Source: Thermoanaerobacterium xylanolyticum LX-11 (GTDB lineage Bacteria; Bacillota; Thermoanaerobacteria; Thermoanaerobacterales; Thermoanaerobacteraceae). Taken from it: a stretch of DNA of 64,000 nt. Below, one piece after another: positions 1 through 64,000 of this stretch. Under the pieces are notes generated by a model that did not search any database, was not told where the DNA came from, and saw only the letters and a program-made list of their open reading frames with translations. The stretch is taken from contig NC_015555.1 in the NCBI RefSeq assembly GCF_000189775.2, positions 1,313,001-1,377,000 on the forward strand. Reading direction: 5' to 3'. Position 1 is the first letter of the stretch. Each line of letters opens with the position of its first letter. The translations under genes and the position numbers were made by a program.

Positions 1-722
1 GGATTTTTTATCAAAGAGCCTGCAATCAGATCTGCTCCAACGTCTGTTGGTTCTAAATCCTCTGTAAATTCACCATAACAATTGTCTACAAATACAATTA
101 TATCTTTATTTTTGCCTTTCAACTTTTTAATCACAAATTCAATATCACCAATAGAAAGTGAATACCTAAAGTCATATCCTTTTGATCTCTGTATCATAAC
201 CATTTTGGTTTTACTTGAAACTTCGCTTATAAGTTTTTCTACGTCAATTTTCCCATTTTTTAAAAGAGGGATTTCTTTGTATATAATTCCTAAATCTGTA
301 AGAGAACCATTGTTTCTATTGCTTCCCTTCCCTATTATATCATTAAGAGTATCATACGGTGTTCCACAAGCCGATATTAGCTCATCATTTGGTCTTAATA
401 CACCATAAAGGCATAAAGATATGGCATGTGTTCCAGAAACTATTTGAGGCCTTACTAAGGCGTCTTGTGTGTTAAATATGTCAGAATATATTTTTTCTAT
501 TGTATCTCTTCCTATGTCGCCATAACCATATCCTGTTGTTCCATTAAAATGTATATCGCTCAAATGATTCTTTTGCATTGCGTACAATACTTTATATTGA
601 TTTTTTTCTACGATCTTGTCAATTTTTTTAAACTCCTCTTCAACATCATTTTCTGCCTTTTCAAGCAAAAAAATAACATCTTTAGAGATGTTAAATTTTC
701 CTTCAAGTATGTTTTCCGACAT
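1..722 (-). CDS. YnbB-type PLP-dependent methionine gamma-lyase / aluminium resistance family protein, 3' end outside window
   Basis: Translating the minus strand from an ATG at 722 gives an open frame to the window edge (about 240 residues, no stop). It contains LLEKAEND-type N-terminal helices, the FNGTTGYGYGDIGRDT stretch, RPQIVSGTHAI, and a VDNCYGEFTE stretch typical of the cofactor-binding half of this fold-type I PLP family. The PLP lysine is probably the one in the final GSLIKN residues at the edge. An AGAGAGG SD lies in the last codons of spoVK, and only 4 bases separate the two genes, so they are probably co-transcribed. The family is annotated as methionine gamma-lyase or aluminium resistance protein; its true substrate is uncertain. 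The C-terminal part lies beyond base 1. Confidence 0.85.
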   Translation of the reverse strand, partial: MSENILEGKFNISKDVIFLLEKAENDVEEEFKKIDKIVEKNQYKVLYAMQKNHLSDIHFNGTTGYGYGDIGRDTIEKIYSDIFNTQDALVRPQIVSGTHAISLCLYGVLRPNDELISACGTPYDTLNDIIGKGSNRNNGSLTDLGIIYKEIPLLKNGKIDVEKLISEVSSKTKMVMIQRSKGYDFRYSLSIGDIEFVIKKLKGKNKDIIVFVDNCYGEFTEDLEPTDVGADLIAGSLIKN

Positions 723-726
723 ATTC

Positions 727-1617
727 TCAATCCTCTCTAATATCAATAGAATCAATTATCATCAAATCGTCTTTTGTTATTGTTTTTTTATTTATTACTC
801 TTACAGCTTGTTTTCTTATAGCTCTTTCAATTATGTTTCTAACCAACCTCGCATTGCCTATTTCTCTTGTAGTGTTGTCATTAATTAAAACTTTCATTAT
901 TTTTCTTTTTGCGCTATCTGTTAGTACGTATTGCCTATTCTTTGTCATTAATTCCGCAATCCGTAACAATTCATCTATAGTGTAGTCAGGAAAATCAATT
1001 TGTATAGGAAATCTAGATCTTAAACCTGGGTTTGTGTTTAGAAAATATTCCATTTCATCTCTATAACCTGCCAAAATCAAGACAAACTGATCTTTGTAAT
1101 CTTCCATTGCTTTGACTAAAGTATCAATCGCCTCTTTACCAAAGTCCTTTTCTCCACCCCTTGCCAAGGAATAAGCTTCATCGACAAATAGTATTCCACC
1201 TAATGCTTTTTTTACATTTTCTTGTACTCTATGAGCCGTATGTCCTATGTATTCGCCAACTAAGTCGGCTCTTTCCACTTCTACGACATGTCCTTTGTTA
1301 AGGACTCCAATGCCTTTTAAAAGTTTACCCAATATTCTTGCAACGGTTGTCTTTCCAGTACCAGGATTCCCCTTAAACACCATATGTAAAACTATGGGAT
1401 CTGTAACTAATCCTGCATTTTTCCTCTTAATTTGAACTTGCTCTAAAGCATATAACTCGTTTATTATTTGTTTTACTTTGTTAAGACCAATTAAAGAGTT
1501 TAACTCTTTTAATGCTTCTATTTCGAGGTTTTTATCTTTTTCTATATTTTTATTGTCATCAGATTTTGTCTTTTTGTCAATCTTATAATTTTCAAAGTTT
1601 ACAGACCATATACTCAT
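727..1617 (-). CDS. spoVK: Stage V sporulation protein K, AAA+ ATPase (CbxX/CfxQ family)
   Basis: AAA+ ATPase of about 296 residues. Walker A is GNPGTGKTT, Walker B is GGILFVDEAYSL, and a sensor/arginine region lies in LRSRFPIQIDFPDY. This layout is typical of SpoVK, a mother-cell sporulation ATPase related to CbbX. An upstream in-frame ATG at 1638 exists but has no SD. The ATG at 1617 (MSIWSV) is preceded at 8 bases by GGGATG, so it is preferred. That SD is inside a long inverted repeat (see 1624-1673). The gene follows asnS and is followed after 4 bases by the ynbB-type gene. Family assignment is firm; the exact start is less so. Confidence 0.9.
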   Translation of the reverse strand: MSIWSVNFENYKIDKKTKSDDNKNIEKDKNLEIEALKELNSLIGLNKVKQIINELYALEQVQIKRKNAGLVTDPIVLHMVFKGNPGTGKTTVARILGKLLKGIGVLNKGHVVEVERADLVGEYIGHTAHRVQENVKKALGGILFVDEAYSLARGGEKDFGKEAIDTLVKAMEDYKDQFVLILAGYRDEMEYFLNTNPGLRSRFPIQIDFPDYTIDELLRIAELMTKNRQYVLTDSAKRKIMKVLINDNTTREIGNARLVRNIIERAIRKQAVRVINKKTITKDDLMIIDSIDIRED

Positions 1618-1623
1618 GACAAT

Positions 1624-1673
1624 CACATCCCAATACATTTTTCGCTAATACTATTTTATGATATTGGGATGTG
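1624..1673 (-). promoter_or_regulatory. Inverted repeat covering the spoVK Shine-Dalgarno
   Basis: Perfect 12-base inverted repeat: 1624-1635 (CACATCCCAATA on the plus strand) and 1662-1673, separated by 26 bases. In the minus-strand transcript the 3' arm contains GGGAUGUG, the only plausible SD for spoVK. Folding would therefore hide the ribosome site. No U-run follows, so it is not a standard terminator. The regulatory role is inferred. Confidence 0.55.
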
Positions 1674-1691
1674 AAATGTTCATACTGTTTA

Positions 1692-2987
1692 TTATGGGCG
1701 AATTCTGGACAGTGTTCTTGGAAATGGTATACATTCTCTCACATGTTCTGTATTAGTTATCCATGCAACTGTTCTCTCTATACCAAGTCCAAAGCCGGAA
1801 TGTGGTACAGTGCCATATTTTCGTAAATCAAGATACCAATCGTACATATCAATAGGCAAATTTTCTTCTTTCAGTCTTTTTACTAACAAATCATAATCGT
1901 GAATACGCTGACTGCCTCCAATAATCTCCCCATAGCCTTCAGGTGCAAGCAAATCTGCACATAGCACTACTTCAGGTCTATCTTCTTTCGGTTGCATGTA
2001 AAAGGCTTTGCATTTGGCAGGATATTCAGTTATGAAGACAGGTTTATCAAATTGATTTGACAAGAATGTCTCATCTGGCGAGCCCAAATCATTCCCCCAT
2101 TGAATCTCATATCCATTTTTATTCAAAAGCTCAATTGCTTCATCGTATGTCAATCGAGGAAAAGGAGTTTTGATTTTTTCCAGCTTACTTAGATCTCTTC
2201 CAAGTTCTTTTAATTCCCTTGAACAGTTTTCTAATACAGATTGAACTATGTATTCTACCAACTTTTCTTGAACTTCCATATTGGCATAATGATCGACAAA
2301 AGCCATTTCAGGCTCAACCATCCAAAACTCATTTAAGTGTCTTCTTGTTTTTGATTTTTCAGCTCTAAATGTTGGACCAAAGCTGTACACTTTACCTAAT
2401 GCCATGGCAGCAGCTTCTTGATACAACTGACCAGTTTGTGAAAGATAAGCATTTTCACCAAAATAATCTATTTGAAAAAGGTCTGAAGTTCCTTCACAAG
2501 TAGATGGTGTTATGATTGGCGAGTCAATTCTTACAAAATCATTATTATTTAAAAACTCTTGTATTGACTTTATAACTTCATGGCGAATAGACAAAATTGC
2601 CTGCTGTCTCGGTGTTCTGATCCAAAGGTGTCTATTGTCTAATAAAAAATCTACTCCATGTTCTTTTAATGAAATAGGATAATCATTAAAAGCCATTTGT
2701 ATTAAATCTATATTTTTGACTGTAAGTTCGAAACCGAATGGAGATCTTTCATCTTTTCTCACAATGCCAGAAACTGATATAGAAGACTCCTGTGTTAATT
2801 TGTCGCAAAGTTCAAAGACATTTTCGTCTACTTCATTTTTTACAACTATGCCCTGAACAAATCCAGATCCATCTCGTATTATTAAAAATTTAATTTTTCC
2901 GCTGGATCTTTTATTGTACAGCCATCCATTAATTGTAACTTCTTCCCCCACATGATCTTTCATTTCTTTTATTTTTATCAGATTCAT
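1692..2987 (-). CDS. asnS: Asparaginyl-tRNA synthetase (class IIb)
   Basis: Charges tRNA-Asn with asparagine in the cytosol; 431 residues. An N-terminal OB-fold anticodon-binding domain (about 1-105) is followed by the class II catalytic core, with motif 2 ([21 protein letters not shown]) and motif 3 ([12 protein letters not shown]) visible. The start is the ATG at 2987, because a consensus AGGAGGCG lies 5 bases upstream. A more distal in-frame GTG at 3005 would put that SD inside the coding region. It sits 40 bases after purB with no room for a T-box leader, so it appears to be read through from purB. Confidence 0.95.
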
Positions 2988-3027
2988 ATTTACGCCTCCT
3001 ATCACGTAAATTATAACATAATTATTT

Positions 3028-4452
3028 TTATACTTCTATACTGACTTCTACGTCTTCAATGCGATTTGCATTAAGCAACGGTTTAACCACATTCTCTATG
3101 TATTCTACCGTCTGATTGATAGCTCTTCCAGTAAATTTGATAGGATTTATAATATCATTAATCTCTGTGTCTGACAAGATTATTCTTTCATCTTTTTTTA
3201 ACAAATCTAATAGCTGATTTTCTCCACCGTTTTTAATAATTTCTTGGGCCTTTAGCGAATTTTCACGTATGACTTCATGCAATTCTTGTCTATCTCCACC
3301 TTTTACAACGCATTCCATTAAAATTGATTCAGTAGCCATAAATGGCAGTTCATTCATGACATGCTTGTTAATTATTTTGGTATTCACCTGTAATCCAGAT
3401 GCGACATTTAAATATAAATTTAAAATAGCATCAGTTGCGAGAAACATCTCTGGTATTACGATTCTTCTATTGGCAGAATCATCAAGTGTTCTTTCAAACC
3501 ATTGTGAAGATGATGTAATTGATGAATTAAGCAGTGCCGTAATAACGTATCTGGAAAGCGATGCTATCCTTTCAGATCTCATAGGATTTCTTTTATATGC
3601 CATTGCTGATGAGCCTACTTGTTTTTCTTCAAATGGTTCTTCTATTTCCTTTAAATGCTGCAACAATCTTATATCATTGCTAAATTTGTGTGCACTTTGA
3701 GCTATTTCACTCAAAACAGAAAGAAGCAAAAAGTCATACTTCCTTGTGTAAGTTTGACCAGTTACGTCAAACGATTTGTCAAAGCCCATCTTTTCTACTA
3801 CAAGCCTATCAAGCAGTTTTACTTTTTCTTCGTCACCATTAAACAACTCCATGAAACTTGCCTGTGTTCCTGTTGTTCCTTTTACGCCTCTTAGCTTTAT
3901 ATTTTTAAGCCTATATTCAAGATCTTCGTAGTCAAATATCAAATCTTGAATCCATAGAGTAGCTCTTTTCCCGACAGTTGTCAACTGAGCTGGTTGAAAG
4001 TGAGTAAAACCCAATGTAGGTACATCTTTATATTTTAATGCAAAATCTGAAAGTATCTCAATTAGCTTAAGCAATTTTTTTCTGATTATCTGGAATCCTT
4101 TATACATAAGTATAATATCTGTATTATCATCCACAAAAGCAGATGTTGCTCCTAAGTGTATAATCGGCTTTGCCTTTGGACACTGCATACCATATGCTCT
4201 AATATGTGCCATGACATCGTGACGTAGTTCTTTTTCCAACCTCTTAGCATCTTCGTAATTTATATCTTCAACATGTTTCTCCATCTCTTCTATTTGTTCA
4301 TCGGTGATATTAAGCCCTAATTCTTTTTCGCTTTTTGCTAAAGCGATCCATAGCTTTCTCCAAGTTTTGAATTTTTCATCATCTGAGAATATTTGAGACA
4401 TTTCTTTGCTTGCATAACGTGTTATCAATGGATTTTCATATAGATTTGACAT
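3028..4452 (-). CDS. purB: Adenylosuccinate lyase
   Basis: Purine biosynthesis enzyme that cleaves SAICAR and adenylosuccinate, releasing fumarate; 474 residues. The fumarase/aspartase signature [10 protein letters not shown] is at 281-290; the usual proline after the methionine is alanine here. The general acid histidine is in GFTHFQPAQ (about 148-156). At 474 residues it is longer than the roughly 430-residue Bacillus enzyme and resembles the longer clostridial type. A GGAGG SD stands before the ATG. It lies 15 bases after the aminotransferase gene, and asnS follows, suggesting one operon. Confidence 0.95.
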
Positions 4453-4467
4453 AATTACCTCCGATTT

Positions 4468-5655
4468 CTAAAAATTTGTTAATAAGTTTTCTATTCTATT
4501 AAAGCCTTCTTCAATATTTTTCATCGATGTTGCATACGAAACTCTAATATAATTATCATTGCCAAATGGAAGACATGGTATTACAGCAACTTTAGCTTTT
4601 TCTAAAAGAAAATTAGCAAAAGCAATTGAACCATTTATTTTTGTTTCATCTATTTCAGTCCCAATAAAATTACTGATATTGATAATTATATAAAATGCTC
4701 CATCTGGTGGGATAGCCTTTAAACCATCTATTTTATTTATTCTTTGAAGCATGTAATCCCGTCTTCTCTTAAATTCAACAACCATAGTTTTGATAGTATC
4801 ATCGCCTTGATTTAGTGCCGTAACACTGGCATATTGAGCTATCGTATTAGGATTTGATGTAGTATGACTTTGAATATTGTTAATTAGTTTTGCGATCTCA
4901 GGATTTGATACAGAATATCCAATCCTCCATCCTGTCATTGAATAAGCTTTTGACATACCATTTATTATAATTGTCAAGTTTTTTATTTCTTCATTAAAAG
5001 AAGCAATGCTGACATGTTTTCCGTTGTAAATTAACTTTTCATAAATTTCATCAGAAATCACATAAATATTATGTTTTACAGCTAAAGATGCTATATTTTT
5101 CAATTCCTCTTCATTATAAACTGCCCCAGTAGGATTATTTGGGCTATTTATAATAATTGCTTTTGTCTTATCGCTTATTGCTTCTTCTAATTGCGTTGCA
5201 GTAATTTTAAAATTATTGCTTTCTGCAGTATCAATAAAAACTGGAACACCGCCAGCTAACTTAACCATTTCAGGATAGCTAAGCCAATAAGGAGAAGGAA
5301 TTATGACTTCGTCACCTTGATTTAATATGGCACATAATGTATTAAATATTGCCTGTTTAGCACCATTTGAAACTACTATTTGAGAAACATCATAAGATAA
5401 ATTATTGTCTCTTTTTAACTTTTGTACTATTGCTTCTTTTAGCTCCAAAATACCTGAAGTAGGTGTATATTTTGTGTAACCTTCTTTTATAGCACTAATT
5501 GCTGCTTCTTTTATATAATCAGGTGTATCAAAATCAGGTTCTCCTGCTCCAAAACCAATCACATTTATTCCTGATTTTCTCATTCTATTTGCTTTGGCGG
5601 TAATATCTAATGTCAGTGAAGGACTAATGCTAAGAGCCTTGTCCGATAATCTCAT
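4468..5655 (-). CDS. Pyridoxal-phosphate aminotransferase, aspartate aminotransferase type (class I)
   Basis: Cytosolic PLP transaminase of 395 residues, most like the Bacillus/Thermus type Ib aspartate aminotransferases. Visible motifs are FGAGEPDFDTP (substrate loop, about 35-45), SPNNPTGAVY (171-180), SDEIYEKL (201-208), the PLP lysine in SKAYSMTGWRIGY (K236) and the C-terminal arginine in NYIRVSYATS. The start has a GGAGGTGG SD. The next gene is purB, whose pathway consumes aspartate, so an aspartate role is sensible. Substrate specificity among class I aminotransferases cannot be fixed from sequence alone. Confidence 0.88.
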   Translation of the reverse strand: MRLSDKALSISPSLTLDITAKANRMRKSGINVIGFGAGEPDFDTPDYIKEAAISAIKEGYTKYTPTSGILELKEAIVQKLKRDNNLSYDVSQIVVSNGAKQAIFNTLCAILNQGDEVIIPSPYWLSYPEMVKLAGGVPVFIDTAESNNFKITATQLEEAISDKTKAIIINSPNNPTGAVYNEEELKNIASLAVKHNIYVISDEIYEKLIYNGKHVSIASFNEEIKNLTIIINGMSKAYSMTGWRIGYSVSNPEIAKLINNIQSHTTSNPNTIAQYASVTALNQGDDTIKTMVVEFKRRRDYMLQRINKIDGLKAIPPDGAFYIIINISNFIGTEIDETKINGSIAFANFLLEKAKVAVIPCLPFGNDNYIRVSYATSMKNIEEGFNRIENLLTNF

Positions 5656-5711
5656 ATTTCCACCTCCTACAGTATATCTATTATTTTAACTTATTTTTGA
5701 TATTATTTCTA

Positions 5712-6527
5712 CTATTTAATACTTTCTTTAAGTTTTAACACATATTTGTAATCAAGCTTTACTGTACCCAATAAATATCTTCCATCTATATCAATTCCAT
5801 GAAAATCTGAACCACCGGTTATTAATAAATTATTTTCTATCGCAAAATCTTTAAAAAACTCTATATCCTTCTCATCATGTTTTGAATGATAAACTTCGAT
5901 TCCCTTTAAACCATTTTTAATAAGATGATTAATGATCTTTTTATCTTTAAGAAGACCTGGATGCGCCAATACAGGTATGCCACCAATATTTTTTATCATC
6001 TTAATTGATTCAAATGGATGAAGCCTATATCTCTCAACATATGCTGGTTGTCCTTCACCAATATATCTGTCGAAAGCTTCTTTTACGCTTTTTGAATAAC
6101 CTGCCTCAACTATAGCTCTTGCAATATGAGGTCGTCCTATATAAGATTCTTTAGTGTATTTTAGTACATCATCATAATTTATGTTAACACCAATTTCATT
6201 AAGCTTTTGAATCATAAGTTTTGAACGAGAAATTCTAGAATCTCTAATCTCTATCAATCTTCTTAAAAAATCTTCATTATTGTGATCGATAAAATATCCA
6301 AGTATGTGTACGTCTTGCTTTCCATCATATGAGTTAAGCTCAATCCCAGGGATTATTTCTACGTCGAAAAATTTTGAGACATGTATTGCTTCATCAATGC
6401 CTTCCAATGTATCATGATCTGTAATAGCAATAATACTCAAACCGGCTTTTTTTGCCAAGTGTACTACTTCTTTTGGTTTATGTGTTCCATCTGATTTAGT
6501 AGTGTGTATGTGCAAGTCAGCAAACAT
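5712..6527 (-). CDS. PHP-domain phosphoesterase
   Basis: Protein of 271 residues with a complete PHP metal site: DLHIHTTKSDG (4-14), ITDHDTLEG, GIELN, a histidine in PVLAHPG and GGSDFHG near the C-terminus. The family includes nucleoside 3',5'-bisphosphate phosphatases and 5'-to-3' exoribonucleases of the RNase AM (YciV) type, which is the most likely group. Its TAGGAGTG SD lies just downstream of the spoVS terminator, so it may be expressed by partial read-through. The exact substrate is not readable from sequence. Confidence 0.88.
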   Translation of the reverse strand: MFADLHIHTTKSDGTHKPKEVVHLAKKAGLSIIAITDHDTLEGIDEAIHVSKFFDVEIIPGIELNSYDGKQDVHILGYFIDHNNEDFLRRLIEIRDSRISRSKLMIQKLNEIGVNINYDDVLKYTKESYIGRPHIARAIVEAGYSKSVKEAFDRYIGEGQPAYVERYRLHPFESIKMIKNIGGIPVLAHPGLLKDKKIINHLIKNGLKGIEVYHSKHDEKDIEFFKDFAIENNLLITGGSDFHGIDIDGRYLLGTVKLDYKYVLKLKESIK

Positions 6528-6552
6528 TTATTTTCACTCCTAATGTTAAACT

Positions 6553-6578
6553 AAAAACAACCTGTTTTGCAGGTTGTT
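6553..6578 (-). terminator. Rho-independent terminator after spoVS
   Basis: Nine-base stem (6556-6564 with 6570-6578), five-base loop, followed in the minus-strand transcript by a U-run. The 5' arm includes the last base of the spoVS stop codon. Confidence 0.8.
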
Positions 6579-6838
6579 CATCTTGGCTCTACGATCAACT
6601 TAATGGCTGTTCGTTCTTCTCCATCGATTTCAATGTCTGTAAAGGCTGGTATACAAATTAAATCGATACCACCAGGTGCAACAAAACCTCTTGCTATAGC
6701 TACTGCTTTTATTGCTTGATTTAATGCACCTGCTCCAATTGCTTGTACTTCTGCTCCACCGCGTTCTCTGAGTACACCAGCTAGTGCACCTGCTACTGAA
6801 TTTGGATTAGACTTTGCTGAGACCTTTAAAACCTCCAT
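6578..6838 (-). CDS. spoVS: Stage V sporulation protein S
   Basis: 86-residue protein nearly identical over its whole length to Bacillus SpoVS: it contains KVSAKSNPNSVAGALAGVL, GAGALNQA, KAVAIARGFVAPGG and the terminal AIKLIVEPR. SpoVS is an Alba-like small nucleic-acid-binding-type fold needed for stage V of sporulation. Of two adjacent ATGs (6841, 6838) the second gives the conserved length and start; AAGGGGG is the SD. A sigma-H-type promoter stands upstream and a terminator directly at the stop, so the gene is a self-contained unit. Confidence 0.97.
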   Translation of the reverse strand: MEVLKVSAKSNPNSVAGALAGVLRERGGAEVQAIGAGALNQAIKAVAIARGFVAPGGIDLICIPAFTDIEIDGEERTAIKLIVEPR

Positions 6839-6875
6839 CATATATCCCCCTTTTAATATATCGAATACATTATCT

Positions 6876-6904
6876 ATATTCTACAAAAAAATTAAAAATC
6901 CTTC
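6876..6904 (-). promoter_or_regulatory. Sigma-H-type promoter of spoVS
   Basis: On the minus strand GAAGGATTT (6896-6904) matches the sigma-H -35 consensus RNAGGAWWW. GTAGAATAT (6876-6884) matches the -10 consensus RNNGAATWW. The spacer is 11 bases. Bacillus spoVS is a known sigma-H target, which supports the call. Confidence 0.75.
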
Positions 6905-6915
6905 TAAATTGAAAC

Positions 6916-7695
6916 TTATATATAATTTTTGTTTATTCTGTAAATATCAATACATTTTCCTGTAGATTCATCTATTTTTATTACCAATCCATTTATTTGA
7001 GCTGGGCCTTTTGCAATATCAAATTTAACAGGCAAAGAAGATGTAAATTTTTTTATTATCTTATCTTTGTCCATTCCCAAAACAGAATCGTATGGACCAG
7101 TCATTCCCACATCAGTTATATATCCGGTGCCACCTGGCAATATTTTTTCATCTGCCGTTTGAACATGTGTATGTGTCCCATACACGCATGATACTTTCCC
7201 ATCTAAGTAATAACCTAAAGCTATTTTTTCTGATGTGGCTTCAGCATGAAAGTCAACAATTATTATGTTTGTATGTTCTTTTAACATTTTAATTTCTTCA
7301 TCAGCAACAAAAAAAGGATTGTTATTACATGGCATAAACACTGTCCCTTGCAAATTGATAATTCCGATTTTTACATTGTTTATGTTAAGCAAAGAAGAAC
7401 CTCTTCCAGGGGTGTTAGGAAGATAATTTGCAGGTCTTACAATTCTTCTTTCTTCATAGATAAAATTAAAAATTTCTTTTTGATCCCAAACATGGTTACC
7501 CATAGTTAAAGCCGATATTCCCATTTCAAAAAGTTCATCGGCAACTTTTCGTGTTATGCCATTTCCACCTGCAGCATTTTCAGCATTTGCAATGACCAAA
7601 TTAATATTATTTTCTTCAATTAATTGTCGCAATTTATCTTTCAGTATATTTCTTCCGATTCTTCCAACAATATCACCTATTATGAGCGTATTCAT
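6916..7695 (-). CDS. ymdB: YmdB-family metallophosphoesterase (2',3'-cyclic nucleotide phosphodiesterase)
   Basis: 259-residue TIGR00282-type dimetal phosphodiesterase. Metal ligands are visible in GDIVGRIGR (7-15), ANAENAAGGNG, MGNHVWDQKE, DFHAEATSEK and GTHTHVQTAD. In Bacillus YmdB hydrolyses 2',3'-cAMP and influences motility versus biofilm fate. The gene lies directly after rny, the same order as in Bacillus (rny-ymdB-spoVS). A terminator separates it from rny. The SD is GGAGG, 5 bases from the ATG. Confidence 0.93.
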   Translation of the reverse strand: MNTLIIGDIVGRIGRNILKDKLRQLIEENNINLVIANAENAAGGNGITRKVADELFEMGISALTMGNHVWDQKEIFNFIYEERRIVRPANYLPNTPGRGSSLLNINNVKIGIINLQGTVFMPCNNNPFFVADEEIKMLKEHTNIIIVDFHAEATSEKIALGYYLDGKVSCVYGTHTHVQTADEKILPGGTGYITDVGMTGPYDSVLGMDKDKIIKKFTSSLPVKFDIAKGPAQINGLVIKIDESTGKCIDIYRINKNYI

Positions 7696-7765
7696 ATAAA
7701 CCTCCGTTCATTTACAACATAATATTATTATACTACTATAATTGATAATTATAATTATAAATCGA

Positions 7766-7787
7766 AAAGCGTGCATATGCACGCTTT
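7766..7787 (-). terminator. Terminator after rny
   Basis: A 22-base perfect palindrome (arms GCGTGCA/TGCACGC plus flanking A/T pairs), 10 bases after the rny stop, followed in the minus transcript by U-rich sequence. Because it is perfectly symmetric it could act on both strands. Confidence 0.75.
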
Positions 7788-7796
7788 ATTTCAAAT

Positions 7797-9347
7797 TTAT
7801 TTAGCATAATCAACTGCAACAGTTTCCCTAACTACTATAACCTTAATTTGACCAGGATATTCTAATTCTTCCTCGATCTTCTTAGTAATTTCTCTTGCTA
7901 ACATGATCGTAGTTTCATCATTTATGATTTCTGGTTTTACTATTATTCTTATTTCTCTGCCAGCCTGTATAGCATACGATTTTTCAACACCATCAAATGA
8001 ATTAGCAATTTCCTCTAATTTATTTAATCTTTTTAAATACGCTTCAAGTGTCTCACGTCTTGCACCAGGTCTTGCTGCAGATATGGCATCTGCTGACTGA
8101 ACTAAAACTGCTTCTACCGTCTGAGGTTCAACATCATTGTGATGTGCCATTATAGCATGAATGACTTCGTTTGACTCGTGATATCTTTTTGCAAGATCGG
8201 CCCCTATCATTACATGCGGACCTTCAACTTCATGGTCTACTGCCTTTCCTATATCATGCAACAATCCGGCTCTTTTGGCTATATTTGCGTCGGCACCAAG
8301 TTCGTAGGCCATAAGCCCTGCTAAATGAGCAACTTCTATGGAGTGCTTCAAAACATTCTGCCCATAACTTGTCCTAAACTTTAATCTTCCAAGCAATTTT
8401 ATCAATTCAGGGTGAATTCCGTGAACACCAACTTCAAAAGTCGCTTCTTCTCCAGCTTTAATAATGACATTATCAACTTCTTTTCTAGCTTTTTCCACCA
8501 TTTCTTCAATTCTGGCTGGATGTATTCTTCCATCTTCAATTAATTTTTCTAAAGCTATACGGGCGATTTCACGCCGTATTGGATCGAATCCTGATATAAC
8601 TACCGCTTCAGGTGTGTCATCAATTATCAAATCAATACCTGTTAACGTCTCTAAGGTTCTAATATTCCTGCCTTCACGTCCTATGATTCTTCCTTTCATT
8701 TCATCGTTAGGCAATGCTACTACCGAAACAGTTGTTTCAGCTGCATGATCAACAGCACATCGTTGAATTGAAGTAACAACTATTTCCCTTGCTTTGCTTT
8801 CTGCTTCTTCTTTTGCTTTAGCTTCAATTTCCTTTATCATTAAAGCAGCTTCATGTGATATTTCGTTTTTAACATCGTTTAATAAAATATTTCTGGCTTC
8901 TTCTCTGGTTAATTCGGATATTCTTTCTAATTCCTCAACTTCTTTTTGATGCATTATTTTAATTTCTTCTTCCAAATCGCTTATTTCTTTTTGTTTCTTT
9001 TCAATCATTGCATCTTTTTGTTCTAATGTTTCAGCTCTTCTGTCAAGAGACTCTTCTTTTTGGATTAAACGTCTTTCCATTCTTTGAAGTTCGCCTCTAC
9101 GATCCCTGACTTCCTTTTCGAGATCAGTTCGTTGTCTATGAATTTCTTCCTTTGCTTCCAAAAGCAACTCTCTTTTTTTATTTTCACCGTCTTTTTTTGC
9201 ATTTTCCAAAATAGTTTTAGCTAATTCTTCAGCGCTTTTTATTTTGGATTCTGCAATAAATTTTCGTATGAAATATCCTGCAAAAAGACCAATTGCTATG
9301 GCTATTAATGCAATTACTGCTATAAATATTGGACTAATATTGTTAAT
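7797..9347 (-). CDS. rny: Ribonuclease Y, probable ATT start codon
   Basis: Membrane-anchored endoribonuclease that initiates mRNA decay; 516 residues in this model. An N-terminal transmembrane helix (about 6-27, [18 protein letters not shown]) is followed by a long charged coiled coil (about 30-205), a KH domain ([15 protein letters not shown]) and an HD domain ([12 protein letters not shown]). The first TTG in frame (9209) would delete the anchor and begin at ENAKKDG. No ATG, GTG or TTG exists between the upstream stop and that TTG. A consensus AAAGGAGGTG (9357-9366) sits 9 bases (measured from GGAGG) before ATT at 9347, which aligns with the start of Bacillus RNase Y. I take ATT as the start. 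A sigma-A promoter is just upstream. Confidence 0.9.
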
Positions 9348-9381
9348 ATGCCTACACCTCCTTTGTTGATACTCATTTTAT

Positions 9382-9410
9382 ATTTTATTCCTATTTCAAA
9401 ATTATGTCAA
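9382..9410 (-). promoter_or_regulatory. Sigma-A promoter of rny
   Basis: Minus strand: -35 TTGACA (9405-9410), 17-base spacer, -10 TAAAAT (9382-9387). Predicted transcription start is near 9375, giving a leader of only about 28 bases before the ATT start. Confidence 0.8.
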
Positions 9411-9448
9411 GTTAGCTTAGCATCCTTTCTATATTGCGGACTCAGAGC

Positions 9449-12010
9449 TTAAGGATAAACTATATGTGAACCATTTTCATCTTTCGTAATCTCTATTGAG
9501 TATGGAAAACTTTCTTTAAGTTCATCAATATGCGTTATTACTAAGACTAATTCAAATTCATCTTTTATCATATTCAATACGTCAATAATATTTTGACGTC
9601 CAAGGACATCTTGAGACCCAAAGCCTTCGTCTATTATTAAGGTTTGTAAATTAACACCTGCTCTTCTTGATAAAAATTTTGACAAGGCGATTCTCAACGC
9701 AAAATTGATCCTAAAGGCTTCTCCACCGCTAAAAAGCTCGTATTTTCTTTTTCCCAACTCATCCGAAATTTCTATATCAAGCGTTTCTTGTACAGAGCCA
9801 TTTTTGTTAATTTTTTGAGTTACTAGACTTACATACATCTTTCCATCTGATAATTTAGATAAAAAATTGTTGGCAGTATCTTCAAATTCCGGCAATGCAT
9901 TTTCTATAATTAACGCTTGTATACCCTTTTTGCTAAAACTTTTCTCCAATATTTCGTAATAATGTATTTCGGATAGATAAACATCCCTTTCTTTATTTAA
10001 ATCGACAATTTTTTTCTCTAAAATTTCTAACCTATTCAGTTGGTCAACAATAGATGTTAAACTGGCATTTAGTTCCAGATATTCATTGTTAACAATATCC
10101 ATTTTTTGTTTTATTTTTTTTATGTCATCTAACAAATTATCATAACCAACAAGCTGTGATTTGAAAAACTCCAACATTTCTTTGTCTTTGTTTAGATATT
10201 CTGAATAAACTTCTATTGTCTTTTTATAACTTTGATATGTATTCTGATAATCAGATAGATTTTTTTTTGAAATACAAAGTCTTTCATATTTTTTTTCAAA
10301 GTCTCTATATAATTCATATTTATTCTTTATATTTTCATAAAGCTCAATTGAAAAGTTTAAATTTTTTAATTTAGTTTCAACATCTGACAATTTATCTTTT
10401 TCAGCAGAAGCAAAAGATTCATTTGCCAAATAATTATTAACATCGTCAATTTTTTTCTTTAATTCGTTTAGTAGATTTAATAAGCTTTCTTTTTCAGCAA
10501 TAGCATTTTTAAGTGAATCTATGTTAGCTATTAACTTTTCCCGTTTATTTTGAAGCATCAACAGATTTTCTCGTTCTTTTTTTAAAAATCTTATATTGTT
10601 TTGCTCTTTTAAAATTTCATCTTTTATTGCATATATCTTATTTGATATATCATTTATTTCTTTTTTGATATCATTCAGCAAACCGCTTTTTTTATTTTCA
10701 TCAAGCGGTGAATTACACAATGGACATTTTGCACCAGTTTGCAATATTGCTTTGTAGTTTTCTTTAAGTTCTTCCGTCTTTTTATTAAAATTGTCCAGTT
10801 GAACTTTATATTCAGCTATTTTTTGAGTAGATTTTTGAATTTCTTCATCGTTTAATTTTATTTTTTCTTGTAAATTATCAATTTCCTGTAGGCCTTTTTC
10901 CAATTCACGTAATTTTGAAACATTATTTTCTATTTCATTGTACCTTAGTAAAGTATCATTGTATTTAAATTGTAAATTCTTTAGTTCCAACTGAGTTTCT
11001 TTTCTCAATATATTTATGTTAGTTTCAATTTGGATTTTTTCTCTTTCAAGCTGATTAAAATCAGTATATTTTTTTTCAAGCTCTTTTAGCTGTTCTTTTA
11101 CAAATTTAAATGTATTATATCCTTCAAGGATTTCACTTTCATCCTTCAAAAGATTATTTACTTCATTTATTTTATTTTTCATATCCTCCATCATAATCTT
11201 GTATTCTGAGATTACTTTTTCGTTAAACTTTATTCTTTCACTATATTCATTGTATTTTATTATGTTATCATCCATGTAGCGTTTTTTTTCATCTAATTCG
11301 TTTAAATCAATGCTCAACCTGTCAATTTCGCATTTTTTTTCACTGCATTTTTTTAAAAGTTCATCTCTTTTGTAAACTAACTCATTTTTATCTTTTACTT
11401 CATTCATATACAGTTTCAATTGTTCATCTATAATATTTACCTTTTTCTCGTATTCATTGCGCTTTATTTTAGCTTTCTCCTGCAATCTATCGTATATATC
11501 TAAGCCCAGGACCTCAGAAAATATCTCCTTTCTTTTTGTCGAATCAGCCTCAGAAAAAAAGCCATACTTGTTTTGTGGCATGAAAGATGAAGCAACAAAA
11601 GTATCATAATCTAACATGATAGTGCTTTCAATTTTGTCTCTTGTATCTTCTAATCTTTCTTGAGTCAATGATTTTAATGTTCCATCATCTCCTATTATAT
11701 GAAATTCAAGGATGGAACTTGAATTTCTTTTTTTCTTTCTTAGAATTCGATATTTAGTATTATTTATTTTGAATATGAATTCTACTTCCATCTCATCAGC
11801 ACCAATTCTTATAAGATCATCACTGCCTCTACCAGCACCATCTAAACCTCTAGCTCTTCCCCAAATACACCATGTTATAGCATCCCAAAGTGATGATTTA
11901 CCATTCCCATTTTTACCTGTAATTGCAGCAATATGAAATCTTGTAAAATCCATTACTTCGTTTTCAGAATATGACATAAAATTCTTCAACGTAAGCCTTA
12001 TTGGAACCAT
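9449..12010 (-). CDS. sbcC: SbcC/Rad50-type SMC ATPase of the SbcCD nuclease
   Basis: ATPase partner of SbcD (Mre11); the complex processes DNA ends and hairpins. 853 residues. Walker A is GKNGNGKSS (about 32-40). Two long coiled-coil arms are interrupted by a zinc-hook CPLC near residue 427. The C-terminal lobe carries the signature LFSGGEAFRINFALRIALS and Walker B TLIIDEGFGSQD. The ATG follows the sbcD stop with no intervening base. Downstream lies rny with its own promoter, so sbcC closes the repair operon. At 853 residues it is on the compact, Rad50-like side for this family. Confidence 0.93.
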   Translation of the reverse strand: MVPIRLTLKNFMSYSENEVMDFTRFHIAAITGKNGNGKSSLWDAITWCIWGRARGLDGAGRGSDDLIRIGADEMEVEFIFKINNTKYRILRKKKRNSSSILEFHIIGDDGTLKSLTQERLEDTRDKIESTIMLDYDTFVASSFMPQNKYGFFSEADSTKRKEIFSEVLGLDIYDRLQEKAKIKRNEYEKKVNIIDEQLKLYMNEVKDKNELVYKRDELLKKCSEKKCEIDRLSIDLNELDEKKRYMDDNIIKYNEYSERIKFNEKVISEYKIMMEDMKNKINEVNNLLKDESEILEGYNTFKFVKEQLKELEKKYTDFNQLEREKIQIETNINILRKETQLELKNLQFKYNDTLLRYNEIENNVSKLRELEKGLQEIDNLQEKIKLNDEEIQKSTQKIAEYKVQLDNFNKKTEELKENYKAILQTGAKCPLCNSPLDENKKSGLLNDIKKEINDISNKIYAIKDEILKEQNNIRFLKKERENLLMLQNKREKLIANIDSLKNAIAEKESLLNLLNELKKKIDDVNNYLANESFASAEKDKLSDVETKLKNLNFSIELYENIKNKYELYRDFEKKYERLCISKKNLSDYQNTYQSYKKTIEVYSEYLNKDKEMLEFFKSQLVGYDNLLDDIKKIKQKMDIVNNEYLELNASLTSIVDQLNRLEILEKKIVDLNKERDVYLSEIHYYEILEKSFSKKGIQALIIENALPEFEDTANNFLSKLSDGKMYVSLVTQKINKNGSVQETLDIEISDELGKRKYELFSGGEAFRINFALRIALSKFLSRRAGVNLQTLIIDEGFGSQDVLGRQNIIDVLNMIKDEFELVLVITHIDELKESFPYSIEITKDENGSHIVYP

Positions 12011-13231
12011 TTATTTGTTCACCTCTTCTATTAGTTCTTTGTATAAGAGGGAAGCTCTTTTTAGAAGTTCATCTTTATCAACATCTAAATCAACAGACAA
12101 AAAATATTTCGATAGAGCGTCAATTGGATTAAGCTGTTCATTTATTTCAGGATTTCTTAAAGCACCTTTATCAGCATCAAATTCTTTTTTTATGCCAACA
12201 AAATAATAAGAATTTTCATTAAAATATTTGCTTATTTCTCTGTACCTGATGTGTTTATCGATATCCTTTGTGATTTTTAAGTTTAGTCTGACAATTGACT
12301 CTTTTAAATCGTATTTTTTAGCTGCTTTTAATATTTCTTCAGTAGGATAAGAATCATCTTTTATTTCGATATTGATAGTTTTAAACTGCCTGGAATTCGT
12401 AGTGATAAACTTATGTGTAACATTCTGTCCATCGATAATGACGTGACAGAAACCTTTTTCGTCTCTTTCTTCCCCAAAATCTATTTTCTCTATACTGCCA
12501 CTGTATACGGCAAGTGGCATATCCCATACTACTTGATATTTATGTATATGACCCAATGCAATGTATTTGTATTGCGGTCTAGCAATTACGCTTATTGGTA
12601 CAACAACTTCATCTCCAATCATAATGCTTTTTTCACTGCTGGTGATAGCTCCTGTTACGGATACATGAGCTGATAAAATTGATGGTATAGAAGGATCAAG
12701 TTTTGCCGTAAGAATATCAATGATAGTATTTATTTTTTCAATCATTTTTTTGTTTATCTCATTTATACTTAAATTTTTGCTTTCTTCAAGTTTCAAAAGA
12801 AAACTTTTAGGAAAATACGGAAGACACGCAACTTGCAATGGACCATTCTTAGTTTCAATAAGAAAAATATCAGGTTTGTTGGCTACATATACGTTCTTTA
12901 CATCTAAAATTTTATATATATCAAAAGCCCTTGCTTTCGAATCAGAATTTGGTTGGTCATGGTTTCCGTTGTTTATAACAACAGGAATATGTTCTGAAAG
13001 ACGTTTTATTCTTTTTGCCAGTTCTCTTTGCTGAGTAGGATTAGGTTCCCTGGATTTGTACATATCGCCTGAAATAACTGCTATGTCACAATTCTCTATA
13101 GAATAATCTACAAACCGATCAAACGCATTTAGAAAATCTTCTAATCTAGTATTTAATCCTGTTTTTTTGTTTATAATACCGTAATTCTCTATTCCAATAT
13201 GAATATCTGCTGTATGTGCAATATTTATCAT
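12011..13231 (-). CDS. sbcD: SbcD/Mre11-type DNA exonuclease
   Basis: Manganese-dependent calcineurin-fold nuclease of about 406 residues. Phosphoesterase motifs in order: HTADIHIG, ISGDMYKSREP, NNGNHDQPNSD, SAHVS and LGHIHKYQ. The C-terminal third would carry the Rad50-binding and capping regions. The ATG at 13231 is preferred over a GTG at 13240 because AGAAGGTG sits 6 bases upstream of it. It follows HerA after about 20 bases and abuts sbcC. With NurA and HerA this makes a full end-resection set. Confidence 0.93.
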   Translation of the reverse strand: MINIAHTADIHIGIENYGIINKKTGLNTRLEDFLNAFDRFVDYSIENCDIAVISGDMYKSREPNPTQQRELAKRIKRLSEHIPVVINNGNHDQPNSDSKARAFDIYKILDVKNVYVANKPDIFLIETKNGPLQVACLPYFPKSFLLKLEESKNLSINEINKKMIEKINTIIDILTAKLDPSIPSILSAHVSVTGAITSSEKSIMIGDEVVVPISVIARPQYKYIALGHIHKYQVVWDMPLAVYSGSIEKIDFGEERDEKGFCHVIIDGQNVTHKFITTNSRQFKTINIEIKDDSYPTEEILKAAKKYDLKESIVRLNLKITKDIDKHIRYREISKYFNENSYYFVGIKKEFDADKGALRNPEINEQLNPIDALSKYFLSVDLDVDKDELLKRASLLYKELIEEVNK

Positions 13232-13250
13232 TTGTTTCACCTTCTTCTAA

Positions 13251-14849
13251 TCAGTCTGGAAATAGCTCATCGATTTTTTCTTTTTCCATCAATTCTAAAA
13301 ATGGTTTATTTATAAAATCAGAATCATCGTAAGTCGAAATATCTTTATAAAATTCTTGGTCGTAGTTTCTCGTTTTAATCACAACAGGCATAGGTACAGC
13401 ATGTCCCAATATTAAAGCCTGTTGCTTTTGGTCAAGACTTGCTAATACATTTCTCAATTTCGATGCATTATTTACACCAGATAAAAACGAATTAATGTCG
13501 TTATCATCCTCTAATCGACAAGTAATCTTTGTCCCAATTTGAGACATTACCTCTGAATCAATTTGGGATGTCCTCTGGTCTACAATCAATAAAGTCACAT
13601 TGTATTTCCGCATTTCCCTTGCTATTTCTCCCATAGTAGTCTCTTTAGAAATTGAAGGATCTAAAAATCTGTGAGCTTCTTCTATTGTGATGATTAAAGG
13701 TATGGGACCTTTTCCGTTATTAGCTATAGCTTCCTCAGATTTTTTTACATACATATCATGTATATGCCTTGTTATGATATTCGCTACAAGCATATAACCC
13801 AATGTTGACACATTTCCAAATTCAACAACGACATTTATACCATTTTGCAAGTAATCCATTATTTGTTTTATACAATCGTTAGGGACAACTTCCATCAAAA
13901 AAGGAAGCTTCGTAAATCTCTCCAACTTTCTTCTTAAAGCTTGAAGAGAACTGGCATTAGCACCTATATCTAATGCATATTCATCAATTTCCGAAGCATC
14001 TATATTAAGGAAATTATACAGCCAATTGTCACCTTCCCTTTTCATTATTTGATAAATACTTTCAATTGCTGTAGTATTTAGATTCAACATGGAATTAAGC
14101 AACAAAATATCATCCGGAGTTATTTGATTGTAGGCAATGTTTAAAACGCCATCAATAGGTACCTGTCTCCTCAAAGAAGATTCTCTATCTAAAGTAAATA
14201 TTGCAACTTTACTTCCGAATAATTGCTTTAGCCCTTTTACATAGCCGCTATTTTCGCTTTTTGCACCATAACCATATTCATTATGAGCATCAAAAATAAG
14301 ACTAACTGCTAAATTTGATTTTACTAAACCAGACAACAATAACCGCGTCAAATACGTTTTTCCAGTTCCAGCTCGGCCAAAAATACCTGTGCTTCTTTCT
14401 ACTAACCTTTTTAAATTAATACAAATTGGTGTATCCATTTCAGGCGGTGTACCGATGTAAAAATTTTCTTCTGATGGTTCTCCGAAAACAGCATATATAT
14501 CTTCTTTATCTGCATCTAATGCATAAGAACCATAAGAAGGTATCGATTTTACTGTTAAAGGATTTTTGCTTTCATCTATTTGTATCATAGGTGACAATGT
14601 GACAACACCGTATACTCCTGTACCTTCTATTATTTTCTCATCTATTTCACTGTCAAAATCTGTTCCACTGATCATTATTTGAGGATTAACAGCTTCATAC
14701 TTTATATCGGTTACCATGCATAAATATTTGTTTTTCTTGCCGGTTACTACTATAAAATTGCCAACCTTAACATCTTCTATAATGCTGTCACCTATAAGTT
14801 TAACATCTAAACCAGATGAAATAGATCCTCTAAAAATTTTCCCTTTCAT
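13251..14849 (-). CDS. HerA-type hexameric DNA translocase/helicase
   Basis: 532 residues. A beta-rich N-terminal region (about 1-130) fits a HAS-barrel. The RecA-like motor has Walker A GRAGTGKT (158-165) and Walker B LIITIEEAHRFLD. A later VDQRTSQIDSEVMSQIGT stretch matches the HerA/FtsK superfamily. In archaea HerA is a DNA pump that pairs with NurA for end resection with Mre11-Rad50. Its ATG overlaps the stop of the preceding gene (ATGA), and nurA lies one gene upstream, so function with NurA is strongly implied. HerA is known from several thermophilic bacteria as well as archaea. Confidence 0.85.
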   Translation of the reverse strand: MKGKIFRGSISSGLDVKLIGDSIIEDVKVGNFIVVTGKKNKYLCMVTDIKYEAVNPQIMISGTDFDSEIDEKIIEGTGVYGVVTLSPMIQIDESKNPLTVKSIPSYGSYALDADKEDIYAVFGEPSEENFYIGTPPEMDTPICINLKRLVERSTGIFGRAGTGKTYLTRLLLSGLVKSNLAVSLIFDAHNEYGYGAKSENSGYVKGLKQLFGSKVAIFTLDRESSLRRQVPIDGVLNIAYNQITPDDILLLNSMLNLNTTAIESIYQIMKREGDNWLYNFLNIDASEIDEYALDIGANASSLQALRRKLERFTKLPFLMEVVPNDCIKQIMDYLQNGINVVVEFGNVSTLGYMLVANIITRHIHDMYVKKSEEAIANNGKGPIPLIITIEEAHRFLDPSISKETTMGEIAREMRKYNVTLLIVDQRTSQIDSEVMSQIGTKITCRLEDDNDINSFLSGVNNASKLRNVLASLDQKQQALILGHAVPMPVVIKTRNYDQEFYKDISTYDDSDFINKPFLELMEKEKIDELFPD

Positions 14850-15421
14850 ATATTACACATCCTTTTTATGGTCACATACCTGTCAAAATCATTCTTTAAC
14901 AATCTTATCAACTCTTTGCCAACTTCAATCAAATATGTTTTTTCATCAGAATCGTGAGAATATAAATTCCTTATGGCTGCTGCTATTAATTCATCTTCAA
15001 TCCCTGTTTTGCTATTTAATATATACTTTATATAATTGAGATTTTCCCTTATACATTTTAAATCACTTTCATCGCATAGATATGTAAAAGCATGTATTTT
15101 AGCTGGTTTAGGTGGAATTAATCCAATGTATCTGTCTTTTTTATATCCAATTATTTGCACTTCAAAATACGTGTGCATTAATTCAAAAATTTGTGGCTGC
15201 TGCATTTTCAACTCTTCTTCAGACAATCCAAAAGCTACTGGTTTTCTACTTTGGTCATCGCTCATTGTAGAGACATTATATACAATTCCATATATAGTTA
15301 TATCGTTTGATGTTGTTTTTACAAAACTTCCAAAATCAGGACCATCATTTAATTTTATCGATTGACACAAAAATTTCTGCGTACTGGTTTCTATGACTTC
15401 ACCTATATGATTCTGATTCAT
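14846..15421 (-). CDS. Conserved hypothetical protein between NurA and HerA
   Basis: 191 residues, no signal peptide or membrane segment. The N-terminal half is beta-strand-rich (IGEVIETSTQKFLCQS, DITIYGIVYNV) and looks like a small barrel similar to the HAS-barrel of HerA. The C-terminal half is helical with several charged segments. It overlaps nurA at its start (ATGA) and herA at its end (ATGA). Such tight coupling suggests a subunit or adaptor of the NurA-HerA complex. The barrel idea is a visual impression, not a verified domain hit; no catalytic motif is evident. Confidence 0.6.
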   Translation of the reverse strand: MNQNHIGEVIETSTQKFLCQSIKLNDGPDFGSFVKTTSNDITIYGIVYNVSTMSDDQSRKPVAFGLSEEELKMQQPQIFELMHTYFEVQIIGYKKDRYIGLIPPKPAKIHAFTYLCDESDLKCIRENLNYIKYILNSKTGIEDELIAAAIRNLYSHDSDEKTYLIEVGKELIRLLKNDFDRYVTIKRMCNI

Positions 15422-16584
15422 AGAATACTACTCCTTTTCCTTTGCGATTTATACGATCGAGATACTTTCAAGCCGCTTCTTACATATAAGTTCGAAAAAA
15501 TATTATAGAATTGTTCCCTATCTGCGCCAGTAACAACAGCTTGTTCATGTGCTTCTGACAGTGATATTGGATACCCATTTCCTTTTTTGGCTTGATCATA
15601 ACATATAAAATGAACTAAATCTAAATTTCTTCTATCGGTTGCAACCCAGTATGGAATCTCTATTCGTGCAATTTCATTTCCTGTATTTAAATAAAAAAAT
15701 GCAATTTTGTGCTGACCATAGTTTTCTAAAATATGGGATGTGCTTAGGAACAACGGAGATCTTTCTCCTTCATTAAGTATTTTCAAAAAAAGATCAGCAT
15801 CGTTTAACTTGTTTATGACACTACAAGGTAATTCTTTATCATTTTTCAAATATGGGCAATTGCTACAATTTACTGGATCTTGTGGACACAGCGATATACG
15901 CAACATATTTATAAAATCGTTGCTTTTTGGAGAACTTATATAACCGACTATAGGTGTATCAGATTTTTGTGCATAATCAAAAGTCGCAAGAACACTATCG
16001 ATTATATTCTGTTCATCAGGTTCCCCCTGTACCATCCATTCTATCAGTGTCCCATCAACGAACGCTATCTTATTTTTGCTCTTTATTTTAGAGATACATT
16101 CGGAAATTTTTTTATACTCCATTATTGTTCTCTTAAATGTTATATCCTTAGGAGTAACTAAAGCTTTAACACCTGCATATTCCTTAAATAAATCTTCTTC
16201 CTTAAAATACAGATACGGTTCAGATTTTAATTCTGCACCTGAATCTTCACCATAGGTAAATATTACATAACCTATATTTATTAAATAGCACAATCTGATT
16301 TCATGTCTATCAGGCATAATTTGTGAGCCATCCACTGCAAGTACACTGTAGTCTTTTATAATATCGCTGACAAAATTTGTGCTATTTAAACTTTCAAGCG
16401 GAATTGCAGTTAACCAAGATGTTTTGCTGGATTTTATCTTTTTTACAAGTTCATCCTCAACACCTTTAGCTTTATTAAATTCATTGATTGCATTCTTTAA
16501 ATCATTTGATATATTATTAAGCATACTTTTTTCGCTGCTTATTAATGCATTAAGCAAAGGAATCAACTTAGAACTATTTAACAA
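15418..16584 (-). CDS. NurA-domain nuclease
   Basis: About 388 residues. The NurA hallmark is present: a metal-binding aspartate in LAVDGSQIMPDRHE, a second acidic motif IAFVDGTLIEW, and a C-terminal helix-rich part with ISLSEAHEQAVVTG. NurA is a 5'-to-3' nuclease that acts with HerA. Four cysteines (C-x6-C-x2-C-x9-C) lie at 15823-15888 and could bind a metal. An ATG at 16602 lacks an SD. GAGGAGG spans the next codons and points to a TTG at 16584, one base after the recX stop. The neighbours are recX upstream and the unknown gene plus herA downstream. Confidence 0.82.
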   Translation of the reverse strand: MLNSSKLIPLLNALISSEKSMLNNISNDLKNAINEFNKAKGVEDELVKKIKSSKTSWLTAIPLESLNSTNFVSDIIKDYSVLAVDGSQIMPDRHEIRLCYLINIGYVIFTYGEDSGAELKSEPYLYFKEEDLFKEYAGVKALVTPKDITFKRTIMEYKKISECISKIKSKNKIAFVDGTLIEWMVQGEPDEQNIIDSVLATFDYAQKSDTPIVGYISSPKSNDFINMLRISLCPQDPVNCSNCPYLKNDKELPCSVINKLNDADLFLKILNEGERSPLFLSTSHILENYGQHKIAFFYLNTGNEIARIEIPYWVATDRRNLDLVHFICYDQAKKGNGYPISLSEAHEQAVVTGADREQFYNIFSNLYVRSGLKVSRSYKSQRKRSSIL

Positions 16585-16585
16585 T

Positions 16586-17185
16586 TTAATAAACCTCCTC
16601 ATCTGAGAGGACTTTATTTATATCTTCGATTTTAAATCCCTTTCTGTATAGATAATTTTTGATTTTTAACTTATCATTGGAGGAAACACTTTTTTTTCTA
16701 ATTAATTTTTGAATTACTTCTACTTCATTATCATATAGTTCACAAAGTTTAATCTCAATTAAAGAAGGTTCTATTCCCTTTCTTATAAGTTCATTGTAAA
16801 TCCTATACTTGCTGAAAAGGCGCTCTTTCTTTTCTTTTACATATACCTCTGCGTAATACTCATCATCCAAATAATGCAAATCTATAAGCTTATTTATGAC
16901 ATCACTAATTACAGAATCGCTATATCCTTTTAAGCGCAGTTTCTCACATAGCTCTTTTTTTGTTTTCATAGCATAAGATAGAATTCTAATAGCATCGTTA
17001 TATGCATTTTTAAATACCAAGTAGTTTACATAATAATTATATTGTTCTTTGTCAATTTCAACGCCGCTTTCTAACTTAAACATTTCTTTTTCTTCGTAAG
17101 AAACTGAAAAAGCGTATTTATCATCTATATAAACGTTAAATCGCATATTATCGTTTTTCTGTTTTTCTATATTTGTTATCTTCAT
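16586..17185 (-). CDS. recX: Regulatory protein RecX
   Basis: RecX binds RecA filaments and modulates their activity. 199 residues made of three-helix repeats, with typical segments ILSYAMKTKKELCEKLRLKGYS and LIDLHYLDDEYYAEVYV. AAAGGTGATTGA precedes the ATG. It follows recA after a weak terminator. The 199-residue length is between the short enterobacterial and the longer Bacillus forms. Confidence 0.92.
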   Translation of the reverse strand: MKITNIEKQKNDNMRFNVYIDDKYAFSVSYEEKEMFKLESGVEIDKEQYNYYVNYLVFKNAYNDAIRILSYAMKTKKELCEKLRLKGYSDSVISDVINKLIDLHYLDDEYYAEVYVKEKKERLFSKYRIYNELIRKGIEPSLIEIKLCELYDNEVEVIQKLIRKKSVSSNDKLKIKNYLYRKGFKIEDINKVLSDEEVY

Positions 17186-17202
17186 TCAATCACCTTTTAT
17201 AG

Positions 17203-17225
17203 AAAAATAACCCTCTACAGGGTTA
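17203..17225 (-). terminator. Weak terminator between recA and recX
   Basis: Seven-base stem (17208-17214 with 17219-17225), four-base loop, then five U in the transcript. It begins right at the recA stop and probably lowers, not abolishes, recX-nurA-herA-sbcDC expression. Confidence 0.6.
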
Positions 17226-18257
17226 CTAATCTTGTTCAACTTCATCATCGATGATAGATTTTTTTGTTGTTACCAAAAGATTAAAATTTTCTCTGATTTT
17301 GTTTTCTATCTCATCAGCAATTGCTTTATTTTCTTTCAAATACTGTTTTGCATTTTCTCTGCCTTGTCCAAGTCTTATGTCACCATATGAATACCATGCG
17401 CCACTTTTGTCAATTATATCGATACTTGCAGCCAAATCTAAAATACTTCCTTCTCTTGATATACCTTCTCCATACATAATGTCAAATTCTGCTTGTTTAA
17501 AAGGTGGCGCAACCTTATTTTTTACGACTTTTACCCGAGTTCTGTTTCCTACAATATCATTACCTTGTTTTATACCATCCACTTTTCTTACATCCAGACG
17601 AATTGTAGAATAAAATTTTAATGCCCTTCCACCAGGTGTCGTTTCGGGATTTCCAAACATTACACCAACTTTTTCTCTCAACTGATTTATAAATACAGCT
17701 ACAGATTTTGTTTTGCTTATAACACCAGATAACTTTCTTAAAGCTTGCGACATAAGCCTTGCTTGAAGTCCAACATGTGCATCGCCCATGTCTCCATCTA
17801 TCTCTGCTTTCGGCACGAGAGCAGCTACAGAGTCAATAACAATCACATCTACAGCGCCACTTCGAACCAAAGCTTCGACAATTTCAAGAGCCTGTTCACC
17901 AGTATCCGGTTGAGAAACCAGCAAATTATCTATTTTGACACCTACATTTTTAGCATACACAGGATCTAAAGCGTGTTCAGCATCTATAAAAGCACCTGTG
18001 CCTCCCAATTTCTGCGCCTCAGCTAATATATGTAATGCAATTGTCGTCTTGCCTGAAGACTCTGGACCAAATATTTCTATTATTCTTCCCCTTGGAACTC
18101 CTCCAACTCCTAAAGCTATGTCTAAATCTATAGAGCCAGTAGAAATCACATCGATATTAAGCTTGCTATTATCGCCAAGTCTCATTATGGAGCCTTTCCC
18201 AAACTGTCTTTCAATTTGGCTTATGGCCATGTCAAGGGCTTTTTGTTTTTCTATCAT
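17226..18257 (-). CDS. recA: Recombinase RecA
   Basis: ATP-dependent strand-exchange protein, 343 residues. Walker A is GPESSGKTT; the conserved [22 protein letters not shown] carries loop L1/L2 residues; the C-terminus is short and acidic. The start is the ATG at 18257, preceded by GGGAGGAGAA. An in-frame extension to 18299 would run through that SD. No intein is present. A sigma-A promoter lies in the end of cinA. I see no Bacillus-type LexA box (GAAC-N4-GTTC) near it. Confidence 0.98.
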
Positions 18258-18298
18258 AATTTCTCCTCCCGCCAAAATTCGGCAATATTCATAATTCA

Positions 18299-18327
18299 AT
18301 TATATATTAGTAACATTCAATAGTCAA
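18299..18327 (-). promoter_or_regulatory. Sigma-A promoter of recA
   Basis: Minus strand: -35 TTGACT (18322-18327, inside the last codons of cinA), 17-base spacer, -10 TATAAT (18299-18304). A short imperfect palindrome (18271-18283) lies between the promoter and the SD. Confidence 0.8.
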
Positions 18328-19561
18328 TTTTTAAACCGCTTAAATGTCTTCTAAGCATATCTAAAGCATTCATGGCAGAATTTAATCTTATCTTACCTCT
18401 ATCTCCATTTGAAATTATTTTTTTTATGTATACCGTATCTTTATATGCTAAACCTATATAGACTAAGCCAACAGGTTTAGTAATTGTACCACCGCTGGGG
18501 CCGGCTATACCTGTAATAGATATACCGTAATCTGTTTTTGCAATATTTTTTACATTGACAGCCATTTCCCTCGCAGTCTCTTCACTGACTGCTCCATATT
18601 TTTCTATGGTGCTTTTAGATACACCTAAAATTCCTTCTTTTGACTCATTACTGTACGTTATAGTTCCAAATTTAAATACTTCAGACGCACCTGGTATATC
18701 AGTGATTTTTTCAGATAACAATCCACCCGTACATGATTCAGCAGTAGAAAGTGTAAGTTTTTTTGTTTTTAATAAGTTTAAAACCACAGATTCCAATGTA
18801 TCATCATCTGCTCCAAAAATGTATTCGCCTAAAAGCTCTCTTATATTTTTTTCATATTCATCAATCATGTATTTTGCTTTTAGAGGATCATCTGATTTTG
18901 CAGTTATTCTCAACGTGACAAATCCATTTCCAACAAGTGGAGCAACAGTAGGATTATGTGACACAAGCAAATTATTTACCATCTCATCAACCTGTGATTC
19001 ACTAATACCAAACATCTTTATGACTTTAGAAACAATTATCTCATCGCTTAAAGGTTTTAGATATGAATATACATAGTTTTTAAACATAGGTATTAATTCT
19101 GATGGTGGACCAGGTAAAACAACTACTATCTTTTTGTTTTTTTCTATAATGAAACCAGGAGCTGTACCATTGTCATTTGGTAAAATTTTAGCCCCTTCCG
19201 GGAATAAAGCCTGCTTGTAATTATTTTGGGTTAGATTTCTCTTTGACCTTTTAAAGTATGATTGAATTTTAAGCTTTGTATCAATGTCTTCAACAAGCCT
19301 TAATGAAAAGAACTCAGCAACAGTTTCTTTTGTTAAATCGTCAATTGTTGGTCCTAAACCGCCTGTTAAAATTATCAAATCAGAACGTTCTGAAGCAATT
19401 TTAAGGCACTCTAAAAGTCTGCTTTTATTGTCACCTACATTGGTTTGAAAATAAACATCTATTCCAAGTGTAGTAAGCATCTCAGATATAAATTTTGAAT
19501 TTGTGTTCACAATTTGCCCTAGAAGAAGCTCTGTGCCAACAGATATTATCTCACATTTCAT
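18317..19561 (-). CDS. cinA: CinA-family competence/damage-inducible protein, nicotinamide-nucleotide amidohydrolase
   Basis: Two-domain CinA of 414 residues. The N-terminal COG1058 (MoCF-biosynthesis-like) domain includes ISVGTELLLGQIVNTNS and LTGGLGPTIDDLT. The C-terminal NMN deamidase domain carries STAESCTGGLLSEKITDIPGAS and ITGIAGPSGGT. It salvages NMN to nicotinate mononucleotide. The ATG at 19561 has AGAAGGTG upstream and is preferred to the GTG at 19570. cinA directly before recA is a common Firmicute order. Confidence 0.95.
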   Translation of the reverse strand: MKCEIISVGTELLLGQIVNTNSKFISEMLTTLGIDVYFQTNVGDNKSRLLECLKIASERSDLIILTGGLGPTIDDLTKETVAEFFSLRLVEDIDTKLKIQSYFKRSKRNLTQNNYKQALFPEGAKILPNDNGTAPGFIIEKNKKIVVVLPGPPSELIPMFKNYVYSYLKPLSDEIIVSKVIKMFGISESQVDEMVNNLLVSHNPTVAPLVGNGFVTLRITAKSDDPLKAKYMIDEYEKNIRELLGEYIFGADDDTLESVVLNLLKTKKLTLSTAESCTGGLLSEKITDIPGASEVFKFGTITYSNESKEGILGVSKSTIEKYGAVSEETAREMAVNVKNIAKTDYGISITGIAGPSGGTITKPVGLVYIGLAYKDTVYIKKIISNGDRGKIRLNSAMNALDMLRRHLSGLKIDY

Positions 19562-19574
19562 AAAATGCACCTTC

Positions 19575-20111
19575 TCATCCTAAAATTATGTTTCTACATT
19601 TCACAACATAATCAATTCCAGAATAAACTGTAAAAAACAACGCTAAGTACACAGCTATAGTTGAAAATGGGAAAAACACATATTCAAATGGATAATTATT
19701 TAGCATCAGCGATATTATAGCTATGATTTGAAATGTCGTCTTATATTTACCAAGATTGCTGGCTGCAATTACAATGCCTTTATCTGCTCCGACTGCTCTT
19801 AATCCAGTTATTATAAATTCCCTGCAAAGAATAACTATGACGATCCAACTTTGTATACGGTTTAACTGTATTAAGACAATTAAAGCAGATGAAACCATTA
19901 TTTTATCCACAAGAGGATCCATAAACTTGCCTAAATTCGTAATTTGATTGTATTTTCTTGCAATATATCCATCTAACTTGTCAGTCAATGATGCAACTAA
20001 AAATAAAGAAGCCGCAATTATATTTGAGTATTTAATTCCTGACAACATTACAATTATAAAAAAAGGAACTAAAATCAATCTTGCAATTGTAATCTTATTT
20101 GCTGCGTTCAC
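19575..20111 (-). CDS. pgsA: CDP-diacylglycerol-glycerol-3-phosphate 3-phosphatidyltransferase
   Basis: Integral membrane CDP-alcohol phosphotransferase that makes phosphatidylglycerophosphate. 178 residues with about five hydrophobic helices. The CDP-alcohol signature is in [30 protein letters not shown] (D-G-x2-A-R-x8-G-x3-D-x3-D). It starts with GTG, and that GTGA overlaps the rimO stop, so translation is coupled. Confidence 0.95.
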
Positions 20112-21421
20112 AACAACTCCCCCATTAGATCATAATCAAAAGCTTTTGTGATCTTAACCTTAGCAAAATCGCCAATGTTTAACTTCTTATTTGACTTAAA
20201 AAACGTTATTCCATCGATATCTGGGGCATCAATATAGCTTCTTCCATAATAAAGTCCATCTTTTTGTCCTTCTACCACTACTTCAAATTCACTGCCAATT
20301 AATCTCTTATTATATTCAAGTGATATATTCTTTTGCAAAAGCATTATTTCATTATATCTTTTTTGCTTAATTTGTTCTGATATTTGATTTTGCATATCAT
20401 AAGCTTCAGTATCTTCCTCTCTGGAATATGTGAATACACCTAATTTATTAAACTTTTTTTCTACAATAAATTTTTTTAAATCGTCGAATTCATCATCTGT
20501 CTCCCCTGGAAAACCAACAATAAACGTTGTTCTAATTATCATTCCAGGAATAGACTTAAGCTTTTCAATTGTATCTTCAATCTTTTTTCTCGTTGTATTT
20601 CTTTTCATTCGTCTTAAAACTTCATCATTTGAATGTTGCAACGGTATATCTATATACTTTAGCACTTTTTCATTTGTCTTTATCTCATCAATAAGTTCAT
20701 CTGTAATACTGTCTGGATATGCATACAGTATTCTAATCCATTTTATTCCATTTATATTTGCCAACTTTCTCAATAAAGTTGGCAACATGTATTTATTGTA
20801 GATATCAATGCCATACTTTGTGGTATCTTGAGCAATCAATATTAACTCTTTGACACCATTCTCAGCTAACATTTTTGCTTCATTGAGCAAATCTTCTATT
20901 TTGACGCTTCTGTAACGCCCTCTCAATTTTGGTATGATGCAGAATGAACACTTATTATTGCATCCTTCTGAGATTTTCAAATACGCGTAATGTTTTGGCG
21001 TGCTTAATATTCTCGGTGAGTCTTTATCGTCCAATTCGTTTGCATGCCCATATTCTAAGATTCGCTTTCCCTTCAATGTATCTTCAATTACATCTGCAAT
21101 TTTTAAAAAATCGCCAGTACCTATTACAGCATCTAATTCAGGAAGACTTTCCAAAAGTTCATCTTTATATCTTTCTGATAAGCATCCAGATGCAATTAAA
21201 GATTTTAATCTCTTTTTCTTCAATTTGCCCATTTCCAGTATATAATCGATAGATTCTCTTTTTGCACTTTCGATGAATCCACATGTATTTATAATCAAAA
21301 CGTCAGCATCATTTTCATTATTTACTATATTAAATCCTTTTTTCTTTATTATTCCTAACATTTTCTCTGAATCAACGATATTTTTCGCACATCCAAGAGA
21401 TATTATTCCGACATTTACCAT
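20108..21421 (-). CDS. rimO: Ribosomal protein S12 methylthiotransferase RimO
   Basis: Radical-SAM methylthiotransferase that modifies an aspartate of ribosomal protein S12; 437 residues. The N-terminal UPF0004 domain begins [16 protein letters not shown], the radical-SAM cluster motif is [11 protein letters not shown], and a TRAM domain forms the C-terminus. The ATG at 21421 has AAGGAAGGAGC 6 bases upstream; a longer in-frame version to 21484 is not supported. RimO rather than MiaB is favoured by the GCAKN start and the pgsA linkage. Confidence 0.94.
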
Positions 21422-21496
21422 TTGAAGCTCCTTCCTTAACTTTTTTGTATTTACAAAGAAAAGTATATACCATATAAACCACATTGTAAAGAAATA

Positions 21497-23671
21497 TTAA
21501 CCGTTTATTATTCTTTTTATTTCTTCTTCTGATAGCAATATTTGCCTTGGTTTAGAGCCGTCGTATCCACTTATTATTCCTTTTTGCTCCATCTGATCTA
21601 TTATTCTTGCGGCTCTTGCATAGCCTATCCTAAGCCTTCTTTGCAGCATAGATATGGAAGCTTGTCCAGTTTCTACAATTACTTTAATTGCATCATTCAT
21701 CAATTCATCTTCTTCTATTTCTTTGTTTAATGTACTTTTTGACTCGACGATTATTTCTTCATATTTTGGCTCATTAGCATTTGACTTTAAGAAATTTACG
21801 ATTTCTTCAACTTCTTTATCTGAAATAAATGCACCTTGCACTCGAATTGGTTTGGATTCGCCAATCGGGTAATAAAGCATGTCTCCCTTTCCTAGCAATT
21901 TCTCGGCACCAGACATGTCTAAAATAGTTCTTGAGTCTATTTGTGATGAAACAGCAAAAGAAATTCTAGATGGTATATTTGCCTTTATGACGCCAGTTAT
22001 AACATCTACTGATGGTCTTTGTGTAGCAATTACTAAATATATACCTGCAGCTCTTGCCATTTGGGCCAGTCTACATATGTATTCTTCAACTTCTGCTGGT
22101 GAAACCATCATGAGATCTGATAATTCATCTACAATAACGACTATCTTAGGCATTGTATCAATGCCATGGATTTTATTATACCCTTCAATATCTCTTACAT
22201 TGTTTTCTGCAAATGCTTTATATCTTTCTGTCATTTCATTTACTGCCCAATTAAGGACGCCAGCGGCTTTTTTAGGATCTGTAACAACCGGCGTTAGCAA
22301 ATGCGGTATGCCATTGTAAATATTCAATTCAACAACTTTAGGATCTATTAAAATCATTTTAACTTTATCAGGTGAAGCTTTGTACAACAAACTCACAATT
22401 AAAGTGTTAATGCAAACACTTTTGCCTGAGCCAGTAGCACCAGCAATTAATAAATGAGGCATTTTTGATAAATCAGCTATAACTATGTTTCCAGCAATGT
22501 CTTTCCCTAATCCTATTGTTAGATCGGACTTGCTTTCCCTAAATTTTTTAGTGTCTATAACTTCTCTAAGTGTTACAACAGATATTTTTTCATTTGGGAC
22601 TTCAATCCCAATTGCAGATTTCCCTGGGATTGGAGCCTCTATCCTAACGGAAGGTGCTGCAAGACTTAATGCAATGTCGTCTGTTAAACTGACTATTCTG
22701 CTGACTTTGACTCCAGGGCTTGGTTGCAATTCAAATCTTGTAATAGCTGGCCCCCTGCTGACTTGCACTACTTTAGCATCAATAGCGAAATTTTTAAGCG
22801 TTTCTTCTAATTTCTTGGCATTTTCTATGATTAAATTATTGTTGACTTTTTGGTGTGGTATACCTTCTTTAAGCAATTCAATAGGTGGATAAATATAATT
22901 CTCGTAAGTTCTTCCTTTATTTTCTATCTTTGAGATTTTGACTTCATCTTCGCTCTGATCTTTTTTCTCCTCTGTTTCCTCTTTTTCTTCTAAGTACGGT
23001 TGTATTATCTTTAATTGTTGTTCTTCGTTATTTGCAATTTTTTTTCTGGATAATTTTTTTTCGTCTGGCTTTTCTACAATGTCACGTAGTATATTTTCAT
23101 TATTAAATTCTAATGTCTTTTTTTTGTTTTTATATTTTTCTATAAGCTTATACATCTGTCTATATACTGATTTTATGCTTTCAATAAGTGATATATCTGT
23201 AATAAGTATGATGCTGATGATTAATGTAGAAATCAGAAACAACCAACTTCCTATAACTCCCAAAAACTTAACAAGTACAAAGACAGTTATTGCAGAAACA
23301 ATCCCTCCACCTGACCCATTTAGTCCGTGCTTAATGCTATCTAAAACATAATTTTTAAAATATCCAATATTATCATAAAAATATATCTGAACCATATTTA
23401 TAAAACACAGAAATGTTATTAACAAACATATGATTCTTTTATAGTCTAAAAAATTCTTATTTTTAAATAAAAGAAACAATGAATACACTAAAATTAATAG
23501 CGATATTGCATACGCACCTACGCCGAAAAGACTTTTCAATAAAATTACCAATTCTTTCCCTACTATACCTGTCTTGTCAGAATAAAGGCTTATCATAGAA
23601 ATAATCGAAAAAGTAAGCAAAATTATTCCAACTATTTCATTGTTGTATTTTTCTTTAGTCTTTGATTTCAT
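21497..23671 (-). CDS. FtsK/SpoIIIE-type DNA translocase
   Basis: About 724 residues. Four hydrophobic N-terminal helices (about 15-160), a charged linker, then the motor with Walker A AGATGSGKSVCINTL and Walker B KIVVIVDELSDLMMV. A C-terminal winged-helix gamma domain (RLRIGYARAARIIDQMEQKGI) reads oriented DNA motifs. It pumps chromosome DNA across the division or sporulation septum. The gene follows tepA-ylzJ as spoIIIE does in Bacillus. The ATG at 23671 has GGGTGAT upstream. A sigma-H-like promoter and a preceding terminator make it the first gene of a ftsK-rimO-pgsA-cinA unit. Confidence 0.93.
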   Translation of the reverse strand: MKSKTKEKYNNEIVGIILLTFSIISMISLYSDKTGIVGKELVILLKSLFGVGAYAISLLILVYSLFLLFKNKNFLDYKRIICLLITFLCFINMVQIYFYDNIGYFKNYVLDSIKHGLNGSGGGIVSAITVFVLVKFLGVIGSWLFLISTLIISIILITDISLIESIKSVYRQMYKLIEKYKNKKKTLEFNNENILRDIVEKPDEKKLSRKKIANNEEQQLKIIQPYLEEKEETEEKKDQSEDEVKISKIENKGRTYENYIYPPIELLKEGIPHQKVNNNLIIENAKKLEETLKNFAIDAKVVQVSRGPAITRFELQPSPGVKVSRIVSLTDDIALSLAAPSVRIEAPIPGKSAIGIEVPNEKISVVTLREVIDTKKFRESKSDLTIGLGKDIAGNIVIADLSKMPHLLIAGATGSGKSVCINTLIVSLLYKASPDKVKMILIDPKVVELNIYNGIPHLLTPVVTDPKKAAGVLNWAVNEMTERYKAFAENNVRDIEGYNKIHGIDTMPKIVVIVDELSDLMMVSPAEVEEYICRLAQMARAAGIYLVIATQRPSVDVITGVIKANIPSRISFAVSSQIDSRTILDMSGAEKLLGKGDMLYYPIGESKPIRVQGAFISDKEVEEIVNFLKSNANEPKYEEIIVESKSTLNKEIEEDELMNDAIKVIVETGQASISMLQRRLRIGYARAARIIDQMEQKGIISGYDGSKPRQILLSEEEIKRIING

Positions 23672-23688
23672 AATTATCACCCAATAAT

Positions 23689-23717
23689 TAATTCTACATT
23701 TTATATAAAAATCCTTT
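23689..23717 (-). promoter_or_regulatory. Sigma-H-like promoter of ftsK/spoIIIE
   Basis: Minus strand: AAAGGATTT (23709-23717) and GTAGAATTA (23689-23697), 11-base spacer. Same architecture and almost the same bases as the spoVS promoter. Confidence 0.65.
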
Positions 23718-23721
23718 TTAT

Positions 23722-23752
23722 CAAAAAAATAGATGTGTTAAACACATCTATT
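23722..23752 (-). terminator. Terminator after ylzJ
   Basis: Eleven-base stem (23728-23738 with 23742-23752), three-base loop, and a run of seven U in the transcript. The 5' arm overlaps the ylzJ stop codon. Confidence 0.88.
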
Positions 23753-23975
23753 ATAGCACAATTTGATTTTTTTTGAAATCAATTGTAGTTCCAGGTGCGT
23801 ATTTAGTTTTTAGATAATCGTTTGGATTCGTAGAGTACATTCTTATTATTTTGTATTTATCACCTTCTCTTTCTAAAATGAATGTTTTTCCTTCTATATT
23901 TGTTTCAATATAATTGTCTTTTATTTCATCACACTTTTGAAAGACGAGCTCGTAAGGAATTATAGTGTATAGCAT
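23751..23975 (-). CDS. ylzJ: YlzJ-like small protein
   Basis: 74-residue protein beginning MLYTIIPYELVF, with a conserved PNDYLK-containing C-terminal half. The sequence style, size and position between tepA and spoIIIE match Bacillus ylzJ, a gene of unknown function. No catalytic motif, signal or membrane segment is visible. It starts 4 bases after the tepA stop and ends in a strong terminator, so it is the tail of a tepA-ylzJ unit. Confidence 0.8.
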   Translation of the reverse strand: MLYTIIPYELVFQKCDEIKDNYIETNIEGKTFILEREGDKYKIIRMYSTNPNDYLKTKYAPGTTIDFKKNQIVL

Positions 23976-23979
23976 AAAA

Positions 23980-24678
23980 TCACCTATTTTCTTTCTCTTT
24001 AATTAATTGTTGAAGTTTTTCAATTGCTTCTGAAACACCTCCAACTTCATCTATCAATCCATAGTCTACTGCTTCTTTTCCAACCAGGATAGTTCCAACA
24101 TCATTTGCCAGCTCTCCTATCTTTAACATCAGATTCATAAAAGCATCTCTTTTAATTCTTGAATTTCTTATTACAAATTCAACTATTCTATCCTGCATTT
24201 TATTAAAATAATCAAATGTTTGAGGTACGCCTATAACTAAACCTGTCATTCTTATTGGGTGTATAGTCATTGTCGCGCTGGGAACAATGAAAGAATAATT
24301 CGATGAAACTGCAAGTGGAACACCTATGCTGTGTCCGCCACCTAATACAATTGAAACTGTAGGTTTTGATAAACTGGAAATCATTTCAGCGATAGCTAAA
24401 CCAGCTTCTACATCTCCACCAACTGTGTTTAGCAATATTAAAAGACCCTTTATCTGAGGATTTTCTTCAATTGCTACTAGTTGCGGTATTATATGTTCAT
24501 ATTTCGTAGTCTTATTCTGTGGTGGTAATATCATATGTCCTTCTATTTGCCCTATTATTGTCAGACAATGAATACTACTTTCGAAATTTGGCAAATTTGT
24601 CTGCCCAAAGCTCTGTATATTCTGCTGTACTGCCGTACCAGTTTGCACAGGCAAATCTTCATTTTTTAACATACCCAT
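23980..24678 (-). CDS. tepA: TepA-type ClpP-family protease
   Basis: 232 residues with a ClpP/crotonase fold. The serine is in [15 protein letters not shown] and the histidine in MTIHPIR, matching the S-H pair of Clp[16 protein letters not shown] segment precedes them. Bacillus TepA (translocation-enhancing protein) is linked to export and, in spores, to degradation of small acid-soluble proteins. The SD is AGGAGAGTG. A terminator separates it from dapG upstream. Confidence 0.9.
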
Positions 24679-24704
24679 TTTATCACTCTCCTATAAAATT
24701 AGTA

Positions 24705-24735
24705 TAAAAAAATTAGTGCATATTATGCACTAATT
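24705..24735 (-). terminator. Terminator after dapG
   Basis: Eleven-base stem (24711-24721 with 24725-24735), three-base loop, followed by seven U in the minus transcript. It overlaps the dapG stop at 24730. Confidence 0.88.
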
Positions 24736-25968
24736 ATAGCTTTCAAGCTTAAATTCATCGTGTAAAACCTTCACAGCTATATCTGCCTTATCTTGACTTA
24801 CAAGACATGAAATAGTATTGTGAGAATCTGCCGTTTGAAAAATCTCTATATTATTATCAGATAATGCTTTTATTATTCTAGCCATAACACCTGGAACACC
24901 ACGTATTCTATTGCCAATTATCGAAACTTTGCTGCAATTTTTCTTTATCGCGTATTTAACATCATTTTCTTTTAACAGCGTTTCTAATTTTGATAAATCA
25001 GCTTCCGATATGGTGAATATTTTCCTATCAGGAAAGACATTTATAAGGTCAATACTGATTTTAGCTTCTGCAATCTTCCCAAAAATATCTTTATCATCTC
25101 TATTTAATTCAATAATAACTTGAACTCTATTGTTCATATTAGCTATACCTGTAACAAGGTTATCAGAGTCATAAATGTTATTGTAAACATTGTTGTATTG
25201 AGTAATAATAGTTCCCGGACTATCGCTCATTGTATTTTTTATTACTAAAGGTATATTGCCTCGCATCGCAATTTCTACAGCTCGAGGATGTATCACTTTT
25301 GCACCTTGTTCCGCTAATTGAAAAACTTCATTATAGCTTATTCGCTTCAATATATGAGCATTTGAGACGATTCTGGGATCTGCTGTCATGATTCCATCTA
25401 CATCTGTATAAATTTCTACGGCATATGCTTTCAATGCTTCACCTAATAATGCAGCAGTCGTATCACTGCCACCTCTGCCTAAAGTCGTTATATCACCATC
25501 AACTGTAATACCTTGGAATCCAGCCACTACAGGAATTATATTTTGATTTAATGCGTCAATAAGATATTGTGGCTCTACTCTTATTATTTCTGCATCTCCA
25601 AAATTATCATCCGTAATTATTCCCGCTTGTCCTCCAGTAAAAACTTTTGATTTATAGCCTTTGCTCATCAAGACATTTGAAAATATGACACTTGAAATAA
25701 TTTCACCACATGACATTAAAATATCAAGTTCTCTTTTAGGAGTATCCTTATATATTGACTTGGCAAAATTTATTAAAGTATCAGTTGCATACGGATCTCC
25801 ACTTCTTCCTATTGCAGATACTACTACCACTGGCATGAATCCTTGTTCAATAGCATCTACTACTTTTGATACCGCCATATTTCTTCTTTCAGACGTTGAG
25901 ACAGATGTGCCACCAAATTTCTGAACAATAATATTCGTAATAACCACCCTTTCATATACATCATGCAA
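24730..25968 (-). CDS. dapG: Aspartate kinase (DapG type), start uncertain
   Basis: First enzyme of the lysine/diaminopimelate branch; about 402-412 residues. The kinase core begins IIVQKFGGTSVS, with a GGRGGSDTTA-like loop (LGRGGSDTTAALLG) and tandem ACT domains at the C-terminus. Coordinates run to the outermost start, a TTG at 25968 that has no SD. The likely SD (AAAGGGTGG, 25943-25951) lies inside that extension. The family alignment would start at codon 25938, which reads ACG here, with ATT at 25941 and 25932 nearby. A noncanonical start is possible. Gene order ymxH-dapG-tepA matches Bacillus, but without spoVFAB-asd in between. Confidence 0.9.
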   Translation of the reverse strand: MHDVYERVVITNIIVQKFGGTSVSTSERRNMAVSKVVDAIEQGFMPVVVVSAIGRSGDPYATDTLINFAKSIYKDTPKRELDILMSCGEIISSVIFSNVLMSKGYKSKVFTGGQAGIITDDNFGDAEIIRVEPQYLIDALNQNIIPVVAGFQGITVDGDITTLGRGGSDTTAALLGEALKAYAVEIYTDVDGIMTADPRIVSNAHILKRISYNEVFQLAEQGAKVIHPRAVEIAMRGNIPLVIKNTMSDSPGTIITQYNNVYNNIYDSDNLVTGIANMNNRVQVIIELNRDDKDIFGKIAEAKISIDLINVFPDRKIFTISEADLSKLETLLKENDVKYAIKKNCSKVSIIGNRIRGVPGVMARIIKALSDNNIEIFQTADSHNTISCLVSQDKADIAVKVLHDEFKLESYN

Positions 25969-26003
25969 AATAAAATAAATTTAATATTATTATACTTTAT
26001 TAT

Positions 26004-26042
26004 GCTAATAAAGGAAAGGATATTTTCCTTTCCTTTATTAGC
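26004..26042 (-). repeat. Perfect 17-base hairpin after ylmC
   Basis: Arms 26004-26020 and 26026-26042 are fully complementary with a five-base loop. The arms are purine/pyrimidine-skewed (AAAGGAAAGGA). It starts 3 bases past the ylmC stop but has no U-run on either strand. It may be a 3' stabiliser or processing site. Confidence 0.7.
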
Positions 26043-26044
26043 AA

Positions 26045-26302
26045 TCATAAAAATTTTCTCATTTTATCAAGCTCGACTTCCACAATTATCATATCATTTC
26101 CTATCTTTTTTATAAAATCCCAAGGAATCTCTATGTAATTAGGCCTGCTTCTAAAAATAGATCCTTTTGTTTCATAGACAACAATTGAATTAATCTTTCC
26201 AGTATTTTCATCGATTATAAGATCTGAATCTTCAATTAAACCAAGCCTTTTGCCATCATTTAAGTTTACAATTTCTTTGTTGCCAAATTCACTTAGTCTC
26301 AT
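26045..26302 (-). CDS. ymxH: YlmC/YmxH-family PRC-barrel sporulation protein
   Basis: 85-residue protein of the PRC-barrel type: RLSEFGNKEIVNLNDGKRLG, DLIIDENTGKI and YIEIPWDFIKKIGNDMIIVE. The Bacillus counterparts YlmC/YmxH are sporulation-associated proteins of unclear function. The ATG at 26302 follows AAAGGAGG by 6 bases; an ATG at 26320 would place that SD inside the gene. It lies next to the insertion sequence, which cut its ancestral link to dut. Confidence 0.85.
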   Translation of the reverse strand: MRLSEFGNKEIVNLNDGKRLGLIEDSDLIIDENTGKINSIVVYETKGSIFRSRPNYIEIPWDFIKKIGNDMIIVEVELDKMRKFL

Positions 26303-26375
26303 CGTATCCTCCTTTCTCATCTAGAATATTCTCGGCAATTTCTGTTGCCTGATATATCTGAATTTCAGGAGACAT
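26289..26375 (-). pseudogene. Possible 3' fragment of a small gene cut by the insertion sequence
   Basis: Open frame ending TGA at 26289, overlapping the ymxH start by 14 bases. It encodes PEIQIYQATEIAENILDEKG and GYDETK, an acidic amphipathic helix-like tail. Across the insertion sequence, directly after the dut stop, an ATG at 28299 with AGGAT upstream starts MSDFGN and then meets the element. The two pieces could be one tiny gene split by insertion. Product unknown; this is tentative. Confidence 0.3.
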
Positions 26376-26582
26376 CTTTTAAATTTATCCCCCAAAATTT
26401 CATTCTGAAATCCTTTTTCGATTTCCAATTCATTTACATCTTTATTTACATTGTAAGATTTTTTCTTTATATTTCCCTTTATTTAACATATATGGTTACA
26501 TTCTATCTTGACTTTTTTAAATCGCCCCAATAATCGAAATGGATGGTGTTTTTACCATACTACTTGTTATTGAGGTGATTTT

Positions 26583-28094
26583 ATGTTGGGCGCATGGCGT
26601 TCGCATCCTGATTATCAGTCTTTCCTTGTCGAAAATATTCAACCCATTTATGCTTCAGATAAAAATCGTGTCATTCAATTTTCTGAAGCTTTATCTAAAC
26701 TCTATAATTTAGATCTTGATGTTCTTAAACCTGTACTGGAACCTTATTACTCTAATACTGGTTCTCCAGCCAAAAATCAGCCTGAAGTTTTTCGGTCTTT
26801 TGTACTTATGTCTCTTCTTAAATGTCACAGTATTACTAAATGGGTTTACATGCTTCATCATGATGACCTTTTGTGTTACATGATTGGCGTATCTCCTGAT
26901 AATATTCCTGGTGTTGGTACTCATTATGACTTGATTAACAGGTTATGGCTTGAGGATCCTGATATTGAAAAAGACCGACAGGATTCTCTACATCCTTTTA
27001 AACGCAAACCACGTAAAAAACTTGCTAAAAATCAGAAGCTCCCACCACGCCACCCTGGTATTATACAGAAATTTGTTGATTTGGCTTTACAGGGTAAAAT
27101 TTTTGAGTCAAGACCTGAGAAGCTTCTTCAACAAATTTTTGCCGATGTTGCTGTTAGGCCTTCCGCCAATGATGGCATCCTCGGTGATATTGAAAAACTT
27201 ACTATCTCCGGTGACGGTACTTGTATTAAAACCGGCGGAAGTCCTTTCGGTATTAGAACTTGTGATTGTGCTAATAAGGGTATATTTAATTGTGACTGCC
27301 ATCGCAAGTTCTCTGACCCCGATGCTCGCTATGGTTGGGATAGTTATCATGAGACATGGTTTTATGGTTATTCTGGTTATTTTTTAGTGACATACAACGA
27401 AGAGCTTAAATCTGATATTCCGATTTATCTTCGCTTGGTTGAGGCTCCTCGTTATGATGGTGTTACTGCTATTATTGCTTTGTCTGAAGCAAGGGCTTTG
27501 TATCCTGATTTCGTTTTTGATAAATTTATTGGTGATTGTGCTCATGATAATTACCCTACTTATCATCTTCTTAATAAGTGGAATATTAAACCTGTAATTC
27601 CGCTTAATAAGAAGAATAAAAACAACAGCAAGTACCAAGGTACTATTAAAATCAATGAAAATGGTATTCCTGTCTGTATGGCAGGATTATCTATGGTTTA
27701 CAATGGTTTTATGAAAGACCGTAACAGAATTAAATGGCGCTGTCCTTTTGCGACTGGTAAAGTTGATTCATGTAATTGTAAAGATAAGTGCTCCTCTTCT
27801 GATTATGGTAGAACCGTTTATACGAAGCCTTCATCTGATCCTCGCTTGTTTACCGTCATTCCACGTGGTTCTGATGAATGGAAATGCGAGATGAAAAAGC
27901 GAACTTCTTCTGAGCGTGTTAACAAAAGGCTTCTTAATGACTATGAGTTGGAGCTATCTAAAACCAGAGGCAAAAAGCGTTGGTCTTTCTGGATTATGAT
28001 ACATTCTATTAATATCCATCTTGATGCTAGATTGAAAAAATCTAAGTTTGATTTTATTTCTATGCTTGATGGATTATTAGGTAGAGTAGCATAA
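26583..28094 (+). CDS. DDE transposase of the insertion sequence (IS4/IS5/IS1182-like)
   Basis: 503 residues. Probable catalytic triad: D211 in SGDGTCIKT, D318 in FIGDCAHDN and E444 in RTSSERVNK, spaced like IS4/IS1182-type DDE enzymes. Two cysteine groups interrupt the catalytic core: C227, C229, C237, C239, and C387, C397, C399, C403. The second is placed like the cysteine block of IS1182-type transposases. GAGGTGAT is 5 bases before the ATG. The frame is intact, so the element may be active. The exact IS family is not certain. Confidence 0.85.
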   Translation: MLGAWRSHPDYQSFLVENIQPIYASDKNRVIQFSEALSKLYNLDLDVLKPVLEPYYSNTGSPAKNQPEVFRSFVLMSLLKCHSITKWVYMLHHDDLLCYMIGVSPDNIPGVGTHYDLINRLWLEDPDIEKDRQDSLHPFKRKPRKKLAKNQKLPPRHPGIIQKFVDLALQGKIFESRPEKLLQQIFADVAVRPSANDGILGDIEKLTISGDGTCIKTGGSPFGIRTCDCANKGIFNCDCHRKFSDPDARYGWDSYHETWFYGYSGYFLVTYNEELKSDIPIYLRLVEAPRYDGVTAIIALSEARALYPDFVFDKFIGDCAHDNYPTYHLLNKWNIKPVIPLNKKNKNNSKYQGTIKINENGIPVCMAGLSMVYNGFMKDRNRIKWRCPFATGKVDSCNCKDKCSSSDYGRTVYTKPSSDPRLFTVIPRGSDEWKCEMKKRTSSERVNKRLLNDYELELSKTRGKKRWSFWIMIHSINIHLDARLKKSKFDFISMLDGLLGRVA

Positions 28095-28124
28095 ATATTG
28101 AGATTCCATATACTGTTAATTTTT

Positions 28125-28150
28125 AAACCTATTTTATTAGGCTTTATTTC
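28125..28150 (+). terminator. Weak terminator after the transposase
   Basis: Short stem AAACCTA / TAGGcTTT with one bulged base, followed by U-rich sequence on the plus strand, 30 bases after the transposase stop. Confidence 0.35.
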
Positions 28151-28299
28151 TTATACTCTTTTTTTAAATTGATTTTCATTATTTTACATTTTCTTTCCTC
28201 TTTTCAGTATTTTATCGCAAAGGCTTTGTTATTTTCTGTATCTAATTTCTAATTTATGCCATAGTATGACGCTGGAAATTAGTTTCCGAAATCACTCAT

Positions 28300-28752
28300 C
28301 TATAATCCTGTATGTCCGAAGCCATTCTTTCCTCTTAAAGTTTCGTCCAATTCATCCACTTCAATAATTTCCGGTATTTCTACTTTATTTATTATCATTT
28401 GCGCGATTCTAAGTCCTCTCTTAACTATAAAATCAATTTTTCCAAAGTTTATCAATATCAATTTAATTTCTCCTCTATAATCAGAGTCTATAGTACCTGG
28501 AGAATTTAACATGGTTATACCGTTATTTAATGCAAGTCCACTCCGTGGACGAATTTGTGCTTCATAACCTTCAGGCAACTGTATCATAATACCCGTTCCT
28601 ATCAATTTTATTTCACCAGGTTTAATAACCACGTCTTCATCTACTTTTGCATATAAGTCGATACCTGCAGCTCCCTTGCTCATATATTTTGGCAAAGGCA
28701 AATCTTTCGCATCATATGTTTTTTTTATTTTCAAAATCAATTTATTATTCAA
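28300..28752 (-). CDS. dut: dUTP diphosphatase
   Basis: Trimeric dUTPase that keeps uracil out of DNA and supplies dUMP; 150 residues. Family motifs: [33 protein letters not shown]-like [10 protein letters not shown] and the C-terminal GFGHTG. It overlaps the upstream peptidase gene by 8 bases. The insertion sequence begins about 20 bases past its stop. Confidence 0.96.
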
Positions 28753-29992
28753 TTTTCATCCATCCTATCTGTTTTTCGTTTATATCACCGACAACTGAAA
28801 TCCCCAATTGCTCAATATTAAATATCTTTTTCGCAAGATTGTTAACATCGTCATATGTAATTGAATCGATTTTATCTACAATATCATTGACAGTATAAAC
28901 TTTTTTTAAAAAAAGCAGAGATTTACCTATCGATGACATTCTGCTGCTAATGCTATCCATATCCATTAAAATGCTGATTTTTAACTGCTCTCTAAATTTG
29001 TTTACCTCAAATTCTGAAAAGCCATCATTTTTTACTTTTAAAATTTCCTCTATGATCAGTTCATAAACCGATTTTAAATTTTCAGGTGCAGTACTTGCAA
29101 AAATGGTAAAAGCACCTGTGTCAATATATGTAGACGGATAAGAGTAGATCGAATATACTAATCCTTCTTCTTCACGAATTTTTTGAAACAGTCTGGAACT
29201 CATTCCTCCTCCGAATGCATTGCTAACAATAGATAATGTATATATGCTGTCAAATGAATAATTTATGCCAGGCATACTTATACATATGTTTACTTGCTCA
29301 TATTCTTTGCTTTTTAATACTATACCCTTATTCCAGTCAGGTTTGTCTAATGAAATGGCATTATTACAAGAATTTATATATAAAGTCTTTCTTGATATAA
29401 TATCAAATATAGAGTCATCAAAATTTCCTGCAATTGAAATAACAATATTATCTTTAAAGTAATTTTCTCTATAAAATTTGACTATAGTGTCTCTATCAAA
29501 AGATTTTACAGTATCTTCATAGCCAAGAACAGGATATGATAATGGGTTACCTTTCCAGGTAAGGTTTGCCAACATATCATAAGCAACATCCTCTGGAGAA
29601 TCATTATTCATGTTTATTTCTTCCAAAACTACATTTTTTTCTTTCTCTATATCTTCACTTTTAAAAAGTGGATTAAACACCATATCGAAAAGTACATCAA
29701 CTGCTTTTTCTATGTATGAATTATACACTTTAACATAAAAGCAAGTGCTTTCTTTCCCTGTAAATCCATTTAACTGTCCGCCAATATTATCAATTTCTTC
29801 CGCTATATCTTTTGCGCTTCTATTTTTTGAACCTTTAAATACCATGTGTTCAATAAAATGTGATATTCCATTGTTCTCTTTATTTTCATAACGAGAACCA
29901 ACTTTAATCCATATTCCTATATACACTGAATTAACATATGGCATCTTATACGCTACTACATTAACATCGTTAATTTTCTTTTGTATGTACAT
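28745..29992 (-). CDS. mlpA: M16-family zinc peptidase (MlpA/pitrilysin type)
   Basis: 415 residues. The inverted zinc motif [10 protein letters not shown] gives H-x2-E-H, with a distal glutamate in the following helical region. The second half is the non-catalytic M16 repeat. Bacillus mlpA lies at the same place between ylxY and ymxH. No signal peptide is visible, so it is likely cytosolic. It follows ylxY by 15 bases and overlaps dut. Confidence 0.92.
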
Positions 29993-30007
29993 TTACTACC
30001 TCCTCAT

Positions 30008-30715
30008 TTATTTTAGAACATTTGAAACGCTAGTTATTTCATAACCTTTGCTTTCCAATTCTTTGATCATAGTAGGCAGCGCTTCTACGGTGCCTTTTGT
30101 TGGATGCATCAAAACGATAGCGCCATTATGAGCTTTTTTTACAATTCTATTGATAATATTATTAACACCTGGGTTGCTCCAATCTATAGTATCTAAACTC
30201 CATAAGATTACTTTATAACCAAGATCTTCAGCGGTTTTTACTACATCATCATTAAAGTCACCGTATGGTGGAGCAAAAAGATTAGGCTTTTTCCCAGTTA
30301 TTTTAAAAAGTACATCACCTGCTTTTGATATATCCTCTGCATATTTTTCCTTGCTCCACTGCGTATACTTAACGTGTGTATACCCATGACTTGCTATCTC
30401 ATGTCCATCGGTTGCAATTTGTCTGACTATCTCTGGATTTTTCTCAGCCCATTGCCCCTCAAAAAAGAATGTTATTTTTATATTGTTTGATTTAAATATT
30501 TCTAACATCTTTGGAATATACTCATTCCCCCACGCTACGTTGCAAGCAAAAGCTATCTTTTTACTATTTGCATCGCCTTTATAAATAGGATCATTTGTTT
30601 TAAACGTAGAAATAGAATGGTTAACCAACATCCCTAATAAAATTATCGCAATAATTATTATTAAAATCAATATTACGGTAGTTTTTTTGGGATATTTTAT
30701 ATAATATATCTTCAA
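30008..30715 (-). CDS. YlxY-type polysaccharide deacetylase homologue, motif 1 altered
   Basis: About 235 residues: an N-terminal membrane anchor (TVILILIIIIAIILLGMLV) and an extracellular NodB fold. Motif 2 is SHGYTH, motif 3 is FAPPYGDF, motif 4 SLDTIDW and motif 5 VLMHP. The usual TFDDG of motif 1 reads ACNVAWGNE, so the catalytic and metal aspartates are missing; it may be inactive or work differently. The position after rpsO-pnp fits sporulation-family YlxY. The start is taken as TTG at 30715, 7 bases after GGTGG; a GTG at 30727 overlaps that SD. Confidence 0.85.
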   Translation of the reverse strand: MKIYYIKYPKKTTVILILIIIIAIILLGMLVNHSISTFKTNDPIYKGDANSKKIAFACNVAWGNEYIPKMLEIFKSNNIKITFFFEGQWAEKNPEIVRQIATDGHEIASHGYTHVKYTQWSKEKYAEDISKAGDVLFKITGKKPNLFAPPYGDFNDDVVKTAEDLGYKVILWSLDTIDWSNPGVNNIINRIVKKAHNGAIVLMHPTKGTVEALPTMIKELESKGYEITSVSNVLK

Positions 30716-30719
30716 GACT

Positions 30720-30765
30720 AACACCACCTAATTTATTTTCTTAATAAATTTTATTAGGTGATGTT
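30720..30765 (-). promoter_or_regulatory. Hairpin covering the ylxY Shine-Dalgarno
   Basis: Arms 30720-30732 and 30753-30765 pair over 12 of 13 bases, with an inner TTTATT/AATAAA pairing. The 3' arm in the minus transcript contains UUAGGUGGUG, the ylxY SD. No U-run follows. Confidence 0.55.
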
Positions 30766-30799
30766 ATTAGATATTACTTTTTTATTGACTATCAATAAA

Positions 30800-30828
30800 T
30801 AAAAAACATAAACCATAAGAGGTTTATG
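30800..30828 (-). terminator. Terminator after pnp
   Basis: Eight-base stem (30807-30814 with 30821-30828), six-base loop, six U in the transcript. It starts 3 bases past the pnp stop. Confidence 0.85.
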
Positions 30829-30831
30829 CAT

Positions 30832-32934
30832 TTACACTTCTTTGTCATTTTTAGTTTCTTCTGGCAAAGCATCTTTTCTCGATAAATTAATCCGTCCTTG
30901 TTTATCAATCTCTGTTACTTTTACCAAAATTTCATCGCCAATATTTACTACATCTTCAACTTTATTCACATGTTTTTTATCTAACTTAGATATGTGGACC
31001 AATCCTTCTTTACCAGGAGCAATTTCTACAAAAGCACCAAATGAAGCCAGTCTTGTCACTTTTCCTAAATAAATTGAACCTACTTCTACATCTTTTGTTA
31101 TTGCTTCAATGATCATTTTAGCTTTCTCGCCAGCTTTTAAATCGGTTGATGATATAAATACTCTACCATCGTCCTCTATGTCTATTTTAACACCTGTATC
31201 TGCTATTATTTTGTTTATTGTCTTGCCACCTGCTCCGATTATATCCCTTATTTTTTCAGGATCGACGTTTAAGCTTATAATCCTTGGAGCATAAGGAGAT
31301 AATTCCTTTCTTGGCTCTTTTATAGTTTCTAGCATCTTATTCAATATAAATAACCTACCTTTTCGAGCCTTTTCTAAAGCTAACGAAAGGATATCGCGAT
31401 CAATGCCAGCTATTTTTATATCCATTTGTATTGCCGTTATCCCTTTTTCAGTACCTGCAACTTTGAAATCCATGTCACCAAGAAAGTCTTCTATTCCCTG
31501 TATATCTGTCAGTATAGATACTATATCGCCCTCTTTAATAAGACCCATTGCAACGCCTGCAACTGGTGCTTTAATTGGAACACCAGCATCCATAAGAGCC
31601 AATGTGCTTCCGCATACACTTGCTTGTGAAGTTGAACCATTTGAGCTTAACACTTCAGAGACCAATCTGATTGTGTAAGGAAATTCCTCCTCTGAAGGTA
31701 TCATAGGTTCTAATGCCCTCTCAGCTAACGCACCATGCCCTATTTCTCTCCTTCCTGGACCTCTTAATGGCCTCGTTTCGCCTACGCTAAAAGGAGGGAA
31801 ATTATAATGATGCATATATCTCTTGGATTCTTCGTCACCCAAACCATCGAGAATCTGTATATCACCAAGAGGACCTAATGTTGCCACTGTCATAACTTGC
31901 GTCTGACCACGAGTAAATATAGCTGAACCATGTGTACGAGGTAAAACACCGACATCGCATGTTATTGGCCTTATATCATCTAATCCTCTACCATCTACTC
32001 TTATTTTTTCTTCAGTGATCATTTTTCGCATCTGTTCTTTTGTAATTGTATATAAAACTTCATCAATATCTTCAAGATTGTCTGGATATTCATCTTTAAA
32101 ATGCTCTAAAACTTCTTCCTCAACTTTGTCTATATTATCGTTTCTTTCCTTTTTCTCTTCTGTTCTTAAAGCATTATATATTTTTTCAGTTGCAAATTCC
32201 CTAACTTGTTGTTCTAAGTTGTCATCTATTTCATGCACTATTACTTCCGCTTTTGGAAGTCCTACTTCTTTTACAATGCCTTCTATAAATTCTACTATCT
32301 GTTTTATGTATTCATGAGCGTACATTATTGCATCTAACATTACTTCCTCTGGAACCTCATTGGCACCAGCCTCAACCATCATTATAGCATCCTTTGTACC
32401 TGAGACAGTCAAGTGCAAATCACTTTTTTCTCTCGCTTCTAAGTCAGGATTTATTATGAAATTCCCATCTACAAGTGCTACTGATACAGAACCTGTAGGT
32501 CCGTTAAAAGGAATATCAGATATAGATAAAGCAACTGAAGAACCTATCATTGCCACTATCTCTGGCTGAACATCAGGGTCTACAGATAAAACAGTAGCAA
32601 TAACTTGCACATCATTTCTATAGCCATGTGGAAATAGTGGCCTTATTGGCCTATCTATTAATCTGGATGTCAATATTGCTTTCTCAGTAGGTTTACCTTC
32701 CCTTTTAATAAAACCACCAGGTATTTTACCAACGGAATAAAGTCTTTCTTCATAATCAACACTTAAAGGGAAAAAGTCAACTCCTTCTCTTGGTTCTTTA
32801 GAAGCGCAAGCCGTAACCAGCACAACTGTATCACCATATCTAACAAGAGCACTACCATTAGCCAATTGTGCAAGTTTTCCAGTTTGAACGATTAATTTTC
32901 TCCCTGCAAGGTCAAGTTCAAAAATCTTTTCCAT
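30832..32934 (-). CDS. pnp: Polyribonucleotide nucleotidyltransferase (PNPase)
   Basis: Phosphorolytic 3'-to-5' exoribonuclease; 700 residues. Two RNase PH domains ([21 protein letters not shown] in the first; [22 protein letters not shown]-type sequence in the second) flank a helical linker. KH ([13 protein letters not shown]) and S1 ([15 protein letters not shown]) domains form the C-terminus. It follows rpsO and its terminator, the conserved Firmicute order. The SD is AAAGGAGGATAAT. Confidence 0.97.
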
Positions 32935-32991
32935 ATTATCCTCCTTTCATCCTTTTAATATATTTTTTCAAATATTTGATCATTAATACAG

Positions 32992-33016
32992 AAAAAAGAG
33001 CGAGGTTACCCGCTCT
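32992..33016 (-). terminator. Terminator after rpsO
   Basis: Six-base GC-rich stem (32997-33002 with 33011-33016), eight-base loop, then six U. The 5' arm shares bases with the rpsO stop codon. Confidence 0.82.
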
Positions 33017-33281
33017 ATTTTCTTAAATCTAACTTTTCAACGATGGCACGGTACCTATCCATATCTTTCTTCATTAGATAATTTAATAATCCTCTTCTCT
33101 GACCAACCATCTTAAGCAAACCGCGTCTTGAATGATGATCTTTTTTATGAACTTTTAAATGTTCATTTAAAGAGTTAATCCTCTCAGTGAGTAAAGCAAT
33201 CTGAACTTCTGGAGAACCTGTGTCTTTCTCGTGAATCCTGTTCTCAGCGATTATTTCATTTTTTCTCTCTTTGTTTAACAT
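33015..33281 (-). CDS. rpsO: 30S ribosomal protein S15
   Basis: 88 residues, the standard S15 length. It contains the conserved [16 protein letters not shown] and [16 protein letters not shown]15 binds 16S rRNA helices 20-22 early in 30S assembly. The ATG at 33281 follows GGAGGTGAAATT. An in-frame extension to 33323 lies within the structured leader and is rejected. Confidence 0.98.
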
Positions 33282-33359
33282 AATTTCACCTCCACTCATA
33301 AATTCGCCAAATAGCATTGACATCGCCGGTGAACGAATATCAAAGCTATGGTAATCACG
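33282..33359 (-). promoter_or_regulatory. Structured rpsO 5' leader, candidate S15 autoregulatory RNA
   Basis: About 78 bases from the predicted start site to rpsO. Pairing ATAGC (33311-33315) with GCTAT (33345-33349) extends through UGA/UCA pairs. A competing pairing joins ATTCG (33302-33306) to CGAAT (33334-33338), suggesting alternative or pseudoknot folds. Autoregulation by S15 is known for several bacterial rpsO leaders; it is inferred here. Confidence 0.5.
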
Positions 33360-33365
33360 GATATA

Positions 33366-33394
33366 ATTTTATCACAAAAAATCAATTATGTAAA
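33366..33394 (-). promoter_or_regulatory. Sigma-A promoter of rpsO
   Basis: Minus strand: -35 TTTACA (33389-33394, inside the ribF 3' end), 17-base spacer, -10 TAAAAT (33366-33371). Confidence 0.7.
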
Positions 33395-34314
33395 ATATAT
33401 TTATAAGATTTTGCTAATGCATAATCGTTTTTCATTTGTTCTATAAGTTCTTTTTTGCTATTGAATTTTATTTCATCTCGAATGCGCTTAATAAATTCAA
33501 TTTCTATAAACAACCCATAAATATTTTCGTTAAAATCTATAATATACGTTTCAACAGATAAATTATTGACATTAAAAGTAGGATTTATTCCAACATTTGT
33601 TATACCGAGGAAGTGTCTATTGCCTATTTTTACTTTTGTTATATATACGCCATTTAATGGTAAGATATAATCCATGTCTATCTTAATATTAGCTGTTGGG
33701 AATCCTAAATTTCTTCCAATTTTTCTACCACTAATGACATACCCTTCTAAGCTAAAATATCTCCCAAGACATTTGCTTGCTTCTTCTACATTTCCTTCCT
33801 GGATCAATGAACGTATAAAGCTACTACTTATTGGAATATCGTTCAATTTTATAGGTTCAACAATATATACTTCATAATTATAAATTTTCGAAAATTTTTT
33901 TAAAAGTGAAACATCACCATTAGCATTGTATCCAAATCTATAATTATCCCCTACAACCGCAATTTTCATATTTAACTTGTCAATTAAAATGCTCTCAATA
34001 AAAGTCTTAGGAGATAACAATGAAAAATCCTTATTAAAGTCATAAATTATAGCGTAATCTAAATTGAATTTAGAAAATTCCTCTATTTTTTTTCTGTTAG
34101 TTGTCAATAGCTTCTGATAATCATATTTGTATATCGTCTTTGTCGTATGTTGTTTAAATGTAAATACAGAACTCGTCATTTTATTTGTTTTCGACAATTC
34201 TACTGATTTTTTAATTAATTCTTGATGTCCAAGATGAATCCCATCAAAGTTTCCAAGAGCGATTACTTTTTTATCATTGTATTTTTCTGTATTGTACTCA
34301 TCTATTATTATCAC
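33382..34314 (-). CDS. ribF: Bifunctional riboflavin kinase / FAD synthetase
   Basis: Makes FMN and then FAD from riboflavin; 310 residues. The N-terminal FAD-synthetase domain starts VIALGNFDGIHLGHQELI and includes ISSSFIRSLI. The C-terminal flavokinase domain has GRNLGFPTANI and NVGINPTF. It follows truB with no gap and ends where the rpsO promoter begins, closing the nusA-infB operon. Confidence 0.96.
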   Translation of the reverse strand: MIIIDEYNTEKYNDKKVIALGNFDGIHLGHQELIKKSVELSKTNKMTSSVFTFKQHTTKTIYKYDYQKLLTTNRKKIEEFSKFNLDYAIIYDFNKDFSLLSPKTFIESILIDKLNMKIAVVGDNYRFGYNANGDVSLLKKFSKIYNYEVYIVEPIKLNDIPISSSFIRSLIQEGNVEEASKCLGRYFSLEGYVISGRKIGRNLGFPTANIKIDMDYILPLNGVYITKVKIGNRHFLGITNVGINPTFNVNNLSVETYIIDFNENIYGLFIEIEFIKRIRDEIKFNSKKELIEQMKNDYALAKSYKYILHN

Positions 34315-35184
34315 TTAGCCATCAGCTCCAAATAACAATCGTTCAACATAGATTCTATCACCTACAACTTTGCCAACGCCAACAAAGAAATGTTCTGGAC
34401 TATATAACTTTATTAATTCATCATTTGCATCTATGTATTTATTTTTCACAGGATTGCCGTGCACAATCTTACGATAATCATCATTGCCAAGACAGACACC
34501 AGGAAATGTTATAATATCATCTATTTTCATTATTTTATACTTTCCACTTACAACTTCTTCTAATGTAAATGAATTTTCTAAAGTAAATGATCCAACACTT
34601 GATCTAATAAGCATTGACATATATCCTGAAATATTCAGATAATCACAAATATCACGAACAAGAGCTCTTACATATGTTCCTTTTGAACATTTTACGTCAA
34701 ACATAATTTTGTACGGTGCTTCGTAAGATATCACATTAATGTCATATATAGTCACAAAAGAAGGCTTGATATCAATAGTTTTACCTTCTCGTGCATATTG
34801 ATAAAGTTTTTTCCCATCAACTTTTTTAGCAGAGTAAATAGGTGGTATCTGTAAAACATTGCCTTTAAATACACTTTCAATTTCTGATATTTTATGCTGT
34901 TCCAAAATTTTAACAGGCATTACACTCGTAATATTTCCAAATTTATCAATGCTATCTGTAGAAAAACCAAAAGTTATTTCTGCTCTATATGTCTTTGTTT
35001 GCGTCATTACAAACTGGGCCAATTTCGTCGCTTTGCCTATACATAAAGGTAATACACCTGCTGCTCCCGGATCAAGGGTTCCTAAATGGCCTACTTTTTT
35101 TATATTAAAATTTTTCCTTAAAAAGGATACTACATCATGAGATGTCATACCTGGCGGTTTCAAAATATTTAAAAAACCATCCAT
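34315..35184 (-). CDS. truB: tRNA pseudouridine-55 synthase
   Basis: Modifies U55 in the T-loop of tRNAs; 289 residues. Motifs include FLNILKPPGMTSHDVV, the catalytic aspartate in GTLDPGAAGVLP, and SAKKVDGKKLYQYAREG. A C-terminal PUA-like region is present. The ATG at 35184 follows GAGTGAT and is preferred to a TTG at 35190. It follows nrnA within 10 bases. Confidence 0.96.
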   Translation of the reverse strand: MDGFLNILKPPGMTSHDVVSFLRKNFNIKKVGHLGTLDPGAAGVLPLCIGKATKLAQFVMTQTKTYRAEITFGFSTDSIDKFGNITSVMPVKILEQHKISEIESVFKGNVLQIPPIYSAKKVDGKKLYQYAREGKTIDIKPSFVTIYDINVISYEAPYKIMFDVKCSKGTYVRALVRDICDYLNISGYMSMLIRSSVGSFTLENSFTLEEVVSGKYKIMKIDDIITFPGVCLGNDDYRKIVHGNPVKNKYIDANDELIKLYSPEHFFVGVGKVVGDRIYVERLLFGADG

Positions 35185-35190
35185 TTTCAA

Positions 35191-36144
35191 TCACTCATTG
35201 ATTTCAAATTTTATTAAATCTAAAATTTTTTCTTTTACATCATTTATACTGCCTTTTGTTAAGAATCCTGATGCTCTTACATGACCACCACCGCCAAATT
35301 CTTTAGCCAATTTATTTACATCCACATACTTTTTAGAGCGTAAACTTCCTTTTATAAAATCATCTTTTTCAACCAGCATAACAGCGATTTCCACACTATC
35401 TATATCTCTACCATAATTTACAATATTCTCTACATCTTCTAATTTTGTATTTGTGCTAAGAAAATCTTCCCTTGATATCTCCATATACGCAACTTTTCCG
35501 TCAAAATAAAGTTCCATATTGTTTATAACTCTGCCTATTAGCTTAAGCTTCTCATATTTAATATTATGAAAAATAATATTGGATATTTTATCCACAGAAG
35601 CACCGTTATTTATTAAATCACCAGCAACTTCATGAGTAAATGATGTAGTTGAGCCGTACATAAAATGTCCTGTGTCTGTAACAACTCCAACATACAAACA
35701 TTCTGCAATTTCTTGGTCCAAATCAATACCTAATATTTTTATCAACTGATACACTATTTCAGATGACGAAGCTGCATTGGTATCTACGTAATTCATAGTA
35801 GCATACAAAGTGTTCGAAATATGATGATCTATATTTATTGACTTATGGACTTTTTTAAGCAATTCTTTTGCCTTTCCCATTCTATCTGAATCAGCACAAT
35901 CTACAGTTATAAGCAGATCTACTGATATGTCAAATGGTCTTGTGATTTTATCTGTGTATGGCATGAATCTATAGATTTCAGGTACGTCATCATCAATAAA
36001 TATAGATACATCTTTTTTTAATTTATTCATGGCTTTGTACAACGCTGTAACAGATCCTATTCCATCACCATCAGGTGATACATGTGTTACAACAGCTATT
36101 TTTTCAGCTTCTCTTATTGAATCCAACATATCATTTAAAATCAT
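35191..36144 (-). CDS. nrnA: NrnA-type DHH oligoribonuclease / pAp phosphatase
   Basis: 317 residues of DHH-DHHA1 architecture. Metal motifs: VTHVSPDGDGIGS, TVDCADSDR, NIDHHISN, and the DHHA1 loop GGGHVRASGF. NrnA degrades nano-RNAs and dephosphorylates pAp. Its start overlaps the rbfA stop by 4 bases. This position between rbfA and truB is usual in clostridia. Confidence 0.93.
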   Translation of the reverse strand: MILNDMLDSIREAEKIAVVTHVSPDGDGIGSVTALYKAMNKLKKDVSIFIDDDVPEIYRFMPYTDKITRPFDISVDLLITVDCADSDRMGKAKELLKKVHKSINIDHHISNTLYATMNYVDTNAASSSEIVYQLIKILGIDLDQEIAECLYVGVVTDTGHFMYGSTTSFTHEVAGDLINNGASVDKISNIIFHNIKYEKLKLIGRVINNMELYFDGKVAYMEISREDFLSTNTKLEDVENIVNYGRDIDSVEIAVMLVEKDDFIKGSLRSKKYVDVNKLAKEFGGGGHVRASGFLTKGSINDVKEKILDLIKFEINE

Positions 36145-36500
36145 TTGTCTTCACTCTCTCGACTATCTAAATCTTTTAAAATCTTAGAAATATGGGCACC
36201 ATATTCTATCGAATTATCAAGTTCGAAAATCAATTCAGGAATATATCTTAACTTAATTCTTTTTCCTAATTCACGTCTTATAAAACCAGTTGCACTTTTT
36301 AAACCTTCTATAGTGTTCTTTTTTTCATCATCATTTCCATAAACGCTAATATAAATTTTTGCATAACGCAAATCTTTTGAAACTTCGATATCTGTTATGC
36401 TAGTCATATTACTTATTCTTGGGTCCTTTATCTCTTCGAATATCATTTGGCTTACTTCTTTTTTTATTTCTTCTGATAAACGTCCAATTCTGTACTGCAC
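36141..36500 (-). CDS. rbfA: Ribosome-binding factor A
   Basis: 119-residue KH-fold protein that helps 30S maturation and 17S processing. Typical sequence: RIGRLSEEIKKEVSQMI, IKDPRI and SVTDIEVSKDLRYAKIYIS-like stretch, and RYIPELIFELDNSIEYG. Placed between infB and nrnA. Confidence 0.96.
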   Translation of the reverse strand: MQYRIGRLSEEIKKEVSQMIFEEIKDPRISNMTSITDIEVSKDLRYAKIYISVYGNDDEKKNTIEGLKSATGFIRRELGKRIKLRYIPELIFELDNSIEYGAHISKILKDLDSRESEDK

Positions 36501-36514
36501 ATTAATTCATCCTT

Positions 36515-38554
36515 TCAACGAGGTATTTCCTCCATCTGATATGCTTCCAGCACATCACCTTCTTTTATGTCATTAAATCTTTCTATGCCTATTCCACATT
36601 CAAAACCAGATTGTACTTCTTTTACGTCGTCTTTAAATCTCTTTAATGAAGATATTTTCCCTTCAAAAATCACTATGCCATCTCTTACTAATCTTATGTT
36701 TGCATTTCTGGAAATTTTACCTTCTACTACATAGCATCCAGCTACATTACCCACATTAGGAACCCTAAATACAGCTCTTACTTCTGCCTTACCTAATTCT
36801 TTTTCTCTATACTCTGGTTCCAACATACCCTTCATAGCTGCTTTTAAATCATCAATTGCATCATATATTATTCTATATAATCTTATGTCGACTTTCTCTT
36901 TTTCTGCTAAAGACTTAGCCTTGCTATCAGGTCTTACATTAAAACCAATTATTATGGCATTAGATGCGGAAGCAAACATAACATCAGTTTCAGTAATAGC
37001 ACCAACCGCTCCATGAATGACTCTAAGTCTAACATCATCATTACTCAATTGCTCAATTGAGCTTTTTAATGCTTCCACAGAACCCTGTACATCAGCTTTT
37101 AATATTATATTTAGTTCTTTTACATTGCCTTCTTTTATTTGATTAAACAGTTCATCAAGAGATATCTTTTGCTTTTGCATCATTTCTTCTTCTCTAAACT
37201 TTTCCTTACGTTTTTCGGCAATTGAACGGGCTTTTTTCTCATCATCCAATACAACAAGTATGTCTCCTGCCTTTGGAACATCAGATAGTCCTAAAACTTC
37301 AACAGGTATGGATGGTGATGCTTTTTTAACTTTCCTGCCTTTATCATCAAACATTGCCCTTACTTTGCCATAAGCTGTTCCAGCAATTATTACATCACCT
37401 GTTTTTAGTGTTCCCTTTTGTACTAAAACTGTTGCAACAGGACCTCTGTTTTTGTCAAGTTGCGCTTCAATGATTGTACCTCTGGCTGGTCTATTTGGAT
37501 TTGCCTTTAATTCGAGCATTTCTGCTTCCAATAATATCATTTCAAGTAAATCATCAAGTCCAAGATTTTTTTGCGCTGAAACATTGACACATATTGTATT
37601 TCCGCCCCAATCCTCTGGCACCAAACCATATTCCACCAATTCTTGTTTAACTCTATCTGGATTCGCATTAGGTTTGTCAATTTTATTTATAGCTACAATT
37701 ATCGGAACATTAGCGGCTTTAGCATGGTTTATCGCTTCTATTGTTTGAGGCATAACACCATCATCTGCTGCTACAACTAATACAGCAATATCAGTTACAC
37801 TGGCACCTCTAGCCCTCATAGCCGTAAATGCTTCATGCCCTGGTGTATCCAAAAACACGACTTTTTTTCCGTTTATTTCTACAACAGATGCACCAATGTG
37901 CTGTGTAATTCCTCCAGCTTCACGTTGAGTAACATTTGTCTTTCTGATTGCATCCAATAATGATGTTTTTCCATGATCTACATGGCCCATAACAGTTATT
38001 ACAGGTGGTCTGGGCAAAAGATCTTTTTCATCATCTTCTTTGTCCATAATTTCAAGATTATCTTCATTTTCCTCTTTTTTTTCTAATAAAAAGCCATACT
38101 CTTCAGCAATTTGCGAAGCATTTTCATAGTCTATTTGTTGATTTATTGTCACCATTATTCCTTTGGATATCAATTTCTTTATGATATCTGAAGGATTTAT
38201 TTTCATTTTTTCGGATAATTCTTTAACAGTTATAAACGCAGGTATAGATATTATTTTAACAGAATCATCTTGTGGTTTATTATTATCATCCTTCGCCTTT
38301 TTGGCGTCTGACTTTTTTTGCTTTTTGTTAGGCTTTTTAGGCTTTTCATCAATTTCGTTATATTCTTCTACTAATTCATCTGTTTCTTTTTTCTCTTTTT
38401 CAGTTAATAAATCTATTATTAAACTTACTTCATCGTCTTCTAATGTGCTCATATGATTTTTTACATTAATATCTAAATCATTCAACTTCGAAATCAATTC
38501 TTTGCTCGTAATTTTTAGTTCTTTTGCCAACTCATAAACTCTTGTCTTTGACAT
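36515..38554 (-). CDS. infB: Translation initiation factor IF-2
   Basis: 679 residues, on the short side for IF-2. IF2_N repeats ([16 protein letters not shown] and later [15 protein letters not shown]) flank a lysine-rich linker. The G domain starts [15 protein letters not shown] (near residue 188), with DTPGHEAF and NKIDKPNA. Domains II to IV follow and carry fMet-tRNA binding. The ATG at 38554 follows GGAGGTGAATAAA; an upstream in-frame ATG at 38569 would contain the SD. Confidence 0.97.
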
Positions 38555-38555
38555 T

Positions 38556-38876
38556 TTATTCACCTCCATTAGTTAGAACCTCCTTTGCTTCAGCTAATAG
38601 TTTGTTAGATAGGTTTTCATCTGTAATGCCAATCACCGCTGTATTGTCTCTCCCTATGCTTTTGCCAATATAAGACATATTACCAGCGATTATATATATA
38701 ATGTTTTTATCATTACATAAAGATACAAACTTCTTCTTTGTATTTTCAGAAGCGTCTTCCGCTATAATGACAAGACGAACATTTGATTTAGCAATTCCTT
38801 TTTCAACTGGCAACCTTCCTGGCAATAATTTCCCTGCTCTCCTGCATAACCCCAGCATCGAATAAAATTTATTCAT
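38556..38876 (-). CDS. L7Ae-family ribosomal-like protein (YlxQ)
   Basis: 106 residues with the L7Ae/L30e RNA-binding fold: [30 protein letters not shown], and [15 protein letters not shown]7Ae relatives bind kink-turns; YlxQ is a conserved K-turn protein in Firmicutes. The ATG at 38876 follows AAAAGAGG. It overlaps ylxR by 8 bases and ends one base before infB. Confidence 0.92.
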
Positions 38877-39138
38877 TTGAAACCTCTTTTCTGATTTGTT
38901 CAATAATATCTTCAGTTAATGAAGTTTCCAATGCTCTTTCTATTTTTTTTGATTTTAAGGCTTTTTCTACACAGTCAATGTTTTTACACACGTAACAACC
39001 TCTGCCAGATAACTTACCTGTCAAATCCACCTGAATTTCATTGCTATGTGCTTTTTTTACGATTCGAAGTAACTCTCTTTTCGGTTTCATTTCTTGGCAA
39101 CCAAGACACATTCTCATTGGAACTTTTTTAGACTTCAC
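38869..39138 (-). CDS. ylxR: YlxR/RnpM family RNA-binding protein
   Basis: 89 residues with the DUF448 hallmark: RMCLGCQEMKPKRELLRIVK and LTGKLSGRGCYVCKNIDCVEKA. Recent work names the Bacillus protein RnpM, an RNase P modulator. The start is GTG. It sits between nusA and ylxQ as in Bacillus. Confidence 0.93.
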   Translation of the reverse strand: MKSKKVPMRMCLGCQEMKPKRELLRIVKKAHSNEIQVDLTGKLSGRGCYVCKNIDCVEKALKSKKIERALETSLTEDIIEQIRKEVSNE

Positions 39139-39155
39139 GTTATCAACCCCAACCT

Positions 39156-40193
39156 TTAAGATTTAGCAGTAGATTCACTTGTTATGTCTATCTTCCATCC
39201 TGTTAGCTTAGCAGCCAATCTTACATTTTGCCCTTCTTTGCCAATTGCAAGAGAAAGCTGATAATCAGGCACGACGACCCTGGCTATTTTTTCTTTTTCA
39301 TCAATATCAATACTTAAAACTTTAGCCGGACTTAAAGCATTAGTCACAAATTCTTGTGGTTTTGAGCTCCATTTTACGATATCTATCTTTTCACCTTTTA
39401 GCTCATTTACAACAGCTTGTACCCTTGCACCCTTGTAACCTACACATGAACCCACCGGATCAACATTTTCGTCTTTTGCATATACAGCCATTTTAGTCCT
39501 TGAACCAGGTTCTCTTGAGATGCTTCTAATTTCAACGATACCTTGTTGTAATTCTGGTACTTCCATCTCAAAAAGCCTTTTTACTAGTCCTGGATGCGAA
39601 CGTGATATCAGTATTTGTGGACCTTTTGTAGTTTTTTTGACTTCTACTATATAGACTTTTATTCTATCTCCATGTTTGTAAGTTTCATTTGGAATCTGCT
39701 CATTTGGCGTTAGTGTAGCTTCAGTTTTACCTAAATCAACTAAAACATTCTTTTTTTCTATTCTTTCTACAATTCCAGTAACTATTTCTGATTCCTTGCT
39801 TAAAAAATCTTCATATACAATGCCTCGTTCTGCTTCTCTTATTCTTTGAACAACAACTTGTTTAGCATTTTGAGCTGCTATTCTTCCAAAAGATTTAGGC
39901 GTAACTTCAATATCAACAGTATCACCAACAAGGTATTTCTTGCTTAATTTTTGAGCTTCTTCCAAACTTATTTCAAGCAAATCATTATATACATTTTCGA
40001 CAACCGTTTTTTGGGCATAGACTTTAACATCACCTGTTTCACGATCCATCTTTACTTTGACATTCTGAGCTGTTCCATAGTTTTTTTTGTACGCTGAAAC
40101 TAATGCAGCTTCTATTGCCTCAAACATCGTCTCTTTTGGAATGCCTTTATCTTTGCAAATTTGTTCAAGTGCTTCAATAAATTCGGTGTTCAT
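39156..40193 (-). CDS. nusA: Transcription termination/antitermination protein NusA
   Basis: 345 residues: N-terminal RNAP-binding domain (about 1-125), an S1 domain (IVTGIVERIEKKNVLVDLG), then KH1 and KH2 (VGSCVGYKGARVQAVVNEL; LAIGKEGQNVRLAAKLTGW). The C-terminal acidic repeats of enteric NusA are absent, as is normal in Firmicutes. NusA promotes pausing and intrinsic termination. It could feed back on its own leader hairpin at 40714-40735. Confidence 0.97.
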   Translation of the reverse strand: MNTEFIEALEQICKDKGIPKETMFEAIEAALVSAYKKNYGTAQNVKVKMDRETGDVKVYAQKTVVENVYNDLLEISLEEAQKLSKKYLVGDTVDIEVTPKSFGRIAAQNAKQVVVQRIREAERGIVYEDFLSKESEIVTGIVERIEKKNVLVDLGKTEATLTPNEQIPNETYKHGDRIKVYIVEVKKTTKGPQILISRSHPGLVKRLFEMEVPELQQGIVEIRSISREPGSRTKMAVYAKDENVDPVGSCVGYKGARVQAVVNELKGEKIDIVKWSSKPQEFVTNALSPAKVLSIDIDEKEKIARVVVPDYQLSLAIGKEGQNVRLAAKLTGWKIDITSESTAKS

Positions 40194-40212
40194 TATTTTC
40201 CCTCCTTTTAGT

Positions 40213-40668
40213 TTAAAATTTTATAATAGGTTTAACCAAACTAACATTTTTTAAATCAAATTCTCTTTTTCCACCATCGTCAACGATGATTACTTTATCA
40301 TCTTCGAGGCCTAAAAGCTCGCCTTCATACTTTTTCTTTTTATCTATCGGTTGATACAATGAAACTTCAACTAAACTGCCTTTGAATTTTTCAAAATCAC
40401 GTTTTGTTTTTAATGGTCTATCTATTCCCGGCGAAGACACTTCAAGTATATAACTATTGTCTATTGGATCTACTTCATCCAGCTTTTCACTTAAATATTC
40501 ACTTATAATTTGGCAATCGTCTAAACTGACTCCTCCATCTTTGTCTATATAAACCCTTAAATACCAATTGTTGCCTTCTTTTTTGTACTCAACATCAACA
40601 AGCTCAAACTTATTTTTTTCTATGGCTGGAGTAACAAGCTGCCTTGTCAGCTCTTCAATCTTTGACAA
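40213..40668 (-). CDS. rimP: Ribosome maturation factor RimP
   Basis: 151 residues. The sequence LVTPAIEKNKFELVDVEY, VYIDKDGGVSLDDCQIISEYLSEKLDE and YILEVSSPGIDRPLK identify RimP, a 30S assembly factor. AAGGAGGTTATCAAA stands before a TTG at 40668, which is taken as the start. Longer in-frame versions from 40731 or 40692 run through the SD or the leader hairpin. Confidence 0.95.
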   Translation of the reverse strand: MSKIEELTRQLVTPAIEKNKFELVDVEYKKEGNNWYLRVYIDKDGGVSLDDCQIISEYLSEKLDEVDPIDNSYILEVSSPGIDRPLKTKRDFEKFKGSLVEVSLYQPIDKKKKYEGELLGLEDDKVIIVDDGGKREFDLKNVSLVKPIIKF

Positions 40669-40713
40669 TTTGATAACCTCCTTGTAGCTCATTATTTTAT
40701 ATATATAATACGA

Positions 40714-40735
40714 AAGAGTGGGAAACCCCACTCTT
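40714..40735 (-). promoter_or_regulatory. Terminator-like hairpin in the rimP-nusA leader
   Basis: Nine-base GC-rich stem (40714-40722 with 40727-40735) and four-base loop, followed by UCGUAUUAUAUAU in the transcript. It lies about 20 bases downstream of the predicted start of the rimP promoter, so it is within the leader. It could also stop polC transcripts. Confidence 0.6.
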
Positions 40736-40762
40736 AAGTTCCATCTCTATTTTGCCATATCA

Positions 40763-40791
40763 ATTATAACATACACAAATAACCAATGCAA
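40763..40791 (-). promoter_or_regulatory. Sigma-A promoter of the rimP-nusA-infB operon
   Basis: Minus strand: -35 TTGCAT (40786-40791), 17-base spacer, -10 TATAAT (40763-40768). The -35 starts 3 bases past the polC stop. Confidence 0.78.
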
Positions 40792-40793
40792 CA

Positions 40794-43700
40794 TTAAAAT
40801 AAACTTAATTGATTTGATTCAGGAATATCCTGTAGACAACCATGCTGCTTTAATATATCAATAACCGTTTTACTAATTCTCGTTCTATTTCTCAAGTCTT
40901 CTATTGATAAAAATTTGCCTTTTTCTCTCTCTTCAGCTATTATCTTCGCTGCTTGCTTGCCTATACCTTCCAATGAGTTCAACGGAGGCAATATGCCATC
41001 TTTTGTAATTAAAAATTTAACTGCATCAGATTTATATAAATCAATATTTGTGAACTTTAGACCTCTAAGGTACATTTCAAGGCCAACCTCTAATATTGTC
41101 AATAAGCTTTTCTCTTTTGCTGTAGCATTATTGCTCTTTGATTCAATTAGCCTTATATTTTCTTTGATTTTTTCTAAAGAATCCATCATATCTAAGTTAA
41201 ACTCATCAGCTCTAACAGTAAAATAGGTAGCATAAAAAGCCTCAGGATGATGCACTTTAAAATAAGCTATCCTAAAAGCCATTATGACATAAGCAACTGC
41301 ATGGGCTTTAGGAAACATGTACTTAATTTTTTGGCATGACTGGATAAACCAATCAGGCACATTATGCTTTTTCATTTCTTCTATTTCTTCCTCTTTGATG
41401 CCCTTCCCTTTTCTAACACTTTCCATTATCTTAAAAGACAGTTTCTTGTCAAGCCCTTTACTAATAAGAAATAACATTATATCATCTCTTGTAGAGATTA
41501 CTTCTTTAAGGGTGGCTTTGCCTTCTTTTATTATGTCCTGCGCATTATTAAGCCAAACATCCGTACCATGCGAAAGTCCACTTATTCTCACAAGTTCTGC
41601 AAAAGTTGTCGGCTTTGTATCAACCAGCATTTGTCTTACAAATTTCGTTCCAAATTCAGGCAGCCCTAAAGTACCTACTGTGCAATTTATATCTTCTGGA
41701 TTTATGTTAAGCGCTTCTACGCTTGTAAAAAGGCTCATTGTCTTTTTGTCATCTAATGGTATTTCTCTGGCATTGATTCCTGTTAAATCCTCCAGCATTC
41801 TTATTACAGTAGGATCATCATGACCAAGTATATCAAGCTTAAGCAGTCTTCCGCTTATAGAGTGATAATCAAAGTGCGTTGTTATTATGTCTGAATCTTG
41901 TGCATCTGCAGGATGTTGTATAGGTGTAAAATCGTAAATATCTTTGTCTTTAGGAACAACCATAACACCACCTGGATGTTGCCCTGTAGTCCTTTTGGCA
42001 CCAGTACAACCCATGACTAGCCTTTTGATTTCTGCATTATGAACTGTTAAATTTTTTTCTTCAAAATACTTTTTTACAAAGCCGTATGCTGTTTTATCAG
42101 CCAATGTACCAATAGTTCCAGCTCTAAAGACGTGACCTGTTCCAAATATTTCTTCTGTGTATTTATGCGCTATCGGCTGATAATCTCCTGAAAAGTTTAA
42201 ATCTATATCTGGTTCTTTGTCCCCTTCAAATCCAAGAAAAACTTCAAATGGAATATCATGCCCATCTTTTTTCATTTTTGTTCCACATTGTGGACAATTT
42301 TTATCAGGCATATCTACACCAGAACCGTAACTTCCATCTAATATAAATTCCGAATGCTTGCAATGAGGACAGATATAATGAGGTGGCAACGGATTAACCT
42401 CGGTTATTCCACTCATCGTTGCCACAAACGATGAACCGACTGAGCCCCTTGAACCAACTAAATAACCATCATTCAATGATTTTGTCACTAGTTTTTGAGC
42501 TATAATATACATGACAGCATATCCATTATTTATGATAGAATTTAGTTCTTTGTCTAACCTTTTTTCAACTATATCTGGCAATTTTTCACCATATATTTCA
42601 TGAGCTTTGTTTAATGTCAATTTTCTAAGCTCTTCTTCTGCACCTTCTATTGACGGAGGAAATGTTCCATCTGGTATCGGTTTAACGTCTTCTATAGAAT
42701 CTGCTATTTCATTAGGATTGTCTATGACGATCTCTTTTGCAATCTCTCTATCAAAATAATCAAATTCTCGCATCATTTCATCAGTTGTTCTAAAATAAAG
42801 TGGTGGTTGTCTATCAGCATCTTTAAATCCCTTTCCATACATGAGTATTTTTCTATACACATTATCCCAAGGATCTAAAAAGTGGACATCACACGTTGCA
42901 ACAACCGGCTTTTTGAATTGTTTGCCTAAATCATAAATTCTTTTATTTATCTTAATCAATTCTTCTTTGTTTTTTACCTCGCCTTTGTCAATTAAAAATT
43001 CATTATTTCCTAAAGGTTGCACTTCTAAATAATCATAATAACTGACGATTTCTTGCAATTTATCGTCATCAAGATTTGATATTAATCCTCTAAATACTTC
43101 ACCTTGTTCACAAGCGGAACCAATTAACAATCCTTCTCTCATTTGTGACAACAAACTTTTAGGAATTCTCGGATTTCTATGAAAATACTCTAAATTTGAC
43201 TTTGATACCAATTCATAGAGATTTCTCAAGCCCTTTTGATTCTTAACAAGTATAATTACATGATATGTAGGCATTTTTTTTATGTCAACCTTATTTTTTA
43301 AATAATCATTTATTTCATTTACTTTTTCTATTCCGTTTTCTTTTAACTTATTGATGCTTTTAATAAAAATTTCAGCAGTTGCCTTAGCATCGTCTACGGC
43401 TCTATGATGATTTTCAAGTGACACACCAAGATGCTGCGCTACAGTATCCAGCTTGTAATTTTTTAGATTTTCATACATATGTCTACTTAATTCTAAAGTG
43501 TCCAAAACAGGATTATCCACTTCCATACCAAGATTTCTGGCTTTTGTCTTTATAAAAGTCACATCAAAGTTTGCATTATGTGCTACAAGAATAGAATCTT
43601 TTATAAAGTCCAAAAATTTAGGCAAAATTTCTTCGATAGATGGGTACTCTTTAACCATATCATCTGTTATGCCAGTCAATTTTGTTATAAATTTTGATAT

Positions 43701-45026
43701 GTGAACTTGTGGATTTACAAAAGTCTCAAATGTATCTACTATTTGAAAATTTTTTATCTTGACAGCTCCAATTTCGATAATGTTGTCATTAATACTTGAA
43801 AGACCTGTGGTTTCAATGTCAAATACAACAAAGCTGCCGTCAATAGTCGCAGATGTACTTCCACTGACGATTGGAACACCATCATTGACGAGATAACCTT
43901 CTATACCGTAGATTACTTTAATACCATATTTTTTCGCAGCACTTTGAGCTTCGGGATAAGCCTGCAATACAGCATGATCTGTTATTGCAATTGCTTTGTG
44001 CCCCCACTCTGATGCTCTTTTTATTAAAGACTCTGCAGAGCTTACTCCATCCATGCTGCTCATTTGTGTGTGTACATGCAACTCTACTCTCTTTTGTAGA
44101 TGAGAATCTACTCTGAAAGATTTCTCGCACATCTCTATGTCTTTAGCGTTCAATATTAGATCTCTTTCATATTTATCGTAAATAACAGCACCACGCACTT
44201 TTACATTGCTACCTATTGTTAATCTGTCTTTAATTAAACTGTACTTTTCTCCATTTAAAAATGCCTTAACTGTAAATGAAGACGTAGTATCTGTAATATC
44301 AAAAGTCATCAGATATTTAGATTTTATTTCGCGGAAATCTATTGAAAAAATTTCACCTTTTATTGCAACATCATCGCCTTCTTGAAATACATCGCAGATC
44401 TTTACACTTTCTGTATTTATTTCTTTTCCAAGCAATACTTTACTGTCATTATTATCCATATCACTTTCGATTTTTTGGCTGTTTTCTGGAGGACTTGCAA
44501 TGATGTTATTTGCCAAAATTTCCTCGTCCTTTTTGATTTCTTCATGAAGTTTGTCATATATTGATTCATCAAAATCTAATGCAAAACTTACGTTTAGATC
44601 ATAATATTCTTTTATCAATTCGCTAATGTACATATCGATCTTGTTTTTCTTAAGAAAATTAAAAGATACTTCATTTGATGCCTTTATGATTACATGTTCC
44701 ACATCTTTAATAGATATATGACATGATTTTATAAAGCTTAAAGTACCAGGATATTTTTCACTGGCTTTTTTTATGATATCATCCCAATACTCATTTAAAA
44801 CTGAATACACATCAATGTTATTTGTGCCTATAAATTCAAATTCTATATTTGAAAGTAGAGGGATTTTTGATTTAATAGTAGATTTTAAAGATTCTAATTT
44901 TGAAACGTCTTTTTTTAAATTGAAGGGCAAAGACAGTATAAGTTTTCTTTCCTTTAGACATAAACTTATCTTATTTATTTTTATATCGCTTATACCTAAT
45001 TCCTCTTTAAGAAAAGAAGGTAGCAT
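40794..45026 (-). CDS. polC: DNA polymerase III, PolC type
   Basis: Replicative polymerase of low-GC Firmicutes; 1410 residues. Order of domains: N-terminal domain, OB fold, a PHP domain (HVHTQMSSMDG, near 317) split by a DEDD proofreading exonuclease (VVFDIETTGL, near 400, and HNANFDVTF), a zinc-binding module (CPHC and CPQC, near 885-910), then the C-family palm and fingers (FEGDKEPDIDLNFSGDYQ) and helix-hairpin-helix. No intein or frameshift is seen. A TTG precedes the ATG; AAGGAG serves either. Confidence 0.97.
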   Translation of the reverse strand: MLPSFLKEELGISDIKINKISLCLKERKLILSLPFNLKKDVSKLESLKSTIKSKIPLLSNIEFEFIGTNNIDVYSVLNEYWDDIIKKASEKYPGTLSFIKSCHISIKDVEHVIIKASNEVSFNFLKKNKIDMYISELIKEYYDLNVSFALDFDESIYDKLHEEIKKDEEILANNIIASPPENSQKIESDMDNNDSKVLLGKEINTESVKICDVFQEGDDVAIKGEIFSIDFREIKSKYLMTFDITDTTSSFTVKAFLNGEKYSLIKDRLTIGSNVKVRGAVIYDKYERDLILNAKDIEMCEKSFRVDSHLQKRVELHVHTQMSSMDGVSSAESLIKRASEWGHKAIAITDHAVLQAYPEAQSAAKKYGIKVIYGIEGYLVNDGVPIVSGSTSATIDGSFVVFDIETTGLSSINDNIIEIGAVKIKNFQIVDTFETFVNPQVHISKFITKLTGITDDMVKEYPSIEEILPKFLDFIKDSILVAHNANFDVTFIKTKARNLGMEVDNPVLDTLELSRHMYENLKNYKLDTVAQHLGVSLENHHRAVDDAKATAEIFIKSINKLKENGIEKVNEINDYLKNKVDIKKMPTYHVIILVKNQKGLRNLYELVSKSNLEYFHRNPRIPKSLLSQMREGLLIGSACEQGEVFRGLISNLDDDKLQEIVSYYDYLEVQPLGNNEFLIDKGEVKNKEELIKINKRIYDLGKQFKKPVVATCDVHFLDPWDNVYRKILMYGKGFKDADRQPPLYFRTTDEMMREFDYFDREIAKEIVIDNPNEIADSIEDVKPIPDGTFPPSIEGAEEELRKLTLNKAHEIYGEKLPDIVEKRLDKELNSIINNGYAVMYIIAQKLVTKSLNDGYLVGSRGSVGSSFVATMSGITEVNPLPPHYICPHCKHSEFILDGSYGSGVDMPDKNCPQCGTKMKKDGHDIPFEVFLGFEGDKEPDIDLNFSGDYQPIAHKYTEEIFGTGHVFRAGTIGTLADKTAYGFVKKYFEEKNLTVHNAEIKRLVMGCTGAKRTTGQHPGGVMVVPKDKDIYDFTPIQHPADAQDSDIITTHFDYHSISGRLLKLDILGHDDPTVIRMLEDLTGINAREIPLDDKKTMSLFTSVEALNINPEDINCTVGTLGLPEFGTKFVRQMLVDTKPTTFAELVRISGLSHGTDVWLNNAQDIIKEGKATLKEVISTRDDIMLFLISKGLDKKLSFKIMESVRKGKGIKEEEIEEMKKHNVPDWFIQSCQKIKYMFPKAHAVAYVIMAFRIAYFKVHHPEAFYATYFTVRADEFNLDMMDSLEKIKENIRLIESKSNNATAKEKSLLTILEVGLEMYLRGLKFTNIDLYKSDAVKFLITKDGILPPLNSLEGIGKQAAKIIAEEREKGKFLSIEDLRNRTRISKTVIDILKQHGCLQDIPESNQLSLF

Positions 45027-45039
45027 CAAAATGCACTCC

Positions 45040-45669
45040 TTACATCCATACCTTTAAAATGTCTTTATACATCATTAGCCTAGCTTTAAAACCTTTAATG
45101 AAGCCCAACTTTTCTTCTTTCATTACATGCGTCATATTTTCTAACTGCACATGCTGCACTCTTAAATGTTTTTTTTTGGCATATTTCGTAAGCGCTACTT
45201 CTATTCCATATTTTAAAATGTCTACATCACTATTATTTATAAAATCTATAAGAACATCTTTTTTTAAAGTACGCTGTCCTGACAAAAATGGAGCTATTTT
45301 TTGTGCCAAATCAGTTCTTTTCCTTCCAGATGAAAATATACCAACTGCCATATCGCACTTATTATCCAAAACAGGTTTTACTAATTTGTTAAAATGCTCA
45401 GGAGTAAAACCTATAAGATCTGCATCAAGCAAAACTAAGATATCTCCATTAGCAGCTTGAATACCCCTTTTTAGAGCAGCACCTTTCCCTAAATTTGTTT
45501 TCAAATTTATAAGCTTCACGTTAAAAAGAGAAACGACTTTTTCAGTATCATCTGTTGAACCATCATTTACGACTATCGTTTCATCAATAATATTGATTTT
45601 TTCCAATACTTTTAAAACATCTTTTATATTTTTTCCTTCATTATATGCGGGAATAATTACAGATATCAT
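45040..45669 (-). CDS. Family 2 glycosyltransferase
   Basis: 209-residue GT-A fold enzyme: [25 protein letters not shown] and a DxD-like LLDADLIG. It has no membrane segments. Similar clostridial proteins lie between ispG and polC. The acceptor is unknown; a sugar-nucleotide-dependent lipid or envelope substrate is possible given its MEP/phospholipid neighbours. Its ATG overlaps the ispG stop (ATGA). Confidence 0.85.
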
Positions 45670-46730
45670 AATGATTTCTCCTTCAGTATATCGTTAAGTT
45701 CCTTAATAAATTCATCAAAAAGCTTATCTTCTGATACTTTTTTAATAATCTTTCCCTTTTTAAAAATAAGACCTTCTCCAATTCCCCCGGCTATTCCTAT
45801 ATCTGCTTCTTTAGCTTCGCCTGGACCGTTGACTGCACATCCCATTACAGCAACTTTTATGTCTTGCTTTATATTTGCCGTTGCTTTTTCAACTTTTTGA
45901 GCCAATTCTATCAGATCAATTTTGGTCCTTCCACATGTTGGGCAGGAAATTATTTCTACGCCTCCTTTTGATAATCCTAAAGATTTTAATATTTGTTTTC
46001 CAACTCTTACTTCCTCAATAGGATTACCCGTCAAAGATACTCTTATTGTATCTCCAATACCCAGATACAGTAGCGTACCAATCCCGACAGCAGATTTTAT
46101 AGTTCCTGAAAAAATTGTTCCGGCCTCCGTAATGCCAACATGAAGGGGATAATCTATCTTTTCAGAAATAATCTTATACGACTCAATTGTCAACGGTACA
46201 TTAGTGGTCTTTAAAGATACCACTATATCGTAAAAACCGCATTTTTCTAACAGAGATACACTTTTAAGTGCACTTTCAACAATTCCATCCGCTGTTACAC
46301 CACCATATTTATTTAAAATGTCCCTTTCCAATGAACCAGAATTTACACCTACTCTTATGGGAATTCCTGCATCTTTAGCAGCATCTACTACTGCTTTAAG
46401 CTTATCATCTCCACCAATATTGCCTGGATTTATCCTGATTTTATCCGCCCCATGCTTAATAGCTTCTAAAGCTAATCTATAATCAAAATGTATGTCGGCA
46501 ACAATAGGGATATCAATTTCTTTTTTTATTTCTTCAATGGCTTTTGCAGCAACAACATCAAGGACAGCTACACGTACAATATCACAACCAACACTTTCAA
46601 GTTCTTTAATTTGGTGCACGGTTTTTTTTACATCTCTTGTGTCAGTATTAGTCATGGACTGTATTGCAATCGGGTTTTCTCCACCTATACGTACACTTCC
46701 TATTTTTATTTCTTTTGTTTTTTTCCTCAT
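45666..46730 (-). CDS. ispG: 4-hydroxy-3-methylbut-2-enyl diphosphate synthase IspG
   Basis: Penultimate MEP-pathway step; a [4Fe-4S] enzyme of about 354 residues. It has [28 protein letters not shown] and NPGNIGG in the TIM barrel. Cluster cysteines are in ISCPTCGRT and [12 protein letters not shown]. The ATG at 46730 follows AGGTGAT by 7 bases and is preferred to GTG at 46742. Confidence 0.96.
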
Positions 46731-46745
46731 AAAGTTTATCACCTA

Positions 46746-47762
46746 TTATTTTAAAATATTTATCCTAACCAAATCTTTATATGTAGCAAAAAGTATAAGC
46801 GCAATAAGCAACATAAAACCTATATAATGGACAAATCCTTCTTTTTCGGGATCGACAGGTTTTCCTCTAATTTTTTCTATCAGCACGAATAGAATCCTAC
46901 CACCATCTAATGCTGGAAACGGCAGTAAGTTAAACAACCCTAAATTTACGCTTATAAGTGCAGTAAATGCCATTAAATTCAGTATGCCAGATTTTGCCTC
47001 TGTGCCAATAGCTTGAACTATACCAACTGGCCCCATCAAATCATTTGTTGAAACTTTACCAGTTATTAACATGTAAAGAGATAAAATTATCATTTTTGAA
47101 AAATAAATAGTTTGTTTTACGCCGCTATCGACAGCTAATACTAAAGACCTTCGATACTGTGGTACTATACCTATCATTGGCTTTGCAGTGTTTTTGTCAA
47201 CTATCGGTATAACAGACTTTTTTAAAGTAACATTTCCCCTTTTAATTGTAAAATTTAATTTTACTCCATTGTTTGAATTTATAATGTTCTGCAATGTAGT
47301 CCAATCATTTATTTTAGTATTGTTTACCATCACTATTTCATCTCCCGGCTTTATACCAGCCTTTTCTGCAGGATAACCACTTATGGTAGAACTGACAATT
47401 GGAACTGGACTTCCAACAAAATAGAAAACCATAATTAAAATTATAAAAGTTAATAATATATTCATCAAAGGACCAGCCGCAAAAATGCCAAGCCTTGTGT
47501 ACCAAGGTTTATTGGTTACAGCTCTTTTATCATTAGACATTTCATCTTCACCTGCTAAAGCACAAAAACCACCAAAAAGCATTAATCTAAACGAATATTC
47601 TGTTTCACCATGTTTTTTTGAAAATATCTTCGGCCCAAAACCAATAGCAAATTCATTAACTTTTGTGCCAGACAATTTTGCTACTATAAAATGTCCAAAT
47701 TCATGAATCGTAACTAAAATGCCCAATACAATTACACTTATAACAACATAAAAAAATACCAC
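46746..47762 (-). CDS. rseP: RseP-type site-2 intramembrane zinc protease
   Basis: 338 residues. HEFGH near residue 20 is the zinc motif in the first transmembrane helix. NLLPFPALDGGRI supplies the third ligand (aspartate). A PDZ domain (AGIKPGDEIVMVNNTKI) sits between. Bacillus RasP, its counterpart, cleaves anti-sigma factors and division proteins. The order dxr-rseP-ispG is standard. Confidence 0.94.
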   Translation of the reverse strand: MVFFYVVISVIVLGILVTIHEFGHFIVAKLSGTKVNEFAIGFGPKIFSKKHGETEYSFRLMLFGGFCALAGEDEMSNDKRAVTNKPWYTRLGIFAAGPLMNILLTFIILIMVFYFVGSPVPIVSSTISGYPAEKAGIKPGDEIVMVNNTKINDWTTLQNIINSNNGVKLNFTIKRGNVTLKKSVIPIVDKNTAKPMIGIVPQYRRSLVLAVDSGVKQTIYFSKMIILSLYMLITGKVSTNDLMGPVGIVQAIGTEAKSGILNLMAFTALISVNLGLFNLLPFPALDGGRILFVLIEKIRGKPVDPEKEGFVHYIGFMLLIALILFATYKDLVRINILK

Positions 47763-47769
47763 TTACCTA

Positions 47770-48918
47770 TCACCTCATATATTCACGCTTAATTTTTTCC
47801 CTTATTTCTTTATCTACTTCTATTATATCATTTAATTCAGGATTAATGATGTTTTTATGATTATTCATATATTTTTCTATTATATAAGGAATATCATTAA
47901 ACGAAATTACTCTTTCTAAAAACAATTGAACTGCTACTTCATCTGCTGTATTTAAAACTGTTGTCATTGTTCCGCCTTCTTCCAATGCATCATATGCCAG
48001 TTGGAGGCATCTAAAAGTATTAACATCTGGTTTTTCAAATGATAGACTTCCAATCTTGGCAATATCTAAATATCGTACACCTTCCACGTATACCCTGTTG
48101 GGGAAATTTAAAGCGTACTGTATCGGTATCCTCATATCGGCAGTAGCCATTTCTGCAATAATGCTTCCATCAATAAACTCTACCATTGAATGGATTATGC
48201 TTTCTTTATGCACAACAACTTCTATTTTTTCTAATGGCACATCAAAAAGCCATTTAGCTTCTATTACCTCAAACCCTTTATTCATAAGTGTGGCAGAATC
48301 GATTGTTATTTTTTTGCCCATCTTCCAATTAGGATGATTTAAAGCTTCTTCAACTGTCACGGATTTTAAATCGCTTAATGTTTTTCCTCTAAAGGGTCCT
48401 CCAGATGCAGTTATAATCAATTTATTTACAAATTCTTTTTTTCCAGATTGAATACATTGGTAAATCGCATTGTGTTCACTGTCAACAGGAAATATATTTA
48501 TGTTTTTTTCAATTGCCAGTTTCTTAATTATGTGCCCACCAGTGACTAAACATTCTTTATTAGCAAGTGCAATGTTATGCCCTGTTTCAATCGCCTTTAT
48601 AGTAGGAATAAGCGCTGCTATGCCTTCAATGGCCACAACAACAGTCTGAACATTTGAAAGAGAAGCTACCTCGTTTATTCCATCATCACCAGAGAGAATC
48701 ACTGTATTAGTGTCCACAATTTCTTTTAACTTTTTTGCAGACGATTCATCCTTAACAGCAACAAATTGCGGTTTAAATTCATCAATTTGTTGCTTTATAA
48801 GATCAATATTATTATAACATGTAAGTCCTATAACACGAAATTCTTTTGATTTCCTTACCACATCAAGTGTTTGAGTTCCAATCGAACCTGTAGAACCTAA
48901 AACGACAATATTTTTCAT
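47770..48918 (-). CDS. dxr: 1-deoxy-D-xylulose-5-phosphate reductoisomerase
   Basis: Second step of the MEP isoprenoid pathway; 382 residues. NADPH site: VLGSTGSIGTQTLDVV. Active-site regions: ALANKECLVTGG, PVDSEHNAIYQC, ASGGPFRG and NHPNWKMGKKITIDSATLMNKG. Located between cdsA and rseP. Confidence 0.97.
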   Translation of the reverse strand: MKNIVVLGSTGSIGTQTLDVVRKSKEFRVIGLTCYNNIDLIKQQIDEFKPQFVAVKDESSAKKLKEIVDTNTVILSGDDGINEVASLSNVQTVVVAIEGIAALIPTIKAIETGHNIALANKECLVTGGHIIKKLAIEKNINIFPVDSEHNAIYQCIQSGKKEFVNKLIITASGGPFRGKTLSDLKSVTVEEALNHPNWKMGKKITIDSATLMNKGFEVIEAKWLFDVPLEKIEVVVHKESIIHSMVEFIDGSIIAEMATADMRIPIQYALNFPNRVYVEGVRYLDIAKIGSLSFEKPDVNTFRCLQLAYDALEEGGTMTTVLNTADEVAVQLFLERVISFNDIPYIIEKYMNNHKNIINPELNDIIEVDKEIREKIKREYMR

Positions 48919-48930
48919 GTTTAGCTCCTT

Positions 48931-49713
48931 TCATCTGTTTAAATACGTGAAAAATATGTAAATACAAGGAGATACGAAAAGAATACTATCAAATCTATCC
49001 AATATCCCGCCATGCCCAGGAATAATTTTGCTAAAATCTTTCGTGTTGCAATTTCGTTTTATAAACGACGCAAAAAGATCACCTATTTGAGCTACTATGC
49101 TGCCTATAACGCTTAAAAAGATGATATAATAATAATTTATTTCTAGCTTTCCTCTAAATAAATATGTAAACAAAAGGCACCCTAACAACGAACCTATTAC
49201 TCCACCAACCGAACCTTCAAAAGTCTTGTTAGGACTAATTGATGGACATAATTTATTTTTACCGATGCGTTTACCTATGAAATATGCAAAAGTATCTGTC
49301 AGCCAAGAAATGATAAATATAAGCCATACAAGCAAGTAACCGTCTTTAATATCCCTTATTTTCCCTATGTACGAGAAAAAAATGACATATATGATTCCCA
49401 TAATTGTTATGGAAGTATCTTTCAAATTATATCTATGAAGTACAACTGGGATAGAAAATATTACTACAGACAAAATCACAAAAAGATCTATAGAATCATA
49501 GGTATAGCCAAAAATATAAAAAAATAAAACAGCCACATAGCCCATAAAATTTATAGGCTTTATTTCTGTATTTTTAAACACCGCGTAAAACTCGTACAAT
49601 CCAATAAGACTGATAGCTACTAAAAAAAGCCTAAGATACCAGCCCCCCATGATTAATGCCGCAAAAACCAAAGGAAGCCCTATTACCGCACTAAATATCC
49701 TTTTTTTTAACAT
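48931..49713 (-). CDS. cdsA: Phosphatidate cytidylyltransferase
   Basis: Multi-pass membrane enzyme forming CDP-diacylglycerol, the substrate of PgsA at 19575. 260 residues with about eight hydrophobic helices. The signature is in PNKTFEGSVGG and FSKIIPGHGGILDRFDSI. It follows uppS by 17 bases. Confidence 0.95.
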   Translation of the reverse strand: MLKKRIFSAVIGLPLVFAALIMGGWYLRLFLVAISLIGLYEFYAVFKNTEIKPINFMGYVAVLFFYIFGYTYDSIDLFVILSVVIFSIPVVLHRYNLKDTSITIMGIIYVIFFSYIGKIRDIKDGYLLVWLIFIISWLTDTFAYFIGKRIGKNKLCPSISPNKTFEGSVGGVIGSLLGCLLFTYLFRGKLEINYYYIIFLSVIGSIVAQIGDLFASFIKRNCNTKDFSKIIPGHGGILDRFDSILFVSPCIYIFFTYLNR

Positions 49714-49730
49714 AGATTCAACTCCTTAAT

Positions 49731-50492
49731 TCATATGCCACCAAAACGTCTATTTCGCTTTTGGTAATCAAATATAGCCTGTAAAAGGTGCTTTTTTTCA
49801 AAATCTGGCCATAAGACATCAGAAAACCATAATTCGGAGTATGCAGACTGCCAAAGCATAAAATTGCTAATTCGCAATTCTCCGCTTGGTCTTATAATCA
49901 AATCAGGGTCTGGTTGTCCTGATGTATATAAATTATCAGCAATAACATTTTCATCAATGTCATTTAAATCAATTTTGCCGCTCAATAAAGAACTGCCTAT
50001 CATTTTAAATGCTCTAACTATTTCACTTCTACCACCATAATTTAAGGCAATATTTAAAGTAAGACCAGTATTGTTTTTAGTTATTTCCTCGGACTCTTTT
50101 ATCTTGATTCTACATTTTTCAGGTATCATTGATAAATCGCCAATAAAGTTTAATTTCACATTGTTTTCATTCAATTCATTTACTTCGCGACCTAAATACT
50201 CTATAAGTAAGTCCATCAATCCATTAACTTCATCTACAGGCCTTTTCCAATTTTCTGTCGAAAATGCGTATAAAGTCAGATACTTAATTCCGATTTCAGA
50301 TGATGCTTTAACAATTCGCCTTACAGCTTCCATACCAGCCCTATGTCCAAGTGTTCTTATGAAACCTCTCTTTTTCGCCCATCTACCATTTCCATCCATT
50401 ATTATTGCCACATGCTTTGGAACATTGTTTTTATCAAGTTTTTTCTCTATCTCCTCATCAAAATTTTTTTGTCGTTTTTTGATAAACCCCAT
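49731..50492 (-). CDS. uppS: Isoprenyl (undecaprenyl diphosphate) transferase
   Basis: Cis-prenyltransferase of 253 residues. Motifs: [42 protein letters not shown] and [14 protein letters not shown]. It makes the lipid carrier for wall synthesis. It begins after the small ORF and hairpin at 50521-50540. Confidence 0.96.
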
Positions 50493-50520
50493 TAAATTTC
50501 CTCCTTATAATATGGGCAAT

Positions 50521-50540
50521 ACCCCCTCATGTGAGGGGGT
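50521..50540 (-). repeat. Nine-base hairpin between the small ORF and uppS
   Basis: Stem ACCCCCTCA / TGAGGGGGT with a two-base centre. It overlaps the last base of the small ORF's stop. No U-run follows in the minus transcript, so it may tune uppS rather than end transcription. Confidence 0.55.
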
Positions 50541-50716
50541 TAAAATTCAGCTACTATAACTGATAATATACCATCTTCAAACATCGTTTTTAAGACGCGT
50601 CTCTGATATCCTCTATATTTTTTAGTAGGCTTGGTAAATATTATATTGTATTGAACATTATTTTTTTCTAAAATCTTCTTAGCCGCTTCAATATCGTATC
50701 CAATAATATCGATCAA
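50540..50716 (-). CDS. Small PASTA-like protein between frr and uppS
   Basis: 58-codon frame starting TTG at 50716, inside the frr stop (TTGA overlap), and ending TAA at 50540. It reads (M)[19 protein letters not shown], then [16 protein letters not shown], then [13 protein letters not shown]. The pattern (IIG, EAA-K-ILE, a basic middle, G-LSVIVA) resembles one PASTA domain as found in penicillin-binding proteins and serine/threonine kinases. AAGGAG is 11 bases upstream. No signal peptide is visible. Its location among envelope-lipid genes is notable. The PASTA assignment is by eye. Confidence 0.65.
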
Positions 50717-51267
50717 ATCTCCATTATCTCCTTTTCCTTCTGCTCCAAAATTTTGTCTATTTCCTTAATATACTTATCCGTAAGTTTTTGTACATTTTCT
50801 TCGCTTTTTAATTTTTCATCTTCCGAAATCTCACCATTTTTATCCATCTTTTTAATAGCATCATTGGCATCTCTTCTAATCTGCCTCACTGCGACCTTAG
50901 CTTCTTCACCTTTTTTATGAACTAATTTAACAAGCTCTTTCCTTCTCTCTTCTGTCAAATCAGGAAAAACTAATCTGATTATTTTGCCATCAGAAGTAGG
51001 ATTAATGTTTAAATCTGATTTTTGAATTGCTTTTTCAATTTCAGATATTTTGGATGTGTCCCACGGTTGAATAATTATAATCTTTGGTTCTGGTGCCGTA
51101 ATTGTTGCTAACTTATTTATTGGAGTCATGGTACCATAGTAGTCAATTGATATTCTGTCTAAAAGTGCAGGATTAGCCCTGCCAGCCCTTATAGACATCA
51201 ATTCATTTTTTAAAACTGCAATTGACTTTTTCATTTTTTCTTCAGTGCTTTTTAACAAATCATCCAT
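50713..51267 (-). CDS. frr: Ribosome recycling factor
   Basis: 184 residues, standard length. Contains [37 protein letters not shown]-like [18 protein letters not shown] and [14 protein letters not shown]. It splits post-termination ribosomes with EF-G. It begins 2 bases after pyrH. Confidence 0.97.
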
Positions 51268-51269
51268 CG

Positions 51270-51989
<720 letters not shown>

Positions 51990-51997
51990 TCATTTTA

Positions 51998-52026
51998 TTA
52001 TTCTATAAAAATATTAAAAATCCTTC
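51998..52026 (-). promoter_or_regulatory. Sigma-H-like promoter of pyrH
   Basis: Minus strand: GAAGGATTT (52018-52026) and ATAGAATAA (51998-52006), 11-base spacer. It shares nearly all bases with the spoVS promoter, including the T-rich spacer. Confidence 0.6.
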
Positions 52027-52039
52027 ATGAAAACTATTA

Positions 52040-52067
52040 AAAATAGGACACAACCGTGTCCTATTTT
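52040..52067 (-). terminator. Terminator after tsf
   Basis: Twelve-base stem (52040-52051 with 52056-52067), four-base loop, U-run after the 3' arm. It lies 17 bases past the tsf stop. Confidence 0.88.
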
Positions 52068-52083
52068 GGTTGCCTATTTAATT

Positions 52084-52701
52084 TTATTCTTCTTCTTGAG
52101 AATTTTCAATACCTTCTCCTCTTTCAAATCTCACAAATCTTCTTATTATTATATTTTCACCAAGTTTAGCAATCAATTCATTTAATAAGTCTTTTATCGT
52201 CTTGCTATCATCTCTTATATACAATTGTTCTAATAGGCAATTTTCTTTATAGAATTTTTCGAGTCTTCCTTCAATTATTCTGTCAATCACTTGAGCTGGT
52301 TTACCTTCATTTAATGATTGTGCCTTTAAAATTTCCCTTTCTTTTTCAATAACTTCTTGTGGTACATCTTCTCTTTTTATGTACTGCGGATTTGCTGCAG
52401 CGATTTGCATGCATATTTCTTTTACAAAAGTTTTAAAATCATCTGTATTGGCGACAAAATCTGTTTCACAATTTACTTCAACAAGAACACCAATTCTGCC
52501 ACCACCATGAATGTACGATTCTACTAATCCTTCATTTGCAACTCTGCCAGCCTTTTTAGCAGCGGCTGCTAATCCTCTTTCTCTTAATATATCAATTGCT
52601 TTTTCAATATCACCATTAGAATCAGTAAGCGCTCTTTTGCAATCCATCATGCCTGCCCCAGTACGCTCTCTAAGTTCTTTAACTTGTTGTGCAGAAATCA
52701 T
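52084..52701 (-). CDS. tsf: Elongation factor Ts
   Basis: 205 residues, the short Firmicute/Thermus form. UBA-like N-terminus ([21 protein letters not shown]) and the core [15 protein letters not shown]. It reloads EF-Tu with GTP. It follows rpsB and ends at a strong terminator. Confidence 0.97.
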
Positions 52702-52730
52702 ATAATCTTACCTCCATCCTAATATAATTT

Positions 52731-52757
52731 ATGGTAAGGATGAAAATTCCTTACCAT
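52731..52757 (-). repeat. Hairpin between rpsB and tsf
   Basis: Ten-base arms (52731-52740 and 52748-52757) with a seven-base loop and no U-run. It may partially attenuate tsf or stabilise the rpsB transcript. Confidence 0.5.
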
Positions 52758-52763
52758 TCAAAA

Positions 52764-53471
52764 TTACTCTTCAACCGCAGTTAATTGTTCACCCTGTTTA
52801 GCCTCAATTACAGCATCAGCTATTTTTGAAGCTATTAATTTTACCGCACGAATCGCATCATCGTTGCCCGGTATAGGATAATCTACTTCTTCAGGATCAC
52901 AATTTGTATCAACAATTGCAACGATAGGAATATCGAGATTTTTAGCTTCAGCGATGGCAATTGCTTCTTTCTTAGGATCAACCACAAAAAGTACCGATGG
53001 AAGACTATTCATGTTTTCTATTCCACCTAAATACTTTTGAAGTTTTTCCTTTTCTTTTCTAAGCTTTATAACCTCTTTTTTGGGTAAAACTTCAAATGTG
53101 CCATCCTCTTCCATCTTCTTTAACTCTTTAAGTCTTTCAACCCTGCTTCTAATTGTCTTGTAATTTGTCAACATTCCGCCAAGCCATCTTTGATTTACAT
53201 AGTACATTCCGCATCTTTCTGCTTCTTCTTTAACAGAATCCTGGGCTTGTTTCTTTGTACCTACAAATAAGACAGTACCATCATTCGAAACAACCTCTTT
53301 TATAAAATCGTATGCTTCCTCTATCTTTTTTACCGTTTTTTGAAGATCTATAATATATATTCCATTTCTCTCGGTAAAAATATAAGGAGCCATCTTAGGA
53401 TTCCATCTTCTTGTTTGATGACCGAAATGTACACCTGCTTCTAATAATTGTTTCATTGATATAACTGACAT
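52764..53471 (-). CDS. rpsB: 30S ribosomal protein S2
   Basis: 235 residues. Conserved segments: [36 protein letters not shown] and [11 protein letters not shown]-like [20 protein letters not shown]. The SD is AGGAGGTG. It has its own promoter and structured leader, separating it from the flagellar operon upstream. Confidence 0.98.
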
Positions 53472-53563
53472 ATTCTCACCTCCTGGTTATTCCTCCGTTC
53501 AAGTCATCTCACAAAACAACCATTATGGCACCAGTTTTATGATCTTTGAACGTGTGTTATCCA
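53472..53563 (-). promoter_or_regulatory. Structured rpsB leader
   Basis: About 92 bases. CGTTCAA (53496-53502) pairs with TTGAACG (53546-53552), enclosing a smaller AAAAC/GTTTT hairpin, and the outer stem ends just before GGAGG sequences. Leader regulation by S2 is known in other bacteria; here it is inferred. Confidence 0.5.
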
Positions 53564-53569
53564 CTGATT

Positions 53570-53598
53570 AATATATTATATTATGATATTTTTGTCAA
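53570..53598 (-). promoter_or_regulatory. Sigma-A promoter of rpsB-tsf
   Basis: Minus strand: -35 TTGACA (53593-53598), 17-base spacer, -10 TATATT (53570-53575). It starts 8 bases past the preceding stop. Confidence 0.85.
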
Positions 53599-53605
53599 TA
53601 CGATT

Positions 53606-53878
53606 TTAAATTTTTATATCCACATGCCCTAATAAAAATTTTTTTCTTTCTTTTTGAGATGATTTCCCTTCCATTCTATTTTTATCTTTCTTAGTTGACA
53701 ATTTATTTGATTCGTTGATTTTGTTTGTCCTGCTTTTTTTTATCTCATTTTCATTATTTATCATCTCCATGAATTGACCAACAAATACATCTGGTCTTTG
53801 AATTTCAATCTGTTTTATATTACTTACATCCACCATTTTAGGAATTGCTACCTGTAAATCTATCGGATTTACCGACAT
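53606..53878 (-). CDS. Small unknown protein at the end of the flagellar operon
   Basis: About 90 residues. The N-terminal third (SVNPIDLQVAIPKMVDVSNI) is hydrophobic-patterned; the rest is highly charged with many K, E and N, probably disordered or coiled. No signal or membrane helix is visible. GGGGGA sits 6 bases before the ATG at 53878. It follows fapA by 12 bases in the sigD-fapA tail, where Bacillus carries ylxL-swrB type genes. I do not recognise its function. Confidence 0.7.
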   Translation of the reverse strand: MSVNPIDLQVAIPKMVDVSNIKQIEIQRPDVFVGQFMEMINNENEIKKSRTNKINESNKLSTKKDKNRMEGKSSQKERKKFLLGHVDIKI

Positions 53879-53890
53879 ATACATTCCCCC

Positions 53891-55252
53891 TTACCCTATT
53901 GGCAATATGTCTATATCCGCACCATTTCTCATAAAAGTAACATATTTTACAGGCTCTTTTATCTTTCTAGATACATCGTCTATAGTTATTTTTGTTCCCG
54001 GATAAACCGTATCATATACTTTAATTATACCAAATGATTCATCATTATTTGAATTTAATTCTCTATATTCATCCAACAAGGACTTATTCTCAGCTTCCAA
54101 CTGTAACAAAGACTTAAGAGTTTTTTCATAAATGGCTCTTTTATCATCCGGCACACCTAATTTCGTTAAATATGAAACGATTTTATTTAATCCGTCTATG
54201 GATTTTTCATTTTCAGATATTTTTTTAGATATTTCTTCTTTTCTCTTTCTCTTTTCAGGTGGTTCTCCGACTATTAACTCAGTATGTACAAACATTTTAG
54301 AACCAACGTTTATTGCTTCTATTTCTCGTGTTGCTATAACTACACTGCCAACGATTACACCTTTGTTTCCAATTAACTTAACACAACTATTTGTCTTCAC
54401 TGTGCTGTACATTATGGCTTCACTTACGACATCATCTTCAGCTATTACTTCACAATTTTGTAAATACTTCGATACAACTTTCCCCCCTGAGATAATTTTT
54501 GCCTTACCATTGCCTTGAATGCCTTTATGAATTATTACATTTCCTTTCGCAGATATTGTAGAACCTTCTACAACACCATATATTTCCACATCTCCATCGC
54601 TTTCTATCTTATAACCAGAACTTATGTTGTTATAGATTTTAATGCTTGCAAAAGTTCTGACATTTCCTGTCGAAGCATTGACATCTTTTAACTCAATTAT
54701 AGGATTTACATTTACTTTTTGATCTTTTTTAGAAATATGTCCATCAATAGAGGAATAAAGACATCCATCATTAATATATGTGTTTTTGCCTAATGGCAAT
54801 TTTGCTTCTTTGCCTTTATTTGCTTTGACTATTTCTCCATTTACGTTCATACCGTCTATACCGTCTTCAGGATCTACCTTTCGGGCTATGATTTCATCCT
54901 TTTTCACACTTTTAAATATTTGCAGCTCTTTATAATCCACTCTTCCATCTTCAAGCACTTTTGGTTCAGCATTGCTCTCAAAATCGATTAAATACTCAAC
55001 ACGTCCATCTTTCCCATTTATAGGCTTTTTACCTTGTGCAATTAAATAACGTTCGTTAATATTGGGGGACTTGCAAATTTTATCGATGACATTTTCAATT
55101 ATCCCAAAAACTACGTTATGAGATCTTAAAAGCTCGTAAATATTATCTTTATTCAAAACAATACCATCGTTTGAAATATTTTCAACTATTAAAAATGCGG
55201 CCATTTTGTCCGACGATATTTCCAATTTGCAAGAATATTTTAAATCACACAT
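53891..55252 (-). CDS. FapA (DUF342) polymer-forming protein
   Basis: 453 residues. A polar N-terminal part with LIAQGKKPINGKDGRVEYL and DPEDGIDGMNVNGEIV is followed by a right-handed beta-helix of repeated V/I-x-G units (DGDVEIYGVVEGSTISAKGN). A coiled coil (about 325-385) and a small C-terminal strand region complete it. This is the flagellar assembly protein A family, common beside sigD. The role in flagella is not well defined. Confidence 0.85.
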   Translation of the reverse strand: MCDLKYSCKLEISSDKMAAFLIVENISNDGIVLNKDNIYELLRSHNVVFGIIENVIDKICKSPNINERYLIAQGKKPINGKDGRVEYLIDFESNAEPKVLEDGRVDYKELQIFKSVKKDEIIARKVDPEDGIDGMNVNGEIVKANKGKEAKLPLGKNTYINDGCLYSSIDGHISKKDQKVNVNPIIELKDVNASTGNVRTFASIKIYNNISSGYKIESDGDVEIYGVVEGSTISAKGNVIIHKGIQGNGKAKIISGGKVVSKYLQNCEVIAEDDVVSEAIMYSTVKTNSCVKLIGNKGVIVGSVVIATREIEAINVGSKMFVHTELIVGEPPEKRKRKEEISKKISENEKSIDGLNKIVSYLTKLGVPDDKRAIYEKTLKSLLQLEAENKSLLDEYRELNSNNDESFGIIKVYDTVYPGTKITIDDVSRKIKEPVKYVTFMRNGADIDILPIG

Positions 55253-55277
55253 ATAAATGCCCCCAAATTTTTATTAG

Positions 55278-56018
55278 TTACAGCAAGTCACTTAGCTTTT
55301 CCTTTAACTTTTTTATGGCTTTTGAATGAATTTGTGATATTCTAGATTCCGTCAATCCCATTATTTTACTAATTTCTTTATAGTTCAAATCCTCATAGTA
55401 ATACAATGAAATAATCAATCTTTCTTTTTCCTGTAGCGTATCAATAGCCTTAGAAATATTCTGCTTCAAGTCAAACATCATTACTTCATTTTCAGGATTT
55501 GTAACTTCGTTGTCTGTAATTGAAGTAATTTTCAAATTGTTCTCAATCACTTCATCTAAAGAACTTATGTAACCCGCATTCATATAACTTAAAGTCTTTA
55601 AAACGTCATTTTTTGATAACTTTGTTGCCTCCATAATTTCTTCAATAGTAGGTTCTCTTTTGTATTCCTGTTCTAATTGTTCAATTGTTTTTTCAATGCT
55701 TTTATATCGTTTTTTTAGACTTCTCGGAATCCAGTCTTTTTTTCTTAAATAATCAATTATCTCTCCCTTTATTCTTATCGACGCATATGTCTCAAACTTT
55801 ACACCCTTTGAAACATCATATTTATTAACTGCATCGATTAACCCAATCATTCCTTGGCTTATAAGATCATCAGTATCTTCTTTGCTTAATTCTGACAAGC
55901 AAATTCTCTTGACTATATGCTTAACAAGTGGCATATATTTGATTATGATGTCTTCCTTGGAACTTCCGTCTTTTTGCTTTTCATATTTATCCCATAAGTC
56001 TTGTTCGAGTAGAGACAT
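55278..56018 (-). CDS. sigD: FliA/WhiG-type sigma-28 factor
   Basis: 246 residues with sigma regions 2 (DLISQGMIGLIDAVNKYD, FETYASIRIKGEIIDYLR), 3 and 4 (LIISLYYYEDLNYKEISKIMGLTE). It lacks region 1, as in flagellar sigma factors. It directs late flagellar and chemotaxis genes. It lies after cheD, as in Bacillus (cheD-sigD). Confidence 0.94.
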   Translation of the reverse strand: MSLLEQDLWDKYEKQKDGSSKEDIIIKYMPLVKHIVKRICLSELSKEDTDDLISQGMIGLIDAVNKYDVSKGVKFETYASIRIKGEIIDYLRKKDWIPRSLKKRYKSIEKTIEQLEQEYKREPTIEEIMEATKLSKNDVLKTLSYMNAGYISSLDEVIENNLKITSITDNEVTNPENEVMMFDLKQNISKAIDTLQEKERLIISLYYYEDLNYKEISKIMGLTESRISQIHSKAIKKLKEKLSDLL

Positions 56019-56040
56019 TTTTAAACATTCCTTTCCTACC

Positions 56041-56529
56041 CTAAATAAATTTTACACCATGTCCGATTGTTTTAATTAACAGCTTGCCACTTTCGCAGTC
56101 AAATTCAATTGTACGACCATAATTACCACCTGTATCTTCTGAAACCAATGGTATGTTTAAAGACGATAAAACTTCTTTAGTAGCAATTACATTGCGGGCA
56201 CCTATATTCATAATATCCAAGTTTGCCTTTGTTGCAAACATTTGAGCGCCACCTGCTATTTTACTTATTATGTACTTTCTGTCAGCACCTAACTCTAACA
56301 TCATATCTATCAATGCTGTGATACCTGTATCGGCAAATTTAAGTTTATTTGAGTTGTTTTTACTTTGATCGCTATATGGCAACATAATGTGGACAAGCCC
56401 AGATATTTTACTTACTTTGTCATATAGGACAATACCCACACATGACCCAAGACCGACTGTAACCAATTTGCTTGGACACTTTGCAACTCTTGCATCGGCC
56501 ATTCCTACTCTAAATGTAAAATTATCCAT
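56041..56529 (-). CDS. cheD: Chemoreceptor glutamine deamidase CheD
   Basis: 162 residues. The catalytic cysteine and histidine are in VGLGSCVGIVLYD and GLVHIMLPYS, with a threonine region after them. It deamidates receptor glutamines and, with CheC, controls CheY-P. It overlaps cheC by 8 bases. Confidence 0.95.
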   Translation of the reverse strand: MDNFTFRVGMADARVAKCPSKLVTVGLGSCVGIVLYDKVSKISGLVHIMLPYSDQSKNNSNKLKFADTGITALIDMMLELGADRKYIISKIAGGAQMFATKANLDIMNIGARNVIATKEVLSSLNIPLVSEDTGGNYGRTIEFDCESGKLLIKTIGHGVKFI

Positions 56530-57136
56530 CTAATTCAACTCCAAGTGCGTTAAGTATTTTATCAAATGATTCTATATCAGGTATAAGAAAGAAATCGCCT
56601 TTTATTAATTTATTTCCTTCAAAAAACTCTGTCTCAATAAACAAAATTTTATCAGATAATTCACTAAATTTAATCGCAGGAACACTTAATATAGCACCTG
56701 CCATATCAATGCTGATTGCAGGAGGTGATATTTTCATGTCCAAATTTGTCAATGTAGACAGCGAAGACACATAACTCCCTGCCATAATATTGCCTATTTC
56801 TTCTAATGCTGATTTTTCGATTTCTGTAAATTCATCGCCAACATTGACTCCCATCAAATATTGAATCAAATAAGAAGCACTTTCAATATCTAAAGAAAAT
56901 AAAATATTGCCATTCACACTTCCTTCAAGATCAAAATATATTCCCACAATAATAGTGTCGGCAAGTCCAAATATATCCTGTACTTCGTTTAATTCCATCA
57001 GTCGTACAGTAGGGATTTTCATATCTATTTTTTTGCCTATCAAAGATGCTAAAGCTGTTATAGCGTTTCCTGAGCCTATATTTCCAAGCTCTTTAAGTAC
57101 ATCGATGTATGTCTCATTTATCTTATTTATATTCAT
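56522..57136 (-). CDS. cheC: CheY-P phosphatase CheC
   Basis: 204 residues with the duplicated phosphatase motif: LKELGNIGSGNAITAL and LEEIGNIMAGSYVSSL (E-x2-N). It dephosphorylates CheY-P and partners with CheD. Its start overlaps the cheW stop by 4 bases. Confidence 0.94.
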   Translation of the reverse strand: MNINKINETYIDVLKELGNIGSGNAITALASLIGKKIDMKIPTVRLMELNEVQDIFGLADTIIVGIYFDLEGSVNGNILFSLDIESASYLIQYLMGVNVGDEFTEIEKSALEEIGNIMAGSYVSSLSTLTNLDMKISPPAISIDMAGAILSVPAIKFSELSDKILFIETEFFEGNKLIKGDFFLIPDIESFDKILNALGVELDG

Positions 57137-57567
57137 ATCTTCACTTCCTGCTGAGTAGTCAATTTGTCTATATCAAAAAGCATCAATATCCTGTTTCCTA
57201 CCTTTCCTATTCGCCCAATAAAACTTTCCTTTTTGTATAAATTACTGTTAACATCTATCGAATCTATACTTTCATCATTTATTTCTACAACTTCATTAGC
57301 ATTATCTACAATAATTCCTATTACAATATCGTTATTCTTTATGATGACTATTCTTGTATCGTCGTCATAATTGACTTCGTCTAATTTTAACAACATTCTA
57401 ATTGAAATGACAGGAATTATCTCGCCTCTCAAATTTATGACACCTTTTACAAATGAAGGCGCTTTTGGAACTCTTGTTATCTTAGTAATTTTTTCAATGG
57501 ATTGTACTTTATCTATTTCTATTCCGTATTCTTCACCGCCTAATTTAGTCACGACAAACATACTCAT
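57133..57567 (-). CDS. cheW: Chemotaxis coupling protein CheW
   Basis: 144 residues of the SH3-like CheW fold: VVTKLGGEEYGIEIDKVQSIEK, ITRVPKAPSFVKGVINLRG and VIPVISIRMLL. It couples CheA to receptors. AAGGAGG stands 8 bases before the ATG at 57567. It follows cheA by 15 bases. Confidence 0.95.
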   Translation of the reverse strand: MSMFVVTKLGGEEYGIEIDKVQSIEKITKITRVPKAPSFVKGVINLRGEIIPVISIRMLLKLDEVNYDDDTRIVIIKNNDIVIGIIVDNANEVVEINDESIDSIDVNSNLYKKESFIGRIGKVGNRILMLFDIDKLTTQQEVKI

Positions 57568-57588
57568 ATGCAACGCCTCCTTCTTCTT

Positions 57589-59550
57589 TTAAAATAAATT
57601 ATTAGAATCTATTATTAAAGCTACTTGCCCATCTCCCAATATTGTTGCACCAGCAATTATTTTTACATTACTTAAATATTTACCTAATGGTTTTATTACT
57701 ATTTCCTGCTGCCCTATAAGTTCATCAACACTACATGCAGCCAAATTGTCACCTTTTTTTATAATCACACATATAAACTCATCATTATCTTCATTAGACT
57801 CAACATCTAAAATATTGTGCAATCTTATCAATGGAATTACTTTTCCTCTGTACATGACAACTTCCTTACCCTGTACTAAATGCACTTCATTCTTATTTTT
57901 GTTTACAATTTCCGATATTGAATTTAATGGGAATGCGTACTTTTCGTTTCCAACCATCACTAACAATGCCTGAATTATAGCCAAAGTCAATGGCAATTTT
58001 ATTATAAACTTTGTTCCCTTATCTTTTTCTGTTTTGACTTCTATAGAACCGTTCAAAGATTCTATTTTGTTTTTAACTACATCAAGTCCTACCCCTCTAC
58101 CTGATATATCAGATATCTTGTCAGAAGTGCTGAATCCAGGTTCAAATAACAATCTTATTAATTTTTCGTTTGACAACTCATTAGCTTCCTCATCGGATAG
58201 CATACCTTTTTCATAAGCTTTCTTTTTCACCTTTTCAAAGTTAATACCAGAACCATCGTCACTTACTTCAATTATTACATTATTTCCTTCATGATACGCC
58301 TTAAGATTTATAATGCCAGTCTCTGGTTTACCCTTTCTCATTCTTAATTCAGGTGTTTCTACACCATGATCTATAGAATTTCTTATTAAATGTACTAATG
58401 GATCACCTATTTCATCTATTACAGTCCTGTCAACTTCAGTATCCTGTCCAAACATATTTAATGTGATTTTTTTATTAAGCTCTCGAGATAAATCCCTTAC
58501 CATTCTTGGGAAACGGTTGAAAACTCTTTCCACTGGTACCATTCTTACCTTCATCACAGCATCATGAAGATTTGTAGTTATTCTCTCGAGATACTCAATC
58601 GTTGCAATAGTGTCAGGATTTTTTTCGCTTGATTCCAATCCTTCTAACCGTGTTTTTATTATTATTAATTCGCTTACTAAATTCATCAAATTGTCTAATC
58701 TCTCAATATCTACTCTAACGCTTTTATTTGTCTTATTATGTTTTATTTGATCATCGTTATTTGTATTAACCGTCTTTTCGAAATTCTTATTATCTTTTAT
58801 TTCTTTGGAATACAATATTTCTTCGATATTTATTTCCTGTATTTCTGATATTGCAGTTAATTTTGACTTTACAAAGTCTTTATCATGTTTGCTAATCAAA
58901 TGAACGGTAAATCTATCGTCAAATTTTTCATCTTCTATATCTTCTACTGAAGGCTTAGAATCTATAATATCGCCTAAATTATCCAATGTATTAAATACTA
59001 TAAAAGCTCTTGCAGACTTCATCACGCAATTTTTATCAATAACTACTTCAATACTATACGTTTTATAACCTTGAGATGCTGCTTTCTCAATTATATCTTT
59101 CTCGTACAAATTCACTTCATTGCTGGTATAAGCTTTGGATTCTTCACTATTATTGGTTACGTAAATTTCCTCATTTGAATTGCCATTTTCCAACAATTTA
59201 AGCAAATTGTCAATGTCATACGCATCATCACCACTTTGAGATATTTTTCCAATCATAGAACTTAAAGCATCCATGCATTTAAACAATACATCCATTAAAT
59301 TGCTGGAAACTTTCAATGAATTATTTCTAATTTCTTGAAAAACATCTTCCATCTTATGAGTTAATTTTGTCATGTTTTCAAAGCCCATTGTGGCTGCCAT
59401 TCCCTTTAGGGTATGGGCGGATCTAAATATTTCATCTACAATATGTGAATCTTCAGGATTTTTTTCAAGCTGAAGAAGATTTTCATTTAAGCTCTCAATG
59501 TGTTCTTCAGATTCCTCCAAAAATATCTCTAAGTATTGATTTGTATCCAT
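57589..59550 (-). CDS. cheA: Chemotaxis histidine kinase CheA
   Basis: 653 residues. Hpt domain with phosphorylated H46 (RSAHTLKGMAATMGF). A P2-like CheY-binding region (about 145-260), P3 dimerisation and P4 kinase (LIRNSIDHGVETPE, DDGSGI, GRGVGLDVVKN) follow. The C-terminal P5 CheW-like domain ends at VALIIDSNNLF. It is the core kinase of the chemotaxis signalling array. Confidence 0.97.
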   Translation of the reverse strand: MDTNQYLEIFLEESEEHIESLNENLLQLEKNPEDSHIVDEIFRSAHTLKGMAATMGFENMTKLTHKMEDVFQEIRNNSLKVSSNLMDVLFKCMDALSSMIGKISQSGDDAYDIDNLLKLLENGNSNEEIYVTNNSEESKAYTSNEVNLYEKDIIEKAASQGYKTYSIEVVIDKNCVMKSARAFIVFNTLDNLGDIIDSKPSVEDIEDEKFDDRFTVHLISKHDKDFVKSKLTAISEIQEINIEEILYSKEIKDNKNFEKTVNTNNDDQIKHNKTNKSVRVDIERLDNLMNLVSELIIIKTRLEGLESSEKNPDTIATIEYLERITTNLHDAVMKVRMVPVERVFNRFPRMVRDLSRELNKKITLNMFGQDTEVDRTVIDEIGDPLVHLIRNSIDHGVETPELRMRKGKPETGIINLKAYHEGNNVIIEVSDDGSGINFEKVKKKAYEKGMLSDEEANELSNEKLIRLLFEPGFSTSDKISDISGRGVGLDVVKNKIESLNGSIEVKTEKDKGTKFIIKLPLTLAIIQALLVMVGNEKYAFPLNSISEIVNKNKNEVHLVQGKEVVMYRGKVIPLIRLHNILDVESNEDNDEFICVIIKKGDNLAACSVDELIGQQEIVIKPLGKYLSNVKIIAGATILGDGQVALIIDSNNLF

Positions 59551-59572
59551 TCTATTTTCCTCCTTTTTACAT

Positions 59573-60202
59573 TTAAAAGTTTATCTGCTGTCTTTTTAAT
59601 CGTCTTTGCTCTTTAAAAATAAATGATATTATCTTTTCTCTTACTCTATCTTGTATATCGACATATTGAGCGGCTATTTCATATCCATCATCAAAATAGT
59701 TACACCTTACCACTTTACATTTTTGGACCAATTCATCAGTTTCATCACTTAGCTTAACATAACAAATTATTTCTGTCCCTACGTCTACTTTTTTCTTAAC
59801 CTTTGCCCTAAAGCCACCACCACTTATATCCTTTATGACACCTTTCTCGAAAGTCTCATCATCTTCATGTAGCTTATACTTAAATTCCATTATTTTTTCT
59901 AATCTAAAAAATTGTCTTCTTTGCAACTTCTCTATATCAGTTACCCTTTTTAATTGTATAAACGACAAATTGCCGAAAAATCTATTTATGACTATTCCAT
60001 CAAAAGTAAATAATCCATCCTTGTTAAAAAAGATGACATTAACTTTTGAACCAATCCTTATTGGAACAAAGTGTCCATTATGTATCGGTGTTTCCACAAG
60101 CAATGTACCATCTGCAGATACATCGTCAACTTTTGACACATATTTGTTGCTACTTTTGCCAATACTTATTTCGATCTTTTGCCCTGGCTTTATGTTAACC
60201 AT
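59573..60202 (-). CDS. YpfA/YcgR-type PilZ flagellar brake protein
   Basis: 209 residues: N-terminal YcgR-like barrel, then PilZ. The cyclic-di-GMP motifs are RRQFFRLE (R-x3-R) and DISGGGFRA (D-x-S-x2-G), so nucleotide binding is likely. In Bacillus YpfA/DgrA slows the motor. The ATG at 60202 follows GGTGGAGG; a GTG/ATG extension is less likely. It overlaps flhG by 8 bases. Confidence 0.9.
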   Translation of the reverse strand: MVNIKPGQKIEISIGKSSNKYVSKVDDVSADGTLLVETPIHNGHFVPIRIGSKVNVIFFNKDGLFTFDGIVINRFFGNLSFIQLKRVTDIEKLQRRQFFRLEKIMEFKYKLHEDDETFEKGVIKDISGGGFRAKVKKKVDVGTEIICYVKLSDETDELVQKCKVVRCNYFDDGYEIAAQYVDIQDRVREKIISFIFKEQRRLKRQQINF

Positions 60203-61052
60203 TATTAATGCCTCCACCATTCAAAAACATTTTTCTAAATATTCCGAGAAGCCCTTCTTTCTTTTTATCCGTCTTATAATTTGTAAGGACTTCGGCAATT
60301 TTCGCGATATCTTTTGAAGGCTTACTATACTGATACTTTAGCACAATAGGAATTTGCATTTTTATACATTCGCTTATTTTGGCATCTTCATGTACAAAAC
60401 CAAGATTAATTATTGAAGCGCCCAAAAAGTTAATAAGTGCATTGTTAAGCCTTTCATAAACAGAAACATATTCGCTTTGATTAGCAACTTTATTAACTAT
60501 TAAATACAAATTTTTATCGCTTAAGTCATTAATTGTTTTAATAAGTATGTAAGCATCCATTATGGCAGTTGGCTCTGGTGTGGTTACAATTATCACATCA
60601 TCTGACATATCTATAAAACTTTTTACCGTTTTATTAATTCCAGCTCCAGTATCAACAATTATATAGTCGAAGTAATTATCTAATATTTTAATATTGTTAA
60701 AAAATACATTTAGATCTATATTGCCATTTACTAAATCAAAATTTCCTCCTGTTGAAATAAATTTCACCCCAACAGGTCCATCATTTATGACATCAACGAT
60801 CTTTTTGTTCCCATACAGCACATCGTACAATGTATAATTTGACACAACACCTAACTCTATCTCTGCATTAGAAAACCCTATATCAGCATCAACAATTAAA
60901 ACTTTATACCCAATCTTTTTTAGCGCTATAGATAGATTAACAGAAATGCATGTTTTCCCAGTTCCTCCTTTTCCACCTGTAACGGTTATGACTCTGCATC
61001 TTTTTGCATTGTTTTGTTGAAATAGATACCTAAGCCTCTCCGCCTGATCCAT
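60195..61052 (-). CDS. flhG: FlhG (YlxH) MinD-like ATPase
   Basis: 285 residues. Deviant Walker A is GGKGGTGKTCIS (about 27-38); VDADIGFSNAE and IIVDTGAGI complete the P-loop site. The C-terminal helix end is basic. FlhG controls the number or position of flagella with FlhF. It follows flhF by one base. Confidence 0.94.
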   Translation of the reverse strand: MDQAERLRYLFQQNNAKRCRVITVTGGKGGTGKTCISVNLSIALKKIGYKVLIVDADIGFSNAEIELGVVSNYTLYDVLYGNKKIVDVINDGPVGVKFISTGGNFDLVNGNIDLNVFFNNIKILDNYFDYIIVDTGAGINKTVKSFIDMSDDVIIVTTPEPTAIMDAYILIKTINDLSDKNLYLIVNKVANQSEYVSVYERLNNALINFLGASIINLGFVHEDAKISECIKMQIPIVLKYQYSKPSKDIAKIAEVLTNYKTDKKKEGLLGIFRKMFLNGGGINNG

Positions 61053-61053
61053 G

Positions 61054-62067
61054 TTAATTCCCCTTTAAAATATTTTGTGCAATCATTTTACTATCAGCTA
61101 AACTAATATCATCAGGTACCATCTGACCATCTGTTACGTATGATACAGACTTTTTTGAGTAGTATATTGAATTTAAAATAACACTATAATTATCTGTCTC
61201 ATCTAACTTAGTAAAAAGAAGATTGTACTCATCTATAAAGTCGTACGATTTTATAATTTTTTTAATATCGCTGTTTTTTGTAGCTGCGCTTAGGCAAAGA
61301 TAAACTTCGTCATAGGTACCATACTGCAAAAAGGTTTTTAATTCCTGCATTTTCTTAGAATCAGTATGACTTCTTCCAGCAGTATCAATCAAAACCACAT
61401 CGTATTTGCTTATTTCACCTTCCAATCGATTTAAATCAAAAATATTGTTAACTACCATTACAGGTACACCTAAAATCTCACCATAAATTTTTAATTGTTC
61501 TGCGCCAGCAATTCTAAATATATCCGCAGTTATTAACAATACTTTTTTCTTTTCCCTCAAAATTAGATTAGAAGCAATTTTTGCAATCGTCGTCGTTTTA
61601 CCGACACCTGTAGGTCCAATAAAAACAGCACGTTTTTTCTCGTTCAAGCCGGTTATTTTCTTTGGAGGACCAATAAAATTTACAATTCTCTTTTGCAATG
61701 TCTCTAAATTGCTATCCGAAACCTCATTTATACCATCAGTCAGAATTTTCGACAATTTATCATCAACGCCTCTTGAAACAAGTTCATAGGCCAGATCTTT
61801 TTTACTTTCATCCTTTATTTCATTATGTTTAAACTCTCTTAGAAGCGACTTGATTTCATACAAATCTTTAATAAACAGATCTCTTTCATCAATTTTGTTT
61901 TCTTCTACTGCAGCTACAACTTCAACTTTTTTCTTTTTAAATAGGCCTCTCAATCCTCTTTCTTTGTAACTGCTCTGTTGCAATATTACCGCATCGCTAC
62001 CCATTTCAGCTTTAATAAGTTTTAAAGCATCTTGATAATTATCTGCAATATATCGCTTAACTTTCAC
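61054..62067 (-). CDS. flhF: FlhF SRP-type GTPase
   Basis: 337 residues. N-terminal basic part (KVKRYIADNYQDALKLIKAEMG) then the NG core: G1 GPTGVGKTTTIAKIA (about 152), DTAGRSHTD (G3) and FTKLDET (G4). It directs flagellar placement. Its start overlaps flhA by 11 bases. Confidence 0.95.
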   Translation of the reverse strand: MKVKRYIADNYQDALKLIKAEMGSDAVILQQSSYKERGLRGLFKKKKVEVVAAVEENKIDERDLFIKDLYEIKSLLREFKHNEIKDESKKDLAYELVSRGVDDKLSKILTDGINEVSDSNLETLQKRIVNFIGPPKKITGLNEKKRAVFIGPTGVGKTTTIAKIASNLILREKKKVLLITADIFRIAGAEQLKIYGEILGVPVMVVNNIFDLNRLEGEISKYDVVLIDTAGRSHTDSKKMQELKTFLQYGTYDEVYLCLSAATKNSDIKKIIKSYDFIDEYNLLFTKLDETDNYSVILNSIYYSKKSVSYVTDGQMVPDDISLADSKMIAQNILKGN

Positions 62068-64000
62068 TTAGTTTCACCGTCCCTACAGAAAATACCTCTA
62101 CATTAGGCAAAAGTTCATTGTACGATAAAACGACTATATCTTTCGAAATTTGCTCGATTAATTTTCGCAAATAGAATCGTATAATTGGTGCTGTAAGTAT
62201 AATTGGCTGTTCGCCCTTAATCGTAATCTTTTTTATGATGTTATGTACAGCCTTCAATATTTTTTGCATTGAATCAGGCGGAAGCGCTAAATACGATCCA
62301 TGTTCAGTCTGATTTATAGCGTTTTGTATTGACCTCTCAACCTCCGGATCCAATGTTATCACTTGGAGTTTACCGTCTTTAGCATACTTGTTTGTTATAG
62401 CTCTTTTTAATGATTGTCTTACATACTCTGTTAAAACATCGGTATCTTTCGTAGTTGGCGCATAATCAGCTAAAGTTTCCAAAATAGTTACCATATCTCT
62501 AATCGAAATTTCCTCTCTTAACAAGTTACACAAAACCTTCTCAATATCGCCTAAGCTTAGTAATTTTGGCACAATTTCTTCAACCAAAGCTGGATTTGAC
62601 AGCTTTATATTATCTAAAAGCTCTTTAACCTCCTGCCTTCCTAAAAGTTCGTCTGAGTGCCTCTTTATGATATTTGTAAGATGTGTAGAAATGACAGATG
62701 GAACATCGACTACTGTACATCCCAACATTTCAGCTTTTTGTTTTTCGCTATCGTCAATCCATAAAGCAGGCAATCCAAAAGCCGGTTCTCTCGTGCTTAT
62801 ACCCTTTATATCGCTGCTTATTTCGCCAACTTGCATACACAAATATTTATTTACATACACATCGCCTTTCCCTACTTCGTTGCCTCTTATTTTGATTATG
62901 TACTCGTTTGGTTTAAGCTGAATATTATCTCTCAACCTTACCATAGGTACGACTAAACCTAAATCCAAAGCAATTTGCCTTCTAATCATTACAATTCTGT
63001 CTAATAATTCACTGCTGGCAATTGGAATCAACTCGTATCCAAATTCCAGTTCAATCGGATCCAATTGCAATAAATCGTAAGCTCTTTTAGGATCTCTAAT
63101 TTCTTCCAATTCTTTTAAGTCATCTTTTTTAACTTCATCATTTGTTAAATTTTTCTTCCTGTTTGAAAATCCCAAATATGTAAACAATGAACCTATTATA
63201 AGCAATGGAATGGCAGGAAGCATAGGAACAAATGCCATCAGAATAAGCAAAATACCTGTCATTTGTAAAACCCTTGGCTCTTTTATAAGCTGCATTATCA
63301 CATCGTTGCCCATATTGGACTCTGATGCGGTCCTTGTGACTATGATACCAGTGGCTGTCGATATTAAAAGAGCTGGAATCTGACTTACCAATCCATCACC
63401 AACAGTCAAAATCGTATAAGTATTTATGGCTTGATTTATATCCATGCCTTTAATAGTCATTCCAATGATTAATCCCGCAATTATATTTATTATCATGATT
63501 ATGATTCCAACGATGGCATCTCCCTTTACAAATTTACTTGCGCCATCCATTGAACCAAAAAACTTTGCTTCTTCCTGAATTTTCTTTCTTCTTTCTTTTG
63601 CTTCTTTGTCGTTTATTATTCCAGCATTTAAATCTGCATCAATTGACATTTGTTTGCCTGGCATTGCGTCAAGAGTAAATCTTGCGGAAACTTCGGACAC
63701 TCTTTCAGCACCTTTTGTTATTACAATGAATTGTACAATTGCAATTATAATAAACACTATAAATCCTACTATGGGGTTATTGCCAATGACAAAACTTCCA
63801 AATGCATGAATCACATTGCCTGCAAATCCAGACGTCAAAATCAAACGAGTAGAAGAAATATTAAGAGATAATCTCATCAAAGTCGTTATAAGCAATATTG
63901 ATGGAAAAACAGAAAAATCCATAGCATCCTTAACATACATTGTCGTAAGCAGTATTATGATGGATAGCGATATATTTAAAATAAGCAAAAAATCCAATAA
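62057..64000 (-). CDS. flhA: Flagellar export protein FlhA, 5' end outside window
   Basis: The frame is open to the window edge; 647 residues are visible. It begins in a hydrophobic run (LLDFLLILNISLSIIILL) that normally lies some 25-35 residues inside FlhA, so the start is beyond 64000. Then come the FHIPEP-family segments STRLILTSGFAGNVIHAFG and SARFTLDAMPGKQMSIDADL, further membrane helices, and the cytosolic domain ending ...FSVGTVKLSES. It is the export gate of the flagellar type III system. Confidence 0.95.
   Translation of the reverse strand, partial: LLDFLLILNISLSIIILLTTMYVKDAMDFSVFPSILLITTLMRLSLNISSTRLILTSGFAGNVIHAFGSFVIGNNPIVGFIVFIIIAIVQFIVITKGAERVSEVSARFTLDAMPGKQMSIDADLNAGIINDKEAKERRKKIQEEAKFFGSMDGASKFVKGDAIVGIIIMIINIIAGLIIGMTIKGMDINQAINTYTILTVGDGLVSQIPALLISTATGIIVTRTASESNMGNDVIMQLIKEPRVLQMTGILLILMAFVPMLPAIPLLIIGSLFTYLGFSNRKKNLTNDEVKKDDLKELEEIRDPKRAYDLLQLDPIELEFGYELIPIASSELLDRIVMIRRQIALDLGLVVPMVRLRDNIQLKPNEYIIKIRGNEVGKGDVYVNKYLCMQVGEISSDIKGISTREPAFGLPALWIDDSEKQKAEMLGCTVVDVPSVISTHLTNIIKRHSDELLGRQEVKELLDNIKLSNPALVEEIVPKLLSLGDIEKVLCNLLREEISIRDMVTILETLADYAPTTKDTDVLTEYVRQSLKRAITNKYAKDGKLQVITLDPEVERSIQNAINQTEHGSYLALPPDSMQKILKAVHNIIKKITIKGEQPIILTAPIIRFYLRKLIEQISKDIVVLSYNELLPNVEVFSVGTVKLSES

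What the first reader, a model, noticed from the sequence alone, without database searches (positions are those of the whole stretch)
14846..15421. Unknown protein wedged between NurA and HerA
It shares ATGA overlaps with both neighbours, so all three are probably made in fixed ratio. Its barrel-like N-terminus could dock onto HerA in the way the HerA HAS-barrel binds NurA. It is a candidate third subunit.
Basis: inference. Interest (0 to 1): 0.65.

Follow-up and report, generated by a model that had tools for sequence, protein, structure and literature searches.

The report
Motorless HerA-like partner of NurA-HerA
The small protein between NurA and HerA is a HerA look-alike that kept the docking barrel but has no motor, and it occurs in nearly every bacterium examined that carries this type of HerA, so it is very probably a missing third part of this DNA-break-processing machine in many bacteria.

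Summary
The ORF (14846-15421, -, 191 aa) is real and lies in nurA-[ORF]-herA-sbcD-sbcC (Thermoanaerobacterium). It is not wholly unknown: residues 6-93 match Pfam HAS-barrel above cut-off, and an AlphaFold model (pLDDT 87) matches HerA first (Z 14.4). Its first ~126 residues follow HerA's N-terminus element by element (barrel, docking helices, linker helix). Where HerA's ATPase would start it has a ~65-residue helical tail. HerA keeps its own barrel, so this is an extra, motorless HerA paralogue.

Co-occurrence is near perfect. In 398 genomes of the phylum, the same 16 hold it and this HerA lineage. Of 80 such HerA loci across phyla, 34 carry it locally and 45 of the other 46 genomes carry it elsewhere. 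In 79 cyanobacteria 34 have both and 41 neither; the one with HerA alone has a broken herA. When the operon splits, it stays with herA or nurA, or is unlinked but kept.

Best reading: a dedicated third component of a widespread bacterial NurA-HerA machine, probably an adaptor at the HerA barrel/NurA interface. Contact, stoichiometry and activity are not shown. The fixed-ratio argument does not generalise. I found no published description in the library searched.

The parts
14846..15421 (-). Third gene: stand-alone HAS-barrel protein, 191 aa (motorless HerA paralogue)
   Evidence: ORF; PF09378 36.1 bits; AF2 model pLDDT 87.1; top fold match Sso HerA Z 14.4
15143..15406 (-). HAS barrel, residues 6-93
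   Evidence: Pfam PF09378; strands 7-12, 16-21, 33-38, 41-54, 82-94 in the model
15179..15226 (-). Conserved helix pair with E-x-E-L...PQ motif, residues 66-81; same place in the barrel as the helices that precede the long fifth strand in HerA, the region reported to contact NurA in Thermococcus
   Evidence: Alignments A2, A3; DSSP of both models; PMC12977600 on the alpha1 helices of the HAS domain. The equivalence is an inference from the order of elements
14849..15073 (-). C-terminal helical part, residues 117-191 (linker helix shared with HerA, then four helices in place of the ATPase), conserved AGKEL..LL..D..RL..I
   Evidence: Alignment A3; DSSP of the model
15418..16602 (-). nurA, 394 aa
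   Evidence: PF09376 119.8 bits
15823..15888 (-). Four-cysteine motif inside NurA (CPQDPVNCSNCPYLKNDKELPC), typical of NurAs that have the third protein
13251..14849 (-). herA, 532 aa, with its own complete HAS barrel and RecA-like motor
   Evidence: PF01935 105.8 bits; AF2 model aligned from residue 1 with solved HerAs
14514..14849 (-). HAS-barrel region of HerA (residues 1-112)
15418..15421 (-). ATGA overlap nurA stop / third start
14846..14849 (-). ATGA overlap third stop / herA start
12011..13240 (-). sbcD (Mre11-like), 409 aa, next gene of the cluster
   Evidence: PF00149; same place in relatives
9449..12010 (-). sbcC (Rad50-like), 853 aa
   Evidence: PF13476, Rad50 zinc hook; same place in relatives

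Best explanation
The ORF encodes a dedicated third component of a widespread bacterial NurA-HerA DNA-end-processing machine. SHOWN by sequence and prediction: it looks like a HerA paralogue reduced to the N-terminal HAS barrel plus linker helix, with a helical tail instead of the RecA-like motor; the partner HerA keeps its own barrel, so this is an added barrel and not a replacement. SHOWN: it co-occurs almost one-to-one with one HerA lineage across many phyla, even where the genes are unlinked. INFERRED: it sits at the face where the HerA barrel ring meets the NurA dimer, with its barrel (helices 66-81) against NurA and its helical tail against HerA's barrel ring. There it would act as an adaptor that helps match a six-fold ring to a two-fold nuclease and guides the DNA that HerA pumps into NurA. 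The neighbouring SbcCD (Mre11-Rad50) would open the break first, as proposed for archaea.
For: HAS barrel by Pfam and by fold, HerA first at Z 14.4, rmsd 3.5 over 127 residues. Element order of the two models matches up to the point where the motor begins: third E7-12 E16-21 E33-38 E41-54 H68-74 H76-81 E82-94 E112-115 H118-126; HerA E2-9 E13-18 E32-36 E41-52 H56-61 H68-74 E80-91 E109-112 H115-122. HerA has its own barrel. Co-occurrence: the same 16 of 398 genomes hold third and this HerA lineage, all 16 with NurA (Fisher 7e-29, by genus 2e-12); 79 of 80 HerA loci across phyla; cyanobacteria 34 both / 41 neither / 3 third only / 1 HerA only, whose herA is interrupted (Fisher 1e-17). The gene stays beside herA when nurA moves (11 loci) and beside nurA when herA moves (17 genomes by comparing positions). 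Five-gene cluster with sbcD-sbcC in several phyla. Rates: third barrel covaries with NurA beyond HerA's motor (partial r 0.72), tail with HerA's HAS (0.52). HAS helices contact NurA in the Thermococcus complex (PMC12977600).
Against: No interaction, stoichiometry or activity was tested. Solved NurA-HerA complexes (Deinococcus, Thermococcus) work with two proteins only (PMC9960219, PMC12977600), and Clostridial type-B nurA-herA pairs have no third gene, so it is not needed in principle. Profile-profile similarity of third to HerA's N-terminus is weak, so paralogy rests on Pfam and fold. Covariation is confounded by shared phylogeny, and a control pair also gave 0.48. Three cyanobacteria have the third gene without this HerA lineage; one copy is split and one is divergent, but one is intact.
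Confidence: 0.66

Rival explanations
1. Assembly or loading factor: it binds NurA or HerA only transiently, for example holding the HerA ring open for DNA loading or presenting NurA, and is not in the working complex.
For: A barrel without a motor could mimic one HerA protomer; one-to-one co-occurrence fits a chaperone too; unlinked copies in cyanobacteria fit a non-stoichiometric role.
Against: Tight gene overlap with herA in 15 of 34 loci suggests expression close to that of the subunits, as for a structural part.
Confidence: 0.15
2. NurA guard: it caps NurA through the HerA-docking surface and blocks the nuclease until HerA displaces it.
For: The barrel copies the HerA element that docks NurA; barrel rate covaries most with NurA; the gene follows nurA in 17 genomes where herA is elsewhere.
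Against: It follows HerA just as faithfully; Deinococcus NurA alone has little activity (PMC12977600), so a guard seems less needed.
Confidence: 0.1
3. DNA-binding factor: the small barrel binds the DNA strands leaving the machine, like an OB-fold protein.
For: A barrel homologous to HAS domains in the BREX protein BrxHI was classed as a DNA-binding module (PMC12839542).
Against: The family is acidic to neutral: mean pI about 6, mean barrel charge about -3.
Confidence: 0.06
4. Operon passenger with an unrelated role.
For: None found; gene overlaps alone are common in bacteria (general knowledge).
Against: Kept in 45 of 46 genomes where it is not next to herA and absent where the HerA lineage is absent, with few exceptions.
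Confidence: 0.03

Closest known systems
HAS barrel of HerA (Pfam PF09378), e.g. Sulfolobus HerA 4d2i, Deinococcus HerA 7wrx, Thermococcus HerA-NurA 9x1m
   Same: Same barrel with the inserted helix pair, and the same linker strand and helix after it
   Different: Here the barrel is a separate protein with a helical tail and no ATPase, made beside a HerA that has its own barrel
Two-component NurA-HerA end-resection complex (archaea, Deinococcus)
   Same: NurA, HerA and, as in archaea, neighbouring Mre11-Rad50 genes (sbcD-sbcC)
   Different: A third gene is almost always present in this lineage (79 of 80 loci); NurA mostly has a four-cysteine motif
HerA-centred defence complexes (SIR2-HerA, HerA-DUF4297, TdpAB)
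   Same: A HerA-type ring working with a partner enzyme
   Different: Those are two-protein complexes with other effectors; here the setting is recA-recX and sbcD-sbcC, and PADLOC gives only generic HerA models for HerA, nothing for NurA and a chance-level hit for the third protein
F1 ATP synthase alpha/beta crown barrels
   Same: Same barrel fold (Z about 11)
   Different: No nucleotide-binding domain; matches cover the barrel only (about 75 residues)

Membership tests
HAS-barrel domain family (PF09378) | Profile match above Pfam's curated cut-off | tested here: met
   36.1 bits against 25.2, residues 6-93; 18 of 35 family members match at E 0.01
HAS-barrel domain family (PF09378) | HAS barrel fold | tested here: met
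   AF2 model pLDDT 87; HerA barrels rank first, Z 14.4
HerA helicase | RecA-like ATPase (DUF87, Walker A and B) | tested here: not met
   Only PF09378 matches; the chain ends after a helical tail
NurA-HerA complex component | Co-occurrence with nurA and herA | tested here: met
   16 of 16 in the phylum panel; 79 of 80 across phyla; NurA found in 37 of 39 genomes with copies away from herA
NurA-HerA complex component | Physical association with NurA and/or HerA | not testable with these tools
   No multimer prediction or experiment available
NurA nuclease | NurA domain | tested here: not met
   No PF09376 match for the third protein
F1 ATP synthase subunits | Nucleotide-binding domain after the barrel | tested here: not met
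   No such domain by Pfam or in the model

The most novel reading that the evidence does not exclude
A major bacterial NurA-HerA lineage, spread over at least eight phyla including Cyanobacteria and Chloroflexota, is a three-protein machine whose third, motorless HerA paralogue forms an extra barrel tier or bridge between the HerA hexamer and the NurA dimer and is needed for DNA-end processing.
Probability: 0.5. Interest if true: 0.75.

Novelty: new variant of a known kind. Interest (0 to 1): 0.62.

Why it matters
Published work treats NurA-HerA as a two-protein machine, and a 2026 paper mentions it, within bacteria, for Deinococcus-Thermus as a likely transfer from archaea (PMC12977600). Here a HerA lineage is present across Chloroflexota, Cyanobacteria, Gemmatimonadota, Latescibacterota, Armatimonadota and others, and almost never without a third, motorless barrel protein. 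If it is a subunit, it offers a direct handle on how a six-fold motor is coupled to a two-fold nuclease, and it means that reconstitutions of this lineage without it are incomplete.

Tried and rejected
Sequence search of solved structures with the single protein and with the family profile gave only chance hits, so structure was needed. HHalign of the third family with HerA's N-terminus is collinear but weak (probability 2.6%, P 0.018) and is not used as proof. I looked for gene fusions between third, nurA and herA in the loci held at that point and found none. Plasmid and phage collections hold no match, so a mobile-element or phage role is unlikely; tblastn with one sequence would miss distant copies. 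NCBIfam has no model for it. PADLOC gives only a chance hit, E 0.0036. Literature searches for a stand-alone HAS barrel or a third NurA-HerA component found nothing, but Iyer et al. 2004, the FtsK-HerA superfamily survey, is not held, so an earlier mention cannot be excluded. The rate-covariation test is suggestive only: its control pair also shows residual correlation and pairwise distances are not independent. The C-terminal helical tail was not folded and searched alone, so nothing is claimed about its fold being new.

Full report
Observation. The ORF at 14846-15421 (-) is a 191-residue frame that shares ATGA with nurA upstream and herA downstream. Pfam names the neighbours without doubt (NurA 119.8 bits; DUF87 HerA 105.8 bits). 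Further on lie sbcD and sbcC, and before nurA lie ORFs that read as recX and recA, so the setting is DNA repair. The closest named relative is Thermoanaerobacterium saccharolyticum (L089); the window is from that genus.

Identity. Pfam's HAS-barrel model matches residues 6-93 above its cut-off (36.1 against 25.2 bits), while NCBIfam has nothing. An AlphaFold model from ten relatives has mean pLDDT 87. HerA proteins fill the top of the structure search, with Sulfolobus HerA first (Z 14.4, rmsd 3.5 over 127 residues), followed by more HerAs and F1 crown barrels. A model of the window's own HerA (pLDDT 84) aligns from residue 1 with solved HerAs, so HerA keeps its own barrel. The two models run in parallel element by element: four strands, two short helices, a long strand, a short strand, a helix. 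Then HerA enters its RecA-like motor, while the third protein goes into four helices and ends. It therefore looks like a HerA paralogue without a motor. The paralogy claim rests on fold, element order and Pfam; direct profile comparison is collinear but weak.

Occurrence within the phylum. In a 61-genome panel all 23 genomes with a homologue have it between nurA and herA. Over 398 genomes of the phylum a family profile (A3) finds it in 16, and a HerA profile (A1, E 1e-60) finds this HerA lineage in the same 16; all 16 have NurA. Fisher's test gives 7e-29 by genome and 2e-12 by genus; phylogeny makes these optimistic. The two members of a sister genus in the same family that are in this panel (G010, G011) lack NurA, the HerA lineage and the third gene. 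Other Clostridia have a different, shorter NurA directly followed by a distant HerA, with no third gene; I call these type B.

Occurrence across phyla. Scanning species genomes with the HerA profile gave 80 loci from Chloroflexota, Cyanobacteria, Gemmatimonadota, Latescibacterota, Armatimonadota, Dadabacteria, Tectomicrobia, Zixibacteria and others. In 34 the third gene lies in the fetched locus. For the other 46, whole-genome searches found it elsewhere in 45 (39 of 39; six of the seven not yet located). The one miss is the genome of L145, an uncultured Coleofasciculus assembly. So 79 of 80 have it. In an independent draw of 79 genomes from the cyanobacterial phylum, 34 have both, 41 neither, 3 the third gene only and 1 HerA only (P 1e-17). 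The HerA-only genome has stop codons inside its herA. Of the three third-only genomes, one copy is split and one divergent, but one is intact.

Linkage. Among the 34 loci the third gene is within 250 nt of herA in 31, with an exact 4-nt overlap in 15. In 11 of them nurA lies 0.4-1.8 kb away, with other genes between in some cases. Where herA is elsewhere, the third gene lies beside nurA in 17 of 39 genomes (comparing positions). In cyanobacteria the third gene was neither beside nurA nor beside herA in the loci examined, apart from a Sericytochromatia genome (L198) where it follows nurA, yet it is kept. The cluster nurA-third-herA-sbcD-sbcC occurs in Thermoanaerobacterium, in a genome of family f4 (Caldicellulosiruptor-like by my reading; the panel is unnamed), in two more families of the phylum and in loci from other phyla, a bacterial counterpart of the archaeal herA-nurA-mre11-rad50 cluster.

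Mechanism. In the Thermococcus complex the HAS domains contact the NurA dimer through their alpha1 helices and preceding loops (PMC12977600). In Deinococcus each NurA touches four barrels of a six-barrel ring and the interface is acidic on HerA, basic on NurA (PMC9960219). The third protein has, at the same point in the chain, a helix pair with the family's conserved E-x-E-L...PQ motif, and the family's barrel part carries a mean net charge of about -3. Evolutionary distances among 32 linked trios show the third's barrel covarying with NurA beyond what HerA's motor explains (partial r 0.72, none of 300 permutations), and its tail covarying more with HerA's HAS (0.52) than with NurA (0.32). A control pair gave 0.48, so only the contrast is suggestive. 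From this I infer an adaptor at the barrel/NurA interface. Contact, copy number and effect on resection remain unshown. The role in end resection is itself under debate: the Thermococcus study suggests destruction of foreign DNA instead (PMC12977600).

A second feature of the lineage is a four-cysteine motif in NurA (window 15823-15888), conserved in most NurAs that have the third protein, lost in a few and absent from type-B NurAs. It suggests a metal or Fe-S site, untested.

Novelty. I found no description of this protein as a NurA-HerA component in the library; the 2004 FtsK-HerA survey that might mention stand-alone HAS barrels was not readable. I rate it a new variant of a known kind: a NurA-HerA machine with an extra, motorless HerA paralogue.

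Noticed in passing
window 15823-15888 (-), inside nurA: Four-cysteine motif (C-x6-C-x2-C-x10-C here) conserved in most NurAs of the three-gene lineage across phyla, absent in ~330-aa type-B Clostridial NurAs; looks like a Zn or Fe-S site.
   Followed up: partly
loci L065-L088: Other Clostridia carry a separate lineage of nurA (~330 aa) directly followed by a distant herA with no third gene; some genomes (G149, G256, G347) have two NurA matches.
   Followed up: partly
G513:C4:37029-38658 (cyanobacterial panel): The only cyanobacterial genome with this HerA but no third gene has an interrupted herA, as if the machine is being lost as a unit.
   Followed up: no
L095 951-1437, L096 2730-3297: A small gene pair resembling a HicB/HicA toxin-antitoxin module appears inserted between nurA and the third gene in two Latescibacterota, leaving third-herA together (name recalled, not tested).
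   Followed up: no
L028 (G005) and L024-L027, L029: Some genomes, including one of the window's genus, have an additional ~560-aa HerA with a strong HAS barrel (about 56 bits in most, 48 in L029), low-scoring against this lineage, perhaps a defence-type HerA.
   Followed up: no
L089 and L004 (T. saccharolyticum NTOU1): nurA, sbcC and sbcD are split by frameshifts in this assembly; probably sequencing errors.
   Followed up: no
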